A stretch of 47,897 nucleotides of DNA from contig CAJVPJ010000084.1 of assembly GCA_910592205.1 (NCBI GenBank), forward strand, positions 1 through 47,897, written 5' to 3'. Under the pieces are notes generated by a model that worked only from the letters and a program-made list of their open reading frames with translations, was not told the DNA's origin and made no database searches. The translations under genes and the position numbers were made by a program. Shown here piece by piece: positions 1 to 47,897 of this stretch. Every line of letters begins with the position of its first letter. Within the stretch, counting starts at the first letter, position 1. Origin of the DNA: Paraglomus occultum. Its lineage: Eukaryota > Glomeromycota > Glomeromycetes > Paraglomerales > Paraglomeraceae.

Positions 1-146
1 CCGACTTACAGCTTAACGACAGTTTATATATGTTGTCCGACTTACCGAATAAATTTTAGATATAAAAAATAAAGGTTTGAGTGGTTTTGTCCGACTTAGG
101 CCAAATCCGACTTATCGAGTGTCCGACTTATCGAGTTTTACTGTGT
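1..146. mobile_element. Terminal region of a pogo/Tigger-like DNA transposon (cut by window edge)
   Basis: The first 146 bases contain five copies of a CCGACTTA core (near 1, 37, 91, 108 and 122), two of them extended to TCCGACTTATCGAGT. Read on the minus strand, the block starts CAGTAAAACTCGATAAGTC, or CACAGT if two more bases are included, with a TA just outside at 147-148. Terminal repeats opening with CAG(T) at a TA target are typical of pogo/Tigger-type Tc1-mariner elements. Only one end is visible and no transposase is present, so family and boundaries are inferred. Confidence 0.45.
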
Positions 147-1136
147 ATAATCAGCAGTAGATCAATGCACCAAAAATAAAAACAGAGTCTAGTTAATAAT
201 TACCAAATTTGTCTCAAGTAAGTCAAATACAAGTAAAAACTATAATGTTACACTAGCTAATATTCGCCTAGCAAAAGTAGAATTGGATAATTGTGCGGGG
301 TGCAGTCCCATGCTAAAAAAGCATCTAGAATGATTGAGAAGGTGGGAAATTATTTGTATACGGTGATTAGGAGATAATTTTTGGGAAATTTCGTCGTATG
401 TCCATTCGGAATAATAAAGACAATCAGGTAACACCATTATAAAAGTGTTTCATTGACATAAATACAGGAGTATGAACAACTGGGTTTGTTATAAAGACAT
501 AACTATTTTAAAGTTTGTAGGTTTAAAAATAAACAATTTATATAAGTGCAAGTAACTTGCGGTATTACTACTTATTATATTATATTGCTCACATACAATT
601 TTACCTCATAATACAATAGTAATATTGTGCATGTAACAAATTGCTGCCCGTCTACTGTGACAGTTAACATTCCAGTTTTAGACTTGTTAGTAATGTCTTT
701 TTCTTTATATTTTCCACCTTCATCTACTTCATAACGTTTTGTTTCTGTCATTATGTAATCGTTAAAACATTGAAAGTTCGGAACGTTTATTTTGAAGACA
801 TCGCATGTCGAAAAATTTAGGAAGACTAGCGTTTTATGCTAAATTATCTTCAAATATTCGCAAACCAAATTCACTCAGCGAATGTGATTGAAGAGTTTGC
901 AAGCGTACGTATAGTATCGATTGAATTTAAATGTTTGATTCGGCAAATTGTATAATTAGTGTAATAAAGCGCACTGCAGATCTGTTAATTTCACACGATC
1001 TAGCCCGAGACGTTTTGCTGGTAGATGGGTGTCGCACCACCCTAAACTTAAACCCAAATGGTTAAGTCTTAAATACCTGAAATTATATCCTGAGAATTTT
1101 CAATATGTCGATAGGTTTACTCACATTCTGCGCCAA

Positions 1137-1463
1137 GAAAGACTATCGCTAACGTATTCTGTAAGTCAAAGCATATTTCGCAACGACCACGTCTATTACA
1201 CACTCATCTTTCACTATATAAGAGCCATCATTATTAAAGCTCAACATATTTACAATTGTATGTCGATCAGTGTTTGCTGATTCTATTTGTATTTGTATTT
1301 CCCGTTAATAGAATGAACTATTCGCTAATGTATTCAGAACTCAAAGCACTCTTTCACAATGATATGTCTGATCAGCGATGTTTATTCACAATTGTATTTG
1401 CCTACAAACACGAAGACAATCACTGACGTATTCCGTAACTCAAGCATTCTGTCAAAATGATAA
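1137..1463 (+). repeat. Three diverged ~50 bp repeat units
   Basis: Units at about 1137-1187, 1315-1370 and 1412-1463 share the pattern (A)CTATCGCTAACGTATTC.GTAA.TCAAAGCA..CTTTC.CAA.GAT. They are spaced about 178 and 97 bases apart and are clearly related but diverged. The third unit runs into a frame rich in cysteines (see 1412-1575). Confidence 0.5.
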
Positions 1464-1575
1464 AACCGCGTTGGCTCAAAACTTGGTCAATCAAACAAAG
1501 ATTAGATGTAACTGTAAAGCTAATTGTTCAATATCTCGAGATGCTTGTCGCAAAACTGTCACCCTCACAATCGTC
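1412..1575 (+). pseudogene. Remnant encoding a cysteine-rich transposon-type tail
   Basis: One frame of this segment reads through a CNCKANCS...C-type cluster near 1507-1550. It is preceded by a segment resembling the 'SLTxA' lead-in of the cysteine tail seen in the element at 3204-3749. Such short C-x-C-x(3)-C-x-C clusters occur at the C-terminus of integrase-type transposon proteins (KRBA2/Ginger-like families; established, from memory). The two loci in this window look like diverged copies of one tail. No intact gene is present. Confidence 0.3.
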
Positions 1576-1702
1576 AAGGTGATAATGCTAATTAAATACT
1601 TTGTTCCGTGTATCATAATGTGTTTATATGCAGTAGCGTTAATACCCTAATGTCTTTATAATATTGTTACCTGATTGTTTTTATGATTTTATTCTAACGC
1701 AT

Positions 1703-1765
1703 ATGTCTATTTGGAATAGACATGTGTCTATTCTGAACTGACATATGTCCATTTGGAATGGACAT
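1703..1765. repeat. Pair of perfect 21-bp palindromic hairpins
   Basis: 1703-1723 reads ATGTCTATT-TGG-AATAGACAT and 1745-1765 reads ATGTCCATT-TGG-AATGGACAT. Each is a perfect 9-bp inverted repeat around TGG. The intervening GTGTCTATTCTGAACTGACAT is a degenerate third unit. The two arms of the second unit differ from the first by compensating substitutions (T/A to C/G). Confidence 0.75.
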
Positions 1766-3203
1766 AAATTCCAACTGACATACAACAAACTTTGCGCTCA
1801 AAATTTATAGCGTTTGTTGCAGAGATATGTTACTGCATATATTATGCCATGACAATTAATTTGTTGGGCAATAGTGAAAGCACATGGTTTAGTGAATTAG
1901 TAATCATACGGAGATACTATCAAGTTTAATAGTATATGAATTTGCTATAACAAATTCAGATATGCGTGTAATATAGTAGTGAAGAACAAAAGATATAACT
2001 TGTGTAAAAACGTTAATGTAAATAAATATTATTTTGCTTGAAGGAGTTTGATTGTTCGATTAGATGAAGCAAGTCAGAAACTCTTTTATTCGTGTTTGAA
2101 GAGCGTATTTTCCTTTTATTGGCTGGATTGCTTCCGAGAAGATAATTTTGAAAAGCTGGTCAACAGTTTGATTTCTATCACGCTTCGCAAGTTGCAAGTA
2201 GTCGCAAAATTTGATGACGATTTATATAGTCAACTTCTGGGATGCCGAGGAAGATGAGGAAAGAACTAAATGCAAAGTATTTTGCTGGATGACGTTGACC
2301 CAGTTTCAGCAGGCAGAAACAAACCTCAACTCAACGAAGATATCTCACCACAAAAACGGCCGACAAACGCTTCTCACGCGTAGGTTTTCTAGCATTATGT
2401 GAGCGTGGAATAGTGAATAAACGAGGGGCTTATATACAGTATATGCAAAATACATAATAGTATGACTTGAATGTTATATGTTATGGGGTATAATTTAACC
2501 TGGTTTTTTCTGTAGATGAAAGGGCGCGGCTCTCTTCTTTCAATCAAGTTAATAAAGTATGGCGTAAGCGATTGTTATATGGATAATTACTATGAGTAGA
2601 TTGGCGAAATGCGTTTATGTAAAAGATAAGTAGTTGACATAGAGGACATTGAAAAGGCTCGTATGTATATTTAACTATCATTTGATAGAGCTTCTTTTAC
2701 CGTATTTGATTCATCGCCGATATTTCATATTGTACATCAAACGGTTTACATGAAGTCGAATCTATAAAATTGGTTATGTTCAAGTATGAATTTCGTGAAT
2801 GATAACAATATTGTTGAATATAAAAAAATATATAATCGTTAATGACATAATAACACTAAAGCGGAAAATATTAAAGTAGTTGGTTATGTTTATTTCCTTG
2901 ACTACAATGATTCGTTATCGGTGTAGTTCAATTTATCTTCGCCCCTGTGTGGGTATTCTTGTAACACTGTGATTGTTATTCACTTATGCGGAAAGCATTT
3001 AGGTGCACGCACACGCTTTGAACTAATTTAAATAAAAACATAAAACGAAGCGTGTCATGTGATTTGCATTCGATCGTTAGATTATTTGCACAACCATACA
3101 CGACATCTTCCTTTTCATGTTAATGTTTACTAATTGATCGACAGAATTTACCCGTGTGAAAATGTGACCTAACATACGTGCTACAAAATGATTTATTGTA
3201 AAC

Positions 3204-3749
3204 ATATGTTCTGGACCAAATCAAAATTTGGCCCATTCTAAAACGGTCCAATTACCCCTTGGCCCATTCTAAAACGGTCCAATTACCCCTTGGCCCATTT
3301 CAAAATTTCAACTTGGGCCGGCCCATATCAAAATGTTACACTGAATATTCAATGTGATGTGCGATTTTGTCACCCAGCCAATACCATCGATTGTTATGTA
3401 TCACTCCTCTGTAAGGTCCTAGAAGTTTTAGACAGAGGCTTGTTACCGTCTTGGGTGTGCTCATGACATTTTAGAAAACTGTAATCAAGTATGCGAAATG
3501 GAGGGTATTAGTGCCACATTCACTGAGCTGACAAATATACCGAATAACTGAGTATCGCTCACCCAAGCGGCAAAACTCCAAAGTTCAGCGACAGTACAAG
3601 GCTCATTAGTATGTTGCTGTAAATCTAACTGTAATACTAATCGATGTCCTTGTAAGAGATCAAGGGTCTGATGTGACTCCAGATGTCATCCGTCACAATC
3701 AAAATGTATAAACAGAATGGGCCAAATTTTGATTTGGTTCAGAACATAT
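3204..3749 (+). mobile_element. 546-bp inverted-repeat (MITE-like) element with remnant cysteine-rich ORF tail
   Basis: Terminal inverted repeats of 36 bp lie at 3204-3239 and 3714-3749. They match at 35 of 36 positions (start ATATGTTCTG.ACCAAATC). Next to the left end a 31-bp unit (TTGGCCCATTCTAAAACGGT...) is repeated in tandem at 3228-3258 and 3259-3289, with a partial third copy. On the plus strand the right half keeps about 70 codons ending in a cysteine-rich tail (CCCKSNCNTNRCPCKRSRV, then a TGA, then CDSRCH), with another stop upstream. That tail resembles the C-terminus of integrase-like transposon proteins (KRBA2/Ginger-type; from memory). The element therefore looks like a deletion derivative of a larger autonomous transposon rather than a random foldback. 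No clear target-site duplication is visible. The right end abuts the duplicated LRR fragment. Confidence 0.7.
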
Positions 3750-4510
3750 ATGCCTCACTGATTGATGTATCACTGAAATTACTCGCTTGTGCCCAAAACT
3801 TAGTTGGTGATTGCTCATTAGTAATAAAGCTATCGAGGAAATAGCTCGTAACTGTATTAATTTAAAATATCTTAGTTTGGAGGTGTGAAGGAATTAGCAA
3901 AGAAGTAATAAAAAAACTCAATCCAAAAATTAAAATCGAATATTCAGATGAAAAATGGTCCAATTCTTATCTACCTCTACCTATTCCAATGTTTACTGAT
4001 ACATTATTAGATGAAACAAATATTTCTTCGCTCAGTAATTATATCAGAGAGATTGGCGGGATTAATCCTAATTTAACACGGTTTACAAATAATTATATGT
4101 AGTAGCAGAGAATGGGTAATTACTGTATTTACCGAGTTATTTTTTCGGAGATATTGCCCAAAGGTATTACATCTGAGTCTTAATTCATGTATATGCCTCA
4201 CTGATCGATGTATCACTGAAATTACTCGCTCGTGCCCAAAACTTAGACATCTTAAGCTTGGTGATTGCTCGATTAGTAATAAAACTGTCGAGGAGATATC
4301 ACGCAAATGTACTAATTCGAAATATATTAGTTTTGAGGGATGTAAAGGGATTAGCAGAGAAGTGATAAAAAAACTTAATGCTAAAATTAAAATCAAGTAT
4401 CCTGATATTCAAACGATATATGGTCGCGACATTTGGCATTTTTGCTGTAACACCGATAATTATTTTCGAATTGAAAGAATATTTTGCATAGTAATAGTAT
4501 ATAACCTAGC
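3750..4510 (+). pseudogene. Tandemly duplicated, broken leucine-rich-repeat (F-box/AMN1-like) fragment
   Basis: Two copies of an RNI/AMN1-like leucine-rich-repeat segment lie at about 3750-3960 and 4190-4415. Copy 2 reads CLTDRCITEITRSCPKLRHL, then KLGDCSISNKTVEEISRKC and a final unit with 'EGCKGISREVIKKL'. This is the C-x(2)-L-x(2)-L-x-L pattern of cysteine-containing LRRs found in fungal F-box proteins. Copy 1 is broken by CGA to TGA at 3763-3765, an 11-nt deletion after 'CCCAAAACTTAG', and a later frameshift. The sequence between the copies carries further stops (TAG TAG near 4101). No F-box is visible. The minus-strand frame at 4073-4396 is antisense shadow. Confidence 0.65.
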
Positions 4511-4532
4511 AAAGTGGACATAACCTAATAAA

Positions 4533-4832
4533 GTGAATATAACCGAAATGTCAGCTATTGTAACAAGAATCGTTGGAAAATACAATCTTAACCCAGGAAT
4601 GAGTACATCCGATCTTAGTAAATATACTTCTGAATTGCTAAAAGACCTTGCAGACGATAGAAAGCGGAATCAAGCGCGAAGACGCCTTCGAGATGGTTTC
4701 AAATTCAGTGAGGACCAGGTAAGCATATTAATTCCTACTCCGAGAAAAAGCCAGCGAAAAGATATAAATATCGTAACTCTAGGCAAGGCCTTGATAAAAT
4801 CAGAGGAAACCATCAAAAAGATAGCACCATAA
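4533..4832 (+). CDS. Hypothetical basic protein, 99 aa
   Basis: An open frame of 99 codons starts ATG AAT ATA ACC GAA and ends TAA. The predicted protein is soluble, lysine/arginine-rich and largely helical. It has an 'RKRNQARRRLRDGF' basic stretch near residue 50 and a serine/lysine-rich tail with no signal peptide or membrane segment. I do not recognise the family. It lies directly downstream of the LRR pseudogene and inside repeat-rich DNA, so it may be a piece of a mobile element or an exon of a lost gene. Amino-acid composition is protein-like, but no conservation evidence is available here. Confidence 0.35.
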   Translation: MNITEMSAIVTRIVGKYNLNPGMSTSDLSKYTSELLKDLADDRKRNQARRRLRDGFKFSEDQVSILIPTPRKSQRKDINIVTLGKALIKSEETIKKIAP

Positions 4833-7470
4833 ACTCTTTTCCCTAAAATGTTAAGGCTGCTGACCTGTGAGAATTGTTATTGCATCCAGGAATATTTGCA
4901 ATTTTTGTTAAAGATACGTGCTATCCCACAGACTTTTTGCACAATCAGCAGGCAGAAATGTTTCTGCTAAAGGCAGGCACCACATTCTCCTTGGGCAAAT
5001 CCGTTAAAAAGCATGTGAGATATTAAGATGGTAACTTTGCAAAAAGTAGATTTCTACTCTGAGTGTTATCATCTCAACAACATTTCTCATCACTGATAAA
5101 CACGTATTCCAATTGCTATAGTGCATAAACCTTTTATAGTTCTACACAAGGAATTAATATTGTTTGGATTATCAAGTTCCATATATCGATTAATAATTGG
5201 TTAACAAATTATTCGCACTTTTTCTAACATACTAACATTAATATTATACTCATAAATGGCTTTGGGTCCGAGTATTTTCCTCCCATGCAATCACTCTGGT
5301 GCTTTTAGTACTATTTATACCACGTATTTTCAAGAGCGCGCATTCAATAATCAAAATAATAAAATTTATGCTTACAAAAAATTGAATTATTCTTATATGT
5401 TTTGACTTTTTGAAATGCTCATCGAGCAGTCTTTATCAATAAGGAACAAACTTCCGTTGACGGGTTGTTCGATCAGTGGAGACGTTGGCGAGAAGCTTTT
5501 ACGTTAAATTTATTTTCCTTATGTTTCTTCAAGTTTTCGCTTCTTTTTTGGTTCATCATGTGTTGATGTTGGTGTTAATGCTCGTTCAGTAGCTATGATT
5601 TGATAATTTTATAAGTAATTTTTTCTTGATCTAGATATTGCTGGAATGTTTGGGTATCATTAATTTCAAAACATAAGGGGCAATTTTTCTCCTTGAACTT
5701 TTTTTAGGATGCTTCTAATAGGGCAGTAATTTTTTGGTGTGACTGATGACATATTGAAAAGTAATAATTATAATCAGCCTCTCATTTATGTCACATAATC
5801 AAATGTTCACTTTGTCCGGTTTTGTTGCAGTCTGCCCCAAATAATCTTCGACCTGACGTTGGGCATTTAGTTTCAGTCCCCAACATTTGCACGAATACAA
5901 GACTTGGTGCAAACAGTGCCCGCCACCGAATGTATGGATAGTAATAGAGGCAATTATATTGAAAAAAACAACGTAAAGTTTTTTACTTATCAGATCCAGA
6001 TCGTATAGTCAGGCTTTATCTAAATCATGCAAGAATACATGACCAATGTCGAATATTAATATGTGCTATCCCACACGCGGCCAACCCGTTTTTCCAGAAC
6101 CAAGATCCAGGACACCAGCAGCCCCGTATATTATCCATTTTTCATGGTAACAGACTGGTTTATAATAGAGTGATTTGGAACATGCACCTCGACCTAGGAT
6201 GTCGTTGGAGAATTGAATTAACATCGTATTGCGTTGTATTTGCTTATTTTCACTTGATCACTGATAGAGATTGGGAAGGAATGAATTAGAAGTATCAGTC
6301 AGAGTTAATTGATTCATAATTCTATTCGGAAAATCAATTTACGCTGACAATGCTCGAATATTTGTAATAAAAGTCTTTGAGTCTCTTAGTCGATGTAAAA
6401 AAATGAAATATTTATTCGGTTTGGTTTCTTGAACATACCATCGATCAAAATGTACATCTCAGTAAGACATTGGGCAGCAAGAACAATTTACATTATCCTA
6501 TGCAGAGATGTAAACAACGGTAAAAATAAATCAACCCTGATAATCGAATAATTCTTTGTAGCACACCGCATATATTGGAAACGGAAGAAGGTCTTTCAAT
6601 GTTTTGGTAGTAAAAGCCCGCTGTAGCTCGGAGGTTGATTTTTGACAGATGTGACAGCATCTGTTATACGCTTGCTTTAATATTGCTAGTCTCTAATTCA
6701 CGAGTGAGAACACAGATCGTTTATAGGTCGTTAATATTAATTGAAGTATGGCAAATCGACCCCATGTTACGAGTTTTAGGTCATTGGTTTTATGGGGATA
6801 TTTGATTTTTTTTAACAGATCTATTCTGTGACAGGACAATGGATATGTATGATGCGGTAATAATACTTAAACCTTCCCCACTTCTTATGCTTGCAAACCG
6901 AATCATCTTAATCATGTCATACGGAGGCAACATCGTTAGATGCGTACAGCGATGTAGATACAAACAAACCCCACTCATCTTAAAAAAAAAAGGGGCAGAT
7001 AGTGGGACGATCAATCATGTATGCAGGATCAAACTGTTCGAAACCTGTCATTACATCAGTATTCCAATCTAAAACAATAGCGTACAAGCGCCCTTTATTC
7101 TGTGCGATACCATTTTGGCTTCGATCCAAAACATATACAAAGTTTAGACATCGCACAACGTGGCAATGCATCATTCAATTTCGGAACATAATGATGTAGA
7201 AGCGGAACAAAAAAAAAATCTCTGTTTCTTATCATCCTTTTCATGTGTGCTTTCCCTTGTCTGTTTGTATAAATAGTCATGGCACGAGATGTCGTGAGAA
7301 ACAATCGCGACCGATCATTCGTGAATGACTTTGCGGCCACCAATACGATCTCCCCCCTTTGCCACCAGACGCATAGATTATTGCCTACAACAGGCACAGG
7401 GTATCTTTGCCCAGAAACTGCACAATTGTCATCGATTCAAAAATTTTTTCAAAAGTTAATGACATACAAG
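4833..7470. other. Intergenic region, no gene recognised apart from a repeat fragment
   Basis: This 2.6 kb stretch contains a copy of a dispersed element (5510-5838, listed separately). The phrase GTGCTATCCCACA occurs at about 4919 and 6062, so those flanks may share ancestry. Overlapping open frames at 6790-7400 exist on both strands. The minus-strand frame 6980-7174 is the most protein-like (a run reading LNFVYVLDRSQNG), but I cannot extend it into a gene with confidence. The segment just before 7471 should contain the promoter and 5' UTR of the capping-protein gene. Confidence 0.45.
5510..5838 (-). mobile_element. Degenerate copy of a dispersed terminal-repeat element
   Basis: 5510-5740 matches 47390-47640 in the same orientation, including the nearly identical core TTTTTTCTTGATCTAGATATT (5619-5639 and 47499-47519). 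5741-5838 matches the reverse complement of the first part of the repeats at 24783 and 47669 (AATCAGCCTCTCATTTAT, then TGTTCACTTTGT, GGTTTTGTTGCAG and TGCCCC). On the minus strand the 5510-5740 part retains broken coding sequence (QYLDQEKITYK). This arrangement suggests coding DNA followed by an inverted terminal repeat. Confidence 0.6.
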
Positions 7471-9011
7471 ATGGTTAGTTACGAGAATGTGGTTATTCTA
7501 CCAACGCAAGCGAAGGCCTAGCTAGTTCATAATACTGTATAATAGAGCGAAAGTGGTAGTAAAGTGTCAAAATGAGAAATATATGTATGTATATGGCTTT
7601 ATTACTTATCTGAGGCCTTTGTAAATACAGGGCGACCAACTTGATTGTGCTTTGGACCTCATGCGCCGTCTTCCGCCTCAGAACATGGAAGAGAATTTGT
7701 CTCAGTTAATAGATCTAGTCCCTCACCTTCAAGATGAATTGCTCAACAACGTTGACCAGCCCCTTAAAGTCCAGAGATGCAAGGTTAAAGGCAGAGACTA
7801 TCTTGTATCTGAGTTTAACAGGGATGGTGACTCGTGTAGGTAAGTAATTCAAGCAATACACCGAAACTACTCTATGTTATTTGTTTGTTGGTTCTTCTTT
7901 TTTGTATCCATTATATTCAGGTTATCATAGATCAACATTTCAGCGTCATTTCTCGCGCTTTCTCGAGTTGGAAAACGTCGACCATTATGACTATTAACAA
8001 ATGAAACGTCAATTAGTTCCAAATGTATGACAAGACAGCTCTTCCACATTCATTGACCTAATTATCATTGTTTTGCTATAGATCCCCTTGGTCTAACGAG
8101 TATGAGCCTCCTTCAATCGAAAGCCCTTTGCCTTCCTCCAAATTACGCAGGCTAGAAATAGCTGCTAATGAAGCGTTCGATACGTATAGAGAAATGTAAG
8201 TATTGATTCAGCTAGCGGCGTTTTGGTTCAAAGTTACGTCGGCCATGCGCGTGCGTATATTTCGATCCTATCGTGTTTTTTCATGTTACAATGTTATTTT
8301 AGGTATTACGAAAAAGGTGTGTCTTCTGCATATTTTTGGGATGACACTGATGCGTTTGCTGGGGCTGTTCTCTTCAAGAAAGGTCAGATGTCTACAAATT
8401 TATTCTCTATGTGTCTTGGCTCTATGTCCATAGATGGATACTAAGTGTTAGTCTTAACCATTTCAGTCGGCGAAGATGGAAGAAAGATGAAGGGTGCATG
8501 GGATTCTATTCACGTTTTTAGAGCTACGGAGAGAGGACGCAACGCACACTACAAGTTGACATCAACAATAATGCTCTATACCATTACCGATAGAGAAGAA
8601 ACAGGCAAACTGAATCTCTCTGGTAGCATGACAAGACAAGTAAGCGCTTTGTAGTTGATGGATCTATTTGAAAATGTGTTTTAAAGTTAAAATTCTTATG
8701 ACTCATGTTTGCTTCTACTATTGTAACATTTTGTGTAGACTGAGGCTGACTATCCATACGATGAACCACAAGCCCATATCGCTAATATTGGACGTATAAT
8801 TGAAGATATGGAACTGAAAATGCGTAATTCACTTCAAGAAGTGTATTTTGGAAAGACAAGAGATATTGTTAATGGTTTGAGATCTGTGGACTCTCTAATT
8901 GAATCTAGAAAGCAAGCAGAAATTCAAAAAGAACTTGTCAGTAGACTCGCTCGTCGCGAAAAAGATTCAAACAAAAGCCCTGCTGCCAAGCCAAATAGGA
9001 GTGATACTTGA
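7471..9011 (+). CDS. CAP2: F-actin-capping protein subunit beta
   Basis: Encodes the beta subunit of the CapZ heterodimer, which binds actin-filament barbed ends and blocks subunit exchange in actin patches. Six exons: 7471-7473, 7631-7839, 8082-8195, 8303-8382, 8467-8639 and 8739-9011, joining in phase to 283 residues, close to the family length. Diagnostic segments are [20 protein letters not shown] near the N-terminus, '[18 protein letters not shown]', '[19 protein letters not shown]', 'GAWDSIHVF', '[12 protein letters not shown]', '[13 protein letters not shown]' and '[15 protein letters not shown]' before a charged, amphipathic C-terminal tail (the actin-binding tentacle in known CapZ-beta). 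I chose ATG 7471 because ATG|GTTAGT splices in phase to GGCGACCAACTT, giving MGDQLDCAL, which matches the conserved M-S-D-x-L-D start. The coding first exon is then only the ATG. It converges with the CHZ-motif gene downstream. Confidence 0.93.
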
Positions 9012-9570
9012 TTTTAGATATTATGACAATTATTATATACTTATTTATCAATTAAAATCTCACAATCTTGTGGGACGTTAAAAGAGTTGACACCAGATAT
9101 ATTTACACATATATGTCTCTGTAAACGGGTTTTATATCAGTTGAAACTAAACTAACATAATTCAATTCTAATATGAATTAAATCTCATAGTTTACATTTG
9201 GTTAGAAAAAACATATACATATGAAGAGAGCATTATTTCTACTCAGTCGAATGAGCCAATTGCAAATTTATATCTCAGTTGTAATATTCATTTGTTTACA
9301 TTGGAGCACTAAAGAGATATGAGTAATCAGAGTACTTGTTAATAAACCAACTTGATGTATGGCAGATAATTCCCACCAACATCGACCTCGACAGCAAATA
9401 ATGAAGTAAGGGATGATAAGATTTCAGCTGTAAAATTTACAAAATGCTATGAGCTGTAATCGATTATATCATAGTATCGAGTTAGCATATTGGTATCATC
9501 TGTATATCCTCCTAAATATTTACATGACGGGAAGATTGAGATATTGACCAGATAACAGATGAAGATAATT
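9012..9570. other. Convergent intergenic region
   Basis: Separates the 3' ends of the capping-protein gene (+) and the CHZ-motif gene (-). It is AT-rich and should hold both 3' UTRs and polyadenylation signals. I see no other feature. Confidence 0.6.
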
Positions 9571-11041
9571 TCATTCGTCTTCTGGATCTATTAATGCGAT
9601 TCGTTGTTTATAAATGTCGTCAATGGTATAAAGCAAAGACAAACTAGCAACGAAACTTCATAGTGATACTCGTTTCTCACCTGGACCAAAAACCGAAAAA
9701 TCTATTTTCTTGCCTCTTGTCCTTCTGCCACCCTTTATAATATTAGAGGCGTCTAGGTCTGCAGCATCTTGTTCTGCATCAATTGACCGTAGATGGCTTA
9801 GCGGTGTACAGATATTCAAAGGCAATTAAAATTTGAAGTCAACCTCTACTCACTTATTTCGTCACTATCATAGACTTCATCGTCAATCGTCTTTAACTTC
9901 TTCTTTCGTCGTACTCCACCATCCGAGTCATCATCACTCGATACTTTCTTCTTAGGCTTCCCTTTAATTTTCTGTTGCCATTGAGAGTTAGATATACAAT
10001 AAATACACGCACACGTGAAGAAAAAAAGCCAATTTATAGTAAACGTTCCCGCGTAAAGTATCGACAAGAAAACAATTCTGTATATCAATTTAGTATCGCC
10101 TTGCTATTCATTATACCTTCCTTGATCTTGTCGAGCTTGATTTCTTTCTTTTCTTAGATGCTGCTTCATCAGAGTCTGATGGTTCCGATGTATAATTTTC
10201 TGAATCGCTTGATGACGTTGTGATCTCATCTACAGAAAACCAGAACATGCATATATATATGTTAGGCCACCAAATCAGTTGTGAACACCATCGTTTATGC
10301 TTTCACCTGTAAAAATTTCAAGATCAGGTGCAACTGTATTGAGCTAGCAAGTCATCAAATCTAATATTATGTAAAAAATCTCTTACAAAAGCAATTAACT
10401 ACTAAAAGACTACAAAATACACGTATAAACAAAACAATCCCCGAAGTTTGCGCGCTTATGGTGAGACATTTCTTCTCAGATTTCTCTTCTCGCTTTTTTG
10501 TAAGAATACTCATCGCAACGTAATTTTATTTTCCCGAGTCATTCGACATCAACGTACCTTCGTCATCTTCTACTACAAAGCCATCTCCTTCATCATAAGC
10601 ATCCTCGTTCAGCCGACGACCACCATAAGGCTTAGGTTTAAAGGCATTTGTACGGGGTGGAACCGCAACAGGCTTAGCTGAAGAGCGCATTGTCTCTCCA
10701 GCTGAAGTCTTCTTGGAAGAAGATCCAGCGGAGGTTCCGCTAGAAACTGCTTTATGCTTTTGCTGTGCTTGTGCTTGCGGTTTAGGCTTGACCTTTCCCG
10801 TTTGTCTTGAACATATCAAATAGCAACCCATTTGATGAGTATCGTACATGTAATTATGTTGAATAAATGTGTATACAGCGGTATCGAAAAACACTTTATT
10901 ACCCAAATGCAAAGAGACTGATCTAGTATACGCTAACTATATAATTCTACACCTCCGAACTCACTTTTGATTAATTTCGTCCGTCTGCTCTGCCTTCCTC
11001 TTGGCAGCAAGTTCTTCCAGTTTTTTCCGCTTTTCAGACAT
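9571..11041 (-). CDS. Acidic nuclear protein with C-terminal CHZ-like (H2A.Z chaperone-type) motif
   Basis: Six exons on the minus strand (11041-10965, 10805-10558, 10229-10117, 9971-9854, 9773-9681, 9587-9571) join in phase to a 221-residue protein. The N-terminus (MSEKRKKLEELAAKRKAEQT) is a charged helix. A glutamine/serine/lysine-rich linker follows, then an acidic patch ('DAYDEGDGFVVEDDE', about residues 94-108). Next come alternating acidic-serine and KKRKK-type basic blocks (possible nuclear localisation signals). The C-terminus reads DLDASNIIKGGRRTRGKKID followed by FSVFGP and an acidic end. The 'I..GGRRTRGKKIDF' segment resembles the CHZ motif of fungal histone chaperone Chz1 and related H2A.Z-H2B binders (from memory). 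The rest of the protein is unlike Chz1. If the final 17-nt exon is not used, reading through the donor gives a stop at 9658. Function as a histone or chromatin factor is inference. Confidence 0.7.
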
Positions 11042-11635
11042 CTGCTGCTATATATGGTTGCTACGGATCAGACTGCAACAAAGTAACAAACACGGGAAAT
11101 CAAATTGAGCGTAATCGAAAAGAACGAAATTACGCTTTATGTAGCCAGACAGCGATTACTGATTCCAGTTATGTACCACAATTTGACCTTTTTAGGTTGG
11201 TCGTGTTACAATGGATGGAAGGTAGGTAAACCCGCATTGTGCACATCACACAAAGCCACATACTTGCAGATGTCACTTGTTGCGCATACTCAATGTCCAT
11301 CGATATCATCAATAAACTGATTTCGTGCCGAGCATTGCTATTGGTGACCAACTGTCACAATTTACGTATTGTCTGCACACCGATATGCAAACTGAATCCT
11401 GGAAGAATTTTTACTATTATTGTTATTGTTATAAACTTTATTTGCCCATGATCGATAAAATGAGGAGGAATGGTGTGGTTAACCGAGAAGATAAACCAAT
11501 TATCAGTATCATTTACAACTTTTTATTCTTGTCATGTTCTATGTTGCTTGGTTGTAAAACCAATTTCTAGTCATGTGGAGCTTGCACTTATTATTATAAA
11601 CCATGCGACACGAGAACGCGAAATTAGTTGGACAC
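11042..11635. other. Intergenic region upstream of the CHZ-motif gene
   Basis: Divergent spacer between the CHZ-motif gene start (minus) and the candidate ORF at 11636. It presumably contains the promoter. Short overlapping open frames on both strands (11105-11570) show no recognisable domain and are treated as chance. Confidence 0.5.
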
Positions 11636-11908
11636 GATGAGTGACGAACGATATTTAGGGTACCATGGTACGTTAGTTCGACATTCGCAGTTCCATATTC
11701 GTCAATATTTTACTCTTCTTGTTACTCGTTCCTAGCCGTTGCCGCCTACTTTCGCAACGTAGATAGCACCACTTGTACCTATCCTGATTTCCTCGTTAAT
11801 ATTAACTCGCGGGACATTATCTTGCGAGTTCCACCACCATATACTGAGGAATGGTACGGACTTGACAGTATCTGGTATGAACGATACTTGAAAGAAGCAA
11901 AATGCTAA
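11636..11908 (+). CDS. Candidate small gene, frame-disrupted or spliced, unknown function
   Basis: From ATG 11636 one frame reads MSDERYLGYHGTLVRHSQFH and continues with 'IRQYFTLLVTRS' to a TAG near 11736. An overlapping frame open from about 11643 to the TAA at 11906-11908 continues with FRNVDSTTCTYPDFLVNINS and 'RDIILRVPPPYTEEWYGLDSIWYERYLKEAKC'. Both halves have protein-like composition and raised GC relative to the flanks. This suggests one gene with a missed short intron, a one-base frameshift, or an unusual exon structure. No domain is recognised. The N-terminal part has no signal peptide. Confidence 0.35.
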
Positions 11909-12079
11909 CAAACAGGTTGGATTTATTTTATAAAAGAGAAAACGGGAAGTGCTTCTGAGTTGTTATTATACGTTGTAATAACACGTCAAATAAGTCGCCA
12001 TGCGTGTGTGCACGTATTGAGCAACTCGGTAACCAAGTGATGATGGTGATGCGTCCCTCGGCTGGTTAGCATGAGCAGC

Positions 12080-13760
12080 TTAGTATAAGGATAACCAGAC
12101 AAAAGAAGTTGACAATACATCAGAAGCTATTTGGCCAAGTAAATTACTGGCTAGAACTGCTTTCAAGTTGGGAAAAGTCAACTTGACTTATACAGTAACT
12201 CCAGAAACACCATTGCTTATAGGAAAGGCATTGGGAAAAGAAATTGCATCATCATATTAATATCTAAAATTTGTGAAAATCAAAAACAGTTAGAAGAGCC
12301 AAGCTCTTATAAAGTGTATTGTGATGCACTTCCTGGACCTCTTTGTAATTTTTTTCAAGCTTTCTTACTGAATTACAAAAAAGGAAGCTAACTTCCATCA
12401 ACAGAATGAGAAAGACCAACAACCTTCCATCATAATCAAAAGATATTGACACTGATCAAATAACAAGAACAACTACATTTACATTATTTGCTTCCATGAT
12501 ACTGACAATAGCTTTTCCTGGAACGAAAATCTGGCTCACCCATATCATGTCATCAATATGCCAGAAACCAAAGCTATTTATATTGCCATACTTGTGACAA
12601 ATTCTTTATGGTGCAAAAGTTATTTCTTATAGCAAACGACATGAAAATCAACTTGAACTGGAGTGAGCACATAATGCAGACCCTGTATCAAAAATACTCC
12701 AAGGGACACAACATATTAATATTAATATGTTTAATTTAGATGTAATTGACAATATATATATAGACTTTGCAGCATTGACATTTAAATCAGGCAATATTTC
12801 TGACACTCCATGGCAGACTTCACATGCAACATTATGATTACTAATACAATTCACTCTTCCAAATGCTCCTGATGATATTATGGAAGAATCTATTGATCAA
12901 CCATTAATTGGTGAATCATCATTTACTGATAATGTTCTAATGAACTTTGAGATGGCATTTAATGCTATGTCAGATAATAATAATGTATTTAACTTGGAAC
13001 ATTTACATTCAAAAATCAATGATGATATATTATAATTAATGGGTTGCAATAATATTTCAAACCCACACATTGTGATATTGGAACCTGGTAAAGCTCCAAA
13101 CCGCGATGAGCATGCTGCATGTGAAATGTATCAGAGCAAGTTAGAAATCAGTAATGATAAAAAATTATATATTGCTTGTGATCAGGCTATTTATGGGATA
13201 CTGATCTCTTATAAAAAACGACATAATGATGTGCAACTTCTCTTGGGACAATGGCACACATTTAATACTAAGGCTATGTTGATTAAAATATTTTCAGGGT
13301 ATGGCATTTTAATGTTGCAGCTGCTTTAGGTGTACAATACCTGGATAAACTTAATAGGTTGTGGATTATCGGGTAACTAGTCATGTAATAGAATTAATAT
13401 GGAGTGCTGTTGGGATGGCACTGTTTCAACATGTTAAGAGTTGGGGTGGGAAAATGCATGACATATTGGTGGGTGACAATCAAGTAATGAAAGTATGGTA
13501 CTTGTTCTTCCGCTGGAGAAAGCACAGATATTAATATGCAAGCTCTGTCACACACTTTTTAGCACAAGTTCATGATGATGTACAACTTCAGAAATTGTTA
13601 AAGCTGTGGATATTACTCGTGAAGGCGCGGGTGGTCGTAATCATAAGCTGTCGTTTGATTTTACCCAGATTTAGTTTTATTATGATACCGAAATTTTAAG
13701 AATTGAATGGTTTGCAGAAATATTAATATCAGCATTTTGTATTTGAAGCAACCAATCCTG
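12080..13760 (+). pseudogene. Decayed DUF6589-type transposon-associated gene
   Basis: The clearest frame, 13039-13329, reads a segment with NPHIVILEPGKAPNRDEHA, 'CDQAIYGILISYKKRHNDVQ', 'LLLGQWHTFNTKAM' and 'IFSGYGI'. It is followed in other frames by 'LGVQYLDKL', 'VEDITREGAGGRNHKLSFDF'-like text near 13600-13670 and 'EILRIEWFAEI'. The order and motifs match the DUF6589 family carried by fungal mobile elements (from memory). Upstream, 12440-12900 contains fragments consistent with the N-terminal part. Many frameshifts and stops are present. The minus-strand frames at 12264 and 12648 are shadows. Confidence 0.6.
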
Positions 13761-13792
13761 GAGTTGTCAAAGTCCAGATGTTGCTAATAGTG

Positions 13793-13793
13793 C

Positions 13794-13834
<41 letters not shown>

Positions 13835-13837
13835 CAG
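13793..13837. repeat. (TTA)n microsatellite
   Basis: About 14 consecutive ATT/TTA triplets at the 3' side of the decayed DUF6589-type gene. Shorter TAA/TTA runs recur in the window (27703-27734, 45238-45254). Confidence 0.95.
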
Positions 13838-14118
13838 AATTTAATTTATTAAAAACTAGAGGTTGACCCATCCACCACCACTATTGACATTCTTAAACAT
13901 TATTAATTATTGGTCAGGTAAATGAATTTGACCCCCAAACAAGGATTGATGAACGTTACGTGTTGCTAACGATTCGTTTACATCTAACAATCCGTGGGGC
14001 AATTTATGGGACAGTTATGGAAAATAACGATATCTCAAACAATCAATCTCTCTTGTGATGCCAGACATCGACAAATACCGATGATATCAAAGTATTGTAT
14101 TATTAAACGAGCAAGAAA

Positions 14119-14436
14119 ATGTCTTTACGATCAATAAATTCGCATTATTATTATACGTTTTTCAACGAGAAACATTTAATTAGGCCATTGGAGTCACCAA
14201 AATTTAAATTAGACGCGATAGTAGATACGACACATAAGAAATATTTGACAAGAAACGATACGTTTCTAAGTACAATATTCATTTTATTTGCAAGTGGTGA
14301 CAATAACTTTGTCAACAAGTGGCGACGGAATTTTATAAAAAAAATATATACGGCGCGTTTAGGTTATTTATCACCAAGATTTGTTCGATTATCTAAGAGA
14401 ACCTCTTTTTTTCATTCATGCATTCAAAAATATTAA
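14119..14436 (+). CDS. Hypothetical protein, 105 aa
   Basis: An open frame of 105 codons starts ATG TCT TTA CGA and ends TAA, 108 bp before the convergent stop of the DCN1-like gene. The protein is basic with no signal peptide and one moderately hydrophobic stretch ('FLSTIFILFASG', about residues 53-64), followed by a KWRRNFIKKIYTARLG segment. I do not recognise it. In AT-rich DNA a frame of this length can arise by chance, so it is listed as a weak candidate. Confidence 0.25.
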   Translation: MSLRSINSHYYYTFFNEKHLIRPLESPKFKLDAIVDTTHKKYLTRNDTFLSTIFILFASGDNNFVNKWRRNFIKKIYTARLGYLSPRFVRLSKRTSFFHSCIQKY

Positions 14437-14544
14437 ATAATGACACAAGCTTCTAAAGTTTGGAGAAGATAGCAGTCTATTTACATAACTTCCAATCAAC
14501 CGAAAATTCCAAGAGCATCTATTTGACTGAGTTTTCGATCTCGA

Positions 14545-16256
14545 TCACGATATATGCAGAACTTCTCTGGCATAGTCTACAAACTATACAGAAAAAGTGA
14601 GCAACAGCCAATGATATGAGACAATGTTAGCAACCAGAACGTATGTCAAACGTTTTGCAAGACGTGAAATAACTTGCGGTGAACTCTATCGAGAAATATG
14701 CAACGCAATAAGAACAAACCTCATCAATCAGTACCGGCCAAGCCCCTGTTTGAACAAATATGAGAGGTCATCAGTATCAAATTACGTACACTTTCAAGAA
14801 AATAATTGATAGTAGGATCAATTTTTTACCTTCCGGATCGTAATTGGAAAAATCAGGATTGATTTGTTTGATGAAATCAAGTAACAGGTTCCACGTGTCT
14901 TTAGAGATCGACTTTCCATGTCTCTCCTGTCCCAAGAGGAAACCAAATTAGTATATCAAACTAAACTTGTCTAATAAAAATCTTGGAAAAACCCCAGATA
15001 TCAATTCGCTGACACGTAAATACTGGTATAATGGCTATATATACCTTTATAAAATCTATCCATATGTCAAGATGTTGCCAACGATCAGACAATAACAGTT
15101 GCCAATATCCTATCGCGACATCGAGACCTGGTTTCGTTGGATTGGACGATGAGTTATATTATATCATTTAAATACGTCAAATGAAGTGTTGCTAATTACA
15201 AGCACATACTCAACGACTTTTGATTCTCAGCCAATCCAAATTTAAATGTAAATTGATAAATTTCTTTTAGCGTATATTCATCCTGTATCGAATCTCGAAG
15301 ACGCGGTATGGCAGCTCGCATTTTTTCAATAGAGTCGCATCTATGCATTGTTCGATCGACAAACGATAATATCACGTCAAAATAAAATAGACACGCACAC
15401 ACGCACATATATATACACACATAATCTCTCTTCTCACATTGCGAACAGGAATAGCCTCACCTTAATTTGGACCAACCATTAACAAATCCTTGACGCCTGA
15501 ATTCACACATTTTTTCTGCTTCCAAGTGCCAAGCAATAACTAGCATAACAACATCTTCGGGAGCAACTTTCAAGTCATTACAGTATTCAAGCATTCCATC
15601 GACTAGAATAGCATCCTCGTCTTTGTCTATGCACGAAACATGAGGGACAACTAAATATGGATTGACCAGGAAAAACAAGATCGCAATTTGCGACATATTA
15701 TCATACCTTTATATCTTTGGAATGTCTGGTTAAGCTTATAAACGTCGACGCCTGAAGACGCGGGTGCGGCTGCAAATCCTCTCTGAACGACTGGCTGATC
15801 ATTAAAGAAGGAGTCAATGGCTACCTCTACGTTCCAGTTGAAATCCTTGAGTTTACGAATAGCCACTCTTTCACTATAAATAAGCCAGGTTATTTCTTAG
15901 TAATCATTTGTGGGGGAAAGGAAAAAAAAATCAAACAAACGGAACCTCTCCCCCCTTTTTTACGACAACGATTACTATGTGATTATAAAATCACGTCATT
16001 TTCATCCCATCTTTAATCGTCCTCGTCATATTATGTTCAGTCTTACCTAGCGCTAGTGAATGTGATAAACTGCCTAACCTTCTCCTTCTGAGAGGATCTC
16101 AGCGAGCTCTGTACAAAATTCAATATCGACGACAACTCACAAAGTTAGGGATAATCGCCTTCGGAAAAACCAAAACTTATAGAGTAAAACCGTTTATATT
16201 CTGTTTCTCCCTCCCCCCCCTCTCCCCTCTCCCCTCACCCCACGTTTGCCCTTCAT
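14545..16256 (-). CDS. DCN1: DCN1-like protein (cullin neddylation co-E3)
   Basis: Scaffold E3 that binds Ubc12 and cullin and promotes NEDD8 transfer, activating cullin-RING ubiquitin ligases. Nine exons (16256-16239, 16108-16047, 15873-15707, 15626-15461, 15340-15210, 15127-15045, 14926-14830, 14745-14720, 14583-14545) join in phase to 262 residues, the usual DCN1 length. The N-terminal UBA-like segment reads SSQKEKVRQFITFTSA, then 'LKDFNWNVEVAIDSFF'. The PONY domain follows: 'DAILVDGMLEYCNDLKVAPE', 'VVMLVIAWHLEAEKMCEF', 'FVNGWSKLRCDSIEKMRAAI', 'YQFTFKFGLAENQKSL', 'LDVAIGYWQLLLSDRW' and the terminal 'GAWPVLIDEFVDYAREV'. The last segment carries the acidic/alanine surface that contacts cullins in known DCN1. 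The initiator ATG sits in an 18-nt exon and is the least certain part. It lies head-to-tail with the coiled-coil gene upstream on the same strand. Confidence 0.92.
16207..16240 (-). repeat. G-rich tract at the 5' splice site of DCN1-like intron 1
   Basis: The plus strand is C-rich (CTCCCTCCCCCCCCTCTCCC, then CTCTCCCCTCACCCC). The transcribed RNA would therefore begin the intron GGGGUGAGGGGAGAGGGGAG and continue with further G runs. Four or more runs of at least three G within 35 nt fit a G-quadruplex-forming sequence overlapping the GTGAGG donor. Confidence 0.7.
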
Positions 16257-16893
16257 GCTAACGAATAGTAAGGTGTTGCTAGCCTTACACACTTTACCAT
16301 TTCGCTTCTACAGAAAATCGACTTTGTGATTTTGGAGAACACCTTGTTAGACTCAATTGTGAAAACAAGATTCTAGAAAACGGTCGAAGCAGGAGAACAG
16401 ATAAGGAGCCCCCAAAGCGCGAATGGGTTATGGGTCAGTTTGAGATAGTTAATAGCGAATGTCCGAATGAACAGTTTTGGTGCTACCATTTACCACGTGA
16501 ACTTTTTTATGCGGTATTAGTATTTTGAGAAAGACAAGTTACTACGGGAAGAGACAACCAGACGACTAATGACAACGGAGAACTGGTATATAATGAGTAC
16601 GAGATTCCGGGCTTCTGTTATTGCTTGCGTTTGTAATACCTGTGACCAATAGATAAACATTTACTCGGAATTTTTATTGTGTGCATTTGAATAAATTAGA
16701 CATATGATAATGAGTAAATTAAAAGGAAAAAATTGCTTTTTCAGTTATTATTTTCATTGCATATGAAGAAATTTACATAAAATTATAAAGAAATCGAATA
16801 TGAGGCAACTTGTATCCTGACAGACGAAAAAAATCGTCGAAAGAATCGGTCTCACATTCCAATAGCTTGATTAGTTTACGTCCATCACAAAAC
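16257..16893. other. Spacer between the DCN1-like and coiled-coil genes
   Basis: About 640 bp upstream of the DCN1-like start and downstream of the coiled-coil gene stop. It should hold the DCN1-like promoter/5' UTR and the 3' UTR of the neighbour. No further gene is seen. Confidence 0.55.
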
Positions 16894-19032
16894 CTATGCT
16901 CTTCTCTCCTTTTCCTGAACCAAAATTATTGGTCGAAGTGCTGGATCTTCTTTCTTCTTCTCTTCCGTTGCTTTAGCTCCCAATACCCAATTACCGAGTA
17001 AACTCCATCTCTTCTGTGAAGAACTAGCAGAATTGCGTCTATTTCTCTTGGGCGGATCTGCTAACGGTCTCACGAAGCCACCGTCTTCACCATAATTGGC
17101 AACCCTCGATGTAGGCGAACTGGGTAAGGGAGATAATTGATCACCTTGTTCGTCCATGCTAACCTTATGAACCCCCGTCTTGATCTTGAAGGGAACTTCG
17201 CTGGATGTAAGTGCGCCGCTCATCGTTTTGCGACGTTCGAGTTTCTTGCTTTCCGGGGGGGGAGTTGCCAACGCAGGCCCGGACGAGAATGTTCGCGAAT
17301 GGCCGAATGTAGTTGTTGTCGGACTGGCCGATGGTGCGGGGCCATTAATAGCGAGAATGTGTTCTGCACCAGGTGTTTCTACTATGCGGTTGAGGATCTT
17401 GTCGATATAGAGTTGCAAAGCCTTGTTGGCCTTTTCAACTTTTGCAACTTTCTCTTCAAGTTCTGCATTTTTGCTTTCAAGTTCTATTGTAACATTGTTT
17501 AGACAAATGCAAATATTATTTTGTGAGCTTAAGAAGTAGTTAGAGTAAAATGAGAACCATACTATTCCGAATCCGACTCACTCTCTATATCACTGCGATC
17601 ACTCTCTTTCTGCACATCCTCACCAAACGATCCATTTCCTCCAGAAGCACGATGTAATTCTGCCGCAAGGTCGTTGTTAGCTTTGATTCCATTGGCGGTC
17701 GGTTCCTTGTTTTCGCTTCTTGTATCATGATCGTTATACTAGAATGAATTGAGCATGTTACCACCTCTCCTGTTATAATGCTTCCCAAGGCTGGTTAAAT
17801 CATTTAAAATACACTACCTGCATGATCGGGTTGAGCATGAATTCCCCTTTGATAGTCTTTTCATGCAACAGGCTCTGGAATACTTCATTCTCTTCCATAA
17901 GTGACTGGTTGACAGTTTTAACTTGTTCAAGTTCATTTTTCAGCTGTTCAATGTCTGCCTGATTTTTCTCGTTTTCGGACGTTTTCTTTGTAACTTCTTG
18001 ATTAGCGTGGAGAACGTCATCTCTTAGTTGTTTGATGAGTTGATCTCGCTCTTTGATGGTTGCCAACGCCTTCTTGGCATCGCGATTTGCATTAATCTGG
18101 GCAAGTTCCGTTGCAGGAGAAGGTTTGGAAGAGTTGATAGCATCACCTGATGTGGAATGAAGGTAAAAGTTAAGAGTCTGTAAAGGTATTATGAAATACA
18201 ACAGCATAATATATTTATTCAATCAAATCGTACCATTAGAATCTATGTGACCAAGCTTATGGAATTGCTCATTTTGTTGAGCAAGAACACCGACAGTAGC
18301 CTGAAGGGCTTTCACTTGTTCTTGGAGCTCTGCTTCGCGTTCTTGCCGGTCCGTTTCGCGATCCTGCCAAACTAGTCGGTCTTTCTCGAATGCTGTTGCC
18401 TAATTAATCCAGAATACATAATAATTTTTATTACTATCCCGACCCGTCATGCTCTAATAATGTATGCCGAACAATAAATTACCTCCTCTCTCATCTTTTT
18501 CTCAGTCTCTCGTTTGTTCTTCAAATAGGCAGCATTTTCTTTCTTCAATCTTTCTACTTCCTGATTTTGCTGATAAAGTTCAGATTCAAGACGTGTGTAA
18601 TCTTTATGCTGTTCATCTAATTGCTGTTGAAGTGCAGCAATTTTCTTCCGGACATAAGTGTTTTCGTTAGCCAACGTCGTATTTTCATTGTGTGCGGTGT
18701 TGAGTTCTTCGCGAAGCTAGAATTTGACCAAGAATATAATGGTTATGAATACGGTGAAATGCTTTGTTATCATCGTCGATTAGCTCTCGTTACATAATAT
18801 ACACACAAATAATTAAGGCACAAGGTCTATGATCACATTAGTTTCGATTAGGATAATACAGCCGTACATTATTCTCTAACAACTGTTGACGATGTCGCAT
18901 ATAATGCTAATATATGCCATCACTGTATAGTCCTGTGCGAGTACTCTCTCCAAGGCCAGTTAAGCTTACCGTATTACACTCCTGTTGGGCTGTTTCCAGA
19001 TCTTTTTGTAAAGAGGCCGGATCTATGGACAT
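16894..19032 (-). CDS. Conserved fungal-type long coiled-coil protein, 512 aa
   Basis: Six exons (19032-18970, 18716-18483, 18399-18234, 18146-17818, 17738-17582, 17483-16894) join in phase to 512 residues. Residues 1 to about 270 are almost continuous heptad-rich coiled coil (for example 'KKIAALQQQLDEQHKDYTRL' and 'IEQLKNELEQVKTVNQSLM'). They end in the conserved-looking 'LLHEKTIKGEFMLNPIMQ'. A short serine/acidic linker ('SDRSDIE') leads to a second coiled coil, 'KNAELEEKVAKVEKANKALQ' plus 'LYIDKILNRIVE'. The last 150 residues are proline/serine-rich and basic with 'SQKRWSLLGNWVLGAK'. No motor, GRIP or kinase motif is present. Similar proteins occur in other fungi (from memory), but I know no assigned function. 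A scaffold role at membranes or the cytoskeleton is only a guess. The fifth exon was read in the frame that leaves matching splice phases, not the alternative open frame at 17585-17788. Confidence 0.8.
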
Positions 19033-21791
19033 GGCAAAGCAAGCTCGAAGAAGTTATGTGGTTTTAACGTCGTATTCTGTTACTCAGGTGTGGTGATGTT
19101 ACTATTGTCGGTGAGAAGGGTGTTTTATAGACAATCTGCTTGTACTGACTAGAATAGACGACAAGATATTTATTATATTGCAGCCAGAAATAGGAAAGCG
19201 GGAGTAATCAGTGTATCAGAATGTATGTCGAGTTTACTATCGTCAGTCTCAAGCACTCGCATAAAGGTTGTTATTTGGTTCAGTTGATACAGCTATGCAT
19301 AAGAAAGTTCACAAGCGCACGGTAGACGCCTTTTCTTTCTCTGTTAGCAAAATACACCTTTTTATTTTAGGTTAAGTTTATTATTATAGGGATAAAGGTC
19401 AGAAGTGGTCTTTCCTTCCTTTATTATAGTGATTTGTACACAGTCTTTTGATTGTTTGTTTCTGTGGAAGTTGCTTGTGCAATTTTGATATTATATTAAT
19501 TACGGTTATTATTAGTTATAAAAAATTCCCATTTCCCGTGGAGAAATGTTTATAAGGAAACTGCCACCAGCCCCTTGTTTGTATGGAACGTACATTGGAT
19601 GCATTAAATGCGACTCCCTTTTGGAGATAAAACTGTCTGATTCGCATGTTGAAACAGAAGCGTTAGATACCGATTCAATTAACCAATGCATGAAGCGTAG
19701 GGGGCCAATGGGAGTGTCGACCATGAGTAACCTGATAAGAGCATATTTGATTATTGTTTAATTGTGTAAGACCTTATTTCCCAGAGATTAAATAATCCCG
19801 AATTGATGGATTCGGGAAGGATACGAGCCTAGAAGACTCGTTCGTTATTACTCGTGACAAAATTTGACATAATAATAATAACTATAATAAAACAGTCAAT
19901 TAGTCGTCACACGTAAAGATAATTTCACATATTGAAAATTGTGATCCAATGTTAAAGGCGCATCTTTACGACCTATCTCAAGAAACGCCCTTGAAAAAAT
20001 TTTTGTTTACTGTAAAAAAATGTTATTACTGGTTGACATAAACAAATATCATTGCTTTAAATAGTTTCATTAAGATTATCAATGTCATTGTCCTCACAAC
20101 TTATTTGTATGAATGAACGAAAGAAGGTAATTGTTGAACATCTTATCGCGGAATGACCCTGTTGTACGGGAATCCGATTTGGAATGATCATTTGCCTAAA
20201 AAGCGATTATCTGATTTTCAAGTGTAAACGAAAACGTGTTTTACAATTATAGGAATTTTTTATATTATCAATGCATCTTTCATTAATCGCTTCGTTTCCA
20301 ACACTATAGTTCACAATACAGTTCTAGCTTATTACGAAATTTAAATGCAAGACTCTGTCCGTGTGTACTAGGAAGGTATTATTTTTAAAAAGATTGTTCA
20401 AAGTACTGTTATCACGCTCTTCCGGTTAAAAAAGCACAAACAAATGTTGTCTAAATAACAGTTAAGTTTTTGGGTTACAAAATCAATAATATCCAGTTCC
20501 GACTTCCTTTTTGTGATTATAAAAGTTGGGACAAGAAATGCTTGGTAACCATTGTGTTTAGATATGGTTATAGTACAGATCTTTGGAATTAGAAAATGCT
20601 GAGAATTTTGCCAAGGAGAGATTACAAGTCAAGCTATGTGTCATCTAATAATGATAAAAAATAAGGCTTGACGTACTCAAAGCTGAACGTTTAAATTTCG
20701 ATGACCACAGTAAGTTGTAATCTCTGTGCTAGATAATTCCGAAACAGAAAACGTAAATAGTGCTGAACAATAATCATTTGTAATTCCCCAACTTATTAAG
20801 TGTAAATAATTTAAACAAGAGGATTTGCTACATAGATTTCTTACAGCCAAGCGGCAGAAATAACCTGGGGTAAGACTTTTTGTAACATAATGAGGTAGAC
20901 GATAAATTTCTTACCACATTCCATGTAAATAAAATCCACCCCCCCCCCCACACACACACACTTGTAGCGTCTCAGTTTTCATACAATTCACTTATACGCA
21001 TAATAATGTCAGCAATCATATTCGAGATACGTCAATTTATCATGTTTTCTATCCAATGTGCGTATTTAAACGTGTCTTTTGTTATTGCTTTTCTCCTCAC
21101 AATTATTTACAATCTGACAATATTTACAGAATTATTGTGAGCTGAATGAGTGAATTAAATTATAAACAATGCAAAACCTAACCCGTTGATCTCAACTATT
21201 ATCCTCGTAGAGTGAAACATAACGTCATTAGTATTAAAAAATTTTTTTGTGAGTAACTAATCAAATCATTTGTATACGGTAACTAGGGTATAAATTTTGG
21301 GAAACTTCGTTGTATTGGCCAAAACCGACTTGTCGAGATTGACATTGTACTTGCCTGAAATTAACGCGATAGATGAACGGAATAATGGGAAGATAGTCTT
21401 TAGAAAATGCTACGACTATCTTGGGAAAGGGGTGTCATATTTGTCTTGCTTAAACATTTGGTACAATAAGTGGCAATGAAAAGCAATTTCATCGCCGCAT
21501 TTGCAGCAGTTTTTACTATCAACGAATCAATAGTCATTAGGTTGACAGTTTAGATTGACATTACATTTGTGAACGGTCTTAATAATAATAATAATAACGC
21601 AAGACAAAGTCTTATCATAATCAATATTTAGTCCTGATGATTCTCTTGTGGTTCAGAATAAAGCAATGTAGCAGTTGACTATTTATTGTCACTTTAAAAT
21701 AATGTAATAGATTATTATATATGTTTTATGCCTTAGTAACGTTATGATTAATTAAATAAATATCTTTTTTTCTTGGTCAAATTAAGTTAAA
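19033..21791. other. Large intergenic region without recognised gene
   Basis: About 2.8 kb of AT-rich DNA. Overlapping frames at 19512-19761 on both strands and 21297-21479 (+) have no recognisable domain. A short phrase near 21328 (ACCGACTTGTCGAGATTG) resembles the CCGACTTATCGAG units at the left edge of the window and may be a transposon relic. A C-run plus (CA)n stretch lies at 20939-20961. Confidence 0.5.
20939..20961. repeat. Poly-C followed by (CA)n
   Basis: Eleven consecutive C are followed by six CA units. Simple low-complexity sequence. Confidence 0.9.
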
Positions 21792-21865
21792 GCTTCCTTA
21801 GCGCAGTTGGTTAGCGCGCGAGTCTCATAATCTCGAGGTCGTGAGTTCGATCCTCACAGGAAGCA
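21792..21865 (+). tRNA. tRNA-Met (CAT), elongator type
   Basis: A 74-nt cloverleaf with discriminator. Acceptor arm GCTTCCT pairs with AGGAAGC over 7 bp. D-arm is GCGC/GCGC with AGTTGGTTA loop. The anticodon loop is CTCATAA (anticodon CAT) on a CGAGT/TCTCG stem. Variable loop is AGGTC. The T-arm is GTGAG-TTCGATC-CTCAC. The sequence carries good internal A and B boxes (TAGCGCAGTTGG, GTTCGATCC). No intron, and no encoded CCA, as expected in a nuclear gene. A TTTT at 21869-21872 is a plausible Pol III terminator. The D- and anticodon-arm sequence matches eukaryotic elongator rather than initiator Met. Confidence 0.96.
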
Positions 21866-22245
21866 TCATTTTGAGCTTTTCTTTCGCCCGTAAATCAATT
21901 GGTAACTCTTTTTATTTGGGTTCAACATGCTTGAATAAATCATCGAGAGGACATTAAGTGTCAACAGAAAGTTATGTTCGTACATATTACATATCAATTG
22001 TTTAGCTTCCAAGTCATATGAAAGCATATCACGTGTTGTAGACTTATAACTGGGCTTGTGTTTCAAATTTAGAAATAACTATAAACCATCGTCGTGTCAT
22101 TTTTATCATGCAAAGGCACATTTATAGTGTGAAACGGCAGTAGGTTTACTAATTGTTTATTTTGTTGTGTTGGTAATGACGTACAGTTTAGAGATTCCAT
22201 GTCTGTCTCGTAAAAATTGTTATTATCGACCAACTGCACTCATTC
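21866..22245. other. Spacer between tRNA-Met and the TXNL1-like gene
   Basis: About 380 bp containing the likely 3' UTR of the TXNL1-like gene. A 66-codon minus frame at 21866-22066 has no recognisable features and begins inside the tRNA flank, so I do not call it. Confidence 0.5.
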
Positions 22246-23668
22246 TCAAACCGCACGGCCTTCTCCCGCCTGTGCCAAATTTTCCATTTTCGTTGTTTCA
22301 ACAGGTGATCTAATAGTAAGCGCATTCACAGATAAAGGATAAATCAGTGTATTCATGTTATAATTACGTTCTCATTTAAATTGACATACCCAATGAAATG
22401 TATTCGTTTAATCTTGCTTGTTTCGGTATTCCCCAGATTATCTTGTACAAACAGCTTTTACGATTGCACATAATACCAGAGAAGAGAATGTTACTAAAAC
22501 TCCTTCAGAGTTAATATGCATGAAATTGCATTTCTCGTGCACTAACCGTAATATTATTAACATTCTGAAACTTGACAAATCTCAAGGGCACCAAGGCTTT
22601 ATCTGCGTAATCCTTCTCGCTCAACGTAAGAACCTGCGTCGCTTCAATTCTGTTAGTCTCGTCGAATCCAACGTTGAGTCTATTTGCATAGAGCTTAATA
22701 GTCTTTGGTGCATGCTCTGTCAAATTGTAGAATCAGTAAATACCCAATTGACGTCTTCTTTATATATATATGCATTACTCGTTGTATCATAGTACACTTA
22801 CCAATATCATCCGGCACTAGTTTTAGTGAATGAATTTTCACGGTTTGGCCGAATTGAACAGATATAATCAGCTGTTCGTCGACATCAGACTCTAAATACG
22901 AGTCATCATTCTTAAAGATATTCTGAACATTTTGTCCTTGTTGATTCAGACAGTTTACTTGATTGAGCACGATGAACTCGTTTATGTCAGACTATCGTGC
23001 AAAATCGGTTAATAGTCACATCTTCAGAAATTACAAAAGCGAGTCATGAAATCGCAATTACACGTACGTGATTACCAAACGTTAGCACGCTTGATCCACT
23101 TTCCTCGGGCGTACCAGCGTGTTGTCTAGTTAAAGTTTCCAACTGGTGATAGTCGGCTCCTACTATTTTAGCTATTTCCTGACCATCTTTGTAGAATTTA
23201 AAGGTTGGCCTTGACGGTTGAATTTGAGCGGCAGAAACGAAATGACGCAAAGATTAATAATGCGATAGTATAATAAGTATGGTATGTAAAAAAACTCACA
23301 TGGCCGATATTTTTTCTGCTGTTGCGATGTCCTTTGACGCATCAACGTCAACCTATAAAAATACTCATATTATGTTAGAACATAATTAATGCAAGTCAAA
23401 TCAAAATTTCCTCGAACCTTGAGAAAGGTAACATGTCGGAATGTCTTGCTCAGGCCTTCAACCTTTGGTGCAATGACTTTACAAGGTCCACACCAGTGAG
23501 CGAAGAAGTCAACAACAACCTAAGAAATATTGCCTCCAGTTATCACTCATTTTGCATGTAAGTATATTGTTTGACTGAGGAAACGCTAGCATTTCTAACC
23601 AGTTTTTTAGGAGTGTTCAGTGCCTCTCTGAATTCGGAAAGACTTGAAACTTGTTTCACGAAAGACAT
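22246..23668 (-). CDS. TXNL1: Thioredoxin-like protein 1 (thioredoxin + PITH domain)
   Basis: Redox protein associated with the 26S proteasome in other eukaryotes. Eight exons (23668-23600, 23519-23418, 23352-23300, 23209-23068, 22991-22802, 22716-22547, 22454-22390, 22309-22246) join in phase to 284 residues, near the family's 289. The thioredoxin domain (about 1-105) has the active site in '[18 protein letters not shown]', then '[20 protein letters not shown]' and the cis-proline loop '[13 protein letters not shown]'. The PITH domain (about 125-275) includes 'LNQVNCLNQ', '[20 protein letters not shown]', '[12 protein letters not shown]', '[13 protein letters not shown]' and '[18 protein letters not shown]'. 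I start exon 5 at 22991 because this gives '[16 protein letters not shown]', matching the start of PITH domains. It is the first of two plausible acceptors. The upstream spacer is 5' to a possible divergent gene. Confidence 0.94.
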
Positions 23669-24782
23669 CGTTACGTTGTTGGATAGTGAAAACTAGTGGC
23701 AAGAATTTTCGAACAAAATGTGTGTAGCGTCATTTGATTGGCCTGTTTGATGGGCCAAGTTCTCATCCGTAATCCCATTCCACCAAGTAGTAGTCGCCTC
23801 AGGTTTGGGAAGGCGTGCTGCATACATTCTATGCAAATCAGCAAGTTAAATTCGTCCAGTGTCGGATGCATATTAGATGCAGATCTAATGCTCAATTAAA
23901 GTCGCAAACCAAAGTGTACATTTTACGTACGGAGCAGACCGCACGTCCCAAGTTTCAAAACTGTGCCACCAAAGCCATATTTTACTCCTATGTAGTCTTA
24001 AACATCAAAACATTCTCACCAACTCGGGATAAACTAAAGAGAAATTTACGTGTTGACACTGAGCGCCCTTGGAAAGAAGAAATTTGACACCAAAATGTCA
24101 AATCTAAAATATTTCTCTCGCTTTTCTACTACGAGAATGAAACAAGTACATGACACGAGAGTATTAAATATTGCTGAGGAATTCAGGTGTCAAACTCCGC
24201 GAACAGAACTACAAGGAATTGGTTGTTTTGTCGCTATGGATAATATTAGGAACGATAACATTTGTGATCATTTTTCCTGTATTAGTATTAATATTAGTAT
24301 TATATTAATAGGGTTCACACCCAGCAATTGAAAATCGACGTCTTTCATCGAAGTTCATTCCCTGATAATTGGCATCGTTATTATCCGTCTTGCTCGTGTT
24401 TTTTCAATTAACAGCAATTGAGTTTACTGCTCACATTTATGTTGGGAATATAATAATAATAGGATAATGGCATCTGATGTGGAGTAGGAGGGCCATTGGC
24501 AGGTTGCCATGAAGTTGGCATCTTGCTTGTTCTTTCCAAAAATACAATTACTACATAAGTAAAGAATAGAGCAGAATCTTCTAAGTATGACATCATCTTA
24601 ACATGTCAAAATGATAATAATACAATATTGTTTATTTTATCATAATTAGTTACATTCTAATTTGTATTACCATTTATTATGATTATTGGGATGTGTTGTC
24701 AAACGTTTTTTTGCATGCCATCTCACATGTGCAATTTCACCAAATCTTTTCATTTCTTCACTTGGCATTCATTCTCACTTAT
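23669..24782. other. Region upstream of the TXNL1-like gene, with an orphan hydrophobic coding segment
   Basis: Probable promoter of the TXNL1-like gene. On the plus strand, ATG 24095 begins MSNLKYFSRFSTTRMKQ, which has the arginine/serine-rich, acid-free look of a mitochondrial targeting peptide. A different frame at about 24170-24308 reads LREQNYKELVVLSLWIILGT, then 'ITFVIIFPVLVLILVLY' and stop. That would be a single C-terminal membrane segment. I could not connect the two with splice sites of matching phase, so no gene is called. 24309-24782 shows nothing further. Confidence 0.35.
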
Positions 24783-25013
24783 ATATGGGGCATGCTGCAA
24801 CAAAACCAGACAAAGTGAACATTCTATAAATGAGAGGCTGATTATGATGTGACCAAAAAATTGACCAGGGTGACTGATGACGTTTTGAAGTAAGAATTGT
24901 GCTTATGGACTGGTTAATTTTAATGCTCACTTTATCATACTAGAAGGTGATGAATATAAACCATAATGTGATTAATATAGGATTACTCTATATATAAAAT
25001 ATAAATTGAACTG
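24783..25013 (+). mobile_element. Terminal repeat of dispersed element (copy 2)
   Basis: About 230 bp closely similar to 47669-47897. The first 51 bases (ATATGGGGCATGCTGCAACA, then AAACCAGACAAAGTGAACAT and TCTATAAATGA) are nearly identical and the rest diverged. The beginning matches the reverse complement of 5741-5838. It is followed by the open frame at 25240. I infer that it is the left end of an element whose coding region lies to the right. Confidence 0.65.
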
Positions 25014-25239
25014 ATAAGCTATAAAAATATTTATTATGAATAACATAAATAATAAACAAAAAGTAACCTACTTACTACTGTGACACTGACTACCAAGATT
25101 TTACTGATTACAATAGCAGTTTAAAAAAGCTCTGAGAGGACCTGAAGAACTCAGCAACTGAGTCTATAGAAAATAGCTGAAAAAGACAATGAGAAATAAT
25201 AATAGTCAGTAAATTTAATAAACCTCTTGACCAACCAGT

Positions 25240-25743
25240 TTGAATTTAGGACGAAAACAATTTTACTCCCAAAATAAATTACCAGTCGAACTAAATCTAA
25301 TCATTGAAGAAATGGTAGCTGCTGATTATACTCATCCTCTTCAACAGCTGGCTTACAAGGAATTAGTTGAAAGAGACCAAAAAAGAGGAGAATATTTAAA
25401 AGAAATTGCTGATTGTCAAAAACATATAAATGATTTGGAAAAAGAGGAGCGAGAATATTTAGCTAACCTTCAAGAGGCCATCAATACCAAGATGCCTGGC
25501 ATTCAAGAATGGCAAGAAAAAGCCAGAAAAGAAAAAAAAATTGAAGAAATACTTGCTAAAGAAATTAAGGAATGGCGAGAAAAACAAATCCCTAAACCTT
25601 TACCTTCTTTAGCCAAAAAACAAACCAGAGTCAAATTGTTAGCTAATAAAATTAAGACTCAATTCCAACAGGTGGTGAAATTTCCAGTATTTAAAGAAAA
25701 GCCAACTAGTTCCCATCTCTTCCTGGGATTGTGTATCTACTAA
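25240..25743 (+). CDS. Coiled-coil protein, 167 aa, probably element-borne
   Basis: An open frame of 167 codons encodes a highly charged, largely helical protein. Residues 20-110 read as coiled coil (for example 'ADCQKHINDLEKEEREYLAN' and 'IQEWQEKARKEKKIEEILAK'). A basic region 'LAKKQTRVKLLANKIKTQ' follows. No catalytic motif is recognised. The listed ATG is the first in frame, but the frame may extend by splicing. It lies 230 bp downstream of a terminal repeat shared with two other loci and immediately upstream of another broken coding stretch. I therefore infer that it belongs to a mobile element or an element-captured gene rather than a free-standing host gene. Confidence 0.45.
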   Translation: MNLGRKQFYSQNKLPVELNLIIEEMVAADYTHPLQQLAYKELVERDQKRGEYLKEIADCQKHINDLEKEEREYLANLQEAINTKMPGIQEWQEKARKEKKIEEILAKEIKEWREKQIPKPLPSLAKKQTRVKLLANKIKTQFQQVVKFPVFKEKPTSSHLFLGLCIY

Positions 25744-26317
25744 AGAAAATAAAATTTTGGTGGATATTTCATCACGAGATATATTGATCGAAGCGAGATC
25801 TGGCGATACCGACTATTTAGGGCTTACTGAAATTCCTCCAGATTGCCTCTCGTTAATCGATACAGATATTATTATCCCGAATCATGAGAACGGTCTGTTC
25901 ATAGAAAATCCTATGATAAACGTTTGTGGGTTGCATTTGGGCGGTGGTTAGGTTTAAAAGGATCCGATGAGCCAATTAAAAGAAAGCTGTGGTCAACACC
26001 TCAGTTTAAAATGGAGAAAACTTTGACATTCCCTTGTTCTTCAAGCAATAAGAATTTGCAAATAATGCTATCAAATGTAATACCCGAAAGAAAAGGCCCA
26101 CCTTATTATATCTCGTAATAATTTTCAATCCCTCGATAAGATAGCTAAGTTGATATCGGAGTGTGTCACGGATCAAGAAAACCGAACTTTAATCCATTTA
26201 GAACAACTCATCGATCAAAGTGCCGTAGCGCAAGCAACCGATGCCGCGAATGTTTATTATTTCCATACGTTGAAGCATCCATCCCATCAGAGTGACGAGT
26301 TCTGGACAACTTTATAG
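25714..26317 (+). pseudogene. Broken gene fragment of unknown family
   Basis: Three successive frames read as one protein separated by single-base shifts. The first (25714 to about 25918) has 'ENKILVDISSRDILIEARSG', 'DTDYLGLTEIPPDCLSLIDT' and 'DIIIPNHENGLFIENPMI'. The second (about 25919-26110) has 'LWVAFGRWLGLKGSDEPIKR' and 'ERKGPPYY'. The third, ending in TAG at 26315-26317, has 'SLDKIAKLISECVTDQENRT' and 'VYYFHTLKHPSHQSDEFWTTL'. The breaks lie near 25918 and 26105. I do not recognise the family, but composition and continuity across frames argue that it was once coding. Confidence 0.45.
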
Positions 26318-27197
26318 AACACTTCGGTGCATATACATTATACAACCCTCTCTCATATATAATATACTAGCTCTAACACGACGATTTGCTTTGCGAGCTG
26401 GTACCATTATCATCAGGGTTAAACCAAAGATCACCGCTTATGCATAATCGCATGGATTACAGGGCTCATGCAGATACTCGTGAACCACGTGGAAATTTTA
26501 GACACTGTTGCTCAATATGCATGGTTTTTATTGGATTGCACGACACTCAAGTTTTATCCCCGGTAAAGTAAAGCTTGATATTGACACAATTCTATGAAAG
26601 CTTAGCGTTAATATTAGCATCAGTTAATTTTAACGTAAATCGCTCGCCGTCAGGAAATCAGGTGACACATAAATTACCATCTCAGCACAAACATGTTTTA
26701 TGTAGTTTGTTGAATAGTAACTACACGATTATCTCTTTCTTTCGCGAAAAGAAATGCCAAAAAGAGGTAGTCAATGTAAAGTTTGTTCGTGGGCATTGGT
26801 TCTGCAAGACAACCGTTAATTATTGTACACGCGCATACGATATTTATTGCTTGCGATATATTCTCATGACTACTTCCCAGTTATTTATACAATAATCTAA
26901 AGACTTGATAGTATTTACGTTTGAAAAACCCCCGCTGATCAGTTCTAACAAATTTAACGACAAAAAATCCCGTATATACCGATATAATTATTTTCCACAA
27001 ATATAAACGGTTTCCTAAACACTGGGCTTTCCAAAAAAAAAAAAATTCTTTGAACATTCATCTTTCCCTTTTAAACCTAACCCTAGCATGAAAATATAGG
27101 CTTAACATTCATAATAATAAAGTTGTGTTTATAAAAGTAAGTTCACCGCTTGCTGATATTTCATTAGGATACACGCACACGCGGTTTGTCCTTTTGA
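26318..27197. other. Intergenic region, possible further coding relics
   Basis: The plus-strand frames at 26386-26571 and 26575-26895 have no domain. A short run near 26465-26560 can be read as ILVNHVEILDTVAQYAWFLL, which looks protein-like and may be more of the broken gene to the left. A poly-A run and AT-rich sequence follow. No promoter element can be assigned. Confidence 0.35.
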
Positions 27198-27647
27198 TTA
27201 TTCAGGCCCGTATGGGGATCCGCAACAAGATGAGCTCCAAGTACCGTCATAGCATTGGCACTCTGGATCTGGATCAGGGGTATCGCCACCTGGATTTCCA
27301 CCTGGATTTCCACCTGGATTTCCACAACAAGATGAGCCCCAACTACCGTCATTACATTGGCACTCTGGATCAGGATCAGGGATATCGCCACCTGAATTTC
27401 CACCTGGATTTCCACCTGGATTTCCGCAACAAGATGAGCCCCAACTACCGTCATTACATTGACACACTGGGTCAGGTATATCGCCTGGATCTCCGCAACA
27501 AGATGAGCCCCAATGACCGTCAGTGCATTGGCACTGTGGGTCAGGTAGATCGGTAGGTGCTGGGAGCGAGAAAACGACGCAGACGATTGACAGAAGAAAA
27601 GCGATTGTCAAAATTTGGAATAATTTTATTGATTTTATTGCGCGCAT
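27198..27647 (-). CDS. Secreted tandem-repeat cysteine-rich protein (CQC..CCG repeats), 149 aa
   Basis: An intronless 149-codon frame. Residues 1-27 form a clear signal peptide: basic n-region MRAIKSIK, hydrophobic core 'ILTIAFLLSIVCVVFS', with likely cleavage near residue 27. The mature part is four repeats, each with 'PDP.CQC.DG.W.SSCCG' (cysteines at 39/41/50/51, 62/64/73/74, 96/98/107/108 and 130/132/141/142). The repeats are separated by proline/glycine/asparagine linkers (GNPGG repeated three times between repeats 2-3 and again between 3-4). Sixteen mature cysteines in strict CxC...CC pairs suggest disulfide or metal-binding repeat modules. No dibasic Kex2-type site is seen. I do not know the family. 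A secreted effector, wall-associated or metal-binding role is inferred only from the signal peptide, small size and cysteine pattern. The repeat DNA leaves long overlapping frames on both strands (27125-27556 + and 27164-27454 -). I prefer this frame for its signal peptide and repeat logic. A TTATAAG box lies about 45 bp upstream of the ATG. Confidence 0.75.
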   Translation of the reverse strand: MRAIKSIKLFQILTIAFLLSIVCVVFSLPAPTDLPDPQCQCTDGHWGSSCCGDPGDIPDPVCQCNDGSWGSSCCGNPGGNPGGNSGGDIPDPDPECQCNDGSWGSSCCGNPGGNPGGNPGGDTPDPDPECQCYDGTWSSSCCGSPYGPE

Positions 27648-27702
27648 TGCGTGTCGAATTCGTGACGGTAGTGACTACAGTTTGAGTCCTCTTATAAGAA
27701 AC

Positions 27703-27734
27703 TGATGATGATGATAATAATAATAATAATAATA
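27703..27734. repeat. (GAT)n/(AAT)n microsatellite
   Basis: TGATGATGATGATAATAATAATAATAATAAT-type tract about 55 bp upstream of the start of the secreted repeat protein, within its presumed promoter. Confidence 0.9.
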
Positions 27735-30700
27735 TACATCGGAAATGTAAACGACAATGATAGAATTGTACATGCGTGGTGCGCGTACTAAGAAATTTCT
27801 GCACAGAATAAAACAGTTATGTTAAAATATCCTTCACTAAAAATAGTATCTTTATATTCAAACAACCGCGCAATCACAATGATACCAGAAACGGATTGGC
27901 GCTGTGTACCAGTTTTAAATATCAAGTAACCCTATTACTATTACTTGACTGCCATACTAATTTGACATAATAACGAATCCACAGACATCTAATACTCTCA
28001 TTCTATTACTGTTGATTTACAGAAAACGCGCATAAACTATTTCATCGCAAAAGCCTCATATTTGTAGGTTGAAATAAAGGATAAGCGTAATTCCGGCAAG
28101 CTGTTACTAAACGAAAAAACCATACAAAGAAATACTATAGTCTACTGATAATTCCAAATACAGTGGTGTGCCAAAAAAAACGACAATTTTGCATCACAAG
28201 ATTAATTAGTGTAACTCTTCATTAATTTCAGCCACAAGCACATGATTAATTGGGTATTTTTGACAATTGTGCTAAATTTAGCACGAGCTATTTAAGAGTG
28301 TCTCCTATTCAACTTCTAAAAAATCGATAATATTTACCAATAAAAATTCTGTGCAAACTAGCCTTGAATGCATCGCTTCCTTGTACTAAATTTAGTATGA
28401 GAAAATTCCGACAATAAATAGACCATCAATAAGATGACTGCTAAACCGGTTTTTTTCAAAGCTGCGAATACATTTGGTATATCGTTCATGCATTACAGTA
28501 TCTGCACCGTAATCATTTTACTTCTGGTCTTTTTTATTTGTTTGGTATAGTACACAACTGGTGTTTGTGACTCTTCTTTCATTAATAAATTTTTTATCTT
28601 GTGAATTTAGCAATTACTTCATGAGCGGTTAAAAGGTCTGATACATCTCCATTCAAAACAACCTGTCTCTCTACCATAAATTATTTGGCAAGAACGACCA
28701 ATTTTACGCGAAATGTGGATTCGAATCTATTTGATTTTCCAAACAACAAAAATAAATTTTCTCACAGAGTAACCGTTCTTCTCTTGACAGTAATTGCTTT
28801 GTAACTAACTCGGGCCTCAATAGCAGCGTTTCTTGGCACTTTCAGCATCTTATTAAGAGAATGCCAACTATGACATTGAAACTTAATCCAGCAAAAGATA
28901 CGCATTAATGAGAATTTTAATTTACAACTATCAGCGTCAAGAGTTATTACATTTTTGGCGGCAGGTGATGTAAAATACAATCACTAACAAAGATTCACCC
29001 CAAACAATCTATCAAACTTCAAGAGAAATTCCTTAAATATATGTTGGCATATCGGAATAGACGTTTTCTGTCAAGGCATTCGAGTGACTGAAATTTTTCG
29101 CCACTTGCTACACTAGCTACACTAGTGCTCATATAAGCAAAAGATGTTTTTCGGGGGAAAAGTTGGAAATTGTTCGTTTCTTTTTGCACCTCCCGACGCA
29201 TCATTGACATACAGCTAATACTGTATTTCTCGGCGCTCTCCAGCATGCAGGCTATGAACCAATTGTGACACAAAATATTTGTTGAACCTGCTTTTTTTTT
29301 TCTCCATTTGAAACACCACGAGCGACGCCGCCGCTTAGACGTAATACGTGCATGCAGACTTTTTAATATACGTACACAGCATGACGAGCCCAATGAAAAG
29401 ACAATTTACATACTCCTGTCATAATATCCTCCGCCAATATAATATACTATCTGATAACGTGTACAGTACTCATGGTATAAGACTGGTAATTTAGTCCGTG
29501 AAATTCTGATCAACATAAAATGTTATCAAGATGATTACAAGCCTACTTATTAAAGTTATACGCCCAACATAATGCTAATATAGAATAATAGTCCCCAAAC
29601 TTAACGCTGTGACCATCTAATAAGACTGCAATTTCTATGGTACGATTAATATTAACGATTACATCAGAAAGCCCTAATACTAAGCCAACCGTATGCACGC
29701 CATACAACCAAAAACGGCTACACACAAAACTCAATTCATTCTCTTTATATCATTTATTTCTTGTGTGTAACTGATGTTAACATGTATGCAAAATTCAGTA
29801 CATTAAAAGGTGACATGTGCATGGCAGTCATTTATTTCGTTGGACCCGTTTGTAGAGGCGTTGGATTCATTTGTTCACACCTTCGTGTAGCCCAGACTCT
29901 AGATGTCTTGAAATAGTTCTATGAGATGCTTTCGGCTAATTATCGTTGATGCTTTCTTTGTTGGTTCAAATCTGGCCTTCATTTTCATTCACATTCACAC
30001 GCCATAATCAAGAATCTGTATGACGAATAATACAAAAGTTTTAATAAAAAATAATACAGTTCTATGCCACACTCTCGGTATAGATATTCGCTTGTTATAA
30101 CGAATTATAGCCTAGCCAATAGATTCAAGAAGCATTAGCACAGTCGTATGGAGGGAGCGACTTTTTGGCAGCGTGTAGTACGTTGGCAATGTTCATTCAC
30201 ACGTTCCTATTATTTGCATTGTAAGAGTTGTTATAATCTTTCTTGGATTGCCTGATGCGAATATTCAGATTCGGATTGACATGTAAATGCTTCTTAACGG
30301 TGGTGATCCCCGAACAGTCTACAATGGCCAAAGCGCGAATCGCGATGTGGTAACATGATGTAGCAAATACGTGAACTAGGGATATCGGGATTGCTCACCA
30401 AACGACTGGTAAAGACGGGACGCATACGAAAATTGTTGTCGCTGACTAGAAATTATATGAATAGGTTGCGGGCAGAATCATGTTTGTGCATAAACATAAG
30501 ACGCAACGTGTGAGTGAATTACAAGTGCTATTTGAGCTTTTTGTACTCGGTGATGTAGTGTTAATAATCGCCATGACTCGGCAAAAGAAAGATTGGTGTA
30601 AAACACACGATAAAACTGCAGCTACTGTTTATTCCATGTATCGGGGTTTTTTTCCATGTCGCTTAGCCAAACTTTTTACATAACCCGTGCGTTTGTTGAA

Positions 30701-32280
30701 ATATTTTACTTTGACAAGCCTTGTAAAACTGCTTTAAATTTGAGCTTTTACCTGGGTTTGCTTTTGTTGTGTCAAATAAATTTAATGTCGTTGAAATTAT
30801 TTTCCCGTTTAATTGAATTCAACGCGCGGCATAAAAGATGGAATAAAGTATACACCATGATTGAAACGTAAACAGAATGACACAGATACTATCCGGTTTA
30901 TGGTTAAACGATGAAAAAAAAAAAGGTGTCCGCTAAACAAGCAAGTCAGCAAGCGGTAATTGACAGCAAGAATTGTTAGAATTAGAACGCAAGAACTGAA
31001 GGGGGAAGATCCTATCGAAATTGAGCCACAACATACCACAAAGGTCAATGTCATGTGAGAGCCCCCAATTTACTGTGGCGTTATGACTTTCCCGGAGAAG
31101 AATTCCGCCCTTTGCATAAATTGACAAAATAACTAGAGAGGGGGTCAGGATGTTTGTTTCAAAACGTCGCGCACGCATACCAATTATAATGGAAACAGAT
31201 AAGACCATCAATGCGCAATTCAACCGGGATATTTTTGTCTTCTGCGGCGTATCAATAACTGTGCTTCGCACGCCCTCTCAATCATTTCATTTGCCAATGC
31301 ATTTCATTATCTTTGACAGTATTTCCCTGCAAAGACCGTCTATGCAATGCATAACGATAAGCCTAAAATATCACTGGCTAATTAATTAGACTATTTAAGT
31401 AAGAGTGACGCCATATTTGGCATATCAGTAAGTTGTTTGTGGTTAGACTGCGGAGAGAACACAAAGAGAACGAGAGCCTGCCGCTGATGATGTAATGGAC
31501 AGTATCCTAATTTTGAAAGAGTTGCATTTTATTACAGTAATTACAATAAGAACCATCCATTATCATCACCAAAATACCATATTTTTTTTTTCGTGGGATG
31601 GGATTTTCCTATCTAGCCCGCTATTCTCCTGCAAGGCGTCTGGAACTTACATCACACCTTTTATCATGAATGTTCCTTTCTCCTCGGTGCAACAATGGAT
31701 ATGCCTGAACAAAAAAAACGTGGAACCATCCAATACTCTTTCTGCAATCAGGTGTAGGGGCATTATTAAAACGTCATTTAATAATGAACACCTCGCCACA
31801 CCTTGATGATCTTATCAGTTTCCCCTTTTTTGCATTGTGCAATCAAATTGCAAATACATGATGGAACTGATTTGCTGATTTGTTTTTACATTTCTCACTA
31901 TTGTTTGTGATAATCTAAGTGTTACTTTCTTATTTTATCATCTCTGGTCAAAATGATTCACACGTACGAGTTGGACCACTTAAAATTAGTATGGATGACG
32001 AACAAAGCCTATTTGGATGAGAAGGGAACATATACATACAATATGATATGCCGAATTAGAAATTTCAATGAATGATGTATAAAAAATGTATAGTTTAGAT
32101 TATCTCTCATTACACCATAATTATAAGGGCGTATAAATGTGTCTGATGTCGTCTGTAGTATATATGTACTTATATTATGTGCCATGTTGCACAATGATAA
32201 TAATTATACGATTATTCTATAACATTTGTCAATTATATAATGAACCAATTTTTCACTTAAAAGCCGCTCAACCACTTGCC
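27735..32280. other. 4.5-kb region without recognisable gene
   Basis: AT-rich sequence with scattered short open frames. The longest are 28762-28980 (-), 29019-29393 (-), 30933-31271 (-) and 31495-31806 (+). None has a recognisable domain, signal peptide or splice-linked neighbours that I can support. I see no tRNA, terminal inverted repeats or recognisable transposase. It may contain lineage-specific or non-coding genes that sequence reading alone cannot reveal. Confidence 0.4.
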
Positions 32281-32340
32281 GTGTCTCTCTCGTCATCTCC
32301 CCATCTCCCTATCGCCCTATCGCTCTCTCTCTCTCTCTGC
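32281..32340 (+). promoter_or_regulatory. CT-rich tract just upstream of the FYVE-gene start
   Basis: A pyrimidine-rich stretch (CTCTCTCGTCATCTCCCCAT, then CTATCGCTCTCTCTCTCTCT) ends 15 bp before ATG 32356. CT-rich tracts immediately upstream of the start are common in fungal core promoters/5' UTRs. The assignment as regulatory is inference from position. Confidence 0.45.
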
Positions 32341-32355
32341 CACATTACACAAACA

Positions 32356-33655
32356 ATGGATGTATACAAGCAAACTCAATATCAACACTCGTCAAAGCAT
32401 ATTCTCGCCCGTAGGGCTTTGGATTACAAACAACAATATCGCCCAGCAGTATTCAGAAGAGGAGCAGCAATACAATGCGGGTACGGATACCCAAACAACA
32501 AAGAAATGGAAGAAACAATAGTCCTCGTCTCTGCCGTGCCAACCGAACCACCATCAAGACGACATTGGAAGGTAAAATAATCAAGGAAGGATAACGATAC
32601 ATATAAACCGCCCTTTTCCCTCCCCCTCCCTCCCCCTCCCCCCCTCTCCCGCCCTCTCCCGATACTATAAAATTATGCACTATCTGTGTCTTGACCGGAC
32701 ATGTTTATCTTTTAAATCATCAAACAGCCGGATTCAGCAGCGACGGAATGTTCGATGCAATATTGTCATCGGGAATTCGGCTTATTCGAAAGACGGCATC
32801 ACTGCCGACGGTAACTATTCCATCTAAATCCAATGATATACACGACGATGTCTCTTTTTATTACATCATAATGTTGATTAAACAAGCTGACCCTGATCGT
32901 TTTCTTGCTTCCTATCCTGTTAGTTGCGGCGATATCTTTTGTGGCACCCATTGTTCTCATTATATTCGTCTCGACCAAAATGTCAATTTCAATTTGGCCG
33001 GATTTGCATCGAGAGTGTGTGACAAGTGCTATGGGGTATATGTACGAGCGTTAGACAAATGCCGCAGCACGGATTCATATCAATATGACGCATATGGCGA
33101 AGAAGAGGGGTACATACAGAAGAGGAGATATCAAAGAGAATATGAACAGAAAAGTTCCAAGAAGGAGCAAGCAGACAATGTGCGGGAAAGGACGAATCAC
33201 AGTAATAATAATCATAATAGCATCAACGATTTGTTAGAAAGTTATTTGAAAGGAAATTGCGGAAGATACGCAGACGAACCATATGTTGAAGGTAAACAAA
33301 TATTATTACAAACATGAATTGCTATTTGTTCCTTATTTGCCTTTTTGGGTCTCCGTTATATAGATGACGTGCATCGTCTTTATTTTGTCTTTTTTGTTTT
33401 TTATACATTATGCGTTACAAAAATTATGCATACCCCTTTATTAACCGAGTTTCGCATATTTTTTACCCAGATCACAACAATATGATTAGTGGCCATCGGC
33501 TTTTGAGTAAGTATTTTAGGGTGTGGGAACACCAGGAACATTTTTATCCCATTTAACTATTACAAATAAGGTACTCATTGTGTTTATCAATACATTTAGA
33601 ACAATCAAACTTTGTCGTAGCAGCTCCATCTGATTGGGCGTGGTCTACGTTCTGA
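32356..33655 (+). CDS. FYVE zinc-finger protein (PI3P-binding), 252 aa
   Basis: Five exons (32356-32571, 32728-32810, 32924-33291, 33471-33506, 33600-33655) join in phase to 252 residues. The FYVE domain spans about residues 70-135, split by two introns. It has the N-terminal W-x-x-D element 'RHWKPDSAATECSM', the basic PI3P-binding motif in 'FERRHHCRRCGDIFCGTHC', and 'GFASRVCDKCYGVYV' with the conserved R-V-C. All eight zinc-ligand cysteines/histidine positions appear present. Such domains recruit proteins to endosomal or vacuolar membranes. The N-terminal 70 residues are basic, without a recognisable domain. The C-terminal half is charged (KKEQ, repeated N/H) and ends 'AAPSDWAWSTF', an ending I recall from small fungal FYVE proteins. 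No RING, VHS or kinase domain is fused. The continuous frame starting at 32691 is intron read-through, not the true start. Confidence 0.9.
32610..32660 (+). repeat. C-rich tract inside intron 1 of the FYVE gene
   Basis: Repeated CCCTCCCC/CCCTCTCCC units lie within the 156-nt intron 32572-32727. The opposite strand is G-rich with many runs of three to six G, so it could form a quadruplex or i-motif. It may also serve as an extended polypyrimidine tract, although it lies about 70 nt before the acceptor. Confidence 0.7.
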
Positions 33656-33730
33656 AAAAGAATCATCGGAAATCATGAACAAGCTTATATTCAAGGCGAA
33701 TACCACGTGCGAAAAAAAAACAACCATCAC

Positions 33731-33750
33731 CAACCAACCAACCAACCAAG
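33731..33750. repeat. (CCAA)n short tandem repeat
   Basis: About five CCAA units, preceded by a poly-A run, just downstream of the FYVE gene. Confidence 0.9.
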
Positions 33751-33826
33751 CACAAGGAAAAAATGAACATTATTAAAAAAAATGCAAAGCCAAACCGGAA
33801 GCAATTTGAAAATGGTTTCGCACACT

Positions 33827-33892
33827 GGGGGGTGGGGATGGGGTTGGGTTAGGGTTTAGGGTTTGAGGGTTGGGTTGGGGTTAGGGTTGGGA
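33827..33892 (+). repeat. G-rich, telomere-like interstitial tract
   Basis: About 66 bp of degenerate GGGTT/TTAGGG units: GGGGATGGGGTTGGGTTAGG, then GTTTAGGGTTTGAGGG, and ending GGGGTTAGGGTTGGG. TTAGGG occurs twice and TTTAGGG once among variants. It contains more than eight G-runs of at least three, so it is strongly quadruplex-prone. It could be an interstitial telomere-like repeat or simple G-rich low complexity. Confidence 0.75.
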
Positions 33893-36258
33893 AGAAGAAC
33901 AATCTTTATAGAAATGAATTTAGAGAATTGCTTCCAATGTCGTTTGGTTTTCATACAAATTGTAAATAGGAAAAAAATCGCATCATCTTTTTTCTGGTTT
34001 TCGTTTCACTTTTATTACATAAGAAGTTTTTTGTAAGACTTTCAAAGAGGAGACGTAGTCAAAATGTAATATAACTTTAAAAAAAAAAAAGAGTGCGGAT
34101 AAGTTAAATTATAAGAAAAAAAAAGTGACGAAGACAGAAAATAAAAAAAAAACGATAAATTAAATGATTTCCACCAAATATTTCGTATGACTTGTAACTC
34201 ACCTGTCACAGTGTCACGCAGCATAAAATTTTGTGTTTTCTGACAATGGATCCCGTTGGCGGAATGATGTGGAGACTCGTTTCAAGATTCACACCCCGTT
34301 TAGCTAAAAAAGGACAAGCTTCTAAAAAACTTTTTTTTGTAAATCGAATGATCAAGTCTACACGGGCTGTTTATTTCGCAGTCGATATATCGTTGAGAAA
34401 AAAATCACCATCGGTTACGCTATCATCACATGCATCCATCTGCATCTTTTTCGCCAACCTTCAGCCGAGAGACTACATTGCGTCTGTTTTGTGCTTGTCA
34501 TACTTTTTTGAGTTTCTTTTAAACTGCACAGTTACCTCATAACTGAATTTTATTTATGCAGGACTATTTTTGACAAAAGCGTATTTTTGTGGCGTCCAAA
34601 ATTGTTAATATTAAACTATATGAATATTAATATCAAGTATGCAAACAAAAAAGCCAAACAAATGAAACAAACAAATGGAGGGGGGAAAGGGGGCGGTGTA
34701 ACTAAGTACAGTACTGCAAAGAAGGGGGGAAAAGTGTGGAGAGGGAAAATTTCTCTTTTTTGAATGCGCATGTTCCGTAGCAGTTTATCTTTTCGACAAG
34801 AGATGTGAATAACTTGGTTTTAGCCGACTGATTGATCTTTTTTGTTATGGGCTGTGTGTTCTTCGAGTGTTGCTTGATTTACATCAAAGCCCCGTTTCCA
34901 GTTTGGGAGGACTCTGCAGACCAACCCGCGTTTTTCAGATACGGGAAACATTGGCAAATAAACAATTATAATTAGCCTCAACCCCAGATAGCTTACATGC
35001 ATAAAGTGCTTTATCCAATAATATCTCCGTTCGACACCGCGTTTTGCGTAAGAGCCAAGTTTCCCGTTAGGAAACGTTGCCGCGCCACAAGGCAAAGAGA
35101 ACGACGCCGTTTTTATTTTCCCCAATTTTTCGTGTGACTAATACGTCATGCACGTGGAAACACGAAACACATGTATTTCACATGCACACAGACTCTTACG
35201 ACAAAAGGAAAAAAAATTAGCGGGGAAAAAAAAAAAAGTGGAGAAAAAAAAAACATCGCTTACCAACAATCTGGTATGCCTTGCCCTTGAAGCCGAAAGA
35301 CAAATAATTCCCTTTTTGCAGATTTTCCCCCAAAAGAAAAAGAAATCCTGGCTTAAAATTGACATGGCATAAATAAAATGAAAGACAAGTCTTCACTGAC
35401 TCACAGTCATGCATCATGCTAATTCAACGCAGTGTGTTAATTCTTGCATAAGCGAGCGTACCCTGTTATTGATGTAAATCTCTTGTTTTCACAATCTTGT
35501 CTTTTCATCGTTTAGTATTGGTGACCTGATCATAGGAAGCAAACCCGATTGAACCCCGTAAAAAGTTTAGATAATAAATCGTAAATAGCATAGCGACATG
35601 GGATCTTTTATTGGTATACCAAGACGCCATATTTATCGCGTTGGTTAAATGCATTTTATTATACACTTGCTGACTCGATTATGTGAGCGGGAAACGTAAC
35701 AGTCGTTAGGGCCAATATCGGTTACGTTTATTATATCCATTACACATTCGTAGAATATTTTGCCATAAACAAGTACAGTTATAATTGAAAACTATGCGTT
35801 TCTTTAATTTTTTTATTAAAGTACCACTGTGAAAGTTGACTAAATTGTACAATGTAGGAACCGAATAATTAAATAAGAATGTAACACCATTGCAATAATG
35901 GAGACGTGGTGAGTCTTTGAAGACTGCGTTAATAAGCGAAGCATCCACCTCACTTTTATTGCAATCATCTGACGAGATATTATTTGTCACGCATTCATTA
36001 TAAACATTGCGGATATAAATACAAATGTTGCAAATTATAAAAACGGGCCTAGCAGAAAAATTTCCCATGCATTGTGCACGTTAAACATCTTGCCTTCCAA
36101 ATCATAGCTCGAGATCAACAATTTTGAACTGCTGGAAGGTACCTCAACATTTGTTATTTCTTGTGCAACCAATAAATAGATACCCTGTGATCGACAGAAA
36201 ATTTTTGAAAATTTTCTTTTAATACTAATACTTAAATTATCGCAAAGCTCAAAGAATC
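33893..36258. other. Intergenic region between the FYVE gene and SPB1
   Basis: About 2.4 kb. Open frames at 34231-34542 (+), 34820-35125 (-), 35138-35417 (both strands, over poly-A/T-rich DNA) and 35706-36068 (-, 120 codons) have no recognisable domains. G-rich and A-rich runs lie at 34676-34745 and 35208-35255. The last few hundred bases should hold the SPB1 promoter. The 120-codon minus frame is the only one of notable length. Confidence 0.45.
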
Positions 36259-39200
36259 ATGGGTAAACGAGACAAGAAAACCGGAAAAGGTGAGAATGCT
36301 TGCGTCGTAATGACTAAAGAAGGGCCTAATTTACAATAACATTAATTTATAGGTCGTCTGGATAAATACTATCACTTGGCGAAAGAACAGGGTTATCGTG
36401 CTCGTTCTGCTTTCAAGCTCATTCAAATAAACAAGAAATACAATTTCCTCGAAAAGTCGCGCGTATTGATAGATCTATGCGCTGCTCCTGGTGGTTGGTG
36501 AGTTTTCTAAAGAACCGGTGTAGATTAATCGAATGTGTCGCTGACATTCTCATTTGCTGTTCAAAGGTTACAAGTAGCTAAAAAGTATATGCCCACTCAG
36601 AGTCTTATAATAGGTTTGAAAACAATCATTAAATGAATTGCAATGGGTAAAGCTTTTTTCCTTTCCGTTTAATTAACCATCGTATCGGTAGGCGTCGATC
36701 TAGTACCAATAAAACCTATACCCGGGATAATAACGTTACAAGATGACATTACAACTGACAAATGCAGAGCAAACCTACGAGCAGAATTAAAGCACTGGAA
36801 AGCTGATGTGTGAGCATTTACGAAACAACTTTTTTTTCTTCTTCAAATTATTCACCGTTTTTGATTTCCTTGTTTGCATTATTGAAAAACAACTAGAATT
36901 TTGCACGATGGCGCTCCCAATGTCGGTGTTGCATGGATACAAGACGCATATTCGCAATGTGAATTGACATTGATGGCTTTAAAACTGTCTGTTGGGTTTC
37001 TGACGCAAGGAGGTGAATAAATAGTAAAGAGCAAGAAACATTCTTATTATTGTGTGGGATCAATAGGATGACAAGAATCGTTGTAACATATTGAGGATGA
37101 TTTTATGGTAGGAATCTTTGTGACTAAGGTGTTTAGATCAGCAGACTATAATAACCTATTGTGGGTATTTAATCAGCTGTTTAAGAGCGTTGAAGCGACC
37201 AAGCCAGCGTCTTCGAGGTATGGAATTGTGATTGCGTGTTTGTGGTGTGACGCAAAAAAAGGTTCATGTCTTTTTCTCATATCAATTTCCGTCTACCTTT
37301 ATTCTTTTAAATCAGAACCGTTTCTGCAGAAATATTTGTAATATGTCGCGATTTTATAGCTCCCAAAAAAATCGACCCAAAACTTCTTGATCCACGTGCA
37401 GTATTTAAAGAACTCAATGCTGGACCATCTCGTATTCTGGATATCCTTCATCCTGAAAAAAAAGCGACACCGAGAAGGATATGAAGATGGCAACTACACA
37501 TTATTTAAATCAGTATCTGCCATGGAATTTATTGATTCGGAAGATCCCATCAAACTTCTTGGAGATGTTAACCAAATAACATTCGATAATGAGGAAGCGA
37601 TAAAATTGTGTCAACACAAATGTACAAATGAAGATATTAAGGCTTCGTGTGAGGATATTAAAGTCTTGGGAAAGAGAGAGTTTAAGGATTTGCTAAAATG
37701 GAGGAAGAAAATTAGAGAGTGGGTAAGTTCAAGTCGTCAGGAAAAAAAAAAGGCACAGGAGCTGATGAGACAGTTGTTAACCCCGTTTTCACAACGACAG
37801 TTGGGTAAAGATGGAAAAAAAGAAAAAGAACATGACGAAAAAGAAGATGATGCCAAGCAGGACGTTGAACCAGAGGATGAGGATAAGGCCATTCAGGAAG
37901 AGGTACGATAGAAAAAATTGTTAAACACAACGTCACTTATTTTTTACTTGCAAGTTTAATTAATGTTGTGCAATGTTGTAATTCAATAGCTCGACAGACT
38001 CGTGCAGGAAGCAAAAGCAAAAACAAAGAAACTGCGACGTAAAGCAAATGAGAAACGACAGAAGAGTGTTGTTCGAATGCAACTTAACATGGTCACACCT
38101 GCTGAGATTGGAATAGAAAGTAATCAAACCGGCGAGCTTATGTTCGATCTCAAGGAAGTCGATGGAACAGAGGCAAGTATATTGCTTATTTCCATGATTG
38201 CTTATGAATGCTTGGTGCTAACATGTCTCGCTTAACGTGCATGTGGTTACTAGGCTTTAGACAAATTGCGGAAAGGCAAAGGGGAAGTAGTTCTCGATGA
38301 AAAAGAACTTGATAATGATGATATCGTTATTGGCGAAGGTGAAGATGAAAATGCCGAGGACGTTGAGGATGTTGATTCTGAAACTGCCGCGTTGGAGGCA
38401 GAGTTTGATGCTTTGGATGAATCAGGCAGTGACAATTTCGATGAACTGGAGGCTGACATAGACGACTTGTAAGTTTTATTTAATACGCGTATATATATAC
38501 TTAGCATTATTATGGTTAATGTAATGCAACGTCGGCATTCCGTACCATTAGATACGAAGAATATAAAGAGCGCAGAGCGGAACGAGATGCGAAATATGCC
38601 GCACTCAAGCGGAGAGCGGAAAAGGTCAATATCGGTTGGCGGTTTGGGTTTTCTTTATATCTTTGTGCGCAACTTTTTCTTCTCACGAAACATCTTAATG
38701 CTATTAGATGGAGGGATTGTCAGAAGATGATGCAGCCGATGGCATGGAAATAGATTCAATCTCAAAAGACAATGATGCAGAAACGAGTGATAGCGATGTA
38801 TCAGATGAACAAGAAAAGATGGTTGAACAAGACCAAGGTAGAATATAGCGTATCGGCTTTACTTTGTCTTTAATTCTAATTGACACATGCATATCATTCA
38901 TCAGAACAATCCGAGTCGGGAGATGCAAAAAATAATACACTCAAGCGCAAAGCAGAAGAGGTTAATAGTTAAGATGATTATGAGCATTTGAGCGTATTGC
39001 TGTTATATCTCACCGGATATTTTTGACTTTCAGATGGATGAGTCCTCAGACGACACAGAAGACGATGATATAGAAATAGTTCCAAAGGCAGATGAAAGCG
39101 AAGAAGAAATGTGGGATGCTAACGCGTCAGACGAAGACGAGGAAAAAATGAAAAAAGCTCAAAGTAATATATTCATCAATATTGGGTTTGCTCCTGATAG

Positions 39201-39965
39201 TCTCTTCATGTTTATGGCCATATGCACATATTCAATGCTTTATTATCCCGCGAGCAATTAACTTGACCGCTTCATTTTCGGACTCTCTTTCCGTACTCAT
39301 AGCCTACGGATTAACAACAGCCGAAGCGATAACTCTAGCACAGCAGTTAGTAAACCGACAAAAAACGACTGCGTCTCTAATCGATGACGGGTTCAATCGT
39401 TATGCTTTCAATGATCGCGCTGATCTGCCATCGTGGTTTCTTGATGACGAAACGAAACACAATAAACCCAATCTGCCCGTTACCAAAGAGGCCATACAGG
39501 TTCTACGAGAACGTATGAAAGCGCTTAATGCTCGACCGATCAAGAAGATTGCAGAAGCAAAGGCTAGGAAAAAAATGAGGGCAGTGAAAAAATTAGCAAA
39601 ATTACAGAAAAAGACCGAAGCCGTTGCCGAGGGTAAGGACATGACAGAGAGAGAGAAGGCAGAGGTTATTGCAAAAATGGTGAATAAAGCAGCAAAGACA
39701 AAGAAAAGGCAAGTTAAAGTAGTGGTTGCGAGAGGGCCAAATAGAGGAAATAAAGGACGGCCTAAAGGTGTAAAGGGACGTTATAAGGTAAGAACGGATG
39801 CGTGTTTCGAGAGTATTTTATTTTGTATAATGTGCAGAATATGAACACAACCACTATTTTGTTTTTTTCTTGCTCCAGATGGTGGATGCGAGAATGAAGA
39901 AAGAAGTTCGTGCTCTGAAAAGAGCCGAGAAGCATGGTAAAAAGTCGAAAAAGCAAAAGCGATAA
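36259..39965 (+). CDS. SPB1: SPB1: rRNA 2'-O-ribose methyltransferase (FtsJ family) for 60S biogenesis
   Basis: Nucleolar methyltransferase acting on 27S pre-rRNA (Gm2922 in yeast). Fifteen exons: 36259-36289, 36353-36497, 36567-36613, 36692-36809, 36897-37012, 37112-37217, 37316-37902, 37990-38172, 38254-38468, 38552-38624, 38708-38837, 38905-38960, 39034-39163, 39303-39787, 39879-39965. They give about 835 residues (yeast 841). The FtsJ domain (1 to about 210) has SAM motif '[18 protein letters not shown]' and catalytic K32-D118-K158-E193 in 'RSAFKL', '[10 protein letters not shown]', '[11 protein letters not shown]' and '[11 protein letters not shown]'. A middle domain follows ('[20 protein letters not shown]', '[20 protein letters not shown]'), then acidic linkers and the Spb1_C domain ('[20 protein letters not shown]', '[18 protein letters not shown]'). 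It ends in a lysine-rich tail 'KKSKKQKR'. Two oddities: an A8 run near 37456 puts exon 7 one base out of frame (seven A would restore it), and intron 8 appears to use a GC donor (GAG|GCAAGT). Confidence 0.93.
37454..37466 (+). other. A8 homopolymer frameshift in SPB1 exon 7
   Basis: Exon 7 reads ...CAT CCT GAA AAA AAA GCG ACA in the frame fixed by upstream splicing and hits TGA shortly after. The conserved continuation ([18 protein letters not shown]) is in the next frame, which is restored if the run has seven A. The remaining exons close only with this one-base correction. It could be an assembly error, a true indel, or (less likely) recoding. Confidence 0.85.
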
Positions 39966-40775
39966 TGAACTTGTCATGCTAATAAAATGTAATTATTTTG
40001 CGAACGAGCGCTATGCAATAATGACTTGTATTAGCATGAAACTTTCAATGCCCTCTTGAGAAAATAGAATATCCCTTTAAAGTTGTTACTAATACAGAAC
40101 GTGACATTTAGAACAGAACAGTAACTATCATATGGAAACCGTACCTTTATTTACGACGTATTTGGATTATTCGAATATGACGTATCAGAGTAGAACGTAG
40201 AAAGGGAATTTTTATTGGTAACAATATTTAATGCTTAAAGGTGTGTGTACCTGTCCACAATGCACAAGAGTATAGACGACAGCTTTCTAATTGCTCCTCT
40301 CTATAGAGCCAGAGTATATGATTCACATAATAATAGTCGAGTTCATTTCTGGACGTTGAGCGCTATACAAAATATTTTCAGTTATGCGTTTTTATCTACT
40401 ATTGATGTTTCTTAATTAATTAGTAAATTCTTACTTCCCCTCTGAATGGGATTGGGTTCAGTCATACCGCGACTTTTCAGTAAAAAAGGTTCAAAGAGTT
40501 TGTCGGTAGTCAGGGAGCATACACATTAATATTAGGTCACTTGTTATTTAAGGAGAATTTTGTTTCTCAGTCCTCCAGTTAATAAGTACAAAACGAGTTA
40601 TTAAAGGAAATGGGAAAACCGGAATCGACTCGCGTCATTTTTAATAATAAGTTAATTTAATTATTTTATGACGCGATAACTCTTTTACTAAAAATATTTG
40701 TCTGTTGAAAAGATATCGAATATTAAAAACGTATGTACAGTATAACAACAACTTTTCCTAAACTTCTTTATCGCG
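39966..40775. other. Intergenic region downstream of SPB1
   Basis: About 810 bp between the SPB1 stop and the transposon-type pseudogene on the opposite strand. It contains the SPB1 3' UTR. No open frame or repeat of note is seen. Confidence 0.5.
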
Positions 40776-41336
40776 TTACTCGGTGCGGCTGTTGTGAAGC
40801 GGTACATGTGTAATTGAGAGAGTGCTATCGTTTTCGAGGCCTGCAATAAAATTGCGATAGACCGATTTATAACTCGTTTCAGCTGGTAAAAGTGTAAGCG
40901 ATTGAGTAATACGATTAACATTTCTACCGGGCCTTGGTAATCCATGTATTTCAGCATAGGTTTCGAGACAATTCTTCACAGCAGTAGTAACATTTATATC
41001 AATGGTTATCTTGGTTTTCCATCGTGGCATTCATTTGATGTTACCGTGAATGCGCGGTATTATACCATTCGTTGCTAGATGTTTTCTGACGTTTTCAAAG
41101 TGAGTGCGACCAATTCCTAACATACTGAGATACGTTTTTTGCGTATGTCGATCTCAATAATAAAAAGTTCTCTTATTAGTACGCGTTTTCTTGTTAAGAC
41201 GTCGACTAGCAGTTATTTCTCCATCATTCATTGCTTTCAACTGAGCCATTAAAAATATATCTTGCTCAGATCTAGAGAGAGCTTGGAACGTCTCACGTAA
41301 TTCAGCAAAATTGCAATTTATCTCCAAAAAGCGCAT
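40776..41336 (-). pseudogene. Transposon-type helix-turn-helix protein fragment with two in-frame TGA stops
   Basis: One frame is collinear for 187 codons from ATG 41336 to TAG at 40776, interrupted only by TGA at 41154-41156 and 41031-41033. It reads 'FAELRETFQALSRSEQDIFL', 'QLKAMNDGEITASRRLNKKT', [TGA], 'YLSMLGIGRTHFENVRKHLA', 'NGIIPRIHGNIK', [TGA], 'VKNCLETYAEIHGLPRPGRN', 'LTLLPAETSYKSVYRNFI'. The layout resembles the N-terminal DNA-binding part of element-borne proteins (a helix-turn-helix recognition segment, then a GLP.PGR motif) found in fungi and animals (from memory). No DDE catalytic core follows, so this is a fragment. Whether the stops are mutations or sequencing errors cannot be told here. 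Confidence 0.6.
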
Positions 41337-41919
41337 GGCTCTTTCGTACTCGGTGGATTATAACGCTTATTAATGTTTATGTTAACAAGAATCACTTGTG
41401 AAAGTTTGACGTGAGATCTGGATATAGTACAGAATAATTTGAATAACCTTAAAAAATCCGGCTATGTGTGCCTTACGTAAAAGAATTCAAATAGAATTTT
41501 CAGATTACTAAAGGTAAGACTGTGACATAACGTCTTCACCAAAACCATCTCGACTGTTTTATAATACAATACTAAGCTCACACAAAATCCCACAGAAGTA
41601 CTACTTTGCTAGCAAGCACAATATACGTGCAAGACGAACATATCACATTAAGATATCATATTCGGATTTTTTATGAGCGCCGTCAAGACATTCATGTTTA
41701 TCATTGGTTGTCTTTGACTTAAAATTGGAAATTATCAGCGTACCCAAATAATAATAATAACCGCGATTGATAATCCGGATTTCGGGCGGAAAAGGCGGCG
41801 GATAAAATATGATTTTGTATAGCATTTTTATTTAATATATAATTTGTATTGACAGATTGATGACTATAAGACAACCACAATACCATTTAGTTATTAGTTT
41901 TAAACCAACATATTATCAC
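41337..41919. other. Intergenic region
   Basis: About 580 bp between the helix-turn-helix pseudogene and the 3' end of the 12-exon gene. A 60-codon minus frame at 41643-41825 has no recognisable features. Confidence 0.5.
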
Positions 41920-44620
41920 CTAAGCTCTGACCATCGGTACGCGTATTTTTCTTGGTGACGAATTCGATTTCCGGCAATAAGAATGACTTGAAGATGATGA
42001 TTGTAGTTGAGATGAATTTACTACATTGATTGTAGATCTTAACCTTTCCTACATAAAATTAAAAATAATGAGATTACATTGCAAAACAACTTGTTTGAAG
42101 ATTACGAACGTTCTTACCAACAATGAATATAATGTAGACACCACAGTAACGATGTTTAGAAAATTCGCATTCTCCGTTGGAAGCAATATTTTTGATAATA
42201 AACAACAGCGATAAAGACCATCATACGCCAAATCCATGTTAAAAACTTGAATTACGTCTCCTGTTTGAATTATACCCGATTAGTTTGGCAGATAAACATA
42301 ACTTGTTGTAAGATATAATAACGATACTTGATAACTTACCACAGATCAATATTCCATAGACTTCTATACCGGCAATGTAACCACATCTATTGATGATAAG
42401 GTCTAAAGATCCTTTCATAAACTTCGCCAGCTTTATCACACTTTTACTTATAATATCTGTATGGGCCTGCGGGTTTATTTCGCCAAATAAGATCTCTCTG
42501 TTTGCATCATCTACTTTTCCAAGTACCCGAAAGTCCGGTTTCCTTCCGTGATTGTTGCCATCTAATGCCCGTCTTTCTTTCGAACTTTCGGACTCGCCAT
42601 TCGCCCTTCATTTAAATTACAGTTATGAGCATATTTGATGTGTAAATAATATATTGATTACATAAAACTTACCAAACTAATGCAAAATCAGTTTTACCAA
42701 ATATCTCTTCAAGAATTTGATGGCAATACCGATGGACAAATGTGTCTTCATTCAACTCATTGCTCTTGTTGAAACTTACTGAGGATAGATACATAAAACT
42801 GCAAAGCAAAAGATGTAAATATGATTAACGAACATACAAACATGTTCTCAATAGTTTTAGAACTTACAAATTTCTTGACACTATTTGCACACACTCAAAA
42901 ATATCTCTATCTTCATCCGTTTGCAAAGTACCCCTTAGTGACCAATTTTCACACCATCTTGTATTCATCAATTGCTTATCATTCAAAAGCTAGATCACAA
43001 TAAAACAAATTAATACCTTTGCTAATATCATATAGGAGGTCAACTTACCGTATTGTATTCAGCAATTATCATTATAACATTTTGTGGCAACATAATTGGA
43101 GTTAATGGTCTTGGGCGAATTTTCTTCCACACTTTTTCAGAACATGATACATATTCTGGCTTGGATTCATTACAATACATTATTGATGACAAACATCTGC
43201 AAATATATACAAAAATTAGACATTGAAATTGATTCTATTTACACAACAAATACTGGACTTACAATATCTGTTCCATATCTTTAAGATATGAAAACGTTTG
43301 GTTGTCTTTCAATTGATTTATTACGTCAAGCTGGAAATTGCGGAAATCAAGGGAGACGTTGTGATCCTCTGCCACCCACTAAGTATAAGATAAGAAAAGA
43401 TTATTACTATATCAGGAAAAGTAACTAAAAATTCACAATATTCTCAATATTTACATCCTTCATAGAAGCATCATTTATGTCAATATTGTTGATTGCATGT
43501 TTCCATGATAGAATGGTCTTAAACTATAATTAGGAATCAAATTCATTAGTAAAAAGAATAAAATTTCTCTACTTAATAATTTATTTTGCATCCCAATACT
43601 GATTAATAATAACCTTATTGTTTCTTGATCCTTTTCCGTTCTTTATGATGAAAGAATTTTCATCATCATCTTCGTGTATCCCTATTACTATATCCAACTC
43701 GTCATGGCCATTTGACTTTGAAGAGCAATGCAGATTAGAAACAAACTTATCACATCATACGGCTAACAAACAAGAAAAAAATATATTACTGAACAGACCT
43801 CATTATGACCATCCAAAGAATTATCCCAACAGTTGGGAAGAGCAAAAATAACTTCATCTGATTCTGATGGTTCATCTTCTACATATCGTTCTGATGGATG
43901 GATCTATAATCCAAAAGATTCATTTTGTATATATAACAAATTTAAGAAAGACCTTTAATTTTACTCTAAATTAAAGATACATACAGGTTTTTGTTTTTTA
44001 CTCCCTTTAGTTGGTATTTCTTCAACGTTTGATTGTTCACAATTCCCATAGGATCGTTTATTGCTTTGAATAGTATTGCCACTTCCAACTTGTACTCCAT
44101 CACAGGAATAAAATCGATTTTCGGTATTATAATTATTTATTACCTCCGCAACGTTACGATGTTTCAAGCTAGGTAAAGACTTAATCCAAAAGTTATCTAT
44201 ACGACCCCCCCCTTTTGGATTCAAGCTGTTACAGATATCGTAAATTATTCTACATTAATATCAAAGTTCTAGGTTTGTCACAAGCTGGCTACAGCGGAGA
44301 CGTAGTCCATAACCATGCGAAGACGTAGTTCCATGGGTAGCTACTGAATGTGACAAACCTTCAATCACTGCTTATAAATTATACATTATACTCACCTTGA
44401 ATTGATTTTCAAGACGTATCGCATTCTTTATTTCCACTTCTGTTCCATATTCTTTTATTTGCTGTATGTATTTGTTGAAGCTTCTTATTACAGTCGCTTT
44501 GTCTAAACCGAAATTGTTATTTTTCCAGAATTCGTGAAACTGGAGCGCATCCCAGTCATCGCACGGAGTGTTCAGGAAATAGTCGAAGCCCGGTCCATAA
44601 TCTTTAATATCAGACAACAT
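41920..44620 (-). CDS. Member of an expanded (Glomeromycotina-type) family with possible PD-(D/E)XK-like core, 12 exons
   Basis: Twelve exons (44620-44396, 44225-43985, 43903-43799, 43745-43614, 43523-43455, 43378-43263, 43196-43049, 42989-42868, 42798-42673, 42605-42340, 42260-42118, 42048-41920) join to about 606 residues, with one caveat. Exon 2 has eight G at 44214-44221, which puts it one base out of frame; seven restores every junction. The N-terminus reads 'FLNTPCDDWDALQFHEFWKN' with a helical 'TVIRSFNKYIQQIKEYGTEV'. A low-complexity acidic middle follows, then 'TFVHRYCHQILEEIFGKTDF', 'ALVWANGES', 'GRKPDFRVL', 'REILFGEINPQA', 'VIKLAKFMKGSLDLII', 'AGIEVYGILICGGDVIQVFN', 'MDLAYDGLYRCCLL' and a serine-rich end. 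I recall many similar Rhizophagus proteins. The spacing of 'PDF' and 'FGEI' resembles a PD-(D/E)XK nuclease core, but the expected lysine is asparagine here. Function is not known. Confidence 0.75.
44271..44360. mobile_element. 90-bp inverted-repeat insertion in an intron
   Basis: AGGTTTGTCACA at 44271-44282 is a perfect 12-bp inverted complement of TGTGACAAACCT at 44349-44360. Inside, GACGTAGTCCAT and GACGTAGTTCCAT form a direct repeat. The unit lies within intron 1 (44226-44395) of the 12-exon gene and could be a tiny MITE or an RNA hairpin. No convincing target-site duplication flanks it. Confidence 0.6.
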
Positions 44621-45404
44621 AATGTAATGTTTTTACAAGTGAAAGATTCAGTTTGCCAGACTCTCCTTTATACAGTTGTTACTAAAGAAACGCGTTGCTC
44701 GCCAACGCGACTTAGATGCCAAGAGTTAAAAATTTTACGGACACATGACTACTGTGTAACGGTCTATACCAAAACGGGTTTAATATTAAGTTTTCAATGA
44801 AACCATCTATATACTCCTCCAATACATACTGTATCCCGCACTCTCTATTAATTCATTAAAGGTAAGTCTTTGGCTACCAATTCTTCTCTTTGTATATGAC
44901 AATTTTTCGGCTAGAATATCGCTTCGTAGCTATCTAATTTATAGCTGTTCTGAAACCACACTTTAACTTCACTGGTCCCATTCCTTTGGTCATGCCATTG
45001 ACCATTGATAGCCTTTGTATGATTAATATTCAAGACGTTCTTCTGAAACGTATCATCGTTCTAATGCCGTAAGAATAGCGCGTTAATCAGATAAAGTGTT
45101 TAATATTAAGACATTTCAGCGACGTTGTCGAAACAAATTATGATCTGATATCACATGATACCAAATTTGTGGCGGCGCTTGTGGTGTTTGTGGCTCCGCT
45201 TTAGCCTACCCTCAAATTTGTAATATTAAGAAATTCGTTATTATTATTATTATGTAATATGGTAATATGAGTGTCCACAAGGTAGACAAGGCAGGCATAC
45301 GCGTATACGCTCGCGCTGCATAATTATCCTCTCCAATATCATTTTTCGAAAAAATGAACTCATTGTCAAGTTCTTATTATAATTGCTGTAAAATTAGCTT
45401 TCTA
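44621..45404. other. Intergenic region upstream of the 12-exon gene
   Basis: About 780 bp between the gene start (minus) and the MULE-like pseudogene (plus), presumably containing the promoter. GTTTAATATTAAG-type phrases repeat at 44775, 45100 and 45220. An ATT microsatellite lies at 45238-45254. No gene is seen. Confidence 0.45.
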
Positions 45405-46435
45405 GCGAATTCGTGGATAAGGATAAGAGTGGCAATTTCGTACTTGTAGCAAACGACGAAGAAACAGACCTTCAACTAGTAATAATACCTGTGATGATGA
45501 GAAATAATTGAAATCGAAGCTCTATGTCAGAGTTTAAGAGAGCTGCTAAATATTATGTATTAGATGTTAGCAATTTTGATAATTCTGCAAAAAAATAGCT
45601 AACGAAATAGTCGACCTAATCGAAGATATTGATGAATACAACTGGGTGTAAGCTTATATTGCCTAAATTATACATGTAATGCAAAGATAAGATTAATTTT
45701 ATAAACGAATGTTAAACATCTCACATTTCTTAATCAATAGTTACCACCATGAATACGTTGGACAGAATGGTATATCATTTTGGTATTACTGTTCGCAGCA
45801 GGATAACTTAGCTGCTAAGCCAAGAAAACATTCCGTTCCACTGAAGCATAGAGATACGGCGTCTATGGAACGCTTTACCTGCAATGGTCTTATTAAAATA
45901 ACAATTATAACACATTGCATGTAGCAGAACTCACCTTGCAGCATAACATGTTACATAAACTTCTTATTTCTGAAGAGGTTAAGACGTTTATCAAAGAAAA
46001 CATCGATCTCTTACTGCGTGAAATATATTCGCAGTTGATTAGAAATAACGCAGATCCATCGATTCGGCAAAAGCACATGCATTTTTGGTGGTCTCAATTT
46101 GCGGCAAAACACTATAAACGTTATAACAATGCTTTTGAATCAGCTATTCTGTGGTTGCGGGGAACGACATTATGACATTATACTTAATGAAACGGAACCT
46201 GTTTGTGCTCTGGTTTCAACACTAAAATGCTGGATCAAATGAATCAGTTGGGAATTAATATAAATGAGTGTGGAATAGACACTACATGTATGTCTCCTAT
46301 TCTTTATTGTTATTTTTTGTTAATATATATATCTAAATACGTGTATACTTTTAAGACAATACGAACAATATGGGATTTGAATTGTAACACGTATCTTTGG
46401 ACGGAATGGTATGATGTCTCATTGTAGGCGCAGTC
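45405..46435 (+). pseudogene. MULE-like transposase, 5' half, degenerate
   Basis: Successive plus frames can be read as one protein: 'MSEFKRAAKYYVLDVSNFDN' (45524 on), 'ANEIVDLIEDIDEYNW', an intact-looking intron (45648-45740, GTAAGC...TAG), 'HHEYVGQNGISFWYYCSQQD', 'HRDTASMERFTCNGLIKI', 'EEVKTFIKENIDLLLREIYS', 'SIRQKHMHFWWSQFAAKHYK', 'NAFESAILWL', 'MLDQMNQLGININECGIDTT', and after a second possible intron 'NTNNMGFEL'. The GID.T...NNMGFEL segment corresponds to the start of the MULE DDE core with its first aspartate (from memory). Breaks include a seven-A run where eight fits (45587-45593), shifts near 45903, 46166 and 46215, and stops after 46385. The catalytic remainder is missing. The element is therefore probably inactive. 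Confidence 0.65.
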
Positions 46436-47650
46436 TCCCTGTGAAGACAAGTTTTCCGTCTTAAAAACCACAACGTTCATCGAAGGCCATGTCGTGACGC
46501 TACACTAGGGAGAATGATTCGTGTAACTCGTTTTCAAAAGTTCTCAGCATTTGTCCATCTCTTTTAAGTATTCTGTCTGCTCATCCTCTTCATCCTTTTT
46601 TATTTTTTTCATTTGGGGAATAAAATCATAGTCAATGTGTTGTCTTTGGTACCTTTTTCTAATTTATTGTCAATATCTTCTCCGTTTGCTAGTTTTTCTC
46701 TTTCGTTCATTAATTTATTCTCTTTTCCCAATTGCATGGAAATATAAAATTATTACAGTTTAACTTTTGTTCGAATTTGTTCATCAATTCTTGTAACAAT
46801 TCTCCATCAAGTTTCAGAATCTAAATTAAGCAAATCATCAGATGATGTATATTTCTTAACATCAGTAACTGTATTAGTATATTCAGGTGACATTTTATTA
46901 TGTAATTTAGTAACTACTTTGCTTTTTTCAGCAATAACATTATTTTAGTTAGGTTGTAAAGCTACGTTTATTTTTTCTGCTTGTTCAGGAGTGGCTGGTA
47001 TATTAATATAGGTATAATAGACAGGTATAGCAAATCAGTAACCAGTAGACTTATACAATCTTTCTATTTTGTGAGCAACATCTTTCATGACTGGCAACAT
47101 GTCATCTCATTCTTGTTGGTTAAGTTCTCACGCAGTGGTACAATGGCATTTATATTTACTGGTTAAAACACAATGTGCTTTAGCATTAGGTCTAATGTCA
47201 GCATAAGAAAAGATACTTCCTCCTAGATCTGAGACTCATGACTTAAGTATTCCGTCTAGATGAGATTTAACCCATCACAGAGAATGCAATCTTTTTTTCA
47301 ATCATAATATCATGGTTGGTTCATAGTAAAGTAATTTTACAAAAAAAGGAAGATAATTATAAGTGCATTCAACAAATGACTGTTGGACTTGTTTTTTTCA
47401 AGTTTTTGTTCCTTTCTTGGTTCACCATGAGCTGATGTTAATGTTCATTTATTACTTTATACTTATTATTTTTCGTTCCTGGTAAATTTCATAGGTAATT
47501 TTTTCTTGATCTAGATATTCCTGGAGAGTTTAGGTATTTATATTATTGATTTTAAAAGTGTATTAGTATTAGTATGGAGCAATTTTCTCTCCTTGAGCTT
47601 TCTTTAAAATACTTCTAATAGTGCTGTAATTCTTTAGTTCCATAGTGGAT
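46436..47650 (-). pseudogene. Degenerate mobile-element ORF, minus strand
   Basis: One minus frame is almost collinear from about 47210 to 46600 with text such as 'NAKAHCVLTSKYKCHCTTA', 'DDMLPVMKDVAHKIERLYKS', 'FAIPVYYTYINIPATPEQAE', 'KINVALQPN', 'KSKVVTKLHNKMSPEYTNTV', 'LLNLDSET', 'WRIVTRIDEQIRTKVKL' and 'NKLMNEREKLANGEDIDNKL'. It is interrupted mainly by TGA and a few TAA stops. Farther right (47640-47390) 'TLQEYLDQEKITYEIYQERK' is the part shared with the copy at 5510-5740. I do not know the protein family. The shared segment and the following terminal repeat identify it as mobile-element debris. 46436-46560 shows nothing I can assign. Confidence 0.55.
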
Positions 47651-47668
47651 TTGATGTAAATTAGTTTC

Positions 47669-47897
47669 ATATGGGGCATGCTGCAACAAAACCAGACAAA
47701 GTGAACATTCTATAAATGAGGGGCTGGTTATGATGTGGCCGTAAAACTGACCAGGATAACTGATAACAGTTTAATGATAAATGGTGCTCATTCATAACTT
47801 ATGACCTGTTAATTTTAATTTTCCCTTTATCATACCAGAAGGTGAGGAATATAAACCATAACAGGAGCAATATAGGATTACCTCTATATATAAAAAT
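47669..47897 (+). mobile_element. Terminal repeat of dispersed element (copy 3, cut by window edge)
   Basis: Begins ATATGGGGCATGCTGCAACA and is collinear with 24783-25013 to the end of the window, with more divergence after the first 51 bases. By analogy with the copy at 24783 it should be the left end of an element whose coding region lies beyond the window. It follows a separate element remnant that ends near 47650. Confidence 0.65.

Follow-up and report, generated by a model that had tools for sequence, protein, structure and literature searches.

A 149-residue open reading frame (ORF) on the minus strand of a Paraglomus occultum contig (CAJVPJ010000084.1, 27647..27198) very probably codes for a protein, putatively secreted, in which four CQC-x-DG-x-W-x-SSCC modules of 13 residues are strung on acidic Pro/Gly/Asn linkers. 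The window, by which we mean the whole stretch of DNA analyzed, is 47,897 nucleotides long. As classes, small cysteine-rich proteins and secreted proteins built of repeats are already well described in arbuscular mycorrhizal (AM) fungi, as far as the cited portions of two accounts go (PMC5293756, PMC4617103), and what is new, judged from the sequence, is a class member whose module matched no family in the searched libraries. Because orphans are common in AM fungi, one more orphan secreted protein is unsurprising; in R. irregularis, 688 of 872 secreted proteins are without a Pfam domain, according to the part of PMC5293756 that is drawn on here.

The ORF is a single exon of 149 codons plus the stop (27198..27647, minus strand), with an ATG start and a TAA stop, and because the stop-to-stop frame is 158 aa, an in-frame stop lies shortly upstream of the ATG. 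Residues 1 to 27 (27567..27647) resemble a signal peptide, with a K/R start, a long hydrophobic core, and V-x-S before the probable cut, and they are followed by an N-terminal spacer, LPAPTDLPDPQ (residues 28 to 38; 27534..27566). The repeat array then begins with module 1 (CQCTDGHWGSSCC, residues 39 to 51; 27495..27533), linker 1 (10 residues, GDPGDIPDPV; 27465..27494), and module 2 (CQCNDGSWGSSCC, residues 62 to 74; 27426..27464), and continues through linker 2 (21 residues; 27363..27425), module 3 (again CQCNDGSWGSSCC, residues 96 to 108; 27324..27362), linker 3 (21 residues; 27261..27323), and module 4 (CQCYDGTWSSSCC, residues 130 to 142; 27222..27260). The protein closes with the C-terminal tail GSPYGPE, which together with the stop codon occupies 27198..27221, and all of these features are on the minus strand. 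Each module has the arrangement C-x-C-x8-CC, and 16 of the 17 cysteines lie beyond residue 27, every one of them within a module (4 × 4). Both long linkers contain GNPG-type repeats that correspond to 12-bp units in the DNA, and Tandem Repeats Finder also reports a 102-bp tandem unit at the locus (2.5 copies, 92% matches, score 439) and a 69-bp unit (2.0 copies). The initial annotation had described a 149-residue minus-strand ORF, four near-identical modules with CxC and CC pairs and 16 mature cysteines, Pro/Gly/Asn spacers that themselves expand, and an uneven DNA repeat; the ORF list and translation, the residue counts, the 12-bp linker units, and the three repeat periods agree with it on each of these points.

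The part beyond residue 27 has an unusual composition, with 16 Cys (13%), 25 Gly, 20 Pro, 15 Asp, and 4 Trp, neither Lys nor Arg, and a computed pI of about 4; the repeat protein also has two Tyr. Its overall Cys fraction (0.114) ranks second among the 73 ORFs in the window that start with ATG and span 60 aa or more. The top-ranking ORF (0.117), at 17167-17502 on the plus strand, has 13 Cys in 111 aa and is antisense to a longer minus-strand frame (16894-17577), and it is perhaps an artefact. When a crude signal-peptide rule is applied to the same 73 ORFs, three pass, including the repeat ORF, which has the highest hydrophobic core of the three (3.19, the others being 2.48 and 2.37), in keeping with the signal peptide proposed earlier. 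The four 13-residue modules place the protein among the repeat-containing proteins (RCPs), in which a motif of 5 aa or longer occurs twice or more (in the portion of PMC4617103 cited), and its 149 aa and 17 Cys (11.4%) place it among the small cysteine-rich (SCR) proteins, which have fewer than 200 aa, at least 2 Cys, and at least 3% Cys (in the portion of PMC5293756 cited). It is without the [KR]R-flanked repeats of Kex2-processed repeat proteins (KEPs), there is no dibasic pair anywhere in the 149 residues, and because there is no Lys or Arg beyond residue 27, the mature part lacks a Kex2 site. A Kex2-processed peptide precursor was considered and rejected, as there is no dibasic site.

A protein search covered about 5.8 billion proteins, restricted to those that had exact words in common with the query and were 0.55 to 1.75 times as long, and of the 2,422 candidates scored, two matched at an E value of 10 or lower: one relative, P0001 (E = 4e-59), and a chance match (E = 5.7). 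At 113 residues, P0001 carries three modules, each of them CQCNDGSWGSSCC, joined by 17-residue linkers. Its first 39 residues are identical to those of the repeat protein at 37 positions, differing at residues 7 and 28, and the Cys spacing and linker style are kept while the copy number differs. The C terminus of P0001 is two residues past a CC pair, and the sequence may be incomplete. Its source label is 'src', and no contig is given. Plass was used to assemble a Soil Reference Catalog (PMC10864179, as cited in part), which 'src' may denote; P0001 would then stem from reads assembled at the protein level, and its repeat count is possibly unreliable. The suggestion that unit number may vary is thus met by differences in module number and linker length, with the qualification that P0001 is known as a protein alone and informs neither on silent change nor on whether repeat changes keep the frame.

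Within its own 32.3-Mb, 1,408-contig assembly the repeat gene is a single locus, with no paralogues found, and a degenerate D-G-x-W...C-C-G pattern has four matches assembly-wide, all within the repeat gene, compared with one for the reversed-pattern control. The only Pfam match is DUF7068 (E = 5.8, 7.5 bits, below the cut-off of 27), so that no carbohydrate-binding family in Pfam is matched; the NCBIfam profile search gave no match, and among PDB sequences there is nothing credible, the only one listed being an integrin beta-2 chain (E = 0.09). In these three libraries, therefore, the module has no named family, as the initial annotation had it. A search for longer relatives, in which the mature part was tripled as the query (candidates of about 185 to 588 aa, the 7,988 with most shared words being scored), gave two at an E value of 10 or lower (4.4 and 8.6), neither of them a relative, and tblastn confirmed none of the 83 pattern stretches in prokaryote species genomes and none of the 7 in viral contigs.

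The repeat periods of 102, 69, and 12 bp are all multiples of three, and it is therefore unsurprising that a plus-strand ORF antisense to the repeat gene (27125-27556; 143 aa from a GTG, 114 aa from the ATG at 27212) is also open. Such periods keep several frames open, and there might accordingly be no protein gene on the minus strand, with the signal peptide arising by chance on a three-divisible repeat or the plus-strand ORF being the real one. Codon log-odds, for which one gene (ACC) served as the reference, are higher in the plus-ORF frame (28.3 bits) than in the gene frame (13.6 bits), as they are for the N-terminal 38 codons alone (10.6 versus 4.4), and they reach 38.9 and 25.0 bits in two frames bearing three stops each. 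The odd amino acid composition may depress the score of the gene frame. Given the residues, codon choice in that frame is weakly favorable relative to what base composition would yield, with 84 of 2,000 random versions scoring equally high. The replacement/silent ratio between the four repeat copies points the other way, at 0.63 in the minus-strand gene frame versus 1.87 in the plus-ORF frame, these ratios being based on small numbers and given without computed significance. The other four frames give 1.36 and, with stops in the compared units, 3.84, 1.10, and 0.48, so that one stop-containing frame is lower than the gene frame. Across the four copies of the 14-codon module, eight columns vary: in three of them a Cys codon changes silently, and the remaining five belong to codons 4, 7, and 9, on both sides of the DG and just past the Trp.

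Whether the plus frame might be the conserved one, as the initial annotation had allowed, thus receives a divided answer, the replacement ratios speaking against it and the codon log-odds for it, and in view of the latter the minus strand is the likely rather than the proved coding strand. We nonetheless judge the minus-strand ORF to be very probably the gene, mainly because the signal peptide and the cysteines, 16 of them laid out 4 × 4, share one register. P0001 shares the signal-peptide part, which is located outside the plus ORF, and the ATG-started plus-strand ORF fails the crude signal-peptide rule. The absence of a minus-strand protein gene is, on this balance, quite improbable.

Two AlphaFold models of the protein are of low confidence (mean pLDDT of 54.3 and 52.5); in both, the ten-residue blocks made up largely of module score 53 to 63. 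Each has an N-terminal helix (residues 5 to 27 in one and 3 to 27 in the other), and both predict, for every module, one short strand or bridge residue within CxC and a second at the Trp (40/46, 63/69, 96-98/103, and 130/137). These residues flank the x-DG-x turn in each module, and the CC pair has no strand in either model.

The genome in which the gene resides is in agreement with a Paraglomus-like mycorrhizal fungus, which lends indirect support to the earlier inference, made from the letters, of a plant-associated fungus. The window has a GC content of 31 to 41% in 2-kb steps, near the 37% reported for two Paraglomeraceae assemblies and above the Glomeromycota average of 27% (PMC11134847, in the part cited). 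Published Paraglomus genomes, at 39.6 to 49 Mb (PMC9453076, in the part cited), exceed the assembly in size. A Paraglomus 18S primer, allowing up to two mismatches, and an exact universal SSU pattern each have no match, and the assembly may lack the rRNA gene. Two type I fatty-acid synthase (FAS) domains have no match in the assembly, an absence that is suggestive only, because the controls failed (one domain matched a bacterium only, below the cut-off, and the other matched none); for acetyl-CoA carboxylase, the match extends across the whole central domain. Genes for fatty-acid synthesis are reported to be lacking in AM fungi, P. occultum among them, in the portion of PMC9453076 cited. The assembly also has 12 Crinkler matches (PF20147), all over the cut-off and outside the window, one with three in-frame TGA codons. 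The window itself contains a pure TTA microsatellite (13.3 copies, 13794-13833), a tRNA-Met gene with anticodon CAT (21792-21865, plus strand), and exons of the rRNA methyltransferase Spb1 at 37360-37911 and 39152-39844 (plus strand), with Pfam matches to DUF3381 (E = 1.5e-43) and Spb1_C (E = 1.3e-72). A neighboring plus-strand ORF (25231-25743) is charged and coiled-coil-like and has no Pfam family over the cut-off; 9 of its 87 candidates match at an E value of 0.01 or lower, with 70 to 89% identity and the labels lgn, ena, src, and jgi, as compared with the single relative of the repeat protein.

As to function, we tentatively favor, at somewhat less than an even chance, a multivalent protein of the wall or apoplast whose hairpins are stapled by disulfides. 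Removal of the signal peptide would leave four 13-residue units on an acidic chain, and the four Cys of each unit (CxC plus CC) would be joined by two disulfides, which is the simplest pairing. These disulfides would hold together a small hairpin that turns at x-DG-x and displays one Trp past the turn, and the units would be strung like beads on flexible Pro/Gly/Asn linkers. In the hyphal wall or outside the cell, such a chain would most likely serve for multivalent, low-affinity binding, either to a polysaccharide or to a partner on a surface, and its valency and reach would change as modules and 12-bp linker units were gained or lost. We infer each of these steps, from translation and secretion to disulfides, hairpin, location, and binding. 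The 4 × 4 placement of the cysteines, the paired strand or bridge residues of the models, and the Cys spacing kept in P0001 speak for this reading; the low confidence of the models, which have no strand at the CC pair, and the lack of a carbohydrate-binding match in Pfam speak against it. Action in the wall has been proposed for fungal secreted repeat proteins without Kex2 sites, in the portion of PMC5293756 cited. More doubtfully, CxC-x8-CC with its x-DG-x-W core could be a new minimal extracellular disulfide module, born in one fungal lineage and strung in arrays, where the restriction to one lineage derives from the two word-limited protein searches. The Cys frame is fixed and replacements fall at residues 4, 7, and 9, and the array may therefore be a natural multivalent scaffold with evolving valency and reach.

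The same cysteines could instead hold metal: in each module, CxC and CC would bind a soft metal ion (Cu, Zn, or Cd) much as a small metallothionein site does, and the protein would act as an extracellular metal-thiolate buffer in the wall or rhizosphere. CxC and CC motifs occur commonly in metallothioneins, and a density of 4 Cys per 13 residues on an acidic chain with a pI of about 4 would suit this role, but a typical metallothionein resides in the cytosol and contains few aromatic residues, whereas this protein begins like a secreted one and places a Trp in each module, and the secretory path tends to oxidize thiols to disulfides; we regard metal buffering as unlikely. A host-directed symbiotic effector, acting in the apoplast or in the host cell through modules that bind a plant target, also has a low probability in our estimate, and it would overlap the favored wall or apoplast protein if the binding partner of the latter were a plant one. 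In plant-associated fungi, secreted proteins that are small, rich in cysteine, and built with repeats are the ones usually put forward as effector candidates (PMC4617103, PMC5293756, in the parts cited), and the 12 Crinkler matches and two unmatched FAS domains are compatible with such a lifestyle. However, membership in the class is a weak predictor, since the 141 small cysteine-rich proteins of R. irregularis have neither an expression cluster nor an enriched motif in the portion of PMC5293756 cited.

If expressed, the multivalent wall or apoplast protein that we favor would show in compact form how a fungal lineage can turn a tiny disulfide unit into a multivalent protein of the surface or apoplast, and copy number would be an evolving trait of the array. 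The regular 4 × 4 Cys layout makes the repeat protein easy to test biochemically.

Among known systems, somatomedin B has a CxC followed by a CC at a distance similar to that in the repeat module. The module differs from both somatomedin B and EGF-like domains in being shorter, with fewer Cys, and the Pfam search gave no significant profile match. Metallothioneins share the CxC and CC motifs; the repeat protein departs from these cytosolic, aromatic-poor proteins in its signal-peptide-like start, the Trp in each module (4 Trp in all, plus 2 Tyr), and a Cys share of 13% beyond residue 27. With KEPs (PMC9769878; Rep1, Hum3, and Rsp1 in PMC4617103, both as cited in part) it shares a repeat architecture of the presumably secreted kind, and its linkers hold XP dipeptides (IP-DP-DP) of the type trimmed by Ste13, but it has no [KR]R site and no Lys or Arg beyond residue 27. 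The secreted RCPs without Kex2 sites (in R. irregularis, PMC5293756; PMC4617103, in the parts cited) combine short motifs in repeated copies with a signal peptide, which is putative in the repeat protein; like it, they lack dibasic sites, and their function is mostly unknown. The repeat protein is set apart from them by a unit that is a fixed four-Cys module, and the two word-limited protein searches gave no sequence relative among them. The AM-fungal SCR proteins share its length of less than 200 aa and its Cys content above 3%, and whereas those of R. irregularis have no enriched motif in the portion of PMC5293756 cited, the repeat protein carries its cysteines in a 4 × 4 layout on flexible linkers.
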